A stretch of 64,000 nt of DNA, from NCBI GenBank assembly GCA_021792755.1, contig JAJYUA010000005.1, positions 62,001 to 126,000 on the forward strand, in the 5' to 3' direction. Position 1 is the stretch's first letter. Each line of letters opens with the position of its first letter. The notes under the pieces were generated by a model, which was not told the origin of the DNA, searched no databases, and worked only from the letters and a program-made list of their open reading frames with translations. The DNA comes from Pseudomonadota bacterium. GTDB lineage: Bacteria; Pseudomonadota; Gammaproteobacteria; Steroidobacterales; Steroidobacteraceae. Below are positions 1 to 64,000 of this stretch, one piece after another. A program made the translations under genes and the position numbers.

Positions 1-728
1 GGCGGCCAGTTGCCGCTGTCGGGTACGGGAGGCTCATCGAGATATCCGCGGCAGGCGAGCTCCATCTGCACGGCGTGCACACCGTGCGCCGGGTTGCCGT
101 AGTGGCGCGTCGTCCAGCCGCCGACAAAGCGCCCGTCGGTGACGCGGCTGAAGCGCGCATCCTCGCATGCGGCCTCGATGCCCCGCGTGAGGGCGGGATC
201 GCAGCTCGCGCCGCGGCAGGTGCCGATGTTGAGATGAGGCAGCTCGCCTTCGAACAGCCGCGGCACGCGCGATCGGATCGAGTGCGCATCGTACAGCACC
301 ACGCGCCGATGCTTCACCTTGAGGCGCCGCAGCTCCTCGCCGAGCACCGCGTGATACGGGTGGAACCAGCGCTCACGCCGGGCGGCGATGGCCGCGCCCT
401 GCGGCGCCTGCCCGGAACGATAGAGGGGCTCGCCGTCGAATGTGGTCAGCGGGCACAGGTCGGTCGTCACCTGCCCCGGATAGAGCGAGGCTCCCGAGGG
501 GTCGCGATTGACGTCGATCACGGTGCGCGAGATGTCCGTGCGCACCGTCGTCGCGCCGAGCTCGCGAGCCCTGTCATACAGCCGGTGCACCCACCAGTCC
601 GCATCCTTGCGGGCGAGCCACGGCGACACGAGATGCGGCTCGATCTGCGCGGGCAGCGCGGTGCCCGTGTGCGGGAAGCTGACGATCAGCGGCGCCTCAC
701 CGCGATGGATCTCGAGCCAGTCGGTCAC
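1..728 (-). CDS. hutG: N-formylglutamate deformylase HutG (3' end outside window)
   Basis: Catalyses the last step of the five-step histidine pathway, N-formylglutamate to glutamate plus formate. The reverse-strand translation opens [20 protein letters not shown] and contains [32 protein letters not shown] and a [14 protein letters not shown] stretch, all typical of the FGase family of zinc amidohydrolases. The start is GTG at 728; its first two bases lie inside the hutH stop (TGA at 727-725), a 4-bp overlap pointing to translational coupling. The reading frame is still open at position 1, about 242 codons in, so only a short C-terminal part is missing. With hutF nearby this fits the HutF/HutG branch rather than the single-step HutG formiminoglutamase. 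Function is confident; the exact 3' end is not visible. Confidence 0.93.
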
Positions 729-2266
729 GCGGCCTCCAGCGCCGGCAGCGGCACGGCGCGCACCGCCTCGATCAGCGCCCGGCTGCGCACGAGCTCGCTC
801 GCGGCCTGAAGATCGCTGTGCAGGTAGCGATCATCGGCGAGCGGCGCGATTCTGGCGCGCACCACCCTGCGCGCTGCCTCGAGCGGTGCGCTCGAGCGCA
901 GGTCACCGTAGAAGTCGCAGCCCTGGGCGGCGGTGATGAGCTCGATACCGACGATGCTCGCGGCGTTTGCCGCCATACGGTGCAGACGCCGCGCTCCATG
1001 CGCGGCCATCGACACGTGATCCTCCTGGTTGGCGGAGGTTGGGATGGAATCGATGCTGGCTGGATGCGCGCGCTGTTTGTTCTCCGACACCAGCGCCGCG
1101 GCGGTCACCTGCGGCAGCATCAAACCGGAGTTCAGACCGGGATTGGGGGTGAGGAAGGCCGGCAGTCCCGAGAGCGCCGGATCGACCAGCATGGCGATGC
1201 GCCGCTCGGACAGCGAGCCGATCTCGCACAGCGCGATCGCCATGGCGTCGGCGGCGAAGGCGACGGGCTCGGCGTGGAAGTTGCCCCCCGAGAGCGCCTC
1301 ATCGGTGTCGGGAAAGATGAGCGGATTGTCGGACACCCCGTTCGCCTCGCACTCCAGTGTGCGGGCCGCGTAGCGCAGCAGATCGAGCACGGCGCCCATG
1401 ACCTGGGGCTGGCAGCGCAGGCAATACGGATCCTGCACCCGTGGATCGCCCGTGCGATGCGAGGCGCGGATCGCAGAGCCCGCCATGAGCGCGCGCAGCG
1501 TCGCCGCGGTCTCGAGCTGCCCGCGATGTCCGCGCAGCGCATGGATGCGCGGATCGAACGGTGTGTCGGAGCCCTTGGCCGCCTCGGTCGACAGCGCCCC
1601 GGTCACCAGCGCCGACTGGAACACCGTATGGATCTCGAACAGGGCGGCCAGCGCGTTCGCGGTGGAGAACTGGGTGCCGTTCAGCAACGCCAGGCCCTCC
1701 TTGGGGGCGAGTGTCAGCGGCGAGAGGCCGGCGGCCTTCAGCGCCCCGAGCGCCGGCCGGCGCTGCCCCGAGGGCAGCTCGATCTCGCCGACCCCGATCA
1801 GCGCCCCTGCCAGGTGCGCGAGCGGCGCCAGATCGCCGGAGGCGCCGACCGAGCCCTGCGAGGGGACCACGGGTGTCAGGCCCCGCTCGAGCAAAGCGCA
1901 CATCAGTGTCACCGTCTCGGGCCTGACACCCGAGACGCCCTGCGCCACGTTGGCGATCTTCAGCGCCAGCATCAGGCGCGCCACGGCGACCGGCATGGCC
2001 TCGCCGACGCCCACGCAGTGCGACAGCACGATGTTGCGCTGCAGCCGCTCGAGATCGGCGGGCTCGATGCGCACGCTCGCGAGCCTGCCGAACCCGGTGT
2101 TGATACCGTACACCGGCTCCCCGCGCGCCAGGATGCGCGCCACCGCCTCGGCGCCGCGCGCGATGGGCCCGAAGCACGCCTCGTCCAGGGACACGCCGGC
2201 GCCACGGTAGACGGCCGCCCACTCGCCCAATGTCACTTTTCCGGGTCGCAGAACGACGGCGCTCAC
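725..2266 (-). CDS. hutH: Histidine ammonia-lyase HutH
   Basis: Deaminates L-histidine to urocanate, the entry step of histidine breakdown, in the cytoplasm. The 513-residue product has the usual family length. The Ala-Ser-Gly triad that cyclises into the MIO cofactor is at residues 142-144 in [17 protein letters not shown]. Other family signatures are [10 protein letters not shown] near residue 55 and SNQEDHVSM in the C-terminal third (seen as [12 protein letters not shown]). The start is GTG at 2266, overlapping the hutI stop by 4 bp; its own stop overlaps the hutG GTG in the same way. The frame stays open upstream into hutI, so a much longer product could be mis-called. The urocanase gene hutU is not in the visible part of the cluster. 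Confidence 0.97.
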
Positions 2267-3465
2267 TCGCCCCTCCAGATGCGCTTGTACAAGGGATTGC
2301 GGCCGATCCAATAGACCAGCTCGGCCGGACGCTCGACATCCCAGATCGCAAAGTCCGCCCTCTTGCCCGCCTCGAGCGTGCCGATCTCGCGCGCACGACC
2401 GAGGGCATGAGCCGCTTCTCGCGTCACGCCGGCCAGGCATTCCTCGATGGTGAGGCCGAACTGCACGGCGGCGAGGTTCAGTGCGGTGAGGATGGACAGC
2501 AGCGGCGAGGTGCCCGGATTGCAGTCCGTGGCGACCGCCATGCGCACGCCGCTGCGGCGCAGCTCCTCGACGGGAGGCGGTCGATGCTCCTTCAAGCTGT
2601 AGAACGCCCCCGGCAGCAGCACCGCCACGGTCCCCGCGCGCGCCAGGGCAGCCACCCCCTCGGGATTGGTCCATTCCAGGTGATCGGCCGAGAGCGCCCG
2701 CAGCTCGGCCGCGAGCGCCGCGCCGCCGCAGTCGGACAGCTGATCGGCATGCAGCTTCACCGGCAGTCCCGCCGAGCGGGCCGCCTCGAACACGCGGCGG
2801 ATCTCCGCGGGAGTGAATGCGATGGCCTCGCAGTAGCCGTCGACCGCATCGGCGAGCCCTTCGCGGACGGCCTGCGGAATGAGCTTGCCGATGACCAGAT
2901 CGAGGTAGGCTGCGCGGTCGCGGTCGGCCGGAACTGCGTGGGCGGCGAGCAGCGTCGTCGCCACTTCCACAGGGTGTTGGCGGCCCAGAGCGCGCGCGAC
3001 ACGCAGCATCCGCAGCTCCGTGGCAAGATCGAGGCCGTAACCGGACTTGATCTCGACGGTCGTCACTCCCTCGGCGAGCAAACAGCGCAGGCGCCCGAGC
3101 GCCGAGACCGCGAGCTCCTCGGCCGTCGCGGCCCGCGTTGCCCTCACCGTGGACAGAATGCCCCCGCCGTCCCGGGCGATGCTCCGGTAGTCCGCGCCGG
3201 CGAGGCGCATCTCGAACTCCCCGCTGCGCTCGCCCCCGAACACGAGATGGGTGTGACAGTCGATCAGGCCCGGGGTGAGCAGGCGTCCCTCGAGGTCGAA
3301 GACTTCTCTCGCGCCGGCTCCCGCGGGCAGATCCGCTTCGGCGCCGGCGAAGACGATACGGCCCTCCGCGACGCCGATGGCGCCGCGCTCGACCAGCCCG
3401 GCGCCTGGACGTTGCCTCGCCAGCGTCGCCAACCGCCCGTTGCGCCAGAGACGATCGAATTGCAC
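2263..3465 (-). CDS. hutI: Imidazolonepropionase HutI
   Basis: Hydrolyses imidazolone-5-propionate to N-formimino-L-glutamate. It is an amidohydrolase-fold metalloenzyme; the first metal motif is [10 protein letters not shown], and KSGYGLD, HADQLSD and [10 protein letters not shown] follow in family order. I prefer GTG at 3465 as the start: it gives 400 residues, the normal HutI length, begins just before the conserved [14 protein letters not shown], and has GAAGG about 10 bases upstream. In-frame ATG codons at 3501 and 3516 would put the palindromic operator inside the coding region and add an N-terminus not seen in the family. First gene of hutI-hutH-hutG, divergent from hutF and probably repressed by HutC through the shared upstream region. 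Confidence 0.95.
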
Positions 3466-3484
3466 GGAGTCCGAGCCTTCTATT

Positions 3485-3516
3485 TTGTCTAGGCAAATCA
3501 TAATATGCCTAGACAT
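3485..3516. promoter_or_regulatory. Paired operator-like near-palindromes between hutI and hutF
   Basis: Two 12-bp near-palindromes, TTGTCTAGGCAA (3485-3496) and ATGCCTAGACAT (3505-3516), each differ from the ideal core TGTCTAGACA at one position. Their centres are 20 bp apart, close to two helical turns, so two dimers would sit on one face of the DNA. Taken together they also form a larger mirror image, GTCTAGGCA facing TGCCTAGAC around 3500. They lie in the only control region between hutI and hutF. GntR-family HutC repressors bind such palindromes and are relieved by urocanate; assignment to the HutC at 4926 is inference. A CACAAT hexamer at 3535-3540 could be the hutF -10 box, which would put the right-hand site near its -35. 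Confidence 0.72.
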
Positions 3517-3556
3517 ATCAGGAAACCCCTGCCGCACAATCCCGAAGGCGCGCGCG

Positions 3557-4924
3557 ATGAACCGCACATTCTTCTTCGATTCCGCCTGGCTCCCGGGCGG
3601 CTGGCAGCGCAAGGTGCGCATCGAAGTGCGCGCCGGGGTCATCCGGTCGCTCGGCGCCGGGACCGCGCCGGCAACCGGCGATGAGCGCTTCGCCGCGGCC
3701 ATCCCGGGCCTGCCCAATGTCCACAGCCACGCCTTCCAGCGCGCCATGGCCGGTCTCGCCGAGCGGCGCGGCCCCGGGAGCGATGACTTCTGGTCCTGGC
3801 GCGAGGTGATGTATCGGTTCCTCGCGCGGATGGAACCGGACGATGTGCAGGCGATCGCCGCGTACGCCTACGCCGACATGCTCGAGGCAGGGTTCACCAG
3901 CGTCGGGGAATTTCACTACCTGCACCGCAGCCCCGAGGGGAGTGCGTACGGCAACCCGGCGGAGCTCGCCTTGCGCCATGCCGAGGCGGCCGACCTCACC
4001 GGTATCGGCCTCACGCTGCTGCCGGTGTTCTACGAATCCAGCCATTTCGGCGCCGCCCCGCCCACGCCGGGCCAGCGCCGCTTCATCACCGATCTCGACA
4101 TGTTTGCGGCCATCGTCGAGCGCGTGCGCACACGGCTGGGGCGAAGCGCGCATCGCGCCGTCGGCATCGCCCCGCACTCGCTGCGCGCCGTGACAGGCGC
4201 CCGGCTACGGGCCCTGGTGCGCCAGTACCCCGAGGGCCCCTGCCACATCCATGCGGCGGAACAGGTGAAGGAGGTCGAGGATTGCCTCGCCTTCTGCGGT
4301 GAGCGGCCGGTCGAGTGGCTGCTGCGCCATGCCGGCGTGACGGCGCGCTGGTGCCTGGTGCATGCCACCCACCTCACCTCCGAGGAAACGACGCGGCTCG
4401 CTGCGAGCGGCGCCGTGGCCGGACTCTGTCCGGTGACGGAAGCGAATCTCGGCGACGGGATTTTCCCGGCCGCGGCCTATCGGGACGCCCGGGGACATTG
4501 GGCGGCCGGCACCGATTCGCACATCCTGCTCGATGCCGCCGGCGAGCTGCGCCAAGTGGAATACAGCCAGCGGCTGCTGCGCCGGTCGCGCAATGTCCTG
4601 GCGGACCCGGCACGCCCCTCCACCGGCGAGAGCCTGTATCAGGCCGCCCTCGCGGGCGGCGCGCAGGCGCTCGCACTGCCGGTAGGCGCCCTTGCGCCAG
4701 GGCATCGGGCCGACTTTCTGATCCTGGACGCCGACCACCCGGACCTCGCCGGACGCGGCGAGGACGCCGTCATCGACACTTGGGTGTTCGCCGCAGGCCG
4801 CGCTCTGATCCGCGACGTCATCGCGGGTGGGCGCACCGTCGTAGAGAACCGGCGTCACATCGAGCGCGACCGCATCGACGAGGCCTACCGCCGCACCCTG
4901 ACCCGGCTGTTGCAGGGCACCTGA
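3557..4924 (+). CDS. hutF: Formimidoylglutamate deiminase HutF
   Basis: Converts N-formimino-L-glutamate to N-formyl-L-glutamate plus ammonia, the step before HutG. The 455-residue product matches the family length. It is an amidohydrolase with the metal motif VHSHAFQRA (His55, His57), [15 protein letters not shown] and the late metal-binding GTDSHI. The ATG at 3557 has a Shine-Dalgarno-like GAAGG about 8 bases upstream and starts on [16 protein letters not shown], as in homologues; an open frame upstream to 3275 is not needed. It is transcribed away from hutI across the operator region, and its stop is separated by one base from the hutC ATG, so the two are surely one transcript. Confidence 0.96.
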
Positions 4925-4925
4925 C

Positions 4926-5672
4926 ATGACTGCACTCGAGCCGCTCAAGACCTCCGAGGCGGGCGCCCTGCCGCGATATCGCGAGATCTACGACACCCTG
5001 CGGCAGAAGATCGTCTCCGGCGCCTGGCCCGCCGGCCACAAGCTCCCCTCCGAGCACGAGCTGGCGAGGTCCTTCGGCTGCGCCCGGATGACCGTCGGCA
5101 AGGCCCTCGGCGCGCTCGCCGAGCAGCGACTGGTCACGCGCCGACGCCGCGCGGGCACGACGGTGAGCGCGCCACGGCCCCAGGAATCGGTGCTGGAGAT
5201 TCACGACATCGAGGCGGAGCTCGTGGCTGCGGGCTCGAGGTATGACTACCAATGCCTGCACCGGCAGGTTCGGCCCGCGAACCCCGACGATGCGTCCGCC
5301 CTCGGCGTCACGGCCGGCACCCCCGTGCTCTCGCTCATCGGCCTGCACCGGGCCGACGGCCGGCCGCATGCGCTGGAGGAGCGGCTCATCAACCTGCGGG
5401 CCGTTCCCGAGGCGAGACGCGCGCGCTTTGCCCGGACCTCGCCGGGCCGATGGCTGCTGCAGCGCATCCCCTGGACGGACGCCGAGCATCAGATCTGCGC
5501 GCTCAACGCCGGCGCGGCCATCGCCCGCCACCTCGAGATCGCCCGGCACAAGGCCTGCCTGTGCATCGAGCGCAACACCTGGCTGGACGCGCAGCGGGTG
5601 ACGCACGTGCGCCTCATCTACCCCTGCGATCAGCATCGTCTCATCGCCCGATTCCGGCACAAGCGGGCTTGA
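4926..5672 (+). CDS. hutC: Histidine utilisation repressor HutC (GntR/UTRA family)
   Basis: A 248-residue GntR-family regulator. The N-terminal winged helix-turn-helix (about residues 15-85) contains PRYREIYDTLRQKIVSGAW, LPSEHELARSFGCARMTV and the wing RRRRAGTTV. A UTRA ligand domain fills the remainder, ending LIYPCDQHRLIARF. In characterised HutC proteins urocanate is the inducer. Its position directly after hutF means the repressor is made from the operon it probably controls, a negative feedback loop. The likely DNA targets are the paired palindromes at 3485-3516. It ends 8 bp before the convergent radical SAM gene, with no visible terminator between them. Confidence 0.93.
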   Translation: MTALEPLKTSEAGALPRYREIYDTLRQKIVSGAWPAGHKLPSEHELARSFGCARMTVGKALGALAEQRLVTRRRRAGTTVSAPRPQESVLEIHDIEAELVAAGSRYDYQCLHRQVRPANPDDASALGVTAGTPVLSLIGLHRADGRPHALEERLINLRAVPEARRARFARTSPGRWLLQRIPWTDAEHQICALNAGAAIARHLEIARHKACLCIERNTWLDAQRVTHVRLIYPCDQHRLIARFRHKRA

Positions 5673-5680
5673 GCGGCCCC

Positions 5681-6772
5681 CTACAGATCGAGCGACAACT
5701 GCGCGCCTTGCGCACGCGGCGGCCTGAACAGGCCGGCTTCGAGCCCGCCCGCGCGCCGGGTGTCAAGGCCGAGCCGCCGGCAGGCGATGTGGAAACGGTT
5801 GCGCAGCAGTTCCGCGAACGGCCCGCTGCCCCGCATGCGGGAACCGAAGCGCGGATCGTTCTCCTTGCCGTCGCGCATCTGCCGCACCAGCGACATCACG
5901 TGCTGCGCGCGGTCCGGGTAGTGGGCGGCCAGCCACTCCTGGAACAGGGCCGTCACCTCGTAGGGCAGACGCAGCACGATGTAGGTTGCCCAGCCGGCCC
6001 CGGCATGCGCGGCGGCCTCGAGGACGCTCTCCATCTCATGGTCGGTGAGCGCGGGAATCACCGGGGCGACGAGCACGCCGCTCGGAACACCAGCCTCACT
6101 CAGGGTGCGCACGACCGCGAGTCGGGCGCGGGGCGAGGCGGCCTGCGGCTCCATGCGGCGCTTCAACTCAGGATCCAACGTGGTGATGCTGATGCCGACG
6201 CTCACCAGGTTGTCGCGCGCCAGCTGCGTCAGCAGGTCGAGGTCGCGCAGCACCAGCGCGCCCTTGGTGATGATGGTGAGCGGATGGCGGCAGCGGGCGA
6301 GCACCTCGAGGATGTCGCGCGTGATGCGCAGGCGCCGCTCGATCGGCTGATAGGGGTCCGTGTTCGAGCCCAGATTGATCGGCGAGCAGCGATAGCCGGG
6401 GCGGGCGAGCTCGCGCTCCAACAGCCTGCCGGCGTCCTCCTTGTAGAAGAGTTTCGTCTCGAAATCCAGGCCCGGCGACAGGCCAACATAACTGTGACTC
6501 GGTCTGGCGTAGCAGTAGCAGCACGCATGCGAGCATCCCCTGTAGGGATTGATCGACTGCGCGAAGGGGATGTCGGGCGAGTCATTGGTGCTGATGAGGC
6601 TGCGGGCATGATCGGGCGCGATGCAGACCGCCGGCACATCGGGCACCTCGTCCCGGTACCAGCCCTCGTCGATGGCTTGCAGCCGGCGCCGCTCGAAGCG
6701 GCCCGCGGGGTTCGAAAGCGCCCCATGGCCCTTCAGAGCCTTCTGATCCGCCTTATCGCCCGCTGCGGCCAT
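5681..6772 (-). CDS. PA0069-type (SPL-like) radical SAM protein
   Basis: A 363-residue radical SAM protein. The iron-sulphur motif CxxxCxxC is at Cys80, Cys84 and Cys87 in NPYRGCSHACCYCYARP, followed by GLDFETKLFYKEDA, LGSNTDPYQPIER and TIITKGALVLRD. These features match the family annotated as PA0069 / Rv2578c-like, which resembles spore photoproduct lyase in its catalytic region but has no established substrate. Its start is ATG at 6772. It stands alone, convergent with hutC and divergent from cobT, so context gives no functional clue. Family assignment is firm; I do not claim a reaction. Confidence 0.88.
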   Translation of the reverse strand: MAAAGDKADQKALKGHGALSNPAGRFERRRLQAIDEGWYRDEVPDVPAVCIAPDHARSLISTNDSPDIPFAQSINPYRGCSHACCYCYARPSHSYVGLSPGLDFETKLFYKEDAGRLLERELARPGYRCSPINLGSNTDPYQPIERRLRITRDILEVLARCRHPLTIITKGALVLRDLDLLTQLARDNLVSVGISITTLDPELKRRMEPQAASPRARLAVVRTLSEAGVPSGVLVAPVIPALTDHEMESVLEAAAHAGAGWATYIVLRLPYEVTALFQEWLAAHYPDRAQHVMSLVRQMRDGKENDPRFGSRMRGSGPFAELLRNRFHIACRRLGLDTRRAGGLEAGLFRPPRAQGAQLSLDL

Positions 6773-6984
6773 CGGCAGACTGTACCGATGTACAGGCTTG
6801 TCGTAAAGCGACCGGAAGCCATCCCCCGCTCGACCAATGTACCGCCCGCGACTGGACGAGGAAGGCCGGCGCTGCCACTCTTACGGCCCCCTCAACGACC
6901 GGCCCCCCCCGCAACCGACCACGTCGACCTGCACGCTTGCGGCGCGATCGGCCAAGGGTCCCGAACCGTGAACAGCGGAGAGCA

Positions 6985-8097
6985 ATGAACAGCGAATCCC
7001 CTTCCCGGCCCATCCCGGCGCCGGACGCCGCAGCAGAAAGCGCCGCGCGCGCGCGCCAGTCCCAGCTCACCAAGCCCCCCGGCTCCCTTGGCCGGCTGGA
7101 GGAGCTCGCCTGCTGGCTCGCCGGCCGTCTGCGCCAGCCCGTCCCCGACATGCCTCGCTGCGAGGTCGTCGTGTTCGCAGGCGACCACGGCGTGGCCGCC
7201 CAGGGCGTCTCGGCGTTCCCCCAGGCGGTGACCGCTCAGATGGTCGCCAACTTCGCAGCCGGTGGCGCGGCCATCAATGTGCTCACCAAGCTCCATGAGT
7301 GCCGGATCGAGGTGGTGGATGTCGGTGTGGCCACCGACGCCGCGCCGCCCGCCGGCGTGCGCAACGAGCGGGTGCGGGCGGGAACCCGCGACCTGTCAGG
7401 CACGGCCGCCATGACGGCGGAGGAAACCCGCAAGGCGCTCGATGTGGGCGCGCAGTGCGCCCGCCGGGCGGTGGACCGGGGCGCACGCCTGTTGATCGCC
7501 GGGGACATGGGCATCGCCAACTCCACGGCCGCGGCGTGCCTGATCTGCGCGTTCACCGGCGGGGAGCCGGCGCACATCGTAGGACGCGGTACGGGAGTGG
7601 ACGACCCGGGCCTGAAGCACAAGGTGGCCGTGGTGCAGGCGGCGCTCGATCGAGTGGCCGCCTGCGGCGGCCGCTCGCTCGATGTGGCGCGGACATCGGC
7701 GGACGGCGAGCTGCGCTCGCAGGCCGCGTTCCGGATCCTGAGCGAGCTCGGCGGGCTCGAGATCGCGGCGATCGCCGGCTACTACCTGGAGGCGGCGCGC
7801 CTCGGCGTGCCGATGCTGGTGGACGGCTACATCTCCACTGCCGCGGCGCTCGCGGCCGTGCGCCTGGCGCCCGCGAGCCTGCAGTGGATGCAGGCGGGGC
7901 ACCGCTCGGCCGAGCCCGGCCACCGCGTGGCGCTCGAGGCGCTCGGCCTGGTGCCGCTGTTGGACCTCGACATGCGCCTCGGAGAAGGCACCGGCGCGAC
8001 GCTCGCGCTGCCCATCCTGCGCGCGGCGCTGGCGCTGCATCGCAACATGGCCACCTTCGCCGAAGCCGGGGTCTCGGAAAAATCCGCCCCCGCATGA
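6985..8097 (+). CDS. cobT: Nicotinate-nucleotide--dimethylbenzimidazole phosphoribosyltransferase CobT
   Basis: Makes alpha-ribazole 5'-phosphate from dimethylbenzimidazole and nicotinate mononucleotide for the cobalamin lower ligand. The 370-residue protein shows FAGDHGVAAQGVSAFPQAVT, AGDMGIANSTAAA, GRGTGVDD and the C-terminal RLGEGTGATLALP, which carries the catalytic glutamate of the family. The chosen ATG at 6985 has GGAG 4 bases upstream; an earlier in-frame start would only add an unconserved leader. Its stop overlaps the cobS ATG by 4 bp. I looked for a cobalamin riboswitch in the about 200 bp upstream and found none. No corrin-ring genes are nearby, so this may be a salvage and lower-ligand set. 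Confidence 0.96.
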   Translation: MNSESPSRPIPAPDAAAESAARARQSQLTKPPGSLGRLEELACWLAGRLRQPVPDMPRCEVVVFAGDHGVAAQGVSAFPQAVTAQMVANFAAGGAAINVLTKLHECRIEVVDVGVATDAAPPAGVRNERVRAGTRDLSGTAAMTAEETRKALDVGAQCARRAVDRGARLLIAGDMGIANSTAAACLICAFTGGEPAHIVGRGTGVDDPGLKHKVAVVQAALDRVAACGGRSLDVARTSADGELRSQAAFRILSELGGLEIAAIAGYYLEAARLGVPMLVDGYISTAAALAAVRLAPASLQWMQAGHRSAEPGHRVALEALGLVPLLDLDMRLGEGTGATLALPILRAALALHRNMATFAEAGVSEKSAPA

Positions 8098-8900
8098 GGC
8101 GCGCGGCCGGCACGCGCCTGCGGGGCCTAAGACTGGCCACCCAGTTCCTCACCCGCCTGCCGGTGCGGCGGCTCGAGGAGTACTCCCCGCTCGAGCTGTC
8201 GCGCTCGGCCCTGTGGTTTCCCGCCGTGGGGCTGGGTCTGGGGATCGTCACGCTGCTGCCGGCGGCCATCCCCGGACAGCAGCCGCTGTTGACCGCCGCG
8301 CTCGGCGTGCTGGCCTGGGCCTGGATGAGCGGTGCGTTGCACCTCGACGGGCTTGCGGATCTCACCGACGCGCTGGCCGCCTCCCATCGCGATCCGGATC
8401 GCTTCCTCGCCGTGCTGTCCGATCCGCATGCGGGCACTTTCGGCGTGGTGAGCGTCGTGCTGGTGCTGCTGCTGAAGACCGCCGCGCTCGGCTCCCTCGC
8501 CCGCCTGCCGCTGCTTCCGCTCCTGTTGGCGCCCCACGGGCTCATCGTCGATGTCGTTGCGCCCTCCGGAGCATCGCTGTGCGCCGTGGCGCTGGTCCCG
8601 GCCTGGGCGCGCCTGGGCCCGCTGCTCTGGAGGCGCTGGCTGCGGCCGCTCAAATCCGGTCAGGGCGAGCGCTTCGCGCAGCATCCGCTGCACGCCGGCT
8701 GGATCGTCGCATGGATGGCCGCGCTGCTGGCCGCCAGCGCGCTGCTCGCGCCGGTGCTGTGCGCGGCGCCGCTCGTGATTGCGGCCTGGGGCTACTGGCT
8801 GAAGCGGCGCGTCGGCGGCATGAGCGGGGATTGCCTGGGGGCCGGCATCGAGGTCTGCGAGACGGTGCTGATCATCGCGCTGGCGCTGGTGAGCGGCTGA
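8094..8900 (+). CDS. cobS: Adenosylcobinamide-GDP ribazoletransferase CobS
   Basis: Integral membrane enzyme joining adenosylcobinamide-GDP to alpha-ribazole (phosphate) to complete the nucleotide loop of cobalamin. The 268-residue product is close to the family norm. It has the signature SGALHLDGLADLTDAL near residue 80, several hydrophobic helices rich in Leu and Ala, and MSGDCLGAGIEVCE near the C-terminus, a conserved acidic motif of the family. The ATG at 8094 overlaps the cobT stop (ATGA). It converges with cobU, only 9 bp away, so the three nucleotide-loop genes are adjacent but on two transcripts. Confidence 0.95.
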   Translation: MRRAAGTRLRGLRLATQFLTRLPVRRLEEYSPLELSRSALWFPAVGLGLGIVTLLPAAIPGQQPLLTAALGVLAWAWMSGALHLDGLADLTDALAASHRDPDRFLAVLSDPHAGTFGVVSVVLVLLLKTAALGSLARLPLLPLLLAPHGLIVDVVAPSGASLCAVALVPAWARLGPLLWRRWLRPLKSGQGERFAQHPLHAGWIVAWMAALLAASALLAPVLCAAPLVIAAWGYWLKRRVGGMSGDCLGAGIEVCETVLIIALALVSG

Positions 8901-8909
8901 ATCCGCACC

Positions 8910-9458
8910 CTATTTCAGGCGCAGCGGCAGCCCCGCCGTCACGAGGAACACCTCGTCGCAGGCCGCCGCCACGGCCTGATTGAGCCAGCCCTGCTCGTCG
9001 CGGAACATCCGGGCCGCGGCACTGGCGGGCACGATGCCGCCGCCAACCTCGTTGCTGACCAGGATCGCGGGGCACGCGAGGCTCGAGAGCGCCTCGATGA
9101 ACGCGTCCCGCTCGCGCCGCCAGCGCTCGAGGTCGGCTGTCATCTCGCCCTGCGGTGCGCCCGAGACGCTTGCCGGGGACCACAGGCAGTTGGACAGCCA
9201 CAAAGTCAGGCAATCGACGAGCAGCACGCCCTGCGGGTCCGCCTCCTCCCGCAGCGCGCCTGCCAATGCAATCGGCGCCTCGCGCACACGCCAGTGGTCG
9301 GGACGCTCGCGCCGGTGCGCCTCGATGCGTGCGGCCATCTCCGCATCCGTCGCAGAGGCTGTCACGATGCAGCGGACATCCCCGCAGCACTCGGCCGCCT
9401 TGCGCGCGGCAAGTGTGCTCTTGCCGCTGCGGGCACCGCCGACGAACAAGACTTTCAT
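8910..9458 (-). CDS. cobU: Adenosylcobinamide kinase / adenosylcobinamide-phosphate guanylyltransferase CobU
   Basis: Phosphorylates adenosylcobinamide and then transfers GMP, giving the substrate of CobS. A P-loop is at the N-terminus, MKVLFVGGARSGKS, with GGARSGKS at residues 7-14; VDCLTLWLSNCLW and SNEVGGGIVP are further family motifs. EAHRRERPDHW carries the histidine expected to form the GMP adduct. I use ATG at 9458 (182 residues); an ATG 12 bp upstream is possible but has a Shine-Dalgarno-like GAAGG directly abutting it. The start is one base after the stop of the flavoprotein gene at 9460, so these two are probably co-transcribed. Confidence 0.94.
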   Translation of the reverse strand: MKVLFVGGARSGKSTLAARKAAECCGDVRCIVTASATDAEMAARIEAHRRERPDHWRVREAPIALAGALREEADPQGVLLVDCLTLWLSNCLWSPASVSGAPQGEMTADLERWRRERDAFIEALSSLACPAILVSNEVGGGIVPASAAARMFRDEQGWLNQAVAAACDEVFLVTAGLPLRLK

Positions 9459-9459
9459 G

Positions 9460-10680
9460 TCAGCACACATCCTTCAACGCGCTGCCCGGATCGGCCAGAC
9501 GGTCCGGATCGGGGCGCGCGCGCGCCGCGATGAGCCTGCGCGCGGCCATCTGGTCCTTGGGGGTATTGATGCTGTCGAGGGCGATCAGCTCGCCGGCGCG
9601 CAGATAGCAGGCGCTGAAGGCGCGCGAGGCCGGATCGCCCCGCAGCACGAGCGAGTCATACCCCTGGCCGATGCCGACGATGACGAGCTTCAGGTCGTAC
9701 TGGTCCGACCAGAACCAGGGCACCTTGTCGTGCGCCGTGGTCATCCCGAGCAGATTGAGCGCCGCGCTCGTGCCCTGCTCGAAGGCGTTGTCGACCGACT
9801 CCAGGCGCAGCCGCCGCCCGTAATGCGGGCTCGGATGGTTGGCGCAGTCCCCCGCGGCATAGATCGCCGGATCCGACGTGCGGCAGTACTCATCCACTAC
9901 CACGCCGTTGTCGCAGGCGAGTCCAGCCGCGGCAGCCAGCTCCGCGACCGGCAGCACGCCCACGCCGATGAGCACGATATCCGCCGGATGCTCGCCGCCG
10001 TCTTCTGTGAGCACCGCACGAACCCGGCCATCGTTTCGCGCGGCGAGCGCGCGAACCCGGATGTTGCGGAGAATGGATACGCCGTGACGGGCATGCTCGG
10101 CTTCGTAAAGCGCCGAGACCGCCGGGCAGGTCACGCGGCCCATGACCCGATCGGCCATCTCCAGCACCGTGACCGTCACGCCCAGGTGCCGAGCGGTGGC
10201 CGCGACCTCCAGGCCGACGTAGCCCCCACCCACGATGACCAGGCGCGCACCGGCCGACAGACCGGCGCGGATCCTGTCGGCGTCGGCGAGGGTCCGCAAG
10301 GCATGGACACCCTCCAGATTGGCCCCGGGCACCTCGAGCGGTCTAGGCCGGGCGCCCGTGGCGAGCAGCAGCGCGTCGTAAGCCAGTGTCGAGCCGTCAT
10401 CGAGGCGTACGCGCTGCTCGCGCCTGGAAATCTCCTCGACACGCCGGCCCGAGCGCACCTCGACCGAGTGCTGGCCGTAGAACTGTTGCGGTCGCAACAG
10501 CAAGCGCTCGCGCCCCGCCTCCCCGGCCAAGTACTTCTTCGAGAGCGGCGGACGCTGATACGGCAGCCATGGCTCATCCCCGACCACGGTGAGACTGCCC
10601 GTGAAGCCTCTGCGGCGCAGCGTGTCGATGGCCTGGACGGCGGCCTGGCCCGCGCCGACGATTACGATGTTCTCGAGCAT
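9460..10680 (-). CDS. FAD-dependent ferredoxin reductase-like oxidoreductase
   Basis: A 406-residue two-dinucleotide-fold flavoprotein. GAGQAAVQA at residues 9-17 is the FAD site, PPLSKKYL is typical of the putidaredoxin / rhodocoxin reductase group, LATGARPRPL follows, GGGYVG at 151-156 is the NAD(P)H site, and YAAGDCANHP with RLESVDNAFEQG closes the FAD fold. Such enzymes pass electrons from NAD(P)H to a [2Fe-2S] ferredoxin serving a P450 or dioxygenase. No ferredoxin, P450 or ring-hydroxylating oxygenase is nearby, so the partner is unknown. It runs into cobU with one base between stop and start, which may reflect transcription rather than shared function. Confidence 0.88.
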   Translation of the reverse strand: MLENIVIVGAGQAAVQAIDTLRRRGFTGSLTVVGDEPWLPYQRPPLSKKYLAGEAGRERLLLRPQQFYGQHSVEVRSGRRVEEISRREQRVRLDDGSTLAYDALLLATGARPRPLEVPGANLEGVHALRTLADADRIRAGLSAGARLVIVGGGYVGLEVAATARHLGVTVTVLEMADRVMGRVTCPAVSALYEAEHARHGVSILRNIRVRALAARNDGRVRAVLTEDGGEHPADIVLIGVGVLPVAELAAAAGLACDNGVVVDEYCRTSDPAIYAAGDCANHPSPHYGRRLRLESVDNAFEQGTSAALNLLGMTTAHDKVPWFWSDQYDLKLVIVGIGQGYDSLVLRGDPASRAFSACYLRAGELIALDSINTPKDQMAARRLIAARARPDPDRLADPGSALKDVC

Positions 10681-10776
10681 CTGCCGAGCTTACAGGACGG
10701 GCCCGCCCGGCCGCACCACCGGGGAGCGAATCCCGGGAACAGACGCGCCATAATGGTGCGCGCGTGTGCCGGCCAA

Positions 10777-11287
<511 letters not shown>

Positions 11288-11291
11288 CTCG

Positions 11292-11340
11292 CCGGCGGCA
11301 GCCGCTTGCGGCGGTTGCCGCAGCCGGCCCGCCGGTTTTG
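11292..11340 (+). terminator. Candidate Rho-independent terminator after glnK
   Basis: Arms CCGGCGG (11292-11298) and CCGCCGG (11329-11335) pair perfectly, enclose an inner GCCGC/GCGGC hairpin, and are followed by TTTTG. It begins 5 bases after the glnK stop. The short T run makes it a moderate call. Confidence 0.55.
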
Positions 11341-11536
11341 TCGGACAATCGATCATGCCTCACCGCGTGCGCCGGCCGGGTGCGCGGCGCACGCGCGCTT
11401 GCGGCAGCCCAGCCGGCTGGCTCATCCGGACCCGCGAGTCCGAAGCGAATCCCGATCGTTTCCCCGCGGCACGCTCACGCTCGTCCTGGCGGATCCGCGG
11501 GGCCCCGGCCGGGCGGCGGGTTCCCCGCTCGGTGCT

Positions 11537-12037
11537 CTATCGCACCACGCGCATTGGGCGCGCATTGCGGCCCATGCCGAGCGCGCCGCTGCGCACCACC
11601 TCGAGAAGCTCCGCGCTCCGGGCGAGATCGACCGTGAAGGTATTGATCTCCGCCTCGCTCGCGGTCAGCTCGACGATGAACCCGTCCGCGGCCGGATCGA
11701 GCACCCGGCCGCCGGTGCGCACGACGTAGCCGCGGACTGCGTCCGTCTGTTCGGGCCGGACCTTGAGCTTGAGTAAGACCAGCTCGCGCTCGAGATGCTC
11801 TCCCGTGGTCATGTCCTCGACCTTGACCACGTCTACCAGCTTGTTCAGCTGATTGACGATCTGAGGGATCACCGCATCCGACCCCTTGGTGACCAAAGTC
11901 AATCGGGAGACGGTCGGGTCGTCCGTGGGCGCCACCGAGAGCGACTCGATGTTGTAGCCGCGGGTGGAAAACATTCCCGCGACTCGGCTCAGGGCGCCGG
12001 CTTCGTTCTGCAGCAGAATGGCGATGATGTGACGCAT
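11537..12037 (-). CDS. ilvH: Acetolactate synthase small (regulatory) subunit IlvH/IlvN
   Basis: Regulatory subunit of acetohydroxyacid synthase; it confers valine feedback and stimulates the large subunit. The 166 residues open MRHIIAILLQNEAGALSRVAGMF, an ACT domain with the glycine-rich GYNIESLSVAPT turn, followed by the second ferredoxin-like domain ending TVDLARSAELLEVVRSGALG. The ATG at 12037 matches the family start; the open frame continues 32 codons upstream without family resemblance. In most bacteria this gene directly follows ilvB/ilvI on the same strand. Here it is divergent from the large-subunit gene across a shared 259-bp region. Confidence 0.96.
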   Translation of the reverse strand: MRHIIAILLQNEAGALSRVAGMFSTRGYNIESLSVAPTDDPTVSRLTLVTKGSDAVIPQIVNQLNKLVDVVKVEDMTTGEHLERELVLLKLKVRPEQTDAVRGYVVRTGGRVLDPAADGFIVELTASEAEINTFTVDLARSAELLEVVRSGALGMGRNARPMRVVR

Positions 12038-12296
12038 GACCCTTTGGGATTTGAAATACTGGCGAAAGCCTGCAGAGAATAAAGGAAAGAGACGCGCGGC
12101 GGCCATCGGTGTAAGGCCGTGGACTCGATTCACCGCCAGTGCCGGCCGCGGACGCCCGCCCGAGAGCCTCGGCCGGCGGCCCCTACAGAGCCTGCGCGTG
12201 AGCGCGCGTTCACGTTGCCCCGGTAATCGCCCACTGCTAGTCTCGGGCCGATCTCCCCGTTCGGATGCTTGCCACCGCTATCATGAGTGCGCCTCC
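12038..12296. promoter_or_regulatory. Divergent ilvH-ilvB control region
   Basis: 259 bp separates the two starts and must hold both promoters. A possible ilvB-side pair is TTGCCC and TAGTCT with an 18-bp spacer about 70-90 bases before the ATG; it is weak. I found no leader peptide rich in Ile/Leu/Val codons, no T-box and no clear terminator/antiterminator pair, so classical ilv attenuation is not supported. Confidence 0.35.
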
Positions 12297-14144
12297 ATGA
12301 CCGACACTGCCCCACAGCCCCGCCGCGAGGGGCATCCGCTCGCCGGCCAAAAAATGTCCGGTGCGCGGATGATCATGCAACTGCTGGCGGACGAAGGGGT
12401 GGAGGCCATCTTCGGCTACAGCGGCGGCGCCATCCTGCCCACCTATGACGCCGTGTTCCTCTACAACGAGGAGCAGTCACGGGTCGGCGGCAGGCAGATC
12501 CCGCTCATCGTGCCGGCCAACGAGCAGGGCGCGGCCTTCATGGCAGCCGGTTTCGCGCGCGCGACGGGCCGTGTGGGGGTCTGCCTCGTCACCTCCGGTC
12601 CCGGCGCCACGAACACTGTCACACCCGTCCGCGACAGCATGGCCGATTCGGTGCCCATCGTGGTCATTTGCGGCCAGGTGGCGCGCGCTTCGATCGGCAC
12701 CGACGCCTTCCAGGAGGCTCCGGTCACCGCCATCATGGGCTCGGTCGCCAAGCACGTCTTTCTCGTGACCGAGCCCCAGCGGCTCGAGGCCACGATGCGC
12801 ACCGCGTTCGAGCTGGCCCGGACCGGCCGTCCGGGGCCGGTGGTGATCGATGTGCCCAAGGACGTCCAGAACTGGGAAGGCATTTTCCAGGGCGGCGGCA
12901 CGCTGCCCATTCCCGGCTACCGCCGTCGCATGAGGGAGCTCGCCGAGCATGTGCTCGATGAACGCGAGGCGGCGCGGTTCTTCGAGATGCTGGGCGAGTC
13001 GCGCCGGCCGCTGATCTACGCCGGTGGAGGCGTCGTCCACGGCGGGGCCGCCACGCAGCTCACCGAGTTCGCCGCCACGTTCGACATCCCCGTGGTGACC
13101 ACGCTCATGGGCATCGGAGCGATCGACACCACCCACCGCCTCTCGATGCGCATGCTCGGCATGCATGGGACGGCTTTCGCCAACTACGCCGTGGACGATT
13201 GCGACTTCCTCATCACTGTCGGTGCCCGGTTCGACGACCGGGTGGCCGGCGTGCCCGCCAAGTTCGCGCGCGGCGCCGAACGGATCGCTCAGTTGGACAT
13301 CGACCGCGCCGAGATCAACAAGGTCAAGCGCGTGCAGTGGAGCCACGTGGGGGTGCTGCCCGAGGCACTGCACACGCTCACCGCATACGGGCGGCGCAGC
13401 GGCTTTCGGCAGGATCTCGGCCAGTGGCACCAGGCGCTCGCCGAGCTCAAGCGCCGCCACGCCATGGGCTACGACCGCGAGAGCCCTCTCATTCAGCCGT
13501 ACTACGTGATCGAGGAAATCAACAAGCTCACCCGCGGCGAAGCGATCATCTCCACCGGCGTCGGCCAGCATCAGATGTGGACGGCCCAGTACTGTGATTT
13601 CCGCCGGCCGCGCCTGTGGCTGACCTCCGGTAGCATGGGCACCATGGGCTTCGGCCTGCCCGCGGCGATCGGCGCACAGCTCGCGCACCCGGGCACACTG
13701 GTGGTGGACATCGACGGGGACTCCAGCATCCGCATGAACCTCGGCGAGCTCGAGACCGTCACCACCTACGACCTGCCGATCAAGATCGTGGTGCTCAACA
13801 ACTTCGGCGACGGCATGGTCAAGCAGTGGCAGAAGCTGTTCTTCAAGGGACGGCTCTCGGCCAGCGATCGCTCGCTGCACAAGAAGGACTTCATCAAGGC
13901 TGCCCAGGCCGACGGCTTCCCGTACGCGGTGCGCCTGGACCGAAAGGAGGACGTGCCGCGGGTGGTGGCGGAATTCCTCGGCTCCCCGGGGCCCGCCTTC
14001 CTCGAGGTGATGATAGACCCCGACGCGGGCGTGTACCCCATGGTCGGGCCGGGCCAGACCTACGAGGAGATGATCACGGGGGATTTCATTGCCTCGCGCA
14101 CCAAGGTGGACATCAAGCCGCCGGGGCCCTCGGAAATGTTCTAG
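12297..14144 (+). CDS. ilvB: Acetolactate synthase large (catalytic) subunit
   Basis: Thiamine-diphosphate enzyme making 2-acetolactate or 2-aceto-2-hydroxybutyrate, the first common step to valine, leucine and isoleucine. The 615 residues contain the ThDP-activating glutamate at Glu76 in IVPANEQGAAFMA, LVTSGPGATNTVTPVRD, GARFDDRVAG, and the ThDP/Mg motif beginning DIDGDSSIRMN and ending VVLNN. The usual GDGS is GDSS here, and the segment after the motif reads FGDGMVKQWQKLFFKGRLSAS; this looks like a subfamily trait rather than damage. Start is ATG at 12297 without a strong Shine-Dalgarno. The glyoxalase gene follows 21 bp later. The small subunit is divergent at 12037. Confidence 0.95.
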   Translation: MTDTAPQPRREGHPLAGQKMSGARMIMQLLADEGVEAIFGYSGGAILPTYDAVFLYNEEQSRVGGRQIPLIVPANEQGAAFMAAGFARATGRVGVCLVTSGPGATNTVTPVRDSMADSVPIVVICGQVARASIGTDAFQEAPVTAIMGSVAKHVFLVTEPQRLEATMRTAFELARTGRPGPVVIDVPKDVQNWEGIFQGGGTLPIPGYRRRMRELAEHVLDEREAARFFEMLGESRRPLIYAGGGVVHGGAATQLTEFAATFDIPVVTTLMGIGAIDTTHRLSMRMLGMHGTAFANYAVDDCDFLITVGARFDDRVAGVPAKFARGAERIAQLDIDRAEINKVKRVQWSHVGVLPEALHTLTAYGRRSGFRQDLGQWHQALAELKRRHAMGYDRESPLIQPYYVIEEINKLTRGEAIISTGVGQHQMWTAQYCDFRRPRLWLTSGSMGTMGFGLPAAIGAQLAHPGTLVVDIDGDSSIRMNLGELETVTTYDLPIKIVVLNNFGDGMVKQWQKLFFKGRLSASDRSLHKKDFIKAAQADGFPYAVRLDRKEDVPRVVAEFLGSPGPAFLEVMIDPDAGVYPMVGPGQTYEEMITGDFIASRTKVDIKPPGPSEMF

Positions 14145-14165
14145 CCCCACCAGGAGGATCTGCCC

Positions 14166-14585
14166 GTGAAATATCTGCATACCATGGTTCGAGTGACCGA
14201 CCTTGCGGCCTCGCTGCGCTTCTACTGCGATGCGCTCGGCCTGAGGGAGCTCTCGCGCAAGGACCATCCCCAGGGCCGCTACACGCTGGTGTTCCTGGCC
14301 GCCCCCGGCGACGATTCGGCGCAGGTGGAGCTCACCTACAACTGGGAGCGGGAAAATTACACGGGAGGACGCAATTTCGGCCATCTCGCCTATGCGGTCG
14401 ATGACCTCTACGCCACCTGCCGGCGCCTGCAAGACCACGGCGTCGTGATCAACCGGCCGCCGCGCGACGGCCACATGGCCTTCGTGCGCTCCCCCGATGC
14501 GATCTCGATCGAGCTGCTGCAGCGGGGCGAGCCTCTGCCGCCGGCCGAGCCGTGGAAATCGATGCCGAACGTCGGCAGCTGGTAG
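14166..14585 (+). CDS. gloA: Lactoylglutathione lyase (glyoxalase I)
   Basis: Isomerises the methylglyoxal-glutathione hemithioacetal to S-lactoylglutathione. It is a 139-residue single-chain VOC protein with metal ligands visible at expected places: His5 ([10 protein letters not shown]), Glu55 (QVELTYNW), His73 ([11 protein letters not shown]) and Glu115 (SIELLQRG). The start codon is GTG, fixed by a perfect AGGAGG ending 8 bases upstream. It probably shares the ilvB transcript. The glyoxalase II gene gloB lies about 14 kb away at 28643, so the full glutathione-dependent detoxification pair is in the window. Confidence 0.93.
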
Positions 14586-14616
14586 CCGCCGGCCCCATCC
14601 CCCGGCGCAGCCCGGC

Positions 14617-15078
14617 ATGCCGACCGAGAGCCCCGAAGCGCTGATCGAGCGCTACCTGCACGAGCAGATTCCGCTCTCCGCGGCCATGGGCGTCCGCGTT
14701 GCGCACGCGGCGCCCGACTGTGTCCGCCTCACCGCGCCCCTCGCTGCGAACATCAACCACAACGAGACGGTGTTTGGCGGCAGCGCCGCATCGGTGGCCA
14801 CACTGGCGGCCTGGGCTTTGTTGCACCTTCGGCTCACGGGCGGGGGGCTGCGCGCGCGCGTGGTCATCCAGCACAGCCGCATGGCCTACCAGCGGCCCAT
14901 CCCGGGGGACTTCGAGGCCCGCTGCCACTTCGCCGACGCGGCCGGCTGGGAGCGCTTCCTCACGACGCTCGCCCGCCGCGGCCGGGCCCGCATCACGTTG
15001 ACCGCGGAGCTCCTGTATCGGGAAGAACGAATGAGCGCATTCGAAGGCAAGTTCGTGGCGATCGCCCCTGTTGGTTGA
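14617..15078 (+). CDS. YiiD C-terminal-type hotdog thioesterase
   Basis: A 153-residue protein with the hotdog-fold pattern of the YiiD C-terminal family: PLSAAMGVRVAHAAPDCVRL, then INHNETVFGGSAASVATLAAW with the acidic/Asn region where hotdog thioesterases bind substrate, then VVIQHSRMAYQRPIPGDFEAR. The family is annotated as putative thioesterase; substrate is unknown. Start is ATG at 14617, 31 bp after gloA. Being alone rather than fused to an acetyltransferase domain, as in YiiD itself, is common outside enterics. Confidence 0.8.
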   Translation: MPTESPEALIERYLHEQIPLSAAMGVRVAHAAPDCVRLTAPLAANINHNETVFGGSAASVATLAAWALLHLRLTGGGLRARVVIQHSRMAYQRPIPGDFEARCHFADAAGWERFLTTLARRGRARITLTAELLYREERMSAFEGKFVAIAPVG

Positions 15079-15236
15079 CGGTCTGCCGGCGGCTCCCGGC
15101 GGGTGGTCGGCCCATCGCGTGCGTGCGGGGCTTGCTGTTCACATGGCGGACGGCGCAGAATGCACGCCGTTGGAATCGCCCGATTCCAAGTCCGGTCCGC
15201 ATCAGCCCAGCAACCCGAGCACGGGGGAAACTCGCC

Positions 15237-16421
15237 ATGAGTAACGCCGAGATTCGAGGCCTGTTCGTCTGGCACGAGTTGATGACGACCGACCCGCAGA
15301 GCGCGGCCACGTTCTACACCGGGGTGTTCCGGTGGAGCGTGCAGTCCTCGGGCGTGCCCGGCTACACGCTTTGGATGAGCGGGGAAACCGGGGTAAGCGG
15401 GTTGATGGCCCAGCCCGAGGAGGCCCGCCTGTGCGGCACGCCCCCGAGCTGGCTCGTCTATCTGGGCACGGCTGACGTCGATGCCACAGTGCACGCCGCC
15501 CAACGCCTCGGGGGCAAGGTGCTCAAAGATCCGGCCGATATCCCCTCCATCGGCCGGTTCGCCGTGCTCGCAGACCCTCAGGGCGCGGTGTTCGCGGTCT
15601 TTACCCCCGCCGTGCCGGCACCCGAGGATGCGGCCACCTCTAGGGTGATCTCGCAGTTCTCCTGGCACGAGCTCGCCACCTCGGACCCCCAGGGCGCGCT
15701 CGATTTCTATTCCTCGTTGTTCGGCTGGGGCCAGGGTGCGGGCCATGACATGGGCGGCGGCAACGTCTACCACATCATCGAGCGCGAAGACGCGAAGATC
15801 GGGGGCATCTACCGGCTGCAGGATCCTTCCCGGCCGCCGCATTGGCTGGCCTATGTGAAAGTCGACGACCTCGACGGCACGGTGGCCGCCGCTCGGGCCG
15901 CAGGCGGCCAGATCGTCCACGAGCCGCACGAGGTGCCCGGCGGCGATCGGGTCGCCCGGATCCTCGATCCGCAGGGAGGCGTCATTGCGGTGCATGAGGT
16001 ACGCCAGGCGATCGGCACGCCGGCGCGCAAGCCCCGGCGGCCGGTCCGCAAGGCTGCCCGCCAGTCCCCGGCCCGCCAGTCCCCGGCCCGCCAGCCTTCG
16101 CAACGGCCCACCGCAAAGCGCCCGTCCGTCCGTGCCGCCGGATCCAGGGCCGCTCCCCGCCGTTCCAAGCCCAAGGTAAAATCCGCCAGCGCCGAGGCTC
16201 CGGCGCGAAAAAGCGCACCCAGGCGCTCGACTGCCCAGGCTCCCGCACGAAAAGGCGGACCCAGGCGCTCGAGCGCCCAGGCCCCCCCGGCGCGAAAAAG
16301 TGCACCCAGGCGCTCGAGCGCCCAGGCCCCGGCGCGAAAAAGCGTCAGACCGAAGCACGCGGTGAGAGCAGGCTCGCTCGGGAAAGCCACCCGTAAGCGC
16401 CAGGCGGCCCGGCGACGCTAG
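15237..16421 (+). CDS. Tandem VOC-domain protein with histone-H1-like basic tail
   Basis: A 394-residue protein in two parts. Residues about 5-125 and 132-258 are two VOC (glyoxalase/bleomycin-resistance fold) modules that resemble each other: each has WHELMTTDPQSA or WHELATSDPQGA, then FYTGVFRW or FYSSLFGW, and ends in LADPQGAVFAVF or ILDPQGGVIAVHE. Residues about 262-394 form a tail almost free of acidic residues and made of Ala, Lys, Arg, Pro and Ser. The tail includes RQSPA repeats and three copies of a 14-residue unit such as ARKSAPRRSTAQAP. Such tails are known from bacterial H1-like and AlgP-like DNA-binding proteins; joined to VOC modules it is unusual. ATG at 15237. No partner gene is evident. 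Confidence 0.82.
   Translation: MSNAEIRGLFVWHELMTTDPQSAATFYTGVFRWSVQSSGVPGYTLWMSGETGVSGLMAQPEEARLCGTPPSWLVYLGTADVDATVHAAQRLGGKVLKDPADIPSIGRFAVLADPQGAVFAVFTPAVPAPEDAATSRVISQFSWHELATSDPQGALDFYSSLFGWGQGAGHDMGGGNVYHIIEREDAKIGGIYRLQDPSRPPHWLAYVKVDDLDGTVAAARAAGGQIVHEPHEVPGGDRVARILDPQGGVIAVHEVRQAIGTPARKPRRPVRKAARQSPARQSPARQPSQRPTAKRPSVRAAGSRAAPRRSKPKVKSASAEAPARKSAPRRSTAQAPARKGGPRRSSAQAPPARKSAPRRSSAQAPARKSVRPKHAVRAGSLGKATRKRQAARRR
16204..16350 (+). repeat. 42-bp tandem repeat encoding the basic tail
   Basis: Three and a half copies of a 42-bp unit start at 16204, 16246, 16291 and 16333. The second carries three extra bases, so the frame is kept. Each begins GCGCGAAAAAG or a close variant and contains ACCCAGGCGCTCGA. 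A shorter 15-bp repeat (CGCCAGTCCCCGGCC) lies just upstream near 16058-16095. Repeats this similar can change copy number by slippage. Confidence 0.85.
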
Positions 16422-16600
16422 CAGGAGGGCTGAGCCCGGGCAGTGCGCCGCGACGTCCGTGCTCCACGGCACACCTGACGCGCGCAAGCCCGGGGGGGGG
16501 GCGGGCGTCACCGGAGACTCGCCCGGCGCCGCAGACCCGCCGGATCGATCACGCCAAAATATGCCGCCATCCCGGGCGGACCGAGGACCCCGAGCGCCGT
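16422..16600. other. Gene-free stretch with a run of ten G
   Basis: 179 bp between the VOC gene and the next small gene, with no convincing reading frame. It contains ten consecutive G at 16492-16501, about 70 bp past the VOC stop. Such a tract may vary in length, but it lies outside any coding sequence I can support. Confidence 0.5.
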
Positions 16601-16928
16601 TCAGGGCGGAGAATGCCCGGGATAAGGGACGAGTACAGAGCGTCCGTCGCTGACGCAGATCTCGCGCAGGCCGCAGTCGAGCACGACGGACGGCCCGATG
16701 GTGAATACGTCATTGCGTGATTCGATGACTTCGTAGACGCCCGGCGCCGGCACCACCTCGCCCGGGTCTGGCCGCGCCGGCAACCAGGGCGCTGAGAGTG
16801 TCCGCAGCCCGCCCGCGAGCGCGGCAGAGGATGCCGCCGCGGGTGAGGTGCGCGGCTTCGGCCGGCACGACCTCGAGCTCGCGGGGCATCGTGGGAGCGC
16901 GCTTGAACCTGACTTCCAAGTTGCGCAT
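16601..16928 (-). pseudogene. Small protein gene apparently broken by one frameshift
   Basis: On the reverse strand ATG at 16928 has a good Shine-Dalgarno (GGAG, 8 bases upstream) and begins MRNLEVRFKRAPTMPRELEV, with coding-like G/C third positions. Past roughly residue 45 that frame degrades to a Gly/Arg-rich end at 16710. The neighbouring frame continues with protein-like sequence, EVVPAPGVYEVIESRNDVF then VVLDCGLREICVSDGRSVL, to a stop at 16601. Joined by one shift near 16780-16800 they give a product of about 108 residues. I do not recognise the family. A sequencing error, a genuine pseudogene or programmed frameshifting cannot be separated here. Confidence 0.45.
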
Positions 16929-17012
16929 GGAGGGAGCTCCTGCGGCCCGGTTTTCGCGGCTTTCACAAATAGCTTAAACCTGACTCGTCTCTGCGGCACA
17001 ATGCGCCAATCC

Positions 17013-17657
17013 ATGGCAAAGCGATCCCAAACTCCTGTACAAACAGCCGCCCCGGCGCGTGTCCGGCGCAGCTATTTCGAGTGCCTGTACGGCCAGTTGC
17101 ACGTCCATCACGCGATCCCCGCCGGAGGCGGTTTCGAAGAAGGCACCCCCCTGCTGGCGCTGCACGCCGCGGCACAGACCGGCCGCATGTTCGGGGGCAT
17201 TCTGGCGGTGCTGGGCGCCGACCGCTCCGCATTCGCGCCCGATCTGCCGGGTTTCGGGCAATCGGACGGACCGTGGGAAGCGCTCACCGTCGCCGATCAT
17301 GCGGCGGCCATCGGGGATTTCCTCGACGCCATGCGTCTGCGGCAGGTGGATGTCCTCGGCTGCGGCCTCGGCGCCCTCGTGGCCGTCGAGCTCGCGGTCT
17401 CGCGGCCCGGTGTGCGGCGGGTCGTGGTGATGCCGCTGCCGCCGGAACCCGCGCAGCGGGATTATCCGCTCAGCGCGCAGATGGCCCGAATCGCTCAGCC
17501 CGCGCTGCTCCTGTATCCCCGGGAAATGCCGCAGGCGCTGCTCACGGCGGCGGGCCAGCTGCCGGCCCGCGCGCGGCGGGAGCTGCCCGGCGACCTGTCG
17601 CTGCTCGAGACCGCTCCCGAGACGGTCGTCGATGCGATCAAAGGCTTCCTCGACTGA
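17013..17657 (+). CDS. Alpha/beta-hydrolase-fold protein lacking the catalytic triad
   Basis: A 214-residue protein that follows the alpha/beta hydrolase pattern without its chemistry. The oxyanion strand reads TPLLALHAAAQTGRMF where HG is expected. The PDLPGFGQSDGP strand is normal. The nucleophile elbow is VLGCGLGALVAV, with glycine where Gly-x-Ser-x-Gly has serine. The acid strand is ALLLYPREMPQ without the usual Asp, and the final region LPGDLSLLETAPETV has no His. The lid between strands is almost absent, shortening the protein by some 50 residues. The frame is intact and codon use is normal, so it seems maintained as a non-enzyme. ATG at 17013 is preferred; ATG at 17001 is possible. It is 7 bp from ilvA. 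Confidence 0.75.
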   Translation: MAKRSQTPVQTAAPARVRRSYFECLYGQLHVHHAIPAGGGFEEGTPLLALHAAAQTGRMFGGILAVLGADRSAFAPDLPGFGQSDGPWEALTVADHAAAIGDFLDAMRLRQVDVLGCGLGALVAVELAVSRPGVRRVVVMPLPPEPAQRDYPLSAQMARIAQPALLLYPREMPQALLTAAGQLPARARRELPGDLSLLETAPETVVDAIKGFLD

Positions 17658-17664
17658 AGCGTTC

Positions 17665-19182
17665 ATGACCAGTCCCTACATCGAACAGATCCTCAAGGCG
17701 CGCGTGTACGAGGTCGCGGTCGAATCCCCCCTGGAGGAGGCCCCGCGCCTGTCGCGTCGTCTGGACAACCGCATCCTGCTGAAGCGCGAGGACCTCCAGC
17801 CGGTGTTCTCCTTCAAGCTGCGCGGCGCCTACAACCGCATCGCCCGCTTGTCCGACTCGGCGGCGCGGCGCGGCGTCGTATGCGCCTCGGCGGGCAATCA
17901 CGCCCAGGGTGTCGCGCTGGCTGCGCGCAAGCGCGGCATCACCGCCGTGGTCGTGATGCCGCAGACCACACCCCGGATCAAGCTCCAGGCGGTGATGGAC
18001 CTCGGCGGCGAGGTCGTGCTGCACGGCGATGACTACGATGCGGCGTGCGAGCACGCGCTGCAGCTGGCGCGGGAGCGCAACCTCGTGTTCGTCCATCCCT
18101 TCGACGATCCCGACGTGATCGCCGGTCAGGGCACCATCGCTGTGGAGCTGATCCGCCAGACCGGCGGCAATCTCGACGCCTTGTTCGTGCCCGTGGGCGG
18201 CGGCGGTCTCATCGCCGGCATCGCCGTCTACGTGAAATATCTCTACCCGTCCATCCGCATCATCGGCGTGGAGCCGGAGGATGCCGCCGGAATGTACGAG
18301 TCGCTCAAGGCCGGGCGGCGTGTGACGCTCGAGCGGGTCGGCATTTTCGCCGACGGCGTGGCCGTCAAGCGCGTCGGCGAGGAGACGTTCGAGCTGTGCC
18401 GCCGGCACGTCGATGAGATCGTGCTGCTCGACAACGATGAGATCTGCGCAGCCATCCAGGACGTGTTCGAGGATACCCGCTCCATCGTGGAGCCAGCCGG
18501 CGCATTGGCGGTGGCGGGCCTGAAGAAGGTCGTCGTCCGCGAGGGCTGGCGAGGCAAGCGCCTCGCCGCCATCACGAGCGGCGCGAACATCAACTTCGAC
18601 CGGCTGCGCCACGTGGCCGAGCGCGCCGATCTCGGCGGCGAGCGCGAAGCGCTGCTTGCGGTCACCATCCCGGAGCATCGGGGGAGCTTCCGGCACTTCT
18701 GCGAAGTCCTCGGCCGGCGCAGCATCACGGAATTCAACTACCGCTACGAAAGCGAAGCGGCGGCTCAGGTCTTCGTCAGCTTCGGCCTCGCCCACGGCAG
18801 GGAAGAGAAGGACAGCGTAGCGCTCGCCCTGCGTGCCGCAGGCTATTCGGTCACCGACATGAGCGACAACGAGATGGCGAAGCTCCACGTCCGCTACATG
18901 GTCGGCGGTCGCGCGCGCGGCATCCGCGACGAGCTGCTCTACCGGTTCGAGTTCCCCGAGCGGCCGGGGGCGCTGCTGAAATTCCTGGACGCGGTCGGCT
19001 CACGCTGGAACATCAGCCTGTTTCATTATCGCAACCAGGGCGCAGACTACGGCCGCGTGCTCGCCGGCATCCAGGTGCCGCCGGCGGAGCGCGCCGAGTT
19101 CCTGCAGCACCTGAACGATCTGCATTACGCCTTCGCGGAGGAGACCGGCAACCCGGCCTACCGGATGTTCCTGGGAGCTTAG
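17665..19182 (+). CDS. ilvA: Biosynthetic threonine ammonia-lyase IlvA
   Basis: PLP enzyme converting threonine to 2-oxobutyrate for isoleucine synthesis. The 505 residues have the long biosynthetic architecture. The catalytic domain carries the PLP lysine at about residue 51 in FSFKLRGAYNRI, SAGNHAQGVALAA, and the glycine loop VGGGGLIAGIA. Two ACT-like regulatory regions follow, one from about residue 330 (AVTIPEHRGSFRHFC) and one from about 425 (YRFEFPERPGALLKFLDAV). The tandem regulatory domains imply isoleucine feedback inhibition. ATG at 17665 is used; a few in-frame codons upstream overlap the previous gene. With ilvB and ilvH in the same 7 kb, the early isoleucine steps are clustered loosely. 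Confidence 0.96.
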   Translation: MTSPYIEQILKARVYEVAVESPLEEAPRLSRRLDNRILLKREDLQPVFSFKLRGAYNRIARLSDSAARRGVVCASAGNHAQGVALAARKRGITAVVVMPQTTPRIKLQAVMDLGGEVVLHGDDYDAACEHALQLARERNLVFVHPFDDPDVIAGQGTIAVELIRQTGGNLDALFVPVGGGGLIAGIAVYVKYLYPSIRIIGVEPEDAAGMYESLKAGRRVTLERVGIFADGVAVKRVGEETFELCRRHVDEIVLLDNDEICAAIQDVFEDTRSIVEPAGALAVAGLKKVVVREGWRGKRLAAITSGANINFDRLRHVAERADLGGEREALLAVTIPEHRGSFRHFCEVLGRRSITEFNYRYESEAAAQVFVSFGLAHGREEKDSVALALRAAGYSVTDMSDNEMAKLHVRYMVGGRARGIRDELLYRFEFPERPGALLKFLDAVGSRWNISLFHYRNQGADYGRVLAGIQVPPAERAEFLQHLNDLHYAFAEETGNPAYRMFLGA

Positions 19183-19203
19183 CGGCCCGTCGAACTGCGG
19201 TTC

Positions 19204-19233
19204 GCCTGCCGCGGCCGGCCCGCATCGGCAGGC
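19204..19233 (+). terminator. Possible hairpin terminator after ilvA
   Basis: Perfect 8-bp arms GCCTGCCG (19204-19211) and CGGCAGGC (19226-19233) with a 14-base loop, 21 bp after the ilvA stop. The following TTGCTCGTT is only weakly T-rich, so efficiency is uncertain. Confidence 0.4.
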
Positions 19234-19410
19234 TTGCTCGTTGGAGGGCGCCGCCGGCCATCTGGGTATGCGTGCGCATCCGAATCGAGGCTGACATCCA
19301 CGACAGCTGGCCCGACTCGGAAATGATCGCCGCGTTCGGATCGGGAAGAAATTCCCTGGCGGGCATCCTGGTGCCCACGATGCGTTGCTGCCTGTCGTGC
19401 TCCCGGCCGG

Positions 19411-19839
19411 CTAACCGTGTATGTAGCTCTCGAGCTGCTCGATGGTGCGCTGCTGCTCCTCGATCACCGATTTCACCAGATCGCCGATCGAGATGATGCC
19501 GATCACCCGCTGCGCCTCCATCACGGGCAGATGGCGAATGCGCTTCTCGGTGACCAGTGTCATGCACTGCTGCACGGAGGTGTCCGGCGAGACCGTCACC
19601 ACCGGCGAGCTCATGATCCGGCTCACGGGTGTCTCGGGCGAGGAGCGGCCGAGCAGGATGACTTTGCGCGCGTAGTCCCTTTCCGACACGATGCCGGCGA
19701 GCTCCTCGCCGCGCATGACGAGCAGGGCGCCCACGTGATGCTCGGCCATGGCGCGGACGGCCTGCAGGACCGAGTCCTCCGCGGCAACGGTGAACAGCGC
19801 AGAATGCTTGCGACTGAGCAGGTGACGCACGGTGGTCAT
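19411..19839 (-). CDS. Tandem CBS-domain protein
   Basis: A 142-residue protein made of two CBS modules: ALFTVAAEDSVLQAVRAM with HVGALLVMRGEELAGIVSER, then VVTVSPDTSVQQCMTLV with IRHLPVMEAQRVIGIISIGD. CBS pairs bind adenine nucleotides or S-adenosylmethionine and regulate partner proteins; none is attached here. The ATG at 19839 is fixed by GGAGGGG about 6 bases upstream; an ATG 15 bp earlier lies before that site. It is a stand-alone gene reading away from the SIMPL gene's 3' end by about 50 bp, so it may share the leftward transcript. Confidence 0.88.
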   Translation of the reverse strand: MTTVRHLLSRKHSALFTVAAEDSVLQAVRAMAEHHVGALLVMRGEELAGIVSERDYARKVILLGRSSPETPVSRIMSSPVVTVSPDTSVQQCMTLVTEKRIRHLPVMEAQRVIGIISIGDLVKSVIEEQQRTIEQLESYIHG

Positions 19840-19886
19840 GCCGGTCCCCTCCACGATGCCGCGGTCCGCGGTTCTTGGCAGACAGC

Positions 19887-20603
19887 CTACCTCGCCCGCG
19901 CAGCGACCGCTACTGTCAACGTGACGCTGGCGGAGACCTCGACAGGGCCCGTCTCGATCGGTGTCGGAAGCCTTGCCTGGGCAAAACGCATGCCAGTCGC
20001 CCGGGGCCGCAGCACCGGCACCACCACGGGCCGGCTCTCCTCGACCGAGACGATCCGAACGACCGTCAGGTTGAGCGCGGCAGCGAGCGCCTGTGCCTCG
20101 CGGCGCGCCGCGACCGCCGCCTTGGCGAGCGCCTGGATCCGGGCCGTCTCTTTGCCTCGCAGCGTGAAGCGCATGTCCTGCAGAAGATTGGCGCCCGCGC
20201 CGGTCGCGGCATCGATGACCTGGCCGATCCTGTCCAGGTGATCGAGCCGCACCTGCACCACGTGGGTGGCGGTGTACCCCTCGAGCTTGGGCGGGGCGCC
20301 ATTGGTGCCGTACCGATATCTCGGGGCGACGGAATAGTCGATGCTCATCAGTCGAGCGCCGGGACCGGCCGCCGCCCGCAGCGCGGCGAGCACGGTGGAC
20401 ATCCGGGCCGCATTGCGCGCGACGGCAGTCTGCGGCTTCGCCGCCTGGGTCCTGACTCCGATATCGATGTAGGCCTCGTCCGGCGCTCTCGACACCTCAG
20501 CACGGCCGGTCACCTGGATGGTCGCGGGAGGTGACAGAGCCGGCGGTTTGGCCGCCGCCAGACCCGGGACGGCCGCAAGCGCGAGAATGGCAAGGTATCT
20601 CAT
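19887..20603 (-). CDS. SIMPL-domain (DUF541) periplasmic protein
   Basis: A 238-residue exported protein. Residues 1-18 (MRYLAILALAAVPGLAAA) form a signal peptide with an AxA-type cleavage site. The mature part has the SIMPL pattern: IQVTGRAEVSRAPDEAYIDI, then repeated helices, the YTATHVVQVRL strand and the late VVRIVSVEES region. The family forms oligomers in the cell envelope of Gram-negative bacteria and has no agreed reaction. It lies 78 bp downstream of the NatAB-like exporter and in the same direction. Confidence 0.86.
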   Translation of the reverse strand: MRYLAILALAAVPGLAAAKPPALSPPATIQVTGRAEVSRAPDEAYIDIGVRTQAAKPQTAVARNAARMSTVLAALRAAAGPGARLMSIDYSVAPRYRYGTNGAPPKLEGYTATHVVQVRLDHLDRIGQVIDAATGAGANLLQDMRFTLRGKETARIQALAKAAVAARREAQALAAALNLTVVRIVSVEESRPVVVPVLRPRATGMRFAQARLPTPIETGPVEVSASVTLTVAVAARAR

Positions 20604-20681
20604 GACAACTCCTCACTTTGGTCGCTAGCACGCAACCGGTGTGATCAAACCTTCGCTGCCCAATGCGGACCGCGCCCCGCC

Positions 20682-21862
20682 CTACCCGAGCAGCCTCTCC
20701 CGCCGGTACAACCGCCCGGCGAGCCAGACCAGCGCCGTCGCCGACAGCAGCGTGACACCGACCGACACGAGGGTGTAGGACAGCGGCAGCGGCTCGGCGC
20801 GCAGCACGCTCATGATGAGGAACTGCTGGCTGAGAAACGGCACGGCCATCAGCGGCAGGCTCGACCTGAGCCCCAGGATGCTCGCAAACATCAGCGGCAT
20901 GGTCGGGATGAACACGATGAGCGAGACGTAGGTCTGTGCCTCCCGGTAACTGCGCGTAAACGACGCCACCAGAGTCATCAACGCCGCGCCGAGCGGGATC
21001 AACGGCAGGCAGTCGAGCACGATCGCCGCCACGCCTGCCGGACCGAGATCGACGCTCATACCCAACCGAGCCAGCCCCACGTGCCGCAGCATCACAGCGA
21101 AGCCCGACACGGTGAGCGCCAGTGACATCAGCATCATCGCTCCCGCCGCCAGCGTCTTGCCGTAGACCAGCTGTTCGCGCTCGACGGGCAAGGTGAGCAG
21201 CGGCTCGAGCGAGCCGCGCTCGCGCTCCCCGGCAGTGGCGTCGATCGCCAGGTACAGCCCGCCCATCATCATGGTGAGCAGTATCACGTAACCCAGCCCG
21301 CCCAACACCAGCACGGAGCGGCTTTGCGGCGTCGAGAGGTCGATGGGGTGCACCGCAATGGGCGTCAGCAGCAGCGGATTCAGGCCTCGCGCCACCAGGC
21401 GCAGCCTGGCGATCTCCCCGCCGTAGGCTTCGAGCAGCCGCTGCACCCGCTCGAGCGCCGCCTGCTCGGATCGACGGGACTCGTTGGCATACAGGCGCAG
21501 CGACGCGGGCCGCCCGGCGGCGAGCCGGACGCCGAAGTGGCGCGACACATAGATCAACGGCCTGTGCAGTCGCTCGACCAGACGGCGAGCTCCCGTACGA
21601 TTTGTCTCGACATCCACGGTCCGGACGCCGTACTGATGCAGGAAGGCCAGCAGATGCGGCGCACGCTTCGCATGCGCCACCGTCAGATGGACGGGTCGTG
21701 CGCTTTGAGTCCTGCCGTGATGGATGCCGATCGACAACAGGACGGCGAACAGCGCCGGCATGAGCACCGGCCCCACGATGAGCGCGGTGATCAGCGAGCG
21801 CCGGTCGCGCAGGCTCTCGCGGAACTCCTTGCGAAAGACACGCCAGATCGCGGTGCGCGGCT

Positions 21863-21866
<4 letters not shown>
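20682..21866 (-). CDS. ABC-2 type permease (NatB-like)
   Basis: Membrane subunit of an ABC exporter, 394 residues. The N-terminus AIWRVFRKEFRESLRDRRSL is characteristic of the NatB / ABC-2 family. One helix follows (LITALIVGPVLMPALFAVLL), then a large external domain of about 150 residues, then five or so helices after residue 185 including ILLTMMMGGLYLAIDATAGE. TAGERERGSLEPLLTLPV is the cytoplasmic coupling segment typical of the family. Its ATG overlaps the stop of the ATPase gene by 4 bp. Substrate is unknown; NatAB homologues export sodium, drugs or peptides. Confidence 0.85.
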
Positions 21867-22618
<752 letters not shown>

Positions 22619-22631
22619 GCCGGCGCCGCGC

Positions 22632-24113
22632 TCATGGTCCCGGCCCGTTCGGGGTGAGGAAAAAAGGCATCGGGCGCAGGTTGCGCAGACACGCGGTGTC
22701 GAGGCCCGTCACCGAGGCGCGCCGCACGAACTGCGCCATCACCCGGTCCATGCACGGATCCATCAGCTGCCCGTGCCCGAAGCCCGCAATCACCAGGCTG
22801 AGGCTGTGCGTGAAGCCGCGCGCAGCTTCGGCGGCGTAGCGGGGCGGGGTGATCGGGTCATCCGCGCCCGAGAGCAGCAGCGCCGGCACGTCCGAATGCA
22901 GCGGCGCATGAAAGTCCGGACCCACCGGCCCGCGCGGCCACAGCCTGCACAGCTCTTGCAGGTTGTCTAGGGGAGCCGTCCCGAGAAAGGTGTGCCGCAT
23001 CCGGGCACGTTGCGCAGCGGTGATGTGGAAGAAAGGAACGTCTTCCGAGCACACCACTGTGTTGTTCATGCCGTCCGCAATCGCGTTGCCATAGGCGCGA
23101 TCGATCAGCGCAAACTGGCCCGCCAGAGGAGCGAAGTCTCCGACGGAGGCCTCGTGCAGGTCGAGGGGCAGGAGTGCCGCCAGAGCCGGCGTGTAGCTGG
23201 CCAGGCGCAGCACCTGCGCCAGTTGATCGTTGGTGAACTGAAGCCGGCGCAGCCTGCCGCTCCGGCCCGCCAGGGTGACCCGTGCCGGATGAGCGGCGAG
23301 CGCCGCGCGCACCCGGCGGTACAGCTGCTGCGGGTTGCCGAAACGCGCGCGGCAGGCGCCGCGCCGGGCGCACGCGGCGAAGATATGCAACAGCGCGCGC
23401 TGCGCATCGATCGAGCTCATGGCACCGATCGGCACCTGGGGCGGCACCACCCCGTCCAGGATGACGCTGCGAACCCGGCTCGGGTAGCGGCGAATGTATT
23501 CCTGCGCGACCACCGTGCCGTAGGAGGATCCATAGAGGTTGATCCGCCGATACCCCAGCGCGGCGCGCACGCGGTCAAGGTCCTGCACTGCCAGGTCGGT
23601 CGTGTAAAAGCGCACCCGCGCATGCTTGCGCAGCCGCTTCAGGCAGCGCTCCGTCTCGGCGGCGATCTGCGCCGGAGTCGGCGGGCCGCCGTCACCCGCG
23701 CCCGGGCCGCACTCGAGGGCGTTGGATCCGGCCGTACCGCGCTGGTTGACCAGGACGATGTCGCGCTCGCGGTGAATCAGTGCAAATGCAGGCGCGACGC
23801 TCGCATAAAAAGCCGTTGCGGCCTCGCCAGGGCCACCGGCCAGCACGAACAGCGGGTCGGGCCGCCGGATCGTGCTGATCGCCGGCACGACCGCCACCAA
23901 GAGTCTGATGTGCCTCGCGGCCGGCCGCGCAGGGTCCTCCGGCACCGACAGGTGCCCGCACTCGGCCTTCACCAGGCTCACGCCGCCGGCGGAGCGCAGT
24001 TCGCAAGGCTCGAGCGGCAGCGGCCGGCGCGCCGGCGAGGCGTGACCGGCCGCGCTGACGGCGGCAAGTCCCAGGCCGAGCAGGACGATGGGCATTCGCA
24101 CGGTGCGCGTCAT
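22632..24113 (-). CDS. Secreted alpha/beta hydrolase of the tripeptidyl-aminopeptidase (TAP) type
   Basis: A 493-residue exported hydrolase. The ATG at 24113 opens a signal peptide (MTRTVRMPIVLLGLGLAAVS, then AAGHASPARR). The mature enzyme shows FVLAGGPGEAAT for the oxyanion strand, QRGTAGSNAL, the nucleophile in INLYGSSYGTVVAQ (Ser197), and a C-terminal TAP-like part with the acid in LLSGADDPITPPRYA and the histidine in IAGFGHGQLMD. Cysteines in CGPG, CLKR, CARRGACRARF and CMDR suggest disulphides. Family members release N-terminal peptides or proline residues. It is first in an operon with the ABC exporter, which suggests, but does not prove, a peptide link. Confidence 0.82.
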   Translation of the reverse strand: MTRTVRMPIVLLGLGLAAVSAAGHASPARRPLPLEPCELRSAGGVSLVKAECGHLSVPEDPARPAARHIRLLVAVVPAISTIRRPDPLFVLAGGPGEAATAFYASVAPAFALIHRERDIVLVNQRGTAGSNALECGPGAGDGGPPTPAQIAAETERCLKRLRKHARVRFYTTDLAVQDLDRVRAALGYRRINLYGSSYGTVVAQEYIRRYPSRVRSVILDGVVPPQVPIGAMSSIDAQRALLHIFAACARRGACRARFGNPQQLYRRVRAALAAHPARVTLAGRSGRLRRLQFTNDQLAQVLRLASYTPALAALLPLDLHEASVGDFAPLAGQFALIDRAYGNAIADGMNNTVVCSEDVPFFHITAAQRARMRHTFLGTAPLDNLQELCRLWPRGPVGPDFHAPLHSDVPALLLSGADDPITPPRYAAEAARGFTHSLSLVIAGFGHGQLMDPCMDRVMAQFVRRASVTGLDTACLRNLRPMPFFLTPNGPGP

Positions 24114-24250
24114 TCTAAAGCAAGGGTTTCGGCAGCGCTCTTGCGGCGGTCCGGGCCGCACGGCCCGGCCGCATGAACCGCCGGTCGCTGCGCGAGCCGG
24201 CACGAGCCACTGCCCTGCCCGCCCAAAGCGCAAGCAGCCCCTCGGGCCGC

Positions 24251-24256
24251 TACAAT
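24251..24256 (+). promoter_or_regulatory. -10 hexamer immediately before mnmG
   Basis: TACAAT ends 6 bases before the mnmG ATG. If this is the -10 element, transcription would start at or next to the start codon and the mRNA would be leaderless. No -35 match is visible at the usual distance. Confidence 0.45.
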
Positions 24257-24262
24257 AGGCGC

Positions 24263-26170
24263 ATGCGCTTCGCTCATTCCTTCGAGGTCATCGTCGTCGG
24301 CGGCGGCCATGCCGGCACGGAAGCGGCGTTGGCCGCGGCTCGCATGGGAGCGCGCACCCTGCTGCTGACGCAGAGCATCGAGACCGTGGGCCAGATGAGC
24401 TGCAATCCGGCCATCGGCGGCATCGGCAAGAGTCACCTCGTGCGGGAGATCGATGCCCTCGGCGGCGCCATGGCGCGCGCCACCGACCGCGCGGGCATCC
24501 AGTTCAGGACGCTGAACGGCAGCAAGGGCCCGGCGGTGCGTGCCACGCGCGCTCAGGCCGACCGTCAGCTGTACCGGCAGGCTGTCCGGGCCGCTCTCGA
24601 GAGCGAGCCGCACCTGTCGGTGTTTCAGCAGGAAGCGGCGGACCTCGAGGTCGAGGCAGAGAGCGTCCGGGGCGTCGTCACAGTCACCGGCATCGTCTTC
24701 GAAGCCTCCTGCGTGGTGCTCACCGTGGGCACCTTCCTCGGCGGGCGGATCCACGTGGGTTTGGACAACTACGCCGGCGGCCGGGCCGGCGACCCGCCGT
24801 CGAGCCGCCTGGCGGCACGGCTGCGGGAGCTGCCGCTGCGTGTCGGCCGGCTGAAGACCGGCACGCCGCCGCGCATCGACGGTCGCACGCTCGATTATTC
24901 CGCGATGATGCGCCAGCGGAGCGACGATCCGCTGCCGGTGTTCTCCTTCCTGGGACGCGCGAGCGAGCACCCGCGGCAGGTTGACTGTTTCATCACCCAC
25001 ACGAACGAGCGCACTCACGAGATCATCCGGGCGGCGTGCGACCGCTCGCCGATGTTCACAGGCGCGATCGAGGGCGTGGGTCCGCGCTACTGTCCGTCCA
25101 TCGAGGACAAGGTCTTCCGTTTCGCCGACCGCACTTCGCATCAGATCTTCGTCGAGCCCGAAGGGCTCGCGACCCACGAGATCTACCCCAATGGCATTTC
25201 CACCAGCCTGCCGTTCGATGCGCAGTACGCGTTGGTGCGCAGTATTGCCGGATTCGCCAATGCGCACCTGACGCGCCCCGGCTACGCGATCGAATACGAC
25301 TTCTTCGATCCCCGCGATCTGCGCCCCTCGCTCGAGACCCGCGTGCTGCGCGGCCTGTATTTCGCCGGCCAGATCAACGGCACCACCGGCTACGAGGAAG
25401 CCGCGGCCCAGGGGCTGCTCGCCGGCATCAACGCCGCGCTCGCCGTCCGGGGACGCGAAGCGTGGGTGCCGAGGCGCAGCGACGCTTATCTGGGTGTGCT
25501 CGTCGACGATCTGGTCACCCGCGGCACCCGCGAGCCGTACCGCATGTTCACCAGCCGCGCCGAGCACCGCCTGCTGCTGCGGGAGGACAACGCCGACCTG
25601 CGACTGACGCCCATCGGGCGCGAGCTCGGTCTCGTCGACGATGAGCGCTGGCGGCTGTTCGAGACCAAGCGGCGGCTCGTCGATCGGGAAGTCGAGCGCC
25701 TGCAGAGCGTGCGGCTGCGGCCGGATGACATCAGCGCGCGTTGGTGCGAGCGTGTCCTCGGCGGAACGCTCGGCCGCGACGTATCGGCGTTCGAGCTGTT
25801 GCGCCGCCCGCAAGTCGGCCATGAGGCGCTGTTGGAAGTCGCGGGCGCGGACACGGCCGCCGCGATGGACGACCGCCTGCCCGCCCAGGTGCGCCTCCAG
25901 GTGGAGGCGCGGGCGAAGTACGCCGGCTACATCGAGCGCCAGCACGAGGAAATCGACCGCCAGCGCCGCAACGAGGAGACCCTGTTGCCCGAGGACATCG
26001 ACTACACGCAAGTGGCCGGACTCTCGCACGAAGTGCGTGCCCGGCTCACCGAGTACCGTCCGGCGACGGTCGGACAGGCGAGCCGCGTGCCGGGCGTGAC
26101 GCCCGCCGCCGTGACCTTGCTGTTGGTACACATGAAAAGACGCCGCCTGGCCGCCGGCGAGCGCGCATGA
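24263..26170 (+). CDS. mnmG: tRNA uridine-5-carboxymethylaminomethyl modification enzyme MnmG
   Basis: FAD- and folate-dependent partner of MnmE; together they modify U34 of certain tRNAs. The 635 residues are the normal length. The FAD site is [21 protein letters not shown] (key GGGHAG, residues 13-18). [23 protein letters not shown], the Cys-containing [28 protein letters not shown], and [20 protein letters not shown] complete the signature. ATG at 24263; upstream in-frame codons would add an unconserved extension. Its stop overlaps the pyrF start (ATGA). It heads a run of seven same-strand genes reaching trkH. Confidence 0.97.
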
Positions 26171-27000
26171 GCACCTTCCTGAGCCGACTGAGAAGCAGCT
26201 GGGAGCGCAGCGGCTCGCTGGTGTGCGTCGGACTCGACCCGGAGATCGAGCGGTTCCCGGCCCAGGTGGCGGACCACGCCTCTCCGATCTTTCAGTTCAA
26301 CAAGGCGATCATCGACGCCACGGCCGACGTGGTCTGCGCCTACAAGCCGCAGTTCGCCCACTACGCGGCCTACGAGGCCGAGGATCAGCTGCAGCGCACG
26401 ATCGAGTACATTCACGGCGCCTATCCGGGCGTTGCGGTGATCCTCGACTCCAAGCGCGGCGATGTGGGCAACACGGCCGAGCGCTACGCCATCGAGGCCT
26501 TCGAGCGCTACGGCGCCGACGCCGTGACGGTCAACCCCTACCTCGGCGGCGACTCGCTCGAGCCCTTCCTCAGGCACGAGGACCGGGGCGTGATCGTCCT
26601 GTGCCGAACCTCCAACGCCGGCGCTCGCGACCTGCAGGATCTGATCGTCGGCCCCGGCCGGCGCCTGTATCACGCGGTGGCGGAGCTGGCGGCCCGGCAG
26701 TGGAACTCCCGGGGCAACGTCATGCTGGTGGTCGGCGCGACCTACCCGGCGGAGCTTTCCGAGGTGCGGGCCATCGTCGGGGACATGCCGCTGCTCGTAC
26801 CCGGCGTCGGCGCACAAGGCGGGGATGTGGCCCAGGCCGTGCGCAACGGACAGACGGGCGAGGGCACGGGACTCCTCATCAGCTCCTCGCGGGGGATTCT
26901 CTATGCCTCGGGCGGCGATGACTTCGCCTCCGCGGCCCGGACGGCGGCGCTCGCGCTGCGTGATCGGATCAACGCCCACCGGCTGCGCCCTGGGCGCTGA
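26167..27000 (+). CDS. pyrF: Orotidine 5'-phosphate decarboxylase (type 2)
   Basis: Decarboxylates OMP to UMP, the last step of de novo pyrimidine synthesis. The 277-residue chain with [21 protein letters not shown] and the catalytic [17 protein letters not shown] is the longer type 2 form found in actinobacteria, some proteobacteria and others, rather than the about 240-residue E. coli type. [16 protein letters not shown] and [10 protein letters not shown] are further conserved segments. It is translationally coupled to mnmG and followed after 6 bp by the peptide-binding lipoprotein gene. Confidence 0.95.
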
Positions 27001-27006
27001 TCCCTC

Positions 27007-28626
27007 ATGAGGCTCGCGATCCGCGTCGGCACGGCCCTGCTGGCGCTCGCGGCGGTTGCCGCCTGCTCGCACTCCCCGCAAGCAAGCACGCCGCGAGCGC
27101 ACGGGAGCGGCGCGATCCTGGTGCGCGGGCTCGGCCTGGACCCCGGCTCCCTCGATGCGCAGACGGCGCGCTCGGTGGAAGCGCAGAGAGTCCTCATGGA
27201 CATCTGCGAGGGCCTGACCACCCTCAATCGCCGCGGCGGGGTCGCCCCGGGCATCGCCAAGACGTGGACGGTCGGCCCGGGCGGAAAAACCTACACCTTT
27301 CACCTGCGCCACGACGCTCGCTGGTCCACCGGCCAGCCGGTGGTGGCGCAGGATTTCGTGGCGGGGCTGCGCCGCCTCGTCGATCCGCACACCGCCTCCG
27401 ACTACGCCGAGGTGGTCAACGTCATCGTGCATGCGCGGGGCATCATCGCAGGCCGCCGGCCGGTCGAGAGCCTCGGGGTCCTCGCCCCCGATCCCTACAC
27501 CCTGGTCGTCAGGCTCCGTACGCTCGCCCCTTACCTGCCCGCGCTGATGGCGCACCCGGCCACCTGCCCGGTCGATCCGCCGCTGCTCGCGAAATACGGG
27601 GCGAGCTACGCGCACCCGGGACACCTGCCCTCGGACGGCGCCTTCGTGCTCTCTCAGTGGGTGCGCGGGTCCTACATCTACCTGACACGCAACCGATACT
27701 ACTGGAGGAACTCCGCCACGCATCTGGAGGGAGTGAAATACCTGATCAGCGTCGATGAGAATGCGGAGCTCAACCTGTATCGCGCCGGCGAGGTGGACAT
27801 CATCGATGTGATCCCCAGGAGCGAGTTCGGCTGGATCAGACGAAACCTCGGCGCGCAGCTGCACATCGCCCCGTTGCTCGCCACGTATTACTACGGGTTC
27901 AATCTGCGGCGCGCGCCGTTCAAAGGCCGGCCGGGGCTGCGCCGGGCGCTCGCCATGGTGATCAACCGCAGAAGACTCACACGGCTGGTGCTGCGCACCG
28001 GCGAGCGCCCGGCGTACGGCTGGGTCCCGCCGGGATTTCCCGGGTACACGCCGCAATCACCCGCCTGGCGGCGGCTGACTCTGCGCCAGCGCATCGCCGA
28101 GGCGCGCCGGCTGTATAGACAAGCCGGCTATTCGGCCGCCCGGCCGCTGCGCTTCACGCTCAAGTACAACACCGGCGAGATCCACGCCGAGCTCGCGATC
28201 GCGGTCGCCTCCATGTGGCGGCGCGCGCTCGGTGTGCGCGTGCGGCTGATCGGCGAGGATTTCAGCTCCCTGATGCGCGACATCTACCGCGGCAATGTCG
28301 AGATGTTCCGCTCGAGCTGGAGCGCCGATTACGACGATCCGTACACGTTTGCGCAGTACTTCGAGAGCGATTTCGGCATCAACCTGCCCCACTATGACAA
28401 CCCGAAGTACGACGCCCTCGTCAGCCGCGCCGAAGCCCACCGCGACCCCGCCGAGCGCACGGCGTTGCTGCAGAAGGCCGAGCGGCTGATGCTGCGTGAT
28501 CAGCCGGTGATCCCACTCTATTTCTACGTGAGCAAGCACCTCGTGAAGCCGCAGGTGACGGGCTGGTACGACAATGACATGGACGTCACCTACAGCCGGT
28601 ACCTGGGACTGCGGGGAACCCGGTAA
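27007..28626 (+). CDS. Peptide-binding lipoprotein of an ABC importer (OppA/DppA family), orphan
   Basis: A 539-residue solute-binding protein. The N-terminus MRLAIRVGTALLALAAVAAC ends in a lipobox with Cys20; Ser follows, which favours outer-membrane sorting if Lol rules hold. The body carries family-5 binding protein features: VRGLGLDPGSLDAQTA, DICEGLTTLNRRGGVAPGIA, LRHDARWSTGQPVVAQDFV, FNLRRAPFKGRPGLRRALAM and a C-terminal RDQPVIPLYFYV. No permease or ATPase gene is adjacent. It sits between pyrF and gloB in a housekeeping run, so a role with a distant Opp system or as a stand-alone oligopeptide binder is open. Confidence 0.88.
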   Translation: MRLAIRVGTALLALAAVAACSHSPQASTPRAHGSGAILVRGLGLDPGSLDAQTARSVEAQRVLMDICEGLTTLNRRGGVAPGIAKTWTVGPGGKTYTFHLRHDARWSTGQPVVAQDFVAGLRRLVDPHTASDYAEVVNVIVHARGIIAGRRPVESLGVLAPDPYTLVVRLRTLAPYLPALMAHPATCPVDPPLLAKYGASYAHPGHLPSDGAFVLSQWVRGSYIYLTRNRYYWRNSATHLEGVKYLISVDENAELNLYRAGEVDIIDVIPRSEFGWIRRNLGAQLHIAPLLATYYYGFNLRRAPFKGRPGLRRALAMVINRRRLTRLVLRTGERPAYGWVPPGFPGYTPQSPAWRRLTLRQRIAEARRLYRQAGYSAARPLRFTLKYNTGEIHAELAIAVASMWRRALGVRVRLIGEDFSSLMRDIYRGNVEMFRSSWSADYDDPYTFAQYFESDFGINLPHYDNPKYDALVSRAEAHRDPAERTALLQKAERLMLRDQPVIPLYFYVSKHLVKPQVTGWYDNDMDVTYSRYLGLRGTR

Positions 28627-28642
28627 CGCGCGGGAGCAACGC

Positions 28643-29449
28643 ATGGAACATGCCGAAGATATGTTGATCGAGCGCATCTGGTCGGCCAACGCCTACCGGA
28701 ATTTTCACTATCTGATCGCCTGTGCCGAGACCGGCGAGGCGCTTGCCGTCGATCCGCTGCAGTGGCGCATGTGCCTCGCCGCAGCGCGCAGGCGCGGCTG
28801 GACGATCACCCATATCCTCAATACGCACGAGCATGGGGATCACGTCGGCGGCAACGCCGGCCTGGTGGGCGCGACCGGTGCCAGGGTCCTCGCGCACGCC
28901 GCGGCTGCGGGGCGCATCGGGGGCGTCGACCGGGGCCTCTGCGAGGGCGATGTCATCCGAATCGGACGAGTCGAGCTCGAGTGCCTGGACACTCCCGGGC
29001 ACACGATGGCGCACATCTGCGCTCTGGCGCACGGCGCGCAGCCGGCGCTGTTCTGCGGCGACACGCTGTTCAACGCCGGCGCCGGCAATTGCCGCAATGG
29101 CGGACAGCCCGAGCAGCTGTACCGGACCTTCGCCACGCGCCTCGCGAAGCTTCCCGATGAGACCCGGGTGTTCCCGGGGCACGAGTACCTCGCCCGCAAT
29201 CTGCAGTTCACCCTGGACCGCGAGCCCGACAACGCCGCGGCGCGCGATCTGCTCGGCTCGCTGCGCGAGGATGATCCAGCGGCGGCTGCCGTGACCACCC
29301 TCGGCGAAGAGAAACGCATCAACACATTCTTCCGTCTGGCGAGTCCCACCGTGATCGCGCGCCTGCGCGAGGCGTTCCCGGGCCTGCGGCAGCGGCCGGA
29401 CGCGCGCACCGTGTTCCTGGGATTGCGCGAGCTGCGCGACCGCTGGTAG
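28643..29449 (+). CDS. gloB: Hydroxyacylglutathione hydrolase (glyoxalase II)
   Basis: Hydrolyses S-lactoylglutathione to lactate and glutathione. The 268 residues begin with a metallo-beta-lactamase domain: metal motif THEHGDHVGGNAG, then LDTPGHTMAHICA and FCGDTLFNAGAGNC, and FPGHEYLARNLQF. A C-terminal HAGH-like domain follows, with EEKRINTFFRLASPTVIARL in the region that contacts glutathione. ATG at 28643 has GGGAG about 8 bases upstream. It completes the glyoxalase pathway with gloA at 14166. Confidence 0.92.
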   Translation: MEHAEDMLIERIWSANAYRNFHYLIACAETGEALAVDPLQWRMCLAAARRRGWTITHILNTHEHGDHVGGNAGLVGATGARVLAHAAAAGRIGGVDRGLCEGDVIRIGRVELECLDTPGHTMAHICALAHGAQPALFCGDTLFNAGAGNCRNGGQPEQLYRTFATRLAKLPDETRVFPGHEYLARNLQFTLDREPDNAAARDLLGSLREDDPAAAAVTTLGEEKRINTFFRLASPTVIARLREAFPGLRQRPDARTVFLGLRELRDRW

Positions 29450-29525
29450 CCGGCCAGCGCAGCGAGGGACAAAACTCGCCCGCGGCGCCTGGCAGAGCGG
29501 CCAACGCGAGCGCGGGCCAATGGAG

Positions 29526-29531
29526 TAGAAT
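29526..29531 (+). promoter_or_regulatory. -10-like hexamer before uvrD
   Basis: TAGAAT lies 9 bases before the uvrD ATG, in the 91-bp gap after gloB. It would give a very short or absent 5' leader. No -35 box is evident. Confidence 0.4.
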
Positions 29532-29540
29532 GTGCGCTCA

Positions 29541-31775
29541 ATGACTCTCGATCCGATCCTCGAGCCCCTCAACGAGGCCCAGCGCGCCGCGGTCTGCGCG
29601 CCCCTCGCCCCCGTGCTGGTGCTGGCAGGCGCCGGCAGCGGCAAGACGCGCGTGCTCACGCACCGCATCGCCTGGCTGATCGAGGCGCAGGGCGCCTCCC
29701 CGCATTCGATCCTGTCGGTGACCTTCACCAACAAGGCGGCCGGCGAGATGCGCACGCGCGTCGAGCACCTGCTCGGCACGCCGCCCGGGGCGCTTTGGAT
29801 CGGCACCTTTCACGGCATCGCGCACCGGCTGCTGCGCCGCCACTGGCGCGAAGCCGGACTGCTCGAAGGCTTCCAGATCCTGGACGGCGAGGACCAGCAG
29901 CGTCTCATCAAAAAGCTGCTGAAGTCCCAACAGCTCGATGAGTCGCGCTGGGCACCGCGCGAGGTTCAGTGGTTCATCAATTCCAACAAGGACGAGGGCC
30001 GCCGGCCGAAGGATCTCAAGGCCGGCAACGACCCGGTCCGCACGCAGATGATCCGTCTTTACGGGCTGTACGAGGAGACCTGCGCACGCAACGGCGTGGT
30101 CGACTTCGCCGAGCTGCTGCTGCGCGCCTTCGAGCTCTGGCGCGACCAGCCGGCGCTGCTCGCGCATTATCGGCAGCGCTTCGGCCACGTGCTGGTGGAT
30201 GAGTTCCAGGATACCAACACCATCCAGTATGCCTGGCTGCGCCTGATCGCCGGTCCCGAGGGCCACCCGTACGTGGTGGGGGACGACGATCAATCGGTGT
30301 ACCGGTGGCGAGGAGCGCGTGTCGAGAACCTGCTGCAGTTCCAGCGCGACTTCGCCGGCGCCAGGCTCTACCGCCTGGAGCAGAATTACCGCTCCACCGG
30401 CACCATCCTGGCCGCCGCCAACGGCCTCATCGCCAACAACTCGGGCAGGCTCGGCAAGACGTTGTGGACCAGCGGCGAGCACGGTGAGCCCGTCCGCCTG
30501 TACGCCGCGTTCAATGAGCGTGACGAGGCGGAGTTCGTCAGCCACCGCATCCGCGATCACGTGGCGCACGGCGGAGCGCGCCGCGACATCGCCATCCTTT
30601 ACCGCTCCAACGCGCAGTCGCGAATGTTTGAGGAAACGTTTCTCGCCGCCCGCATACCCTATCGCGTCTACGGCGGACTCAGGTTTTTCGAGCGTGCCGA
30701 AATCAAGGATGCGCTGGCGTATCTGCGGCTGCTCGTGAACCGTCGCGACGACGCCTCGTTCGAGCGTGTGGTGAACCTGCCGACGCGCGGCATCGGCGCA
30801 AAGAGCCTCGATGCGATACGCGAGGCGGCAAGGAGCGCGGGCGGCTCGCTGTGGGAGGCGGCCGGCTGTCTCGGCTCGACGCTAGGCCCGAAGGCTTCCG
30901 GGGCGCTGCAGGGCTTCATGGGGCTCATCGAGCGGCTCGCCGCCGAGCTCGCCGGGCTTGCGCTGCACGAGCAGGTCGACCGCGTGCTTGCCTCGAGCGG
31001 GCTGATCGAATTCCACAAGCGCGAGAAGGCCGACCGCGGCGAGGCCCGGGTGGAGAACCTCGAGGAGCTCGTGAGCGCCGCCCGCGGCTTCAGCGCCGAG
31101 GGCGCCGACACCGAGCTGTCGCCTCTTGAGGCGTTCCTCGCGCACGCGGCGCTCGAGTCCGGGGAGGGTCAGGCGGGCGCCTGGGAGGACTGCGTGCAGA
31201 TGATGACGTTGCACACCGCCAAGGGCCTGGAGTTTCCAGTGGTGTTTCTCTGCGGCATGGAGGACGGGCTGTTCCCCCATCAACGCTCGATCGGCGATCT
31301 CGACGGCCTGGAGGAGGAGCGCCGACTCTGTTACGTCGGCATGACCCGCGCCATGAAGCAGCTTTACCTGACCTACGCCGAGCAGCGCCGCCTGCACGGC
31401 ATCGACAGCTACAGCCAACCCTCGCGCTTCATCAAGGAGACCCCGCAAGAGCTGCTCGAGGAGGTCCGGCCGCGCCTGCAAGTGTCGCGGCCGCTCGCCT
31501 ACGGCGCGGCCGGCGCCGGCGGCCCTCCGTGGCGGCAGGGCTCCGAGCCCCGGCATCCGGTCGGAACGTTCGGCTCTTCGGGCCACGCCCGCCTGCACCG
31601 CGACCCGGACATGCCCGGCATTCATCTTGGGGCGCGGGTGCGCCACGGCAAGTTCGGCGAGGGCGTCGTTCTCAGCCTCGAGGGCTGCGGCCCCCAAGCC
31701 CGCGTGCAGGTCAATTTCGAGCGGCAGGGGACCAAGTGGCTGGTCGCGCAGTACGCGAAGCTCGAGCCGCTGTAG
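29541..31775 (+). CDS. uvrD: DNA helicase II UvrD
   Basis: Superfamily 1 3'-5' helicase for nucleotide excision and mismatch repair. The 744 residues contain Q-motif LNEAQRAAV, Walker A AGAGSGKTRVLTHR (residues 30-36 at its core), motif Ia TFTNKAAGEMR, Walker B VDEFQDTN, motif III VGDDDQSVYRWRGA, motif IV region LEQNYRSTGTIL, MTLHTAKGLEFPVVF and motif VI RRLCYVGMTRAMKQLYL. The C-terminal IHLGARVRHGKFGEGVVLSL stretch is the small Tudor-like fold of UvrD/PcrA. I use ATG at 29541; GTG at 29532 is in frame. The trkA ATG begins 5 bases after its stop. Confidence 0.97.
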   Translation: MTLDPILEPLNEAQRAAVCAPLAPVLVLAGAGSGKTRVLTHRIAWLIEAQGASPHSILSVTFTNKAAGEMRTRVEHLLGTPPGALWIGTFHGIAHRLLRRHWREAGLLEGFQILDGEDQQRLIKKLLKSQQLDESRWAPREVQWFINSNKDEGRRPKDLKAGNDPVRTQMIRLYGLYEETCARNGVVDFAELLLRAFELWRDQPALLAHYRQRFGHVLVDEFQDTNTIQYAWLRLIAGPEGHPYVVGDDDQSVYRWRGARVENLLQFQRDFAGARLYRLEQNYRSTGTILAAANGLIANNSGRLGKTLWTSGEHGEPVRLYAAFNERDEAEFVSHRIRDHVAHGGARRDIAILYRSNAQSRMFEETFLAARIPYRVYGGLRFFERAEIKDALAYLRLLVNRRDDASFERVVNLPTRGIGAKSLDAIREAARSAGGSLWEAAGCLGSTLGPKASGALQGFMGLIERLAAELAGLALHEQVDRVLASSGLIEFHKREKADRGEARVENLEELVSAARGFSAEGADTELSPLEAFLAHAALESGEGQAGAWEDCVQMMTLHTAKGLEFPVVFLCGMEDGLFPHQRSIGDLDGLEEERRLCYVGMTRAMKQLYLTYAEQRRLHGIDSYSQPSRFIKETPQELLEEVRPRLQVSRPLAYGAAGAGGPPWRQGSEPRHPVGTFGSSGHARLHRDPDMPGIHLGARVRHGKFGEGVVLSLEGCGPQARVQVNFERQGTKWLVAQYAKLEPL

Positions 31776-31779
31776 AGAA

Positions 31780-33150
31780 ATGAAAATACTCATCCTCGGC
31801 GCCGGCCAGGTGGGCCGTACGGTGGCCCGCCATTTCTCGCGCGAGGAGGCCAACGATGTGACCGTCGTCGACATCGACGAGGACGTGCTGCGCGACCTGC
31901 AGGACCGGCTCGATGTGCATACCGTGGCCGGCAATGCCGCCCATCCGGGCGTGCTGCAGGCGGCGGGCGCGGCCGAGGCCGACATCCTGGTCGCACTGAC
32001 CAACAGCGATGAGGTCAACATGGTGGCATGCGAGGTGGCGTTCTGCCTGTTTCGCACGCCCACCAAGATCGCCCGCATCCGCGCCGCCGCATACACCGCA
32101 AGACCCCAGCTGTTCGGCGAGCAGGCCATCGCGGTCGATGTGCTCATCAGCCCCGAGCAGCTGGTGACCGAATACCTCGAGCAGCTGATCCGCCATCCGG
32201 GCGCGCTGCAGGTGCTCGAGTTCGCCGCCGGCAACGTGCTGCTGGCGGGCGCACGCGCCGCGCGGGGCGGACCGATCACCGGGCACCGCCTGCGCGAGCT
32301 GCCGGAGCATCTGGATGGCGTCGAGGCGCGCGTGGTGGCGGTCTACCGCGGCGGCCGTGCCGTCCCCGCCGAGGGCGACACGGTCATAGAGGAAGGCGAC
32401 GAGGTGTTCTTCCTCGCCGCCCGCGATGACGTTCACCGTGTAATCGTCGCGCTGCGCAAGGAGAGCGCCCGCGTCCGCCGGGTGGTCATCGCCGGCGGCG
32501 GCAACATCGGATTGCGTCTTTCGCGTGCGCTCGAGGACACCGCCCAGATCAAGCTGATCGAGCACGACCCGCGCCGGGCCCGCCTGGCGTCCGAGCAGCT
32601 CGAGAACACCATCGTGCTCGCCGGGGACGCGGCCGACGAGGAGTTGCTGATCGAGGAGAACATAGACAGCGCGGACGTATTTGCGGCCGTGACGAACTCC
32701 GAGGAAGCGAACATTCTGTCCGCCATGCTCGCCAAGAGACTCGGCGCGCGCAAGGTGATGGCTCTGGTCAACCGGCCTTCTTACGTCGACCTCATCGAGA
32801 GCGGCAGCATCGATGTGGCGATCGCCCCGCAAGTCATCACCATCGGATCGCTCCTGGCGCATGTCAGGCGCGGGGAGCTGGTGCGGGTGTATTCACTGCG
32901 GCGCGGCGCCGCAGAGGCCATCGAGGCGATCGCCCGCGGCGAGGAGGGCAGCTCGCGGGTGGTCGGGCGCATGGTCGGGGAGATCGAGCTGCCGGAGGGC
33001 GCCGCCATCGGCGCCATCGTGCGCGCTGAGCGGATGATCGTTGCCCATCACGATACCCCCGTGCAGGCGAACGATCACGTGATTCTCTTCCTGCCCGATA
33101 AACGCCACATCGACGCGATCGAGCAGCTGTTCACGCGGGCGGCGCCCTAG
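31780..33150 (+). CDS. trkA: Trk potassium uptake NAD-binding subunit TrkA
   Basis: Cytoplasmic gating subunit of the Trk potassium channel. The 456 residues hold two RCK repeats, each a Rossmann domain followed by a TrkA-C domain. The first NAD motif is LGAGQVGRTVA at residues 6-16; the second is VIAGGGNIGLRLS near residue 235. VDIDEDVLRDL and IEHDPRRARL mark the ends of the second strands. ATG at 31780 directly follows uvrD, and trkH follows after 23 bp, so both Trk subunits are co-expressed. Confidence 0.96.
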   Translation: MKILILGAGQVGRTVARHFSREEANDVTVVDIDEDVLRDLQDRLDVHTVAGNAAHPGVLQAAGAAEADILVALTNSDEVNMVACEVAFCLFRTPTKIARIRAAAYTARPQLFGEQAIAVDVLISPEQLVTEYLEQLIRHPGALQVLEFAAGNVLLAGARAARGGPITGHRLRELPEHLDGVEARVVAVYRGGRAVPAEGDTVIEEGDEVFFLAARDDVHRVIVALRKESARVRRVVIAGGGNIGLRLSRALEDTAQIKLIEHDPRRARLASEQLENTIVLAGDAADEELLIEENIDSADVFAAVTNSEEANILSAMLAKRLGARKVMALVNRPSYVDLIESGSIDVAIAPQVITIGSLLAHVRRGELVRVYSLRRGAAEAIEAIARGEEGSSRVVGRMVGEIELPEGAAIGAIVRAERMIVAHHDTPVQANDHVILFLPDKRHIDAIEQLFTRAAP

Positions 33151-33173
33151 CAGGGGCCCGGCGGGGGAAGAGC

Positions 33174-34628
33174 ATGCTCGGCGTGACGTATTTTCTCGGG
33201 TTCATCCTGGCCGCGTTCGGCCTCGTATATCTGCTTCCGATCGGTTGCTCGCTCGTCACCGGAGACGGATTGTGGCCCACCTTTCTGCTGTGCGCGGCGC
33301 TGACTTCGGCGACGGGGCTGCTGCTGGCCGCCGCCACCTACCGGCACCGCCGCGAGCTCAAGCCGCGCGATGGCTTCATGCTGGTGACCCTCGGCTGGAT
33401 CCTGTTGCCGGCGTCGGCCACGCTGCCGCTGCTGCTGGCCATTCCGGGATTGACCTTCACGCGGGCGTTGTTCGAGACCATGTCGGGCCTCACGACCACG
33501 GGCTCGACGGTACTCACGGGCCTCGACACCCTGGCGCCATCGCTGAATTTCTGGCGTGAATCGCTGACCTGGGTCGGCGGGCTCACGGGCATCGTGCTGG
33601 CCATGGGCGTCATGCCGCTGCTCGGCATCGGCGGCATGCAGCTGTACAAGGCCGAGGCACCCGGGCCGGTCAGAGACGAGAGGCTCGAGCCGCGCATCAC
33701 CGAGGCCGCCCGGTCCGTCTGGCTGGTCTACGTGCTGCTCACCGTCGCAGGCGTTGCCGGACTCAGGCTGTCCGGCATGAGTTGGTTCGATGCCGTCTGC
33801 CACGCCTTTTCGGCGGTATCCCTGGGCGGGTTCTCGACACACGACGCCGGCATAGGCTACTTCCACTCCGCTGCGGTTCAGGTCGTGCTGATGGTGTTGA
33901 TGCTGGCGGCGTCGATCAATTTCACCCGTCATTTCGTGGCGCTGCGGCGGATGACGTTGAAGCCCTACGGCAACGATCCGGAGCTCAAGGCGATGGCCGT
34001 GGTGCTCGTCGTCAGCATAGCCGTCATCGCCGTGCTGCTCACCTCGGACCACGTATACCCGACGTTCGACACCGCGCTGCGCTACGCGGCCTTCAATGTC
34101 ATCTCGATGGCCACCACCACGGGCTGGGTGGCGGCCGGGCACGCCTCCTACGCAATCTGGCCGGTGTTCGTGCCCATCTGGCTGCTGTTCCTCTCCGGCA
34201 TCGTGTGCAGCACCGGCACCTCGGGCGGCGGCATCAAGATGTTTCGCACGCTGGTGCTGGTCAGGCAGGCCGGCAGGGAGTTGAAGCTTCTGGTGCACCC
34301 GAGCGCGGTGGCGCCCGTGCGCATCGGCGGCCGGTCGATTCCGCAGCGCGCGGCGAACGCGGTGCTTGCGTTCATCGTTCTTTATTTCATGGCGGTTGCG
34401 CTGCTGCTCTTCTCCATGCTGCTGACAGGCATGGGTTTCGACACCGCGTTCCGTGTGGTCGTCGCATCGATCAACAACACGGCCTACGGGCTGGCGGGCC
34501 GGACCGGGTGGAACCTGCACAGCCTGAATCCGGCGCAGACTTGGATCTGCACGGTGGCGATGCTGCTCGGGAGGCTGGAGATCTTCAGCGTTATCGTGCT
34601 GTTCACGCGCACGTTCTGGCGGAAGTAG
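33174..34628 (+). CDS. trkH: Trk potassium uptake membrane subunit TrkH
   Basis: Potassium-translocating membrane protein of 484 residues with four pore-like repeats. Their selectivity segments can be read in order: GLTTTGSTVL, VSLGGFSTHDAG, MATTTGWVAAG and NNTAYGLAG. Hydrophobic helices alternate along the whole chain, and SGIVCSTGTSGGGIKMFRTL is the family signature of the intramembrane loop region. ATG at 33174 has a strong GGGGGAAG upstream. Its last 26 bp overlap the 3' end of the opposite-strand MFS gene, so transcripts from the two sides meet head-on here. Confidence 0.96.
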   Translation: MLGVTYFLGFILAAFGLVYLLPIGCSLVTGDGLWPTFLLCAALTSATGLLLAAATYRHRRELKPRDGFMLVTLGWILLPASATLPLLLAIPGLTFTRALFETMSGLTTTGSTVLTGLDTLAPSLNFWRESLTWVGGLTGIVLAMGVMPLLGIGGMQLYKAEAPGPVRDERLEPRITEAARSVWLVYVLLTVAGVAGLRLSGMSWFDAVCHAFSAVSLGGFSTHDAGIGYFHSAAVQVVLMVLMLAASINFTRHFVALRRMTLKPYGNDPELKAMAVVLVVSIAVIAVLLTSDHVYPTFDTALRYAAFNVISMATTTGWVAAGHASYAIWPVFVPIWLLFLSGIVCSTGTSGGGIKMFRTLVLVRQAGRELKLLVHPSAVAPVRIGGRSIPQRAANAVLAFIVLYFMAVALLLFSMLLTGMGFDTAFRVVVASINNTAYGLAGRTGWNLHSLNPAQTWICTVAMLLGRLEIFSVIVLFTRTFWRK

Positions 34629-36096
34629 CCAGCGAGTGCGCGCCGGGCTCGGCGACGCGCCACATGCACAGGCCGGCGATCAGCAGGCTCGCCCCGCCCA
34701 GCACCAGGCCGAACACCGGCTTGTCGCCGCAGAACACTCGCAGCAGCACGCCGAGCGCGCTCGCCGCCAGTATCTGCGGAATCACGATGAAGAAGTTGAA
34801 GATTCCCATGTACACGCCCATCTTCTCCGCCGGCAGGCTGTCGGCGAGCAGCGTGTACGGAAGCGAGAGGATGGATGCCCAGCCGAAGCCGACCCCGAGC
34901 ATGGAAAGCAGCAGCCAGTCAGGATCGCGGACCCAGAGGAACGAGATCAGCCCGAGCGCGGCCAGCGTCAGATTGACCACGTGGCTCGAGCGCAGCCCCG
35001 CCAGGCGCACCATCAGAGGGATGACGGCCGCCGCCAGCACCGCGAAGCCGTTGTATGCGCCGAACAGCACGCCGACCCAGTTCGCCCCCGCGTTATAGGC
35101 CGCCGACAGGGGATTGGAGCTGCCGAACTGCAGCGAGGTGACCGCCGGCGTGGTGTAGATCCACATGGCGAACATGGCAAACCAGGAGAAAAACTGCACC
35201 CAGGCCAGGCGCCGCATCGGCGCCGGCATGCCGTAAAGATCGGCCATCACCTGGCGGGTCATGCCGCGGTTGCCCGTCGCGCTCAGCCACAGGAACAGCG
35301 CGCCGGCAAGCGCAAGTCCCGCGGCCAGCAGATACAGCTGACGGCTCAGTGAGAAGTGCCAGATCGCCCAGGCCGCGGCGACGCCGAGCGCCACCCAGAC
35401 CAACCCGGGCCGCCAGGCGCTCGACACGTCGGTATCACGCGCCGGCGGCGAATCGCTGAATGCGTGCAGTTGCTCGGGCGGATATTCTCGCGTGGTCAGA
35501 ACCGTCCACAGCACCGCCCCGAGCAGCGCGGCTCCGCCGATGTAGAAGGCGATGCGCACCGTGGCGGGAATCTCTCCGGCCGGCGCCACATTGGCCACAC
35601 CGAGCCGGGTGAGAAGCCACGGCAGCACCGAGGCCAGCACGGCGCCGAGGCCGATGAACAAGCTCTGCAAGGCAAAGCCCAGCGGCCGCTGCGAGGCCGG
35701 CAGCTGATCGGCGACGAATGCCCGAAACGGCTCCATCGAGATGTTGAGGGATGCGTCCATCACCCACAGCATCACCGCCGCCACCCACAGCACGGGGGAC
35801 TCCGGCATCGCCAGCAAAGCCAGCGTGGTGAGGACCGCGCCGGCGAGGAAGTACGGGCGGCGCCTGCCGAGCCGCCCCCAGGTATGATCGGAGGCGTGGC
35901 CTACGAGCGGCTGCACCACCAGGCCCGTGAGCGGAGCGGCCACCCACAGCAGCGGGATTTGCGCAAGATGCGCCCCGAGGGTCTGAAAGATGCGGCTGAC
36001 GTTGGCATTCTGCAGACCGAAGCCGAACTGGATGCCCAGAAAGCCGACGGACATGTTGCAGATCCGCCGCCACGACAGCGCGGGCCTGGCGCTCAC
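34603..36096 (-). CDS. MFS sugar transporter of the maltose/sucrose (SLC45-like) type
   Basis: Twelve-helix major facilitator, 497 residues. MSVGFLGIQFGFGLQNANVSRIFQTLGA near the N-terminus, PLVGHASDHTWGRLGRRRPYF and SMEPFRAFVADQLPASQRPLGFA are typical of the bacterial branch related to sucrose and maltose transporters found in alpha-glucan loci. I choose GTG at 36096: its first bases share the upstream glycosidase stop in a GTGA overlap, and the protein then starts VSARPALSWRRICNMSVG. This coupling ties the transporter to the secreted glycosidase. The expected role is uptake of maltose or malto-oligosaccharides across the inner membrane. Confidence 0.85.
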   Translation of the reverse strand: MSARPALSWRRICNMSVGFLGIQFGFGLQNANVSRIFQTLGAHLAQIPLLWVAAPLTGLVVQPLVGHASDHTWGRLGRRRPYFLAGAVLTTLALLAMPESPVLWVAAVMLWVMDASLNISMEPFRAFVADQLPASQRPLGFALQSLFIGLGAVLASVLPWLLTRLGVANVAPAGEIPATVRIAFYIGGAALLGAVLWTVLTTREYPPEQLHAFSDSPPARDTDVSSAWRPGLVWVALGVAAAWAIWHFSLSRQLYLLAAGLALAGALFLWLSATGNRGMTRQVMADLYGMPAPMRRLAWVQFFSWFAMFAMWIYTTPAVTSLQFGSSNPLSAAYNAGANWVGVLFGAYNGFAVLAAAVIPLMVRLAGLRSSHVVNLTLAALGLISFLWVRDPDWLLLSMLGVGFGWASILSLPYTLLADSLPAEKMGVYMGIFNFFIVIPQILAASALGVLLRVFCGDKPVFGLVLGGASLLIAGLCMWRVAEPGAHSLATSARTCA

Positions 36097-38315
36097 CGCC
36101 GGCGCCCCGGGACGAGCGGGGCGACTCGCAGGCCGTAGATCTTCGCGCTGTTGACCGGGCCGGTGATACCGCCCTGGCCACCGGTGAAGTACGCGTAGTG
36201 CGCCAGATCGCTCATATTGAACCCGCCGGTGAGATCGAACACGCAACGCTCGCCCGCGCGCGCGCGGAATCGGACCACCGTGGAGGCCTGCACACCCTCG
36301 CTTTGCGGCATGACCAGGGGGCGTTCGCGCAGCACTTCGCCTGCGCAGCGGATGACCATGCGCCGCACCGCCGCGGTGATTCCGCTGCTGATCGGCCCGT
36401 GATCATTGTCATAGTCCACCCATGCCAGATACGCCCCGGAGCGCGGCGGGGTCCAGTGACGCGGCCAGGGCGCTTTGATGGTGCTCACCGGACCGACGCA
36501 GCGCGAGCGGCTGTGCAGCGATTGCAGGGCGCCCGCCCCGGGAGCGGTGACGCTGAAGCATTGCAGTCCGTCGCGCTGCGCGATCAAAGCGCTCCCCGAG
36601 ATCGATCCCCAACGCCGGCCGTTGAGGTAAAGAATGCCGGCAACGGCCGACTCGATGCGCCAGTGCGTTCCGTCCGCAGTCACCACGGGTGGCGGCGGCG
36701 TTGCCGGCAGATACATCGGCGCGTGCAGCCGCAGCGGAGCGAAGGCCACGCGGCGGCCGACCAGTCGCACCCGGGTCACCCGGCCCTCGCGCCGGACCGT
36801 TGCGGCCACGAGCAGATTGCCGTCGATGCGCGCCGGCCGCTCGAGCACGATGCGCCGGGTGCCGAGCGTCAGGCTGATGCTCCGGCGTGCGCCGAAGAGC
36901 ATCGGCACCAGGGAAGCCGGCAGCTTCGGATGAACGCTGCCGTCGTCCCGCACGCCGAACACCCCGCGGACCACCATGTCGAGATAGCCGGCCACCGACC
37001 AGAGCTGCCGGCGCGAGTCGACCACCGGGCCACCGAGCCGTCCGGGCACGTGAGTCGATTGCGTGCGCAGCGAGAAATTCTCCATGTTCGAGCCGGCAAG
37101 CGCCGCCCCGCGCACCAGCGAGCGCAGCTCGTGGGCGATGAGCGGCACATCCCGCACGCGCCGCGCGGCCCGCAGCGTGTAATCGCTGACGAACGGCCAG
37201 ATGGCCCGGTTGTGGTAAATGGGTTGATCGCGCCGCTCGGGCCAGATCACCGGGCTGCCGGCCGGCCAGGTCGGATAGCGTGCGAGGGCGCGCCGCGCGC
37301 GCGCCGGCGGGGCCACACCGCTCGTGACCGCCAGGTCGATGCCGAGCAGATCATAGGCGTCGTAAGGCGCCGGATGCACCCGCCCGCCGATGTAGCTCAT
37401 GTACAGGCCCTGCCTGGGCTGCCAGAACCGGCGGTTGATGGCCTCTCGCAGCGCCGCCGCCTGGGCCGAGTAGCGGCGAGCGAGGGCGGCGTGCCCGCGC
37501 CGGCGCGCCATCGTGGCCGCCAGCCGCAGTGCCTCGTAATGCAACACGTTCGTCGAGAGGGAGAACGACTGCGCGATGAACACGACGTTGTGCGCGGTCC
37601 ACTGCGGATAGGACTGTTGGCGCCAGTCGAGAAACGACGTCTCGCCGCGGTACAGGCCGACGTGTGGATCGAAGGTATAGCGGCGATCCTGGGCCAGATT
37701 GTCCTGTAACGCCTGGTAGACCGTGGCGGCGAAGTGGGGGGTACCGAGCAGATGCCGCGCGCCGAGGAACCACACCATCCGATCGGTGCTCACCGGCCAG
37801 CTGCCGCCCGAGCCGGTGTCCTCCATGACGTACAGTCCCTGCCGCACGCTGCTCGTGCGTGCCGGAGAGAGCTTGAACAGCAGAGAAGTTCGCGCACGCT
37901 GCGGATCGAATCGCCACAGCGCGAGGTCGGTGGAATAGGACAAATCGCGCGTCCAGGCGAACGGCCAGTCCTTGCCCGCGATGAAGCAGCGGCAGGGAAT
38001 GGGCTTGCCGTGATTGAAGGCCGGATCGTGTATGGCGCTCACCGAGTCCCTGCGCAGATCCGACTGCGCCATGGCGAACAGCGCATCGAACAGCGGGCTT
38101 GCGGTACGCGCGCGGAAGCGCTGCCGCTCGATGACCCGCTCGCCCGCGGGCGAGTGCAGCAGATAACCGCCGGGCCGCAAACTCACCCAGGCCCTCCGCC
38201 CCCGCCACGTAAGCCCCTGATGCCACGCGGGCGGCCCGGCGGCGGCGAGCGCCGGCATGAGGAGTGCGCAGGCCAGGGCGGCCGCCCACAGGCGGCGCGG
38301 AACCGGAGCTTTCAG
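36093..38315 (-). CDS. Secreted six-hairpin glycosidase-like protein (probable CTG start)
   Basis: An exported protein of about 740 residues with an (alpha/alpha)6 hairpin catalytic region. Recognisable stretches are DWPFAWTRDLSYSTDLALWR, MEDTGSGGSWPVSTDRMVWF, YDAYDLLGIDLAVTSG, ERRDQPIYHNRAIWPFVSDY and STHVPGRLGGPVVDSRRQLW, as in MGH/GH63/GH15-related enzymes. A beta-rich C-terminal part follows. The start is awkward: no ATG, GTG or TTG precedes the clear signal peptide, but CTG at 38315 gives LKAPVPRRLWAAALACALLM with a normal charged N-terminus and AxA site. The frame stays open for a further 230 codons upstream into a TonB-receptor-like leader, so a long fused product is formally possible. 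Substrate is inferred as an alpha-glucan from the locus. Confidence 0.75.
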   Translation of the reverse strand: MKAPVPRRLWAAALACALLMPALAAAGPPAWHQGLTWRGRRAWVSLRPGGYLLHSPAGERVIERQRFRARTASPLFDALFAMAQSDLRRDSVSAIHDPAFNHGKPIPCRCFIAGKDWPFAWTRDLSYSTDLALWRFDPQRARTSLLFKLSPARTSSVRQGLYVMEDTGSGGSWPVSTDRMVWFLGARHLLGTPHFAATVYQALQDNLAQDRRYTFDPHVGLYRGETSFLDWRQQSYPQWTAHNVVFIAQSFSLSTNVLHYEALRLAATMARRRGHAALARRYSAQAAALREAINRRFWQPRQGLYMSYIGGRVHPAPYDAYDLLGIDLAVTSGVAPPARARRALARYPTWPAGSPVIWPERRDQPIYHNRAIWPFVSDYTLRAARRVRDVPLIAHELRSLVRGAALAGSNMENFSLRTQSTHVPGRLGGPVVDSRRQLWSVAGYLDMVVRGVFGVRDDGSVHPKLPASLVPMLFGARRSISLTLGTRRIVLERPARIDGNLLVAATVRREGRVTRVRLVGRRVAFAPLRLHAPMYLPATPPPPVVTADGTHWRIESAVAGILYLNGRRWGSISGSALIAQRDGLQCFSVTAPGAGALQSLHSRSRCVGPVSTIKAPWPRHWTPPRSGAYLAWVDYDNDHGPISSGITAAVRRMVIRCAGEVLRERPLVMPQSEGVQASTVVRFRARAGERCVFDLTGGFNMSDLAHYAYFTGGQGGITGPVNSAKIYGLRVAPLVPGRRR

Positions 38316-38849
38316 CTCGCGCCCCGGAGCGCATCTTCCCGGGATGCGCCGGCGGCCCCGTCGAAACAGCCCTTGCGCCGCTGTCCCCGCCGTGCCGTCC
38401 CTGCTGCGCAGCGCACCGGGGCAGACGCTTGTCTGCCCGGGCGAGGCAGGCCCGGCGCCCCTGGCCCGCGAGAGACCGGCGTGTACGCCCGAGTACAACC
38501 GGTCATCGCATGAGGCGCGCCCCTGTGCGCAGCGCACCGTTTCCCGGTGCCGCTTGCGGCTCGAGGTCGCGGCCCCCGCAGAACCCTCGCTTCCCGCTCG
38601 GGCGCTCGCCGCCGCCGCGGCACGCCCATTCGGCTCATTGGTCAACGATGGCTCCGTAACCAGCCGGGACGCTGACATTACCACTGCTCGCCGTTCAAGT
38701 ATCACCGGCCGGCAGATCCTTCGCGACGCCCTCCCCGGCAGACACTGATTTCGGCGTTTTCGAGGATCACCGCCCGGACCGCGTGAGGCCCGGGCGCCGC
38801 GCCGAAAGGGGGCCGCGGCGGTGGCGGCCCGGGGTGCCGGCTGCGACTT
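38316..38849. other. Gene-free spacer with a cluster of hairpins (38416-38560)
   Basis: I see no convincing gene on either strand; the long open reverse frame here is Arg/Ala/Gly-rich without family resemblance. Between 38416 and 38560 four inverted repeats follow one another. They are GGGCAGAC/GTCTGCCC (38419-38438, loop GCTT); ACCGG/CCGGT with inner GTAC/GTAC (38475-38503); GCACCG/CGGTGC (38534-38550); and GCCGC/GCGGC (38549-38560). TGCGCAGCGCACCG also occurs twice about 125 bp apart. Confidence 0.5.
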
Positions 38850-38996
38850 TGCCGCTACGGATCGGCGCCGTTTTGCGCTCGTGCTCTGCGGCGCGCCGAG
38901 GGCGCAGACCGGCATGGCGGCGGCAACGGCGGCGGCGCCGAAGCAGGTGGTGGCGATCGCCATTTCCAGGATGTTGCGCTTGCGTTTGATGATCAC
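38850..38996 (-). pseudogene. Stub of a TonB-dependent receptor: start and signal peptide only
   Basis: GTG at 38996 has an excellent Shine-Dalgarno (AGGGGGG, 7-base spacing) and starts VIIKRKRNILEMAIATTCFG, then AAAVAAAMPVCALGA. This charged leader and hydrophobic core closely resembles the signal peptides of Xanthomonadales-type TonB-dependent receptors. No TonB box, plug or barrel follows; after about 45 codons the frame turns into Arg/Ala-rich sequence and runs in frame into the glycosidase. Position next to sugar genes and directly behind three operator-like palindromes suggests an outer-membrane maltodextrin receptor was deleted. The receptor identity rests only on the leader, so confidence is limited. 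Confidence 0.42.
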
Positions 38997-39152
38997 GTCG
39001 ATCCCCCCTGAGGGATGAATTGCCACTCTCGTCGGGCCTCGCGCCCTGGATTCGGATTCGCGGCCGGCGAGGAGCGCGCGGCTGGCGCGATCCGGCGGCG
39101 TCACGAAGCCGGTTCAAATGATTCTCAACGTTCCGGATGAATGCAAGGGACC

Positions 39153-39259
39153 GCATACGTATTCATCGCGTCATGGCGCATCGGTCCGGCGCGCGTGCAC
39201 CGGCAAAACGATCGCCATGACATGAATACGTATGCGACACTGCGTATGAATACGTATGC
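39153..39259. promoter_or_regulatory. Three copies of a LacI-type operator palindrome
   Basis: The 14-mer ATGAATACGTATGC occurs at 39222-39235 and 39246-39259, and its exact reverse complement GCATACGTATTCAT at 39153-39166. The inner part TACGTA is a perfect palindrome with a central CG, the hallmark of LacI/GalR-family sites. Centres are 71 bp and 24 bp apart. The sites lie between the leftward receptor stub/glycosidase genes and the rightward alpha-glucosidase, 74 bp before the latter's ATG. The LacI-family gene at 41170 is the obvious candidate regulator, which is inference. Confidence 0.75.
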
Positions 39260-39333
39260 GAGATGCCGCAAGCCGAGCGCACCGGGACGAAGCTGTGTCA
39301 CATTAGGATGATCGATGGGAAGCGCAGACGATC

Positions 39334-40950
39334 ATGACTGACATTCCTTGGTGGCGGGGCGCGGTGATCTATCAGATCTACCCGCGCAGCTTTCAGGACA
39401 GCAATGGGGACGGGGTCGGGGATCTGCCCGGCATCATCGAGCGCCTGGATTACGTGGCGGGACTTGGCGTCGATGCCATCTGGGTATCGCCGTTTTTCAA
39501 GTCCCCGATGGCCGATTTCGGCTATGACGTGTCGGATTACCGCGCCGTCGATCCGATGTTCGGCACGCTCGCGGACTTCGACCGGCTGGTGGCCGAGGCG
39601 CACCGCCGCGGACTGAGGGTCATGATTGACCAGGTGATGAGCCATACCTCGGCCGAGCACCCGTGGTTTCGCGAGAGCCGCGAGAGCCGTGACAACCCGA
39701 AGTCGGACTGGTACGTCTGGGCCGACCCGCGCGAGGACGGCTCGCCGCCGAACAACTGGCAGTCTCTGTTCGGCGGGCCGGCTTGGCGCTGGGAGCCGCG
39801 CCGGCGGCAGTACTATCTGCACAATTTTCTCGACTCGCAGCCCGACCTCAGCTTCCACAACCCGCAAGTGCCGGGGATCGTGTTGGAAAACCTGAGGTTC
39901 TGGCTGGAGCGCGGCATAGACGGTGTGCGGCTCGATGCGATCAACTTCTGCTATCACGATCGGCTGTTGCGCGACAATCCCGCCAAGCCGGAGAGGGAAC
40001 GCAGTGGGCGCGGCTTCAGCCCGGACAACCCTTACGCTTATCAGTACCACTGGTACAACAATACCCAGCCGGAGAATGTCGTCTTCCTCGAGCAGATTCG
40101 ACGGCTGCTCGACGCCTATCCCGGCACAGCCGCGCTCGGGGAGATCTCCTCGGAGGATTCCCTCGCCACGATGGCGGAATACGTCGGGGAGGGCCGGCTG
40201 CACATGGCGTATTCCTTCGAGCTGCTGACCGAGCGGTTCAGCGCCGCCCACATCCGCGGCACCGTGGAGGCGCTGCAACGGCACATGCCGCTCGGCTGGC
40301 CGTGCTGGACCATTTCCAACCACGATGTGGCCCGCGTTCTCACCCGCTGGGGCGGGTCCAATGGCTCTCCCCGGCTGGCCACGCTGCTTTCCGCCATGGT
40401 TTGCTCGCTGCGCGGCTCGGTGTGCGTCTACCAGGGCGAGGAGTTGGGCCTGCCCGAGGCGGGCGTGCCGTTCGAGGCGTTGCGGGATCCGTTCGGGATC
40501 GCGTTCTGGCCGAACTTCAAGGGACGCGACGGCTGCCGCACGCCCATGCCATGGCGTGACAGCCCGGACGGTGACTTCAGTGTTGCCGCTCCTTGGCTGC
40601 CGATCCCCCCCGAGCACCTGGTGCTTGCGGTGTCGCGGCAGGATGCCGATCCCGCCTCACCTCTGAATGGCTTCCGACGGTTCCTGCGCTGGCGGCACGA
40701 TCAGCCGGCGCTGCGCTGGGGCGAGATTCGCTTCATCTCGCTGTCGGAGCCGCTGCTCGCCTTCACACGGTGCCTGGGCGGGCAGACGCGGCTGGCTGTG
40801 TTCAATCTCTCGCACAAGGATGAGCGGACCCGCTTACCGGTCCTGAGCAGGGCCCAGCCTCTGGAGGAGCACGGCCTGCCACCGGCGCGGATCGACGGTG
40901 AGGCGCTACACTTGCCGGCGTATGGCGCTCTCTTCGCGAGCGTGGACTGA
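39334..40950 (+). CDS. GH13 alpha-glucosidase
   Basis: Cytoplasmic retaining alpha-glucosidase, 538 residues, no signal peptide. The (beta/alpha)8 barrel motifs are in order: IYQIYPRSFQDSNGDGVGDL, IDQVMSHTSAEHPWF (region I), GIDGVRLDAINF with nucleophile Asp201, AALGEISSEDS with acid/base Glu270, and TISNHDVARV with Asp331. The calcium-type loop SNGDGVGDL and the QPDLSFHNP stretch fit the oligo-1,6 / alpha-glucosidase group. A beta-domain ends the protein. ATG at 39334. It faces away from the glycosidase/MFS pair, with the three-copy operator between them, so co-regulation is likely. It would release glucose from imported malto-oligosaccharides. Confidence 0.92.
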   Translation: MTDIPWWRGAVIYQIYPRSFQDSNGDGVGDLPGIIERLDYVAGLGVDAIWVSPFFKSPMADFGYDVSDYRAVDPMFGTLADFDRLVAEAHRRGLRVMIDQVMSHTSAEHPWFRESRESRDNPKSDWYVWADPREDGSPPNNWQSLFGGPAWRWEPRRRQYYLHNFLDSQPDLSFHNPQVPGIVLENLRFWLERGIDGVRLDAINFCYHDRLLRDNPAKPERERSGRGFSPDNPYAYQYHWYNNTQPENVVFLEQIRRLLDAYPGTAALGEISSEDSLATMAEYVGEGRLHMAYSFELLTERFSAAHIRGTVEALQRHMPLGWPCWTISNHDVARVLTRWGGSNGSPRLATLLSAMVCSLRGSVCVYQGEELGLPEAGVPFEALRDPFGIAFWPNFKGRDGCRTPMPWRDSPDGDFSVAAPWLPIPPEHLVLAVSRQDADPASPLNGFRRFLRWRHDQPALRWGEIRFISLSEPLLAFTRCLGGQTRLAVFNLSHKDERTRLPVLSRAQPLEEHGLPPARIDGEALHLPAYGALFASVD

Positions 40951-41169
40951 GCCGCAGGTCGCGTCCTCGTTCGTGATCGATCAAGTCCGTTGCGCACAAG
41001 CAACATGGCCGATTTTGGGCAACAGTGTAAGGATGACTTAGACTAGCCCTCACGATGATCACAGATCGGAGGGAGCGGCCCGTGGGCCCTAGGCATGCGC
41101 AGCCAAGCCACGCCAACGGTCACAATTCCGGTGGGCGGTACGGCGCGAGCTCAACGGGGGCCGTTGGGC

Positions 41170-41880
41170 ATGCGTGACAGGCGCCGCAAAACCAATTCCT
41201 GGGACATCGCCCACCTGGCCGGCGTGTCCCAGTCGACCGTCTCCCGCGCACTGCGCGGCGATCCGATGGTCTGCGCCATCACTCGGCAGCGCATCCTGGA
41301 TGTGGCCCGCCAGCTCAATTACCACGTCGACAAGAATGCCTCCAGCCTGCGTCGCCAGCACACCGGTACCCTCGCGCTGCTGTTTTTCGAGGAGCCTACG
41401 ACGGACGACTCGGCCATCAACCCGTTCTTCCACTCCATGCTGGGCTCGATCATCCGGGCCTGCTCGCGCCAGGGGTACGATCTGCTCGTGTCCTTCCAGG
41501 ACCTGTTGCGCGACTGGCTGGCCGACTACGAGGACAGCCACAAGGCCGATGGGATCATTCTGCTCGGCTACGGCGACTACCTCGCCTACCGCGACCGGCT
41601 GGAGACGCTGATCGCGATCGGCCCTCTGGGCGCGCTCAGGGCCACCGGCCGCCGGTTGCCCGAAGACGCGGCAGTGGTCGGATTCGACGGCATCCCGATG
41701 GGCGCGGTCACCCGGCCTGCGCTGACCACGGTGTCCCAGGACACGAAACGCGCCGGTGAGGTGCTGGTCGCGAGCTTGATCAATCAGATCGACGGACGCT
41801 CGGTGGAGAACATGATTCTGCCGCCCCGGCTGGTGGTGCGCGAGTCCTGCGGCGGCCGCGCCACGATCGATCTTGTATGA
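41170..41880 (+). CDS. LacI-family regulator with internal deletion of the effector domain
   Basis: The N-terminal helix-turn-helix and hinge are intact: SWDIAHLAGVSQSTVSRALR at residues 10-29, RILDVARQLNYHVDKNASSL after. The periplasmic-binding-like domain begins normally (TGTLALLFFEEPT, GIILLGYGDYLAYRDRLETL). At residue 147 it jumps straight to IAIGPLGALRATGRRLPEDA and the usual ending VVGFDGIP...LVVRESC. Between these points full-length relatives have roughly 90-100 more residues that build much of the sugar pocket. The reading frame is preserved, and at 236 residues the product may fold partly and still bind DNA. ATG at 41170 is chosen over 41095 because it sits at the family start. Confidence 0.8.
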   Translation: MRDRRRKTNSWDIAHLAGVSQSTVSRALRGDPMVCAITRQRILDVARQLNYHVDKNASSLRRQHTGTLALLFFEEPTTDDSAINPFFHSMLGSIIRACSRQGYDLLVSFQDLLRDWLADYEDSHKADGIILLGYGDYLAYRDRLETLIAIGPLGALRATGRRLPEDAAVVGFDGIPMGAVTRPALTTVSQDTKRAGEVLVASLINQIDGRSVENMILPPRLVVRESCGGRATIDLV

Positions 41881-42100
41881 AGTTGGGCCGGACCCCAGGG
41901 CTCGCCCCATCCCCCCGGGACTCATCCTTCGGCGGCGGACACATCGCGCGGTGCCGCCGGCTGCGCCGCCCCTGCTCCGCGGCTCACCCTGCTTCGGGCG
42001 AGCCTGCGGGGGTCGTACACCCGCGGACGCCCGCTCGGCGCAGCCAAGGCATGCGTCGCTTGAAGGCGCCGCCTCGCCCCAGTGCCTATGGTGCATGCTT

Positions 42101-42601
42101 ATGACTCACACCTACCTGTTCGAGACCGGGATATGGACGGGCACCGGAACGTTCTGGAGGGAGGACGGCGAGCCGCTGCTCGCGGAGTGCCGAACGGAAG
42201 TGGCGCATCAGAGCGATTGCTGGCTCACCTGCGCCACGCTGAAGGTGCTGGGCGCGCCGTCCGTGGAATTCCTCACCGCCTGCCAGGTCGAGCCGCCCGG
42301 CCGAAGAGGGGCGTGCCTGAAGTGGACCTCGGAGAACGCCACGCTCGGCAAGCTGCAGGGCACGTACTCGGTGCTGGAAAACTGCATCGTGTCCGTCTAC
42401 CGGTGCAGCGCTTCGGGCTACCACGGCGCCGAGCATTACGGGCGGATCGACGCCGAGCACTATCGGGCCGCCGGCGTGCTGCTGCTCGAGGAGCGGCGGC
42501 TGTCCTCCTGGGAGCTGCTGCTCACGCGTGAAAGAGCAGCTGCGTCGTCGGCAGATAATGATCGACCAGCAGCGCCGCGAACAGCCACATCAGGTAGCTG
42601 A
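42101..42601 (+). CDS. Protein of unknown function overlapping ctaB
   Basis: A 166-residue soluble protein opening [20 protein letters not shown]. It has no signal peptide or membrane helix and is rich in Trp, Cys and short beta-like segments ([42 protein letters not shown]). The alternation suggests a small beta-barrel, but I do not recognise the family. Third positions are G/C-rich as in real genes. ATG at 42101 is preferred to 42095. Its last 80 bp lie antisense to the 3' end of ctaB, and the final 25 or so residues look unstructured. It may follow the LacI gene on one transcript, 220 bp downstream. Confidence 0.62.
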
Positions 42602-43439
42602 TCGAGTAGCGGAATAGGCGCATCGGCAGCTGCGGGCGGGGGCTGAACTTGAGCCGGACGGCGTAGTAGAGGAAGCGCGCGTCGAGCACGAGCACGCAGG
42701 CGAGGTAGATGAGGCCGCTCATGCCGGTGATGAACGGCAGCAGCGTCACCAGCACCAGCAGCACCGAGTACAACAATATCTGCAGGCGTGTGTGCTCCAC
42801 CCCGTGCGTGACCGGCAGCATGGGAATCCCGGCGCGCGCGTACTCGTCCTTGCGTGCGATGGCGAGCGCCCAGAAATGCGGCGGCGTCCACACGAAGATG
42901 ACGAGAAACAGCAGCAGCGCGTGCGGATCGATGGTGTTGGTCACCGCCGCCCAGCCGAGCACCGGCGGCGCCGCGCCCGCCGCCCCGCCGATCACGATGT
43001 TCTGCGGGGTGGCGCGCTTGAGCCACGCGGTGTAAACGACCGCATAGCCGATGAGCGACACGAAAGTCAGCATTGCCGTCAGCGGATTGACCAGGAACGA
43101 CAGAATCGTCATGGCCAGCACGCCGAGCACCGCGGCGAACAGCAGCGCATTGCGCTCCGTCAGCTGCCCTCTGGGCAGCGGCCGCGAGCGCGTGCGCGTC
43201 ATCTGCTCATCGATGCGCCGGTCGAGCACGTGATTGATGGCCGCCGCGCAGGCCGCGGCGAGGCCGATGCCGAGCGTACCGAACAGCACGGCGCGCAGCG
43301 GCGGCCAGCCGGGGCTTGCGAGCAGCGTGCCGACGAGCGCCGTGAAGGTGATGAGCGCGCAGATCCGCGGCTTGGTGAGCTGCAGATAACGCCGCCAGAA
43401 CAGCGGTCCGGTGGCCGCCAATTGCGATATCGTCTGCAC
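42522..43439 (-). CDS. ctaB: Protoheme IX farnesyltransferase (heme O synthase)
   Basis: Adds a farnesyl group to protoheme, giving heme O, the precursor of heme A. The 305-residue membrane protein of the UbiA superfamily has the prenyl-diphosphate motif [20 protein letters not shown] and the second Asp-rich region [17 protein letters not shown], with the conserved TPPHFWALA between. Eight or nine hydrophobic helices are evident. ATG at 43439, 16 bp after ctaA. It ends the oxidase-assembly transcript and converges with the unknown gene at 42101. Confidence 0.96.
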
Positions 43440-43455
43440 TACGCCCGCTCCGCCC

Positions 43456-44568
43456 TTACGCCCGCGCGACGCGCATCGAGCGCAGCTTGTACACGAGGGC
43501 GAGCGCCGCCATCATCAGCAGCGCCGCCCCGGCGGTGTGCGCCGCGGTGAGCCCCAGCGGGAAGGACTTCAGCACCATGAAAATCCCGATGGCGAGCTGC
43601 AGGATCAGCGCGACCAACACCATATAGGCATACGCGCGCGCCTCGAGCAGCGCGCGCCGGCCGATGACATACACCGATGCCGCCCCCATTGCGAGCGCCG
43701 CCGCGAGCGCCCCCAGGCGGTGAGTCAATTGGATCGCCACACGGGCCGCGTTCGGCAGGATGCCGCCCTGGAAATCGACCCGCATGCCCCGCCACAGCAC
43801 GAAAGCCTGGCGGAAGTCGGCGTGCGGCCACCATGCCCCATTGCAAGTGGGAAAATCCGCGCAGGCATAGGCGGCGTAATTGGCGCTGGTCCAGGCCCCG
43901 AGAAAGAACTGAGCGCCCAGCACAACAAGGCCCAGAATGGACAGCCCGTACGCCAGACGCAGCGATGCCGCCGCCGCGAGCGGATCCCGAGGCGACGAGC
44001 GAGCACGGAGGATGCGTGCGCCGGCGGCATCGCCGCCGGGGACGGCCGGTGGACCCCTGCCTGCGCCGTTCGCGGCGCCGGCCCGCTGCAGCGCCAGCCA
44101 CATCCACCACAAGAGCGCCAGCGTGGTCATCCCGAAGATCAGGTGCGCCGTCACGATGAGCGGCTTCAGCAGCCAGGTCACGGTGAGCATGCCGAGCAGG
44201 TCCTGCACGATCACGGTGGCGGACAGCACCAGCGCGTAGCCGGCGCCGACGATCCGGCCCCGCGAGGCGAGGGCGAGCACCGTGATCACGAGGATGATGA
44301 GGCCCAGCACGCCCGCCGCATACCGGTGAATCATCTCGCACCAGGCCCGGTCGACATCGAGAGGACGGCCCGGGAAGCGGGCCTGGGCGGCCGGGCTGTC
44401 CGCCGCGCCGAGGGGCGTGAGATGCCCGTAGCACTCCGGCCAATCCGGGCAGCTGATGCCCGCATTCGTCAATCGGGTGAATGCGCCGAGGAGGATGACG
44501 AGGAAGCACAGCAGCACCCCGGCGAGCGACAGGGCTCGAAGCCAGCGTTCGACGTATGCGGGGATCAC
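43456..44568 (-). CDS. ctaA: Heme A synthase CtaA
   Basis: Oxidises the heme O methyl group to formyl, giving heme A for cytochrome aa3. The 370-residue membrane protein has two four-helix halves. [21 protein letters not shown] and the later [13 protein letters not shown] are the conserved loops with cysteines. Histidines for the two hemes occur in [32 protein letters not shown] and [11 protein letters not shown]. The loop between the halves (about residues 165-205) is Arg/Ala/Gly-rich and longer than usual. ATG at 44568. Upstream lies a 328-bp spacer with several hairpins, separating it from surf1. Confidence 0.95.
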
Positions 44569-44652
44569 GTTCGGCTCCGACGTCAGGACAAATACGGATA
44601 GACCAGGTCTGGGATTGGTGATCGTAGCATTGGAAGGGCCCTTGGAGCCTGC

Positions 44653-44766
44653 CCGAGTACTCGGAAGCGCTGGACCGGGGCTCCTGCCCCGCCCAGCGCC
44701 GTTGAGCCAAAAAGCGTGGTTTTTGGCTCAACAGCCGCCACCTGCGGCGGCAGGGCATAGTCCCTG
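44653..44766. repeat. Row of five hairpins between surf1 and ctaA
   Basis: Five inverted repeats lie almost end to end. CCGAGTACTCGG is at 44653-44664. GCGCTGG/CCAGCGC with inner CGGGGC/GCCCCG is at 44667-44699. GTTGAGCCAAAAA/TTTTTGGCTCAAC with loop GCGTGG is at 44701-44732, a perfect 13-bp stem. GCCGCC/GGCGGC is at 44734-44751. CAGGG/CCCTG is at 44751-44766. The third has the A-tract/T-tract layout of a bidirectional terminator. As a set they could form a structured RNA in the ctaA leader or an intergenic palindromic element. The rest of the 44569-44896 spacer has no gene I can support. Confidence 0.7.
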
Positions 44767-44896
44767 TGCCTGGGCAGCCGCTCGTGCCGTTTCATCGCTC
44801 GGGGTGGACCGGCGTACATGCGCACTACTGATCGGTGCACCGGGGGCGGGTGCCTCGCGTGCATCATCACTCGGGCAGGCTGCCGAGGTCGAGCGC

Positions 44897-45631
44897 TCAG
44901 GACGGGGCCCGCTTCAGACTCAGCACGCCCCAGATCACCAGCGCCGCCGCGGCGAACACCCACCACTGGATGGCGTAGCCCCAGTTCTCCAGCGCCGGCA
45001 TGCCCGCAAGACGCCAATCCCGCTCGTACCCATTGGGCTGTGCGGGATCGAGCAGCAGGATGCGCGGGTCCACCGGACGGCCCAAGGCGGCGCTGAGCTC
45101 GGCCACCGTGGGGAAGCTGGTCACCTTGGGCCACTGGTTGCCCCGAGGCGGAGGCGCGCGCCCGAACGATAGCCCCGGCGTCGGCAGGCGGCCCACCCGT
45201 CCGGTCACGCTCACCGGGCCGGTGCTGCCCAGCGACACCGCGGGCAGGCGGGCGCGATTTCCGGTGAACGGCACCCACCCCCGGTCGATGAGCACGGTGT
45301 CGCCGTGGGGGCGGCGAAGCGGGGTGAGCACCTGGTATCCGTCCCGGCCGTCGTGGATGCTGTTGTCGAGCAGGAACTGATGCGCGCCGTCATAGCTCCC
45401 GGTGAGCATGACGCGCTGATAGAGGGGCACCTGCGTCAGCGGCACCCAGGCGAGCGCCACCACGTGGTCGGCGCCGCGCTGGAAGCGCTGGAACCCGACC
45501 TCGCGGGCATCGCCCAGCCGCCACTGCCAGCGCCCGAGGGCGATGAAGGCCGCCGCCAGCAAGAACATCAAGGCCGTCAGGGCGGCGGAAGGCGCGAACA
45601 CCCGCCGCCCGAGTCTCAACCGAAAATCCAT
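44897..45631 (-). CDS. SURF1-family cytochrome oxidase biogenesis protein
   Basis: Assembly factor that helps insert heme A into subunit I of aa3 oxidase. The 244 residues have an N-terminal helix (ALTALMFLLAAAFIALGRWQW with the conserved GRWQ), a periplasmic domain with FLLDNSIHDGRDGYQVLTPL and VLIDRGWVPFTGNR, and a C-terminal helix starting NWGYAIQWWVFAAAALVIWG. This two-helix hairpin is the family layout. ATG at 45631 is preferred to codons further upstream, which would overlap the divergent DUF2909 gene. Confidence 0.93.
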   Translation of the reverse strand: MDFRLRLGRRVFAPSAALTALMFLLAAAFIALGRWQWRLGDAREVGFQRFQRGADHVVALAWVPLTQVPLYQRVMLTGSYDGAHQFLLDNSIHDGRDGYQVLTPLRRPHGDTVLIDRGWVPFTGNRARLPAVSLGSTGPVSVTGRVGRLPTPGLSFGRAPPPRGNQWPKVTSFPTVAELSAALGRPVDPRILLLDPAQPNGYERDWRLAGMPALENWGYAIQWWVFAAAALVIWGVLSLKRAPS

Positions 45632-45649
45632 GCCGTTGATTCGACGCGG

Positions 45650-45655
45650 TACAAT
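45650..45655 (+). promoter_or_regulatory. -10-like hexamer before the DUF2909 gene
   Basis: TACAAT lies 6 bases before the ATG at 45662, the same geometry as in front of mnmG. No -35 match is seen. It lies in the 30-bp gap between divergent surf1 and DUF2909. Confidence 0.4.
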
Positions 45656-45661
45656 GAAGAA

Positions 45662-45886
45662 ATGCCACCCTTGTTCCGGCTGCTGGTCATCGTTGCGCTC
45701 GGCGCCATCATCGCGAGCCTCGGCTCGGCGCTGTTTCACCTCTCGCGCGGCACCGGCGAGGAGGACTCGCGCAAGATGGCTCGCGCCCTGACGATCCGCA
45801 TCGCGCTGTCATTGGGACTGTTCGCGCTGCTGATGATCGCCTGGTACGCGGGGCTGATCACCCCGCAAACCGCCATACCGCACTGA
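45662..45886 (+). CDS. DUF2909 twin-transmembrane protein
   Basis: A 74-residue protein with two hydrophobic helices (LFRLLVIVALGAIIASLGSALF and IALSLGLFALLMIAWYAGLI) joined by a short charged loop, HLSRGTGEEDSRKMARALTIR. This fits the DUF2909 family, often found between the subunit III and SURF1 genes of aa3 oxidase clusters and on the opposite strand. Function is unknown; a helper role in oxidase assembly is guessed from context only. It converges with ctaE across 164 bp that contain a GCCGAGC/GCTCGGC hairpin without a T run. Confidence 0.85.
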   Translation: MPPLFRLLVIVALGAIIASLGSALFHLSRGTGEEDSRKMARALTIRIALSLGLFALLMIAWYAGLITPQTAIPH

Positions 45887-46050
45887 TCGAATTTCTCGCG
45901 TGCCGTGCGCCCGATGAGCCGCGATGGCGCCGAGCGCCCGGGTGCTCGGCGGGCCCGCGGGCACAAGACCCCGGGGGAGTGCCCCGAGACCCGCCTGTGC
46001 ATCACAACGAGAGTCCCGGGAAACGGCCGGGCAACCCCGTACAGGAATCA

Positions 46051-46935
46051 TCAAAGCCAATAGACAAAAATAAACAGGCAGAGCCACACGACGTCGACGA
46101 AGTGCCAGTACCAGGCGACCGCCTCGAAGGCGAAGTGGCGCTCCGGCGTGAAATGCCCGCGCAGCACGCGCAGCCAGATGATCACCAGCATGATCGCCCC
46201 GATGGTCACATGCAGACCGTGGAAGCCGGTGAGCATGAAGAACGTCGTGCCGTAGATCCCGGTCGTCAGCTTGAGGTTCATGTGGGTATAGGCCCCCATG
46301 TACTCGTGGGCCTGCAGCGCGACGAAGGTGAATCCCAGGAGGAACGTCAAGGCGAGGAACACCTTGAGCCGGCCGCGCTTGCCGCTGCGCAGCGCGTGAT
46401 GAGCGATGGTGATGGTCAGGCCGCTCGTCAGCAGGATCAGGGTGTTGAGCGCCGCGATGCCCGTCGGGCTCATCGCCTCGAAGTGCGCACCGCCGAGGTG
46501 CCCCGGCCCGTTGGTCGGCCAGGTTGCCTCGTAACGCGGCCAAAGCAGGAAGTGCGCGAGCGCCTTGACGCCGTGGCCGCCCAGCCACGGCACGACGAAC
46601 ATGCGCGCGTAGAACAGCGCGCCGAAAAAGGCGGCGAAGAACATCACCTCGGAGAAAATGAACCACATCATCGCCAGGCGGAACGAGCGGTCCACCCGCA
46701 GGTTGTAGATCCCCTTCTGGTTCTCGCCTATGACCGTGGAAAACCAGCCGATGAACAGGACGATCAGCAGCAGCGGCCCCGGCAGCAGCGACCATGCCGA
46801 CGTCACCCCGTCGAGGAACAGCACCGCGCCCACCATCAGGCAAAACAGCGCCACCGCGGCGACGATCGGCCAGGGACTGCCGTGGGGAACGTAGTAGTTG
46901 CTGTCGGCTTGTGCGTGTGCGTGTGCGTCTGTCAT
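46051..46935 (-). CDS. ctaE: Cytochrome c oxidase subunit III
   Basis: Seven-helix subunit of aa3 oxidase, 294 residues. Family stretches include YYVPHGSPWPIV, NQKGIYNLRVDRSFRLAMMWFIFSEVMFFAAFFGALFYAR with the conserved SE, the HHALRSGKR loop, LQAHEYMGA, GFHGLHVTIGAIML, and the C-terminal EAVAWYWHFVDVVWLCLFI. An acidic residue in the SEVMFF helix belongs to the family's oxygen-path region. ATG at 46935; the 50-aa gene stops 34 bp upstream. Confidence 0.96.
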   Translation of the reverse strand: MTDAHAHAQADSNYYVPHGSPWPIVAAVALFCLMVGAVLFLDGVTSAWSLLPGPLLLIVLFIGWFSTVIGENQKGIYNLRVDRSFRLAMMWFIFSEVMFFAAFFGALFYARMFVVPWLGGHGVKALAHFLLWPRYEATWPTNGPGHLGGAHFEAMSPTGIAALNTLILLTSGLTITIAHHALRSGKRGRLKVFLALTFLLGFTFVALQAHEYMGAYTHMNLKLTTGIYGTTFFMLTGFHGLHVTIGAIMLVIIWLRVLRGHFTPERHFAFEAVAWYWHFVDVVWLCLFIFVYWL

Positions 46936-46969
46936 AGGGTGCCTTTCGTGGCCGTGTTCGCCAGACCGA

Positions 46970-47122
46970 TCACCGGTGCATCCGGATCAGCATGTAGATC
47001 ATGTAGCCGAAATAGATCGCCAGCACGGTGAGCCAGACCACCCAGGTGGTGCGCCGGATTGCGCGGCGCTGCTCGGCGGAGATCCCCTGCGGCCTCTGCC
47101 GCGGGGAAGGTATCGAGCTCAT
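46970..47122 (-). CDS. 50-residue single-helix membrane protein in the oxidase operon
   Basis: A short gene between ctaD (12 bp away) and ctaE (34 bp away). It encodes MSSIPSPRQRPQGISAEQRR, then AIRRTTWVVWLTVLAIYFGY, then MIYMLIRMHR: a basic cytoplasmic N-terminus and one transmembrane helix. Tiny proteins annotated as cytochrome oxidase small assembly protein occupy this position in related clusters, usually next to the copper chaperone gene ctaG/cox11, which is missing here. The layout and tight spacing support a real gene. Its function is inferred only from place and topology. Confidence 0.72.
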   Translation of the reverse strand: MSSIPSPRQRPQGISAEQRRAIRRTTWVVWLTVLAIYFGYMIYMLIRMHR

Positions 47123-47134
47123 GCGCGCGCTCTC

Positions 47135-48739
47135 TCAGTGCTCGGCGCCGTGGGCGAGCATCGCCTCCGACGGCGGCGTCTGCCAGGAGTGATACGGCGC
47201 CGGCGAGGGCAGCTCCCACTCCAGCCCGCGGGCGCCGTCCCAGGGCCTCGCCTCGGCCGGCTTGCCGGCACGGACACACCTCCAGATGATGTATGGGAAC
47301 AGCAGCTGCGAGGCGCCGAAGACGAATCCGCCGATGGAGGACACCATGTTCCAGTCGGTGAACTGAGGAGCGTAATCGGCGATGCGGCGCGGCATGCCGG
47401 CGAGGCCGAGGAAGTGCTGCGGGAAGAACAGCACGTTCACGGAGATGACCGACAGCCAGAAGTGCCATTTCGCAAGCCGCATGTCGTACATCCGCCCGCT
47501 CCACTTCGGCAGCCAGTAGTAGATCGCCCCTATGATGGCGAACACCGCCCCCGGCACCAGCACGTAATGGAAGTGCGCAACCACGAAATAGGTGCCGTGG
47601 TACTGGTAGTCGGCCGGCACCAGGGCGAGCATCAGTCCCGAGAAGCCCCCGATGGTGAACAGGAACAGGAACGCCACCGCGAACAGCATCGGAGGCTCGA
47701 ACGAGAGCGAGCCTCTCCACATGGTCGCCGTCCAGTTGAACACCTTCACACCCGTCGGCACCGCGATCAGCATGGTCGAGAGCATGAAGAACAGCTGCGC
47801 GGCCACCGGCATCCCCACCGTGAACATGTGGTGGCCCCAGACGATGAACGAGAGGAAGGCGATCGAGGCGGTGGCATACACCATGGCCTCGTAGCCGAAC
47901 AGAGGCTTGCGTGAGAAGGTGGGGATGATCTCGGAGATCACCCCGAAGGCGGGCAGAATGAGGATGTAGACCTCCGGGTGGCCGAAGAACCAGAAAATGT
48001 GCATGAACATCACCGGACTGCCGCCGCCGGCGGCGTTGAAGAAGCTGGTGCCGAAGAAATGATCGGTGAGCAGCATGGTCACGGCGCCGGCCAGCACCGG
48101 CATGACCGCGATCAGCAGATACGCGGTGATCAGCCACGCCCACACGAACAGCGGCATGCGCAGCAGGCTCATCCCCGGAGCGCGCAGGTTCATGATGGTC
48201 ACGACGATGTTGATCGCGCCCAGGATCGAGGAAATGCCGAGCAGGTGGATGGCGAACACCACCATCGGAAAGGAGGCGCCGAACTGCTCCATCAGCGGCG
48301 GATACATGGTCCAGCCGCCGGCCGGGGCTCCGCCCGGCACGAAGAACGAGCTCACGAGCAGCGTGCCGGCGAACGGCAGGATCCAGAAGCTCAGGTTGTT
48401 CAGGCGCGGCAGCGCCATGTCCGGGGCGCCGATCTGCATCGGGATCATCCAGTTGGCGAGCCCCACCCACGCCGGCATCACCGCGCCGAAGATCATCAGC
48501 AGCGCGTGCATGGTCACCAGGGAGTTGTACACCCCGGGGTCGAACAGCTCCATCCCGGACTTGAACAGCTGCGCCCGGATGGCCATGGCCGCCGCGCCGC
48601 CGAGGAAGAACATGACCCCGGCGAAGATCAGGTACATCGTGCCGATGTCCTTGTGGTTGGTGGCGAACACCCAGCGCCGCCAGCCGTGCGGCTTGTGCTC
48701 GTGATCTGCGTGGGCGGTGCTCTCGTACGGCTGGTCCAT
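47135..48739 (-). CDS. ctaD: Cytochrome c oxidase subunit I
   Basis: Catalytic heme-copper subunit of aa3 oxidase, 534 residues with twelve helices. The start WVFATNHKDIGTMYLIFAGV, FGHPEVYILILPAFG (the His and Tyr that crosslink at CuB), VWGHHMFTVGM with the CuB histidine pair, the K-channel region SIAFLSFIVWGHH, and FVVAHFHYVL with the heme a3 and heme a histidines are all readable. The ATG at 48739 has AGAGG about 7 bases upstream; the earlier in-frame start at 48796 would overlap the end of ctaC. It pumps protons while reducing oxygen. Confidence 0.97.
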   Translation of the reverse strand: MDQPYESTAHADHEHKPHGWRRWVFATNHKDIGTMYLIFAGVMFFLGGAAAMAIRAQLFKSGMELFDPGVYNSLVTMHALLMIFGAVMPAWVGLANWMIPMQIGAPDMALPRLNNLSFWILPFAGTLLVSSFFVPGGAPAGGWTMYPPLMEQFGASFPMVVFAIHLLGISSILGAINIVVTIMNLRAPGMSLLRMPLFVWAWLITAYLLIAVMPVLAGAVTMLLTDHFFGTSFFNAAGGGSPVMFMHIFWFFGHPEVYILILPAFGVISEIIPTFSRKPLFGYEAMVYATASIAFLSFIVWGHHMFTVGMPVAAQLFFMLSTMLIAVPTGVKVFNWTATMWRGSLSFEPPMLFAVAFLFLFTIGGFSGLMLALVPADYQYHGTYFVVAHFHYVLVPGAVFAIIGAIYYWLPKWSGRMYDMRLAKWHFWLSVISVNVLFFPQHFLGLAGMPRRIADYAPQFTDWNMVSSIGGFVFGASQLLFPYIIWRCVRAGKPAEARPWDGARGLEWELPSPAPYHSWQTPPSEAMLAHGAEH

Positions 48740-48798
48740 GGGACGACCTCTCGCGGAGTGTTGGGCTTTGACGGCTGTGGAACTTCGGGCAATCAACC

Positions 48799-49800
48799 TC
48801 AGGTGCTGACCGCGGCCGACGTCGATGCCGGCGCGCGCGCCGACGCCTCCTTCTCGGCGGCCTCCTTCCGCTTCAGCCAGGCCCGGAAGGCGGCCGGGGT
48901 CACGGCCCGGACGACGATCGGCATGAAGGCGTGGTCACGCCCGCAGAGCTCGGTGCACTGGCCGCGGTACACCCCCGTCTTGGAGGGGTTGATGATGAAG
49001 GATGCCTGATTGATGAAGCCGGGGATGGCGTCCTTCTTCACCCCGAGGTCCGGCACCCACCAGGAGTGAACCACGTCGACCGAGGTGATGAGCAGGCGGA
49101 TCTTCTCGCCGACCGGCACCACCAGCTGATGATCGACGTTGAGCAGGTAGTCCGGCACGCGGTCGACATCGATGCCCGAATCGAGCATGCGGGCGGCATC
49201 GCTGCTCATCGACAGCTTGGAGATGACGCTCACGTTGGTACCGACGTATTTGTACTGCCAGCCCCATTGGAAGCCGTTGACGCGGATGCTCAGCCGGGAA
49301 TTGGTGTCGTTGTTGATCCTCACCAGCAGCCTCGCCGCCGGTATCGCCATCCCGACGAGGATCAGCACCGGGATCGCCGTCCAGACGACCTCCACCTTGG
49401 TGTTGTGCAACAAGGTCACGTCGGGCACCGCGCCGCGCGACTTGCGGTGGAAGATGAGCGACCAGATCATCACTCCAAACACCACCACACCGATGCAGAC
49501 GCAGACCCAGAACGCCATCATGTGCAGGGCGTAGATGCGGGTGCTGACGTTGGTGACCCCGCGCGGCAGGTTGATCCGCCCCCAGTCCGAGGCGGCTGCC
49601 GGCAGCGCGCCGGCCGCGGCGGCGCCGATCGAGGCGATGCCGGCCAGTTTCCCGAGGCCTGCTCGATTGCCCGGCCGTTTCCCGAGGCCCTGCGCGGCGC
49701 AGTCGCAGAGGCGGGCCTCAGAGTCCTCCCGGGCCTCGTCCCCGCGGTCGCGGGGGCCGCGCCTGCGCGCGTCATGACTCTCACCCGGAAATTTATTCAT
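48799..49800 (-). CDS. ctaC: Cytochrome c oxidase subunit II
   Basis: CuA-bearing electron entry subunit, 333 residues. Two membrane helices (IYALHMMAFWVCVCIGVVVF and EVVWTAIPVLILVGMAIPAA) precede the periplasmic cupredoxin domain with NGFQWGWQYKY, VDVVHSWWVPDLGVKKDAIPGF and the CuA loop GQCTELCGRDHAFMP. The first 70 or so residues before ASDWGRINLP are longer than normal. They include a 30-bp in-frame duplication giving GLGKRPGNRA and GLGKLAGIAS; the second copy opens the signal-peptide-like segment. The only ATG is at 49800, with no good Shine-Dalgarno, so the true start may differ. Confidence 0.94.
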   Translation of the reverse strand: MNKFPGESHDARRRGPRDRGDEAREDSEARLCDCAAQGLGKRPGNRAGLGKLAGIASIGAAAAGALPAAASDWGRINLPRGVTNVSTRIYALHMMAFWVCVCIGVVVFGVMIWSLIFHRKSRGAVPDVTLLHNTKVEVVWTAIPVLILVGMAIPAARLLVRINNDTNSRLSIRVNGFQWGWQYKYVGTNVSVISKLSMSSDAARMLDSGIDVDRVPDYLLNVDHQLVVPVGEKIRLLITSVDVVHSWWVPDLGVKKDAIPGFINQASFIINPSKTGVYRGQCTELCGRDHAFMPIVVRAVTPAAFRAWLKRKEAAEKEASARAPASTSAAVST

Positions 49801-49884
49801 CGTTGTCTAGCCCCCGACGCGCCGCCCGCGCTATTGCAGGCGGCGCGTGAACCGGTACCCGAACTCGAACCTGCTCAGACTCCG

Positions 49885-50367
49885 TCAGCGGCCCACGGCG
49901 AGCGGCGGCGACTCGTTCATGCGGCCGATCAGGCGCCTCAGCCGCAGCGCCAGTCCGCGCCGCTCTTCCTCCGTCAGAAAGCCGCCCACTTCGCACCGGC
50001 GGCCGCGAGACTCTATGGTCAGCCGGCTCGGATGCAGCCTCGATGCCGGACAGCTCAACTTGACCTGCGCCCAGTGCCGCTGGAATACGACCTGGCGGCT
50101 GCTCGAGCGGTCGCGCGACTCGACACTGACGTCGGCGTCGGTGATGGTGAGGGTCTGGGTCGTGTGGCGTCGCGCGAGGCTCTCGTGCAGCGCCCAGCCG
50201 AGAAGGATCATCTCGAGGCCGGCGGCGGGCAGGACGGGCCACAGGCCGAAAAGGGCGAACACCGCGCCGATGCCGAGGGACAGCGCGCAAGCGCTCGAAA
50301 AGAACACCAGAGCGCCGCGCACGCTCAGCGAGCAATTCGGGCAGATGACGATGCGCAATAACGGCAT
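49885..50367 (-). CDS. DUF2244 membrane protein
   Basis: A 160-residue protein with a hydrophobic hairpin (GALVFFSSACALSLGIGAVF and LWPVLPAAGLEMILLGWAL) followed by a PH-like beta domain (LTITDADVSVESRD, VVFQRHWAQVKL, SRLTIESRGRRCEVGGFL) and a helix ending LRRLIGRMNESP. This is the DUF2244 layout, and the gene usually stands upstream of subunit II in aa3 clusters, as here. ATG at 50367 starts MPLLRIVICPNCSLS like homologues; earlier in-frame codons look untranslated. Its role in respiration is unknown. Confidence 0.85.
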   Translation of the reverse strand: MPLLRIVICPNCSLSVRGALVFFSSACALSLGIGAVFALFGLWPVLPAAGLEMILLGWALHESLARRHTTQTLTITDADVSVESRDRSSSRQVVFQRHWAQVKLSCPASRLHPSRLTIESRGRRCEVGGFLTEEERRGLALRLRRLIGRMNESPPLAVGR

Positions 50368-50604
50368 GTCGCAGCCGAAACCGGCCTCAAGTCGCCTCGG
50401 GATGCGGCTCTCGGGCCGCCATCCCACACTCTCCCCCGGCAGTTTCCACTGTACCGGCGGCACTCTCCGTTCAGCCAGATCGAGCGTCCGCGCGCCGGTG
50501 TCCCAAGATGACGGATGTCATGGTATTGCGCCCAGCGTGACGATTGCAAGACCGGGTGGGGCTCGGTCTGGGCGATGAAGGACCCTCCGGAGCCCCGAGA
50601 GACC

Positions 50605-51285
50605 CTAGAGGCTTTCCAGCGTGGCCGCAGCCTCGCCGAGATCGGGCGAGGCGCCGCCGGGGTCGAGCGAAGGGATACGCGCCAACGGCTCCCCGAGGCG
50701 GTCGGCCAGCGAGACGAGGTTTTCGGCGGCACGTTCCATCGCCGGATCGATGCCGTTCGCCACCCATCCGGCGAAGCTCGCGCCCTTCGCGCGGATGGAC
50801 TCGTACGTGAGAAAGGCGTGGTTGAGGCAGCCCAATCGCAGCCCCACCACGAGGATCACCGGCAGTCGAAGGGCAAGCGCCAGGTCGGCCATGGCGACGC
50901 GCCCGGTGATGGGCGCGAGCCATCCGCCCGCCCCCTCCACCACGACGCAATCGGCACGCCCGGCGAGCACATCGAAACACCTGCGGATCACGGCAAGCTC
51001 GATGACCGCAGCGCACTCCTGTGCGGCAATGTGGGGGGAAACGGGCGGGCGGAAGCAATAGGGGTTCACCGTCTCGTAGGGTGCCGGCACGTTGGCGGCC
51101 GCCATCAATGCCAGCGCATCGGCGCTCCTGAAGCCCTCGGCAGTCGGCTCCGCCCCCGAGGCCACGGGCTTCATGACGGCCACTCGCCGCCCGCGGGCGG
51201 CGAACGCGCGAGCCAATGCCGCGGCCACCACCGTCTTGCCGACCCCGGTGTCCGTGCCGGTGACGAAAAATCTTTTCGGCCTCAT
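50605..51285 (-). CDS. bioD: Dethiobiotin synthetase BioD
   Basis: Forms the ureido ring of dethiobiotin from DAPA, CO2 and ATP. The 226 residues begin RFFVTGTDTGVGKTVVAAAL, whose P-loop GTDTGVGKT is diagnostic. MKPVASGAE, VNPYCFRPPVSPHIAA, VVEGAGGWLAPIT and VGLRLGCLNHAFLTYESI follow in order. Its ATG overlaps the bioC stop (ATGA). It is the last of the five bio genes. The 237 bp beyond, up to the DUF2244 start, contain GGGGCTC/GAGCCCC arms too far apart to call a terminator. Confidence 0.96.
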   Translation of the reverse strand: MRPKRFFVTGTDTGVGKTVVAAALARAFAARGRRVAVMKPVASGAEPTAEGFRSADALALMAAANVPAPYETVNPYCFRPPVSPHIAAQECAAVIELAVIRRCFDVLAGRADCVVVEGAGGWLAPITGRVAMADLALALRLPVILVVGLRLGCLNHAFLTYESIRAKGASFAGWVANGIDPAMERAAENLVSLADRLGEPLARIPSLDPGGASPDLGEAAATLESL

Positions 51286-52214
51286 GTACGCTCCCGCCGG
51301 CGGATCCGTGAGGGTGGAATGTGCACTTCGGTTGGGGAAGTGTCATTGGCCGCCGCGGGCGGCAGGGCCCCCGGCTCTCGCGTCCTGCGCGGGCGCTCCT
51401 CGCCATCGCGGCTCGCCCAGGCGGCCCCGTAGATCACCTCGTAGGTCGCCGGAAGCCGCCCGTCACGGCGGTGCGCTTCATAGCGCTCAGTCATGCGCTG
51501 CAGGCGCCCCTTCCCCGTGAGTGCACGCCACCTGCCCGCGGTCATGTTGCGCGCGCCGATCGACTTCAGGTCCCGCATCAGCGAGCGCGCGTCGGCATAG
51601 GTGACCGTCAACCGCTCGACATCCAACACCGGCTCCGTGAAGCCGGCGCGCACCAGGGCATCGCCCACATCGTGCATGTCCAGGAAGCGGTTGACGTGGG
51701 TGCTCGCATCGTCCTCGCCCCAGGCGCTGCGCAGCTCCTTCAGCGTATCGGGGCCGAAGGTGCTGAAGGCGAAGAATCCCTGGGGCTTGAGCACGCGGCG
51801 CACCTCCGCCAGGGCGCTGTCCGGCGGATCGCACCACTGCAGCATCAGGTTGCTGAAAACCACATCGGCGCTCTCGGCGGAAAGCGGCAATCGGGCGGCA
51901 TCGGCGCAGACCCGGTCGAACCGCCGCAGCCATCCCTGGTGGCGCGCCGCCTGACGGAGCATGCCGGGCGCCAGATCCAGGGCAATGACCCGGGAGCGGC
52001 GGTAACGGCGCTTGAGGCGGCCGGAGAGCCTGCCCGTCCCGGCGCCGAGGTCCAGGATCAGCGCGGGCCTGAAATCAAAAGCCTCCAGACGCTCGAGCAG
52101 CTCCTCGCCCACTCTCGCCTGCAGCACCGCCGCGGCTTCGTACGTGGTGCCGGCCCGATCGAATGCGGCCTGCACGCCGCGCCGGTCAAGCCGGAAGGGG
52201 TCGTGCACGCTCAT
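51282..52214 (-). CDS. bioC: Malonyl-ACP O-methyltransferase BioC
   Basis: Methylates malonyl-ACP to disguise it for pimelate synthesis on the fatty-acid machinery. The 310 residues open with the family start VQAAFDRAGTTYEAAAVLQ, and the SAM site LILDLGAGTGRLSGRL, then IALDLAPGML and SNLMLQWCDPPDSALAEVRR follow. A C-terminal extension of about 45 residues after VIYGAAWA is proline/arginine-rich and probably disordered. Overlaps bioH and bioD by 4 bp each. It acts with BioH in the same operon. Confidence 0.94.
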   Translation of the reverse strand: MSVHDPFRLDRRGVQAAFDRAGTTYEAAAVLQARVGEELLERLEAFDFRPALILDLGAGTGRLSGRLKRRYRRSRVIALDLAPGMLRQAARHQGWLRRFDRVCADAARLPLSAESADVVFSNLMLQWCDPPDSALAEVRRVLKPQGFFAFSTFGPDTLKELRSAWGEDDASTHVNRFLDMHDVGDALVRAGFTEPVLDVERLTVTYADARSLMRDLKSIGARNMTAGRWRALTGKGRLQRMTERYEAHRRDGRLPATYEVIYGAAWASRDGEERPRRTREPGALPPAAANDTSPTEVHIPPSRIRRRERT

Positions 52215-52996
52215 GATTCAAGGAATTCGGTCATCAGGGCGGCGGCCTCGCGTGCATGCGACAGGAAGGGCGCGTGAGCCGCGCGTCTGATTTCCACGTA
52301 GCGTGCCCGAGGCATGGCCTGCGCCAGCGCCCGCGATGCCGCGGGCAGAAGCACTCGGTCGTATTGTCCGGCAACCACCAGCGCGGGGATGTCAATGTCG
52401 CCCATCACCGCCCGCAGGTCTGTCTCGCGCAAAATGTCGAGGCCGGCCGCCAGCGCCTCCGGCCGAGCCCCCCCATGCGCAAAGAGTGCCGCGCGCAGCT
52501 GCGCGAGCACCCTCTCTCCCGAAGCGCTGCCGCGCACCTGCAGCTCGAGAAAATCGCTCACGGTACGCCGGTAATCGCTCCTCAGACCCTGCGCAAGGCG
52601 TTCCAGCCGGTCCGCGGGCGCTCCGTACGGCCAATCGGGCGCCGAGGTGAAGCGCGGTGTCGCCGCGAAGAGAACCAGACGCTCGAGCGACTGCGGCCGC
52701 GCCGACGCCCACTGCAACGCCAACTCCGCGCCGAGCGACCAGCCCAGCAGCGCATAGGGTTTGTGTCCGAGCAGGGGCGCCACGGCGGCGCTGATGCACT
52801 GCACTTGCCGGCGCGCCGTCGCGTGCGCCGGCTGCCAGGGGCTGTGTCCGTGTCCGGGCAGGTCAACGGCGATGAGCCGCAGTCGACCCCCAAGCGCCTG
52901 CGCGAGCGGGTCCCAGACACGCACGTTCAGACCCCAGCCGTGCAGCAGCACCAGCGCGGGTCCTTCCCCGCCGGTCTCGACATACAACCCGGTCAT
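52211..52996 (-). CDS. bioH: Pimeloyl-ACP methyl ester carboxylesterase BioH
   Basis: Removes the methyl ester from pimeloyl-ACP methyl ester, ending the BioC-BioH detour. The 261-residue alpha/beta hydrolase has VLLHGWGLNVRVWDPL, DLPGHGHSPW, the nucleophile in LLGWSLGAELAL, the acid in VVAGQYDRVLLP and the histidine in RRAAHAPFLSH. I choose ATG at 52996 because it overlaps the bioF stop by 4 bp like the other junctions; ATG at 53005 is possible. Unlike the hydrolase-fold protein at 17013, its catalytic residues are all present. Confidence 0.94.
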   Translation of the reverse strand: MTGLYVETGGEGPALVLLHGWGLNVRVWDPLAQALGGRLRLIAVDLPGHGHSPWQPAHATARRQVQCISAAVAPLLGHKPYALLGWSLGAELALQWASARPQSLERLVLFAATPRFTSAPDWPYGAPADRLERLAQGLRSDYRRTVSDFLELQVRGSASGERVLAQLRAALFAHGGARPEALAAGLDILRETDLRAVMGDIDIPALVVAGQYDRVLLPAASRALAQAMPRARYVEIRRAAHAPFLSHAREAAALMTEFLES

Positions 52997-54165
52997 CGCG
53001 CGCACACCCGGCTCAGCGCCTCGACCAGCGCATCGACCTGATCCTCTCGATGCGCTGCGGTCAGCGTCACCCGCAGCCGCTCGCGCCCCTCGGGCACCGT
53101 GGGCGCGCGGATCGCCACCACCCAGAAGCCGGCCGCGCGAAGCGCCTGCTGGGCCCGCAGCGCCGCGCCCGCGCTGCCCAGGGGAATCGGTTGAATGGGC
53201 GTCGCCGAATCGGCGAGCGCAACGCCGGCCTGGCCGGCCGCCGCGCGAAACCGCCGGGCCAGCTCGAGGGCCCGTTCGCGCCGCCAGCGCTCCCGCTGCG
53301 CGATCCGCAGCGCCTCGCGCGTGGCGGCGGCCACCGGCTGCGGCAGCGCCGTCGTGTACATGTAGGAGCGGGCCTTCTGCAGCAGCAGCTCGATGAGCGC
53401 CGAGGGGCCGGCGACAAAGGCGCCGAACGAGCCGAATGCCTTGCCCAGGGTGCCGACCAGCGCCGGCACGTCCTCGGCCGTCAGGCCCGCCGATTCCAAC
53501 ACGCCGCGACCGTTCGGCCCCATCACCCCGATGCCGTGGGCATCATCCACGACCAGCCATGCCCCGTGCGCGCGGGCGGCCTGCGCGAGCTCCGCAAGCG
53601 GCGCGACATCCCCGTCCATGCTGAACACACCGTCGGTGGCCAACACAGCGGTGCGCCGGGAGCCGTCCGCGAGCATGCGCCGTGCCGCGCCGGCATCGCA
53701 ATGCGCATAACGGCGCAAGCGCGCCCCCGAGAGCAGGCCGCCGTCGATGAGCGAAGCGTGGCTCAGGCGATCGAGCAGCGCGGCCTCGCCCCGGTCCGCC
53801 AGCGCGCTCATGACCCCAAGGTTCGCCATGTAACCGGTGCAGAAGAGCAGTGCGCGCTCGCGGCCCGTGAACGCCGCGAGTTCCTCCTCGAGCGCCGCGT
53901 GCTCGGCCCCGTGGCCGCTCACCAGGTGCGAGGCGCCGCTGCCCGAGCCGCAGCGCGAGGCGCACTCGGCCATGGCCGCCGCCAGGGCGGGATGGGCGGC
54001 AAGGCCGAGGTAGTCGTTGCTGCTGAAATCGACGAGCCGCCGGCCCTCGACGATCACCTCGGCGCGGTTGCCGCGCTCCGGGAAGCTCTGGACGGTGTGG
54101 CGCAGGCGGCGAAGATTTCGGTGCTCGAGCCGCTCGAGCAGCTGCTCAAGGGGCTGTCTCTGCAT
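52993..54165 (-). CDS. bioF: 8-amino-7-oxononanoate synthase BioF
   Basis: PLP enzyme condensing pimeloyl-ACP and alanine. The 390 residues include [72 protein letters not shown], and the PLP lysine in [17 protein letters not shown] at 54165 begins [20 protein letters not shown] as in relatives and overlaps the 3' end of bioB by 20 bp; an earlier in-frame start would deepen the overlap. No bioA gene is in the window. Confidence 0.95.
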
Positions 54166-55222
54166 GCGCGTGCAAGCGGGCGCAGCCGCAGCCGCTCTCC
54201 CGTTCCAAGGCGCTCCCGTGGTCATCCTCGTGCCCGCTCCGGCGCCCGTTGAAGGTTTCGGCTCTGAGACCGAGCCGCTCGAACAGCCGCCGGTCGCGCT
54301 CGGTGTCCGGGTTGCCGGTAGTGAGCAGCTTCTCGCCGTAGAAGACCGAGTTGGCGCCTGCCATGAAGCACAGTGCCTGCATCTCCTCGCTCATCGCCTG
54401 GCGGCCCGCCGACAGACGCACGTGCGAGCACGGCATGAGCAGACGCGCCACCGCGATGGCACGCACGAACTCGAACGGATCGAGCGGCGCGGTGCCCGCG
54501 AGCGGCGTTCCCTGCACCTGCACAAGCTGATTGATCGGCACGCTCTCGGGGTGCTCGGGCAGGTTGGCGAGGGTGAGCAGCAGCTCGGCGCGATCCGCCG
54601 GCGACTCGCCCATGCCGAGGATGCCGCCGCAGCAGACCTTGAGGTCGGCCTCGCGCACCGCCCGCAGCGTGTCGAGACGATCCTGGTAGGTGCGGGTGGT
54701 GATGATCTCGCCGTAGAACTGCGGCGAGGTGTCGAGATTGTGGTTGTAGTAGTCGAGACCGGCTTCCTTCAGCTCCTGCGCCTGCTGCGGGCTCAGCATC
54801 CCCAGCGTGGCGCAGGTCTCGAGCCCCAGCGCGTGGACCTCGCGGATCATCTGGGCGATCACCTTGAGGTCCCTGGCCTTGGGCGAGCGGTAGGCCGCAC
54901 CCATGCAAAAGCGCGTCGCTCCGGCCTCTCGGGCGCGCAGCGCGCTCGCGCGCACCGCCTCGACCTCCATCAGCGCCTCGGGCGCAAGTCCGGTGTCGTA
55001 GCGCACGCTCTGGGGACAGTAGCCGCAGTCCTCCGGGCACGCGCCGGTCTTGATTGAGAGCAATGTGCTCATCTGGACGGTGTTCGGCTCGTGGCGCTCA
55101 CGATGCACGCGTTGGGCGTGGAACAGCAGATCCATCAGCGGCAGGGCGAACAGCGCCTCCACCTCAGGCAGCGTCCAGTCGTGGCGGATGGTCCCAAGGG
55201 CGCAGGAAATCGTCGAGGTCAT
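54146..55222 (-). CDS. bioB: Biotin synthase BioB
   Basis: Radical SAM enzyme that inserts sulphur into dethiobiotin. The 358 residues carry the CxxxCxxC cluster motif in [72 protein letters not shown], and [20 protein letters not shown]. The last 35 or so residues (after [10 protein letters not shown]) are rich in Asp, His and Gly and extend past the usual end into bioF. ATG at 55222. It heads the bioB-F-H-C-D operon. Confidence 0.97.
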
Positions 55223-55348
55223 GGGCAGTCCGGCGGCGGTGGCGGTCGAGTTTCCGCCCTGCGGATGGTCGCGACCGGCGGCTCAATTGTCAACTGATTA
55301 CCCGGCCTTCGGTCGACGATTGCCTATTCTTCGGACATTTGCGCCGCT
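55223..55348 (-). promoter_or_regulatory. bioB upstream region with -35-like TTGACA
   Basis: On the leftward strand TTGACA (55293-55288) is a perfect -35 hexamer about 65 bases before the bioB ATG; 17 bases on, GACCAT is only a weak -10. I do not see a BirA-type operator palindrome (TTGTAAACC facing GGTTTACAA), so biotin control is not evident. Confidence 0.4.
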
Positions 55349-55714
55349 TCAGCGGCGCAGGAGATGTACGGCCAGGGCGATGGCCACGGCCACGGCGCCG
55401 AGCGCCGCGATCAGCACCCCGGCGGCCGCGCAATCCTTGACGATACGGATCTGCGGGTGCTGCTCGGGGTGCAGGTGATCGGCCAGGGCCTCGAGCGCGG
55501 TGTTGAACAGCTCCGCCGCCAGCACCCCGGCGCTCGCCAGCATCACCGCCGCCCACCACAGCGCTCCCGGACGCAGCTCGAGCAGCGCCGCAGCCGCCAG
55601 CGCGAGCACGAGCGTCTGCGCGCGCAGGCTGCGCTCCACCCTCAGGGCATGTCCCAGCCCGGCAAGCGCGAACCCCAGGCGTCGGATGAAGGTTTGGTTT
55701 TTCTGATTGCTCAA
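55349..55714 (-). CDS. dgkA: Diacylglycerol / undecaprenol kinase DgkA
   Basis: Small membrane kinase that recycles diacylglycerol or phosphorylates undecaprenol. The 121 residues form an amphipathic N-terminus and three helices. The active-site helix motif is AAELFNTALEALADHL, and the following KDCAAAGVLIAAL is conserved. ATG at 55714. It stands between bioB and the NUDIX gene. The 223 bp before the NUDIX gene hold no gene I can support. Confidence 0.92.
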   Translation of the reverse strand: MSNQKNQTFIRRLGFALAGLGHALRVERSLRAQTLVLALAAAALLELRPGALWWAAVMLASAGVLAAELFNTALEALADHLHPEQHPQIRIVKDCAAAGVLIAALGAVAVAIALAVHLLRR

Positions 55715-55937
55715 GGACCGGCCGTCTGTCAGCCGCCGGCTCGATGTCGCGGCATGTCCACGGCCGGCACTTTACTCCAATCCCGGAGCCTTCGCTCGTG
55801 ACCAACCTCAGGGAAGACGCCCTCGCGACCGCCGCCCGGCGGCGCACGCGACGCCGGGCCTGCTCGGGGATATAGTTGTCGCGGTTGCCGGCGCGTAGCG
55901 CCTGGCGCGCAGATCTGCCCGACCCCGGAGTCCTACG

Positions 55938-56561
55938 ATGGAAGATATTTGGCTGGCGTGGGCCAAACGCCTGCAGAGCGTCGCTTCCACGGGGCTTCAC
56001 TTCGCGCGCGATGAGTATGACCGGGAGCGATATGCGCAGGTGTCGGCGATCGCGAACGAGATGCTGTCGTCTCTCGCCGGCGTGCCGGTCGGCAGGATTG
56101 AGGGTCTGCTGTCCGATTTCGCAAAGGGCTATGAGACACCGAAAGTGGACGTGCGCGGCGCGGTGTTTGACGACGAGAAGATCCTGTTGGTCAGGGAAAG
56201 GAGCGATGACCTGTGGACACTACCGGGCGGCTATGCGGATGTCGGCATGTCCGCGAGCGAGAACGTCGTCAAGGAGATCCGCGAAGAAGCCTCGCTCGGG
56301 GTGCGGGTGCAGGCTCTTTACGGCATTCGCCACAAGGCGAAACACGAATATGCCCCGGACCTCAGGGACTTCTACAAGCTTTTCTTCCTGTGTGAGCGAA
56401 CCGACGGTCAGGCGCCGCAACCCGGGCTGGAGACCGCCGAGGTGGGCTTTTTCGCAATGAGCGAGCTGCCGCCGCTCTCGAAGGGACGGACCCTGGAGAA
56501 GGACATCGTGGCCGCTTTCGCCTTCAAGGCCGATCCACAAAGGCTCGCGTTGTTCGACTGA
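55938..56561 (+). CDS. NUDIX hydrolase with N-terminal Nudix_N domain
   Basis: A 207-residue pyrophosphohydrolase. Residues 1-65 form the helical Nudix_N domain (LAWAKRLQSVASTGLHFARD). The Nudix fold follows, with the box GGYADVGMSASENVVKEIREE. Compared with the textbook pattern Gx5Ex7REUxEE, the first Glu is Met and Arg is Lys, but the metal-binding EIREE is intact. The GG-x-ADVG...ENVVKE form is typical of this subfamily, described as ADP-ribose or nucleoside-diphosphate-sugar pyrophosphatases. ATG at 55938. It is a single gene facing the CPBP gene's 3' end, 117 bp away. Confidence 0.88.
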   Translation: MEDIWLAWAKRLQSVASTGLHFARDEYDRERYAQVSAIANEMLSSLAGVPVGRIEGLLSDFAKGYETPKVDVRGAVFDDEKILLVRERSDDLWTLPGGYADVGMSASENVVKEIREEASLGVRVQALYGIRHKAKHEYAPDLRDFYKLFFLCERTDGQAPQPGLETAEVGFFAMSELPPLSKGRTLEKDIVAAFAFKADPQRLALFD

Positions 56562-56678
56562 GCCGCGCGGCAATTCCCGGGCGGCGCCGCGCGCCCGATT
56601 CCAGGGGGGGCTTGCGGACCGGAGCAGCATCGAGGCCGCGCGCCGGCCGGCCCGGGGCACGCAAGCATTCGCCCGCGG

Positions 56679-57686
56679 TCACGGCTTGCCGGCAGGATCC
56701 ATCGCCGCCGGCGCGCGCCGGCGGGCGGGCCGCCGGCGTGTCAGCAGCGGCAACGCCACAATGGCGGCGGCGAGCACCACCAGACACAACAGCGATCCCT
56801 CGGGCCCGTCCCTGCCGCCGCTGAGATACGCGTTCCCGCGCGGCAGCAGCGTGAACAGCCTGCCGGAGGAGTACATGCCGCTGTCGGCGCTGCCGAAGAA
56901 ATAGCTTTCGGCCCAGTCCCAGGCCGCGTGGCAGCCGATCGCCCACCACAACGCGCCGGTGCGCAGGATGGCGAGGCAGAACAATACGCTCACCACCGCG
57001 GTGGTGAGCAGGCCGATGAGATTCTCGTCGGGATTGTGGCCATGCGCCGTCATGAACAGGCCCGTGACCACCACAGCGCCGATCCAGAAGCCGTATCTCT
57101 CGCGCAGAATGGCGAACAGATAGCCGCGGAAGGCGATCTCCTCGGTGAACCCGATCAGCACGGCCGCCACCGCCCACGCCAATCCCGATCGCAGCGCCAG
57201 CGCCACTGCGGCCGTCGGCGGCTCGAGCCGCCCGAACCCGAAGGCCAGCAGCCCGGCCACCAGCAGCCCGATCATGGCAAATCCGACGGCACCGCCTGCC
57301 GCGAGGTCGCGCAGCCACCGGGCCCGCGGCAAGCCGATGCCGGCGAAAGTACTGCCGTCGAGCCGGGTCATGACCCACGTGGCGAGCAGCGTGCAGCCGA
57401 GCAGCATCACCTCGTTGAGGATGATGATCCAAGGCGGAAGGTCTGCGCCGGACTTCAGGTGCTGCTGCATCGCGTGGATGCGCCGATACAGCTGCGGAAC
57501 GAAGGAGATGACGTGCTGAAACGTGACGAAGACGATCACCAGGAAGAGCGCCAAGAGGCCGATGAACAGCAGTGCGCGGGCCCAGCTGCGCACGCCGCGC
57601 TCATCGAACACCAGGCGCTTCAGGCCCCCCCGGAAACCGGCAGATGGCGCCGCCACCGGCCGCTGCAGACACCCGCGTAGATTCAT
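56679..57686 (-). CDS. CPBP-family intramembrane metalloprotease
   Basis: A 335-residue membrane protein with about eight helices. The CPBP motifs are visible: FTEEIAFRGYLFAIL (EExxxR), FMTAHGHNPDEN (FxxxH), and CHAAWDWAESYFFG (HxxxD/N). Family members include Rce1-like prenyl-protein proteases and bacteriocin-immunity proteins; the bacterial substrate is unknown. After the last motif an unusual segment (DSGMYSSGRLFTLLPRGNAY) leads to a final helix and a basic tail. The start at 57686 is the first ATG; a shorter start would lose only the basic leader. The 169 bp before it hold no gene I can support. Confidence 0.85.
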   Translation of the reverse strand: MNLRGCLQRPVAAPSAGFRGGLKRLVFDERGVRSWARALLFIGLLALFLVIVFVTFQHVISFVPQLYRRIHAMQQHLKSGADLPPWIIILNEVMLLGCTLLATWVMTRLDGSTFAGIGLPRARWLRDLAAGGAVGFAMIGLLVAGLLAFGFGRLEPPTAAVALALRSGLAWAVAAVLIGFTEEIAFRGYLFAILRERYGFWIGAVVVTGLFMTAHGHNPDENLIGLLTTAVVSVLFCLAILRTGALWWAIGCHAAWDWAESYFFGSADSGMYSSGRLFTLLPRGNAYLSGGRDGPEGSLLCLVVLAAAIVALPLLTRRRPARRRAPAAMDPAGKP

Positions 57687-57855
57687 CGAATTGCCCTCGA
57701 GTCCAGCACTTCAGCGTCTTGCCGTCGGCGTCGCGCAACGACCCGGCGGCAATCAGGATCAGGCCGAGCGGCCACCGGCTGCCGAGGCCGCCACGGGCGG
57801 ATCATCGGCCGCCCGGGGAAAGAACCCCGCCGGCGGGAAAAAGTTGCCGAATCGC

Positions 57856-58785
57856 TCAACGGACGTAGACGTAGTGCAGCGCCACGCCGACGAAAATCGC
57901 CATGCCGACATAATTGTTGTTGAGGAACGCCCGCAGGCAGGCGGCCGGCTCGCGCTTGCGGATCAGCCACTGCTGATAGAGAAACAGCATCGCCGCCACG
58001 GAAATTCCGGCGTAGTACCACTGGCCGAGCTTCAAGGTCCGCCCCGCCAGCGCCAGCGCGCCGAGCATCACCACCTGCATCACGCCGATCAGGAGGCGGT
58101 CGAGGTCCGCGAACAGGATGGCGCTCGACTGCACGCCGATCCTGAGGTCATCGTCCCGGTCGACCATGGCGTACATGGTGTCGTAGACCACCGCCCACAC
58201 CACCGCTGCGATATACATCACCCAGGCGACGCGCGGCAGCGCGTCGCGCTGCGCGGCAAAAGCCATGGGAATGCTCCAGCCGCCGAACGATAATCCCAGG
58301 TACAGCTGCGGCAGCGGGAAGAGCCGCTTCACGAACGGATAGGACGCCGTCAGCGCCGCTCCGACCGCGGCCAGCTCGACCGTCAGGACATTCAGCCGCG
58401 AGACCAGCCACAGCGCGGCCAGCATGAGCAAGCCGAACAGCGCCAGCGCTTCGGCGGGCGCCACCCGGCGGGCCGCGAGCGGCCGGTCGCGTGTGCGCTT
58501 GACGTGTGGATCGATGTTGCGGTCCGCGAAGTCGTTGATGATGCAGCCGGCGGCGCGCATGACGACCACGCCCGCCACGAAGATGATCAATACGGTCTGA
58601 TCGGGCCGCCCCGCGCCCGCGATCCACAACGCCCACAGCGCCGGCCACAGCAGCAGCCACGTGCCGATCGGGCGATCGACGCGCGCAAGCCGCCCGTACT
58701 CCTGCGCCCGCCGCGCCAGACGGTGCAGGAACGGCGCTTCCTGCCGCTTCACGCCGGCGCCGACCGGCTCTATCGTAGCTGACAT
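57856..58785 (-). CDS. ubiA: 4-hydroxybenzoate polyprenyltransferase UbiA
   Basis: Membrane prenyltransferase for ubiquinone synthesis. The 309 residues have the first Asp motif INDFADRNIDPHVKRTRDRP and the second YAMVDRDDDLRIGVQSSAIL, both coordinating Mg-prenyl diphosphate, plus about eight helices. LARVDRPIGTWLLLWPALWAL at the start is typical of UbiA. ATG at 58785, 14 bp after recG's stop, so it probably ends the leftward rpoZ-spoT-ridA-recG transcript. No ubiC is adjacent. Confidence 0.95.
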   Translation of the reverse strand: MSATIEPVGAGVKRQEAPFLHRLARRAQEYGRLARVDRPIGTWLLLWPALWALWIAGAGRPDQTVLIIFVAGVVVMRAAGCIINDFADRNIDPHVKRTRDRPLAARRVAPAEALALFGLLMLAALWLVSRLNVLTVELAAVGAALTASYPFVKRLFPLPQLYLGLSFGGWSIPMAFAAQRDALPRVAWVMYIAAVVWAVVYDTMYAMVDRDDDLRIGVQSSAILFADLDRLLIGVMQVVMLGALALAGRTLKLGQWYYAGISVAAMLFLYQQWLIRKREPAACLRAFLNNNYVGMAIFVGVALHYVYVR

Positions 58786-58799
58786 CAGGGAGCCTCCGC

Positions 58800-60899
58800 T
58801 TACCCCACCCTGCCGTATTGCTCGCCGCCGGCGATCCAGCGCGCCGACAGGGCGGCGATGATATCCGGATGGCGCTCGATCAGCATCTGCGCGGCCTCCT
58901 GTACACGCGGCAACAGATCCGCGTCGCGGATCAGGTCCGCGACCCTCAGCTGCGCCAGCCCGGTCTGGCGCGTGCCGAGCAGCTCGCCCGCTCCGCGCAA
59001 TTCCAGGTCCCGCCGCGCGATCTCGAAGCCGTCATTGGTCCGGCGCACCACCTCCAGCCGCTCGCGCGCGAGCTGCGACAGCGGCGCCCGGTACAGCAGC
59101 ACACAGGTGCTGGCCTGCGCGCCGCGGCCCACCCGGCCGCGCAACTGATGCAGCTGGGCGAGCCCCATGCGCTCGGCGTTCTCGATGACCATCAGCGTTG
59201 CGTTGGGCACATCGACGCCGACCTCGATGACCGTGGTCGCCACCAGCAGCTGGATACGGCCCGCCTTGAAGGCGAGCATCGCCTCATCCTTCTTCGCCGA
59301 GGGCATGCGGCCGTGCACCAGCCCGACGTCGACGTCGGGCAGAGCCGCCGCGAGCGCGGCGGCGGTCTCCTCCGCCGCCTGAGAGCGCAGCTCCTCCGAC
59401 TCCTCGATGAGCGGGCAGACCCAGTACACCTGGCGGCCTGCGCGGCACGCCTGATCGACGCGCGCGACGACCTGGTCGCGGCGCTGCTGCGGCAAGACGA
59501 CAGTCTGCACGGGCGTGCGGCCGGGCGGCAGCTCGTCGATCACCGAAATATCGAGATCGGCATAGGCGGTCATGGCCAGGGTACGCGGGATGGGCGTCGC
59601 CGTCATGATGAGCTGATGCGGAAAGCGCCCGAGCTTGCGCCCTTTTTCCTGCAGGCGCAGCCGCTGCTGCACGCCGAAGCGGTGCTGCTCGTCGACGATG
59701 ACGAGCGCCAGGTCCGCGAACTCGATGCCCTCCTGGAACAGCGCGTGCGTCCCCACCACCAGCCGCACCTCGCCCGAGGCCACGGTCTCGAGCACGCTGC
59801 GCCGCGCGCGCGCCGGTTGGGTGCCGGAGAGCAGCGCCACCGGCAGCCCGAGCGGCTCGAGCCACTCGCGAAAGCTGCGCCAGTGCTGCTCGGCCAGCAG
59901 CTCCGTGGGCGCCATGAGCGCGGCCTGCCTGCCGCTGCCCGCGGCCCGCGCCGCGGCGATGGCGGCGACCACGGTCTTGCCGCAGCCCACATCGCCCTGC
60001 ACGAGGCGCACCATGGGCACGAGGGAGCGCAGATCCGCCTCCACCTCGGCCAGTGCGCGCGCCTGTGCCCCCGTCAACTGGAACGGCAGCGACGCAACCA
60101 GCCGCGCCGCGAGCCCCGCTTCGTCCTCGAGCGCCGGCGCCAGGTCCGTCCGGGCCGCCTGTTTCAACAGTCTCAGGCTGGCGTGATGTGCCAGCAGCTC
60201 CTCGAAGGCCAGCCGGCGCTGCGCCGGATGGCGCCCCGCCGACAACACCTCCAGGCGCGCATCCTTCGGCGGCCGGTGCACATAGCGCAGCGCATCGCGC
60301 AGCGGCGGCAGCGCCAGGCTGTCGATGAGCTCGCGCGGCAGCCAGTCGCGCACCCCCGCGGTGTCGAGCTCGCGCAGCGCCTGGTCGATCAGCATGCGCA
60401 GCCGGCCCTGGGTCACCCCTTCCGTCAGCGGATAGAGCGGTGTCAACGTATCCTCCACCGCCTGCGACTGATCAGTTACCCGCCGGTACTCGGGGTGGAC
60501 CATCTCCAGACCCTGCGGACCGCGCCGCACCTCGCCGAAGCAGCGCAGGCGCATGCCGCGCGCCAGCCCCTCCTGTTGGGCGGCCGAGAAATGGAAGAAT
60601 CGCAGCGTCAGGAATCCGGAGCCGTCGGACAGCCGCGTGAGCAGCTGGCGCCGGCGCCGATAGACCGTCTCGGTGAGCTGGATCTCCCCTTGCACGAGAG
60701 TGCGCATGCCGGGGGCCAGCTCACCGATTCTGCTCAGAGTGGTGCGGTCGTCATAGCGCACCGGCAGAACAAACAGCAGGTCCTGCACCTGCTCGATGCC
60801 GAGACGGCGCAGCCGCTCCGCGAGCGCCGCGCCGACCCCGCGCAGCGCCGTGACCGGGCGCCGCTCGCTGGCGCCCGGGCTGCGGGCCGTTTCAGCCAA
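58800..60899 (-). CDS. recG: ATP-dependent DNA helicase RecG (TTG start)
   Basis: Branch-migration helicase for stalled forks and Holliday junctions. The 699 residues have the wedge domain (about 60-160), then [20 protein letters not shown] (Walker A), [26 protein letters not shown] (DExH), [13 protein letters not shown], and the motif VI region [20 protein letters not shown]. No ATG occurs near the conserved [19 protein letters not shown] at 60899 gives a normal N-terminus and overlaps the ridA stop by 8 bp. Confidence 0.95.
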
Positions 60900-61275
60900 G
60901 GTACAGGACGCACTCGGCCTCGACCCGCGCGCCCCTGGGCAACTGCGCGACGCCCACGGCCGCCCGCGCCGGGTAGGGCTGCGGGAAGTACTGGGCCATG
61001 ATCTCGTTGACCTTGGCGAAGTGGCCGAGGTCGGTCAGGTAAAGGTTGACCTTCACGGCCTGCGCCAGACTCCCGCCGGCGGCCTCGGCCACCGCCTCGA
61101 GGTTCTCGAACACCCGACGGATTTCAGCCTCGATGTCGCCGCTCACCAGCTCCTTCGTGACCGGGTCGAGCGGAATCTGGCCGGAAAGGTATACGGTGTC
61201 GCCTGCGCGCACCGCCTGCGAATAGGTTCCGATCGCCTGCGGCGCCTTCTCGGTCCGGATGATCGTGCGGCTCAT
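60892..61275 (-). CDS. ridA: 2-iminobutanoate/2-iminopropanoate deaminase RidA
   Basis: Hydrolyses reactive enamine/imine intermediates released by PLP enzymes such as IlvA. The 127 residues show [47 protein letters not shown], and the catalytic arginine in [22 protein letters not shown] at 61275 sits 11 bp after the spoT stop. Its placement in the spoT-recG operon is common in gammaproteobacteria; IlvA, a main source of its substrate, is elsewhere in this window. Confidence 0.96.
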
Positions 61276-61286
61276 GCTGCTCCTCG

Positions 61287-63506
61287 TCAAGGGTTTTGGG
61301 AATGCGAATCCTGCTCGTCGAAGTCGTCCTCGGCCCGGCCGTCGCGCGCATGCGCGGCGATCGTGCGACTGACGCGGGTCACGTCCGGCAGGCGGCGGAT
61401 GACGCGCATCACGCGCGCCAGCTGCTTGCGATCGCGCACCTTCAGCTCGAACGTGAGGATCGAGGCATCGCCTTCCTGCTCCTCGATCGCGACATGATGA
61501 ATGTTGGTGTCGGCGCTGGCAATGGCCGCCGCCACCCTGGCGAGCACGCCGGTGCGGTTGACCACGTACACGCGGATCTCCGAGCTGAACAGCCGCTCCG
61601 GGACGCTCTGCCAGCTCACCGGCAGCCACTTCTCGGGATGCTTGCGATAGTCCTCGACGTTCACGCAGCGGTCGCGGTGGATCACCACCCCGCGCCCGGC
61701 CGAGAGGAACGCGAACACCGGGTCGTTGGGCAGCGGAAAGCAGCAGCGCGCGTAGGTGACCAGCAACCCCTCGGTGCCGGCGATGGCGAGCGGCGAGGGC
61801 GTGCCGGTGCCCTTCTCCGGCGCCGCGCCGGGCAGCAGGCGGCGCGCCACGAGCGGCGCCAGGCGCTCCCCGAGGCCGATCCTCTCGTACAGATCATCGA
61901 TGTTCTTCATGCCGAGCTCGCCGACCATCGCCTCGCGGCTCTGCGGACTGACATCCTCCAGGGACAGGTGAAACTCGGCGAGCGCCTGCAGGAGCAGCCG
62001 CTGGCCGAGATCGATCGCCTCGGTGCGCCGCAGGCCCTTCAGGTAGTGGCGGATGGCGCTGCGCGCCTTGGCGGTGACGACGAAGCCCACCCACGCCGGA
62101 TTGGGCACCGCGCCCTTGGCGGTGATGATCTCCACCGTCTGGCCGTTGCGCAGCACTGTGCGCAACGGCGTCAGGCGCCGGTCGACCTTGGCCGCGACGC
62201 AGCGGTTGCCGACGTCGGTATGTACCGCATAGGCGAAATCGACCACCGTCGCGCCGCTCGGCAGCCTCAGGATCTTGCCCTTGGGGGTGAAGACATACAC
62301 CTTGTCGGGGAACAGATCGACCTTGACGCTCTCCAGGAATTCCTCCGAGGTGCCGTCCTCCTGCAGCTCAACCAGTCCCGACAGCCACTCCCGCGCGCGC
62401 TCCTGTTGCATCGACTCGGCGTTGCCGCCGGATTTGTACTTCCAGTGCGCGGCGATGCCGGATTCGGCCACGCTGTCCATGTCCTCGGTGCGGATCTGCA
62501 CCTCGATCGGTACTGCGTTGGGTCCGAAAAGCGTCGTATGGAGCGATTGGTAGCCGTTGACCCGCGGGATGGCGACGTAGTCCTTGAACCGCCCCGGCAT
62601 GGGCTTGAACACCGAGTGCACCACCCCGAGGGCGCGGTAGCAGGTGTCGAAGTCCTCGACGACGATGCGCAGGCCGTAGACATCGACGATCTCGGCGAGC
62701 GAGGCGCGCTTGCGCAGCATCTTCTTGTAGATGCTGTAGATGTGCTTCTCGCGCATCTCGACCCGGGCGCTGATGGCGCGCTTCTCGAGCGCGGCGGACA
62801 GCTGCCGCGCGATCTTCTTCAGGAATTCCTTCTGGTTCCCGCCCGCCTTGCGCAGCGCGCGCTCCAACACCCGGTAGCGCTGCGGATACAACGCCTGGAA
62901 GCCGAGCTCCTCGAGCTCGAGTTTCAGACTGTACAGACCCAATCGCTCGGCAATGGGCGCATAGATGTCCAACGTCTCGCGCGCGATCGCGCGCCGCCGG
63001 TGCGGCGGCATCGCATCGATGGTGCGCATGTTGTGCGTGCGATCGGCGAGCTTGACCAGGATGACGCGCAGGTCGCGCACCATCGCGAGCAGCATCTTGC
63101 GGAAGGACTCCGCCTGGGCCTCCTCGCGGCTCTTGAACTGGATGGCATCGAGCTTGGTCACCCCATCGACGAGCTCGGCCACATCGGCGCCGAATCGCGC
63201 GGCCAGCTGATCCTTGGGTGTCGGGGTGTCCTCGATGACATCGTGCAGGATAGCGGCGACGAGCGTGTCGGGATCGAGATGCAGGTCGGCGAGGATCGCC
63301 GCCGTGGCCACGGGGTGCGCGATGAAGGGCTCGCCCGAGAGCCGCTTCTGCCCCTTGTGGGCCGAGGCGCCGAATTCGGCGGCCTCGCGAACGCGCTCGA
63401 CCTGCTCCGGCGGCAGATAACTGCCGACCGTGGCCAGCAGCTCCTTCAGCCCGGGAGTACGCCTTCCGCCGGGAAGCAGCCCCAGGAGAGAAGACGCATA
63501 ATCCAT
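61287..63506 (-). CDS. spoT: Bifunctional (p)ppGpp synthetase/hydrolase SpoT
   Basis: Stringent-response enzyme, 739 residues. The N-terminal HD hydrolase (about 45-200) has the metal motif [11 protein letters not shown] and [13 protein letters not shown], both complete. The synthetase domain (about 240-365) has [23 protein letters not shown] (about 400-460: [20 protein letters not shown]), the CC/zinc-finger-like part (ARCCFPLP) and a C-terminal ACT domain (about 660-735) follow. Intact HD residues distinguish it from RelA. Start ATG at 63506 lies 30 bp after rpoZ. Confidence 0.97.
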
Positions 63507-63536
63507 ACGGTCACTGCAAGAGACCGGCCCCCGGTA

Positions 63537-63824
63537 TCAATCTCCCAGGCCAAACTGCGGAGCGCGGAAGGTGGACTGCATGTCCAGCTCCGGGACGGCG
63601 GGGACGGCCTCGGCCGGCGGCGGCTCGGGCTCGCGGAGCATGTCGACCGTGACGTTGCCGGCGGCGATCTCGCGCAACGCGACGACGGTCGGCTTATCGT
63701 TCTCCAGCGGGACGGTCGGCTCGGCCCCGTTGGCGATGCGCCGGGCCCGCTGGGCAGCCAGAATCACCAGCTGGAAGAGGTTATCGACGTTTTGCAGGCA
63801 GTCTTCGACGGTGATTCGAGCCAT
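63537..63824 (-). CDS. rpoZ: RNA polymerase omega subunit
   Basis: Small subunit that stabilises beta' in RNA polymerase and contributes a ppGpp site. The 95 residues start [20 protein letters not shown], with [11 protein letters not shown] as the conserved core and [16 protein letters not shown] following. A Pro/Glu-rich C-terminal extension ([18 protein letters not shown]) is probably flexible. ATG at 63824. Together with spoT downstream and gmk upstream this is the usual gammaproteobacterial order. Confidence 0.96.
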
Positions 63825-63877
63825 GGCGATCCGGAAACCAACGGTTAAAAGGCGCGGCCAGCGCGCAAAGAGCGGGT

Positions 63878-63883
63878 ATTATA
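63878..63883 (-). promoter_or_regulatory. Consensus -10 box of the rpoZ promoter
   Basis: On the leftward strand TATAAT occupies 63883-63878, a perfect -10 in GC-rich surroundings. Transcription would start near 63871, giving a leader of about 47 bases before the rpoZ ATG. No good -35 is visible at 16-18 bp. It lets rpoZ-spoT be expressed apart from gmk. Confidence 0.65.
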
Positions 63884-63899
63884 CGGCAAAGGGTGGCGT

Positions 63900-64000
63900 T
63901 CAGGCCAGCAGCCGCTCGAGCAGCGGCGCCAGCTCCGGCCGGCCCGCGAGGAGTGCCTCGCCGCCGCCGCCCACGATCCGCATCAGGTCCGCCACCGCAC
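63900..64000 (-). CDS. gmk: Guanylate kinase, C-terminal end only
   Basis: The reverse strand is open from the window edge to TGA at 63902-63900 and reads AVADLMRIVGGGEALLAGRP then ELAPLLERLLA. The AVADL..IV pattern matches the final helix of guanylate kinase, whose gene normally precedes rpoZ. Only about 32 residues are visible, so the call leans on gene order as much as on sequence. Confidence 0.6.
   Translation of the reverse strand, partial: AVADLMRIVGGGGEALLAGRPELAPLLERLLA

Follow-up and report, generated by a model that had tools for sequence, protein, structure and literature searches.

The locus at positions 15237 to 16421 of the window, the stretch of 64,000 nucleotides of DNA analysed here, raises two questions: whether a VOC protein genuinely carries a histone-H1-like tail, and what such a tail would do on a small-molecule fold. 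The open reading frame on the forward strand extends from an ATG to a stop codon at 16419-16421 and encodes a protein of 394 amino acids (P0001). A start at TTG 15075, which would lengthen the reading frame, was considered unlikely; a G-rich stretch precedes ATG 15237 by 7 bases. An upstream reading '(R)GKLAM' is common to the window and to relatives L002, L003, L015 and L016, so the stretch before the ATG looks conserved. The features of the gene are the following.

15223..15229, forward strand: putative ribosome-binding stretch GGGGGAA, 7 bases 5' of the ATG (from sequence)
15237..16421, forward strand: tailed VOC protein P0001 (open reading frame, Pfam, readings across relatives)
15258..15611, forward strand: VOC domain 1, residues 8-125 (Pfam, AlphaFold2, alignment)
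15651..16001, forward strand: VOC domain 2, residues 139-255 (Pfam, AlphaFold2, alignment)
16014..16418, forward strand: disordered polycationic H1-like tail of 135 residues, 260-394 (composition, AlphaFold2)
16056..16094, forward strand: direct repeat of 15 bp, 2.6 copies, coding for ARQSP
16188..16344, forward strand: tandem repeat of 42 bp or 14 residues, 3.7 copies, of APARKSAPRRSSAQ-type units

A preliminary description of this DNA had read the gene as two VOC modules followed by a basic tail with 14-residue tandem repeats and nearly no acidic residues, and each of these points was borne out. Pfam assigns two stretches each to PF00903 (70.9 bits, cut-off 20.6) and PF18029 (53.8 bits, cut-off 23.6), the repeat has a 42-bp period, and the 135 tail residues comprise 43 lysines and arginines and a single acidic residue, for a net charge of +42. 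The core (residues 1-259) has a net charge of -12 and a pI of 5.1, and the pI of the whole protein is 11.2. The comparison with histone H1 stood up, with one correction: the tail is disordered, basic and acid-poor, but arginine outnumbers lysine (lysine share of K+R, 0.30), making it less lysine-biased than histone H1 or the AlgP tail. Pfam's nearest H1-like family, the chlamydial HC2 family (PF07382), scored 11.3 bits, far below its cut-off of 40 (E 0.38). AlphaFold2 predicts the tail to be without secondary structure, at pLDDT of about 47-70, and its internal repetition was reached by none of 2000 residue shuffles. Near-perfect palindromes around GGCGCTCGAGCGCC lie inside the 42-bp repeats at window positions 16217-16327, and on the minus strand T-rich stretches follow these hairpins, which score as terminator-like; they probably arise as a side effect of the repeat in the coding sequence.

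The genome has a G+C content of about 69%, tandem repeats of this kind turn over, and dN/dS is higher in the tail than in the core, all of which would suit a tail that arose from high G+C and repeat slippage without a selected role, or from a frame error. In 20,000 base shuffles, the 13 lysines of the tail compare with a mean of 2.2 and a maximum of 10, the 43 lysines plus arginines with a mean of 24.9 and a maximum of 42, and the single acidic residue with a mean of 8.0. Because the shuffles never match the lysine or the combined count, and the enriched lysine codons are A-rich, high G+C offers no explanation, and G+C drift was ruled out. Acids are likewise nearly excluded from 49 readable tails. 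In every reading from the window's genome (G000) and 21 further genomes of the genus (usable loci L001-L022, with the readings of L014, L017 and L018 ending at a contig edge), the frame continues beyond the VOC core and enters an extension that is basic or poor in acids. Two other genomes of the genus gave no match and a third only a fragment (L025), in assemblies that are 62-84% complete. One locus, L020 (G016:C58), has an in-frame TAG near the N-terminus, reflecting an assembly error or a broken gene.

Substitution patterns argue in the same direction. Across eleven close pairs with usable dS, dN/dS was 0.14-0.61 in the tail versus 0.09-0.23 in the core, below 1 in every pair, and in twelve close pairs synonymous divergence in the tail was similar to or above that of the core, so that the tail is read as protein under a constraint looser than that on the core. 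In the window and the regions of 18 relatives, which together gave 281 gene calls, orthologues of this gene were the sole proteins with a C-terminal tail of this kind, which argues that the tail belongs to the VOC protein and rules out a locus-wide habit of H1-like tails. Genome-wide searches with the tail or with a synthetic KA-rich query returned the gene itself or nothing, an outcome of little weight since composition filters suppress such queries. A frame error or an untranslated repeat was ruled out by the open frames, dN/dS and shuffles, and an unselected by-product is very improbable. The preliminary description had named, as the case against it, tailless homologues in all relatives together with a frame error or an untranslated repeat region; what was found is that homologues in the clade are tailed, in frame and under purifying selection. 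The fusion is real and conserved across the clade.

Conservation of the tail does not extend to its letters. The 49 complete tails, which include some from genomes present twice, are 41-190 residues long and contain 30-55% lysine plus arginine and 0-9 acidic residues. Tail sequences turn over quickly, with APARKSAPRRSSAQ in the window, AAAGKRTAKRPATK in L002 and perfect APARK repeats in L014, and the tails of L016 and L141 are lysine-rich with a period of 4. Selection keeps composition, length class and disorder, not exact sequence. The L014 run (G011:C57, bases 1-363), an almost perfect series of some 20 APARK units, extends to the end of its contig, where the assembly probably broke within the repeat.

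The DNA comes from an uncultured gammaproteobacterium, and its named relatives are metagenome-assembled Gammaproteobacteria and 'Proteobacteria', one of them labelled Steroidobacteraceae. Tails are not confined to the genus: within the window's family two further genera carry them (L138, L142), as does another family of the same order (L141). They are also borne by Gammaproteobacteria palsa_1196 (L068), by a pair of Gemmatimonadota (L070, L079) and by one member of the Acidobacteriota (L088). Homologues from Rhizobiales, Myxococcota, most Gemmatimonadota and Acidobacteriota, and other families of the order are tailless, and every homologue contributed by a class-wide sweep of 369 genomes, limited to strong matches (E up to 1e-45), was tailless too. 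Genomes G005 and G010 each hold a tailed copy plus a distant tailless paralogue (L042:4932-5699 in G005:C162 and L043:5639-6397 in G010:C17, about 38% identical), and these second copies fall among homologues that lack a tail and are mostly alphaproteobacterial. In a tree built from the core alone, tail presence requires two changes; constraining all tailed rows together gave a higher likelihood (p-AU 0.69), so that the tailed sequences appear compatible with a single origin, which is not rejected.

Turning to the core, AlphaFold2, run on an alignment of 59 sequences, predicts two VOC domains formed by four beta-alpha-beta-beta-beta modules (residues 10-254), with most blocks at pLDDT 93-98. 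Foldseek matches are VOC proteins, with Rv0577 (3oxh, E 3.2e-25) and AbxF ranking first, and phmmer agrees. Rv0577 of Mycobacterium tuberculosis, a homologue of Streptomyces KbpA, has a similar two-domain core (32% identity over 257 aligned columns, TM 0.81 by target), but its solved chain stops at the VOC core, without a basic tail, and it lacks in the alignment the WHEL histidine that tailed proteins carry at the start of domain 1. The open-licence PMC papers listed for Rv0577 deal mainly with tuberculosis antigens and diagnostics. AbxF (PDB 8stb, 9jt3, 8eo9), a spiroketal-forming VOC enzyme of secondary metabolism, shares the two-domain fold at about 23-24% identity (TM 0.65-0.80 by target), and its solved chain is the VOC core alone.

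Tailed proteins are distinguished by His13, which lies in the motif F-[VI]-W-H-E-L and occurs in each of the 20 tailed proteins aligned, against tyrosine at this position in 34 of 39 tailless ones. Lys97, His170 and Glu254 are likewise enriched. His13 is also found in L072 and L074, untailed neighbours of the tailed clade, and since the tailed rows are related it is a clade signature, not independent evidence that tail and core are coupled. The W-H-E-L of domain 2 (His144, Glu145) is invariant in tailed proteins, and Glu254 is present in 16 of 20. In VOC enzymes, metal ligands lie on the first and last strands of the modules, and in the alignment His144 and Glu254 fit such positions in domain 2. 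Position 202 of that domain is variable and the last strand of domain 1 does not end in an acidic residue, so a classical glyoxalase I site is not evident from the sequence, the canonical set of metal ligands looks incomplete and catalysis is putative. Identification as glyoxalase I was rejected, NCBIfam giving no match to a glyoxalase I equivalog.

The top fold match, Rv0577, is titled a kinase inhibitor homologue, and the sole NCBIfam match is KbpA (NF053614, 89.8 bits). KbpA associates with AfsK and keeps it from autophosphorylating (PMC6988585), which raises the alternative of a regulator in which the tail sets the location and the VOC core engages another protein, for instance a Ser/Thr kinase. 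The score falls far under the KbpA cut-off of 250 and no kinase gene was identified among the annotated neighbours, so we regard such a role as quite improbable.

The neighbouring genes provide a lead on what the core might bind.

11537..12133, reverse strand: ilvN, acetolactate synthase small subunit, divergent from ilvB
12294..14144, forward strand: ilvB, biosynthetic acetolactate synthase large subunit (TIGR00118)
14166..14585, forward strand: gloA-like, a separate single-domain glyoxalase I-like gene, kept in relatives covering the locus
14617..15078, forward strand: YiiD_C-type thioesterase (PF09500), next upstream, kept in most relatives
16848..17657, forward strand: alpha/beta hydrolase, next downstream, conserved
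17632..19182, forward strand: ilvA, threonine dehydratase (TIGR01124), downstream, conserved

Nearly all relatives of the genus with enough flanking sequence keep the order ilvN, ilvB, gloA-like, tailed VOC, alpha/beta hydrolase and ilvA, often with the YiiD_C thioesterase between the gloA-like and tailed genes. Some relatives have 3.5-4 kb of other genes between gloA and the tailed gene, as in L035, whose insert comprises putative membrane glycosyltransferase and transporter-like genes (translations judged by eye). With branched-chain amino-acid genes and gloA adjoining the gene, the neighbourhood suggests a core ligand from 2-oxo-acid or aldehyde/carbonyl metabolism. The tailed homologues in Gemmatimonadota and Acidobacteriota are without the ilv-gloA block, which is therefore a lead, not proof, on function. 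The usual ilvBN order is broken in the window, where a P-II regulator, ilvN and ilvB lie together at 10826-14144; further upstream, at 6937-10680, cobalamin genes (PF02277 phosphoribosyltransferase, PF02283 CobU) sit beside a flavoprotein resembling pyridine-nucleotide-disulphide reductases.

The same neighbourhood could be read as that of a VOC enzyme that clears a reactive carbonyl, either methylglyoxal-like or of 2-oxo-acid origin, near DNA, complementing a cytosolic gloA product. The VOC fold, the conservation of the gloA-like neighbour with ilvB and ilvA, and a tail suited to DNA anchoring are consistent with this role. The four-ligand metal site of glyoxalase I is not evident, however, among characterised proteins the nearest relatives are a homologue of a kinase inhibitor and an enzyme that forms spiroketals, and the neighbourhood is only suggestive, given the relatives in which other genes separate gloA from the tailed gene. 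Carbonyl removal is, on these grounds, rather improbable.

The closest analogues of the tail are found on other kinds of protein. AlgP and PhaF of Pseudomonas likewise join an N-terminal part to a long, disordered, acid-poor basic tail (whole-protein net charges of +55 and +35; PMC9239181), and their K/A/P tails bind DNA and position polyphosphate or polyhydroxyalkanoate (PHA) granules on the nucleoid (PMC9239181; PMC13052382). In place of the VOC core they have a helical or phasin domain at the N-terminus, and their tails are dominated by lysine in KPAA repeats, whereas the window's is arginine-rich with 14-residue units. HupS, HupB and actinobacterial TopA also bear a basic C-terminal addition, with lysine repeats, on a folded protein. 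Lysine-repeat domains of the HupS/HupB type occur in DNA-binding proteins, and truncation of the HupB tail abolishes DNA affinity (PMC11229371); the TopA tail is reported to matter for processivity (PMC7398561). These proteins already bind DNA, whereas the VOC core is not a known DNA-binding fold. In Myxococcus xanthus, a basic stretch places the receptor FrzCD on the nucleoid (PMC12077210), although this stretch is short (30 residues), N-terminal and attached to a chemoreceptor, not to a VOC protein.

From charge, composition and these analogues, we infer that the tail binds DNA or polyphosphate. The reading towards which we lean, with moderate confidence, is that of an Rv0577/AbxF-like VOC protein, either ligand-binding or enzymatic, tethered by its tail most likely to DNA or else to polyphosphate. 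The disordered, polycationic C-terminal tail would tether the protein to an intracellular polyanion, most likely nucleoid DNA, to which it would bind electrostatically and non-specifically in the manner of AlgP, PhaF and HupB, with polyphosphate as a possible second partner. The acidic folded core would stay free for a ligand or partner, and a ligand-binding or catalytic activity would thereby be placed on the chromosome. The proposal of a nucleoid-associated sensor or DNA-tethered enzyme in the preliminary description fits these analogues (AlgP, PhaF, HupB and FrzCD), with composition as its ground. Two points count against a DNA tether: tails with this much positive charge are also able to bind RNA, ribosomes, membranes or the acidic core of the same protein, and the HC2 score lies far below its cut-off.

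Granules offer two other destinations. A polyphosphate kinase (PPK1) was found in 25 of 26 genomes of the genus, including the window's, so that polyphosphate stays possible as a second partner. It may instead be the main one, the tail chiefly binding polyphosphate granules or driving polyphosphate/RNA condensates in the manner of AlgP, with DNA secondary and the VOC protein stored or positioned in starvation. AlgP, whose tail is similar, is enriched at polyphosphate granules and requires that tail for granule spacing (PMC9239181), and an acidic core (-12) joined to a basic tail (+42) would suit charge-driven condensation. PPK1 is, however, common in bacteria, which makes its presence weak evidence; the conserved block holds no polyphosphate gene, and the AlgP tail binds DNA too. 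A chiefly polyphosphate-bound protein is, in our judgement, possible though unlikely. PhaF shares this type of tail with AlgP, which could point to a PHA-granule protein of the PhaF kind, but the core is VOC, not phasin. PHA synthase (PF07167) was not found in 19 of 26 genomes of the genus, including the window's, although several of these assemblies are incomplete, and most of the genomes without it carry the tailed VOC protein. This result disfavours a role on PHA granules, which is hardly credible.

The open-licence PMC literature yielded no account of a VOC protein bearing an H1-like tail, in keeping with the view of the preliminary description that the arrangement is without a described role. 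Taken singly, the two halves are of known kinds; in the literature searched, there appears to be no description of their combination, of its conservation in the clade or of its signature residues. The bacterial H1-like tails known so far belong either to DNA-binding proteins (HU, topoisomerase) or to granule proteins (PhaF, AlgP). Tethering as a principle would reach into metabolism if a small-molecule fold carried such a conserved tail together with a matching signature in its binding domain. The natural series of tails on one core, from 41 to 190 amino acids and from lysine-rich to arginine-rich, would help to ask which composition is sufficient for nucleoid or polyphosphate targeting. A more speculative extension of DNA or polyphosphate tethering, which we regard as doubtful, is a metabolite-responsive nucleoid-associated protein in which ligand binding in the VOC core alters the grip of the H1-like tail on DNA or polyphosphate, directly coupling branched-chain amino-acid or carbonyl metabolism to chromosome state. 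The tailed protein would offer a simple test of such metabolite-to-nucleoid coupling, which, if true, would amount to chromosome control without a sequence-specific transcription factor in a Steroidobacteraceae-like clade and a few Gemmatimonadota and Acidobacteriota.
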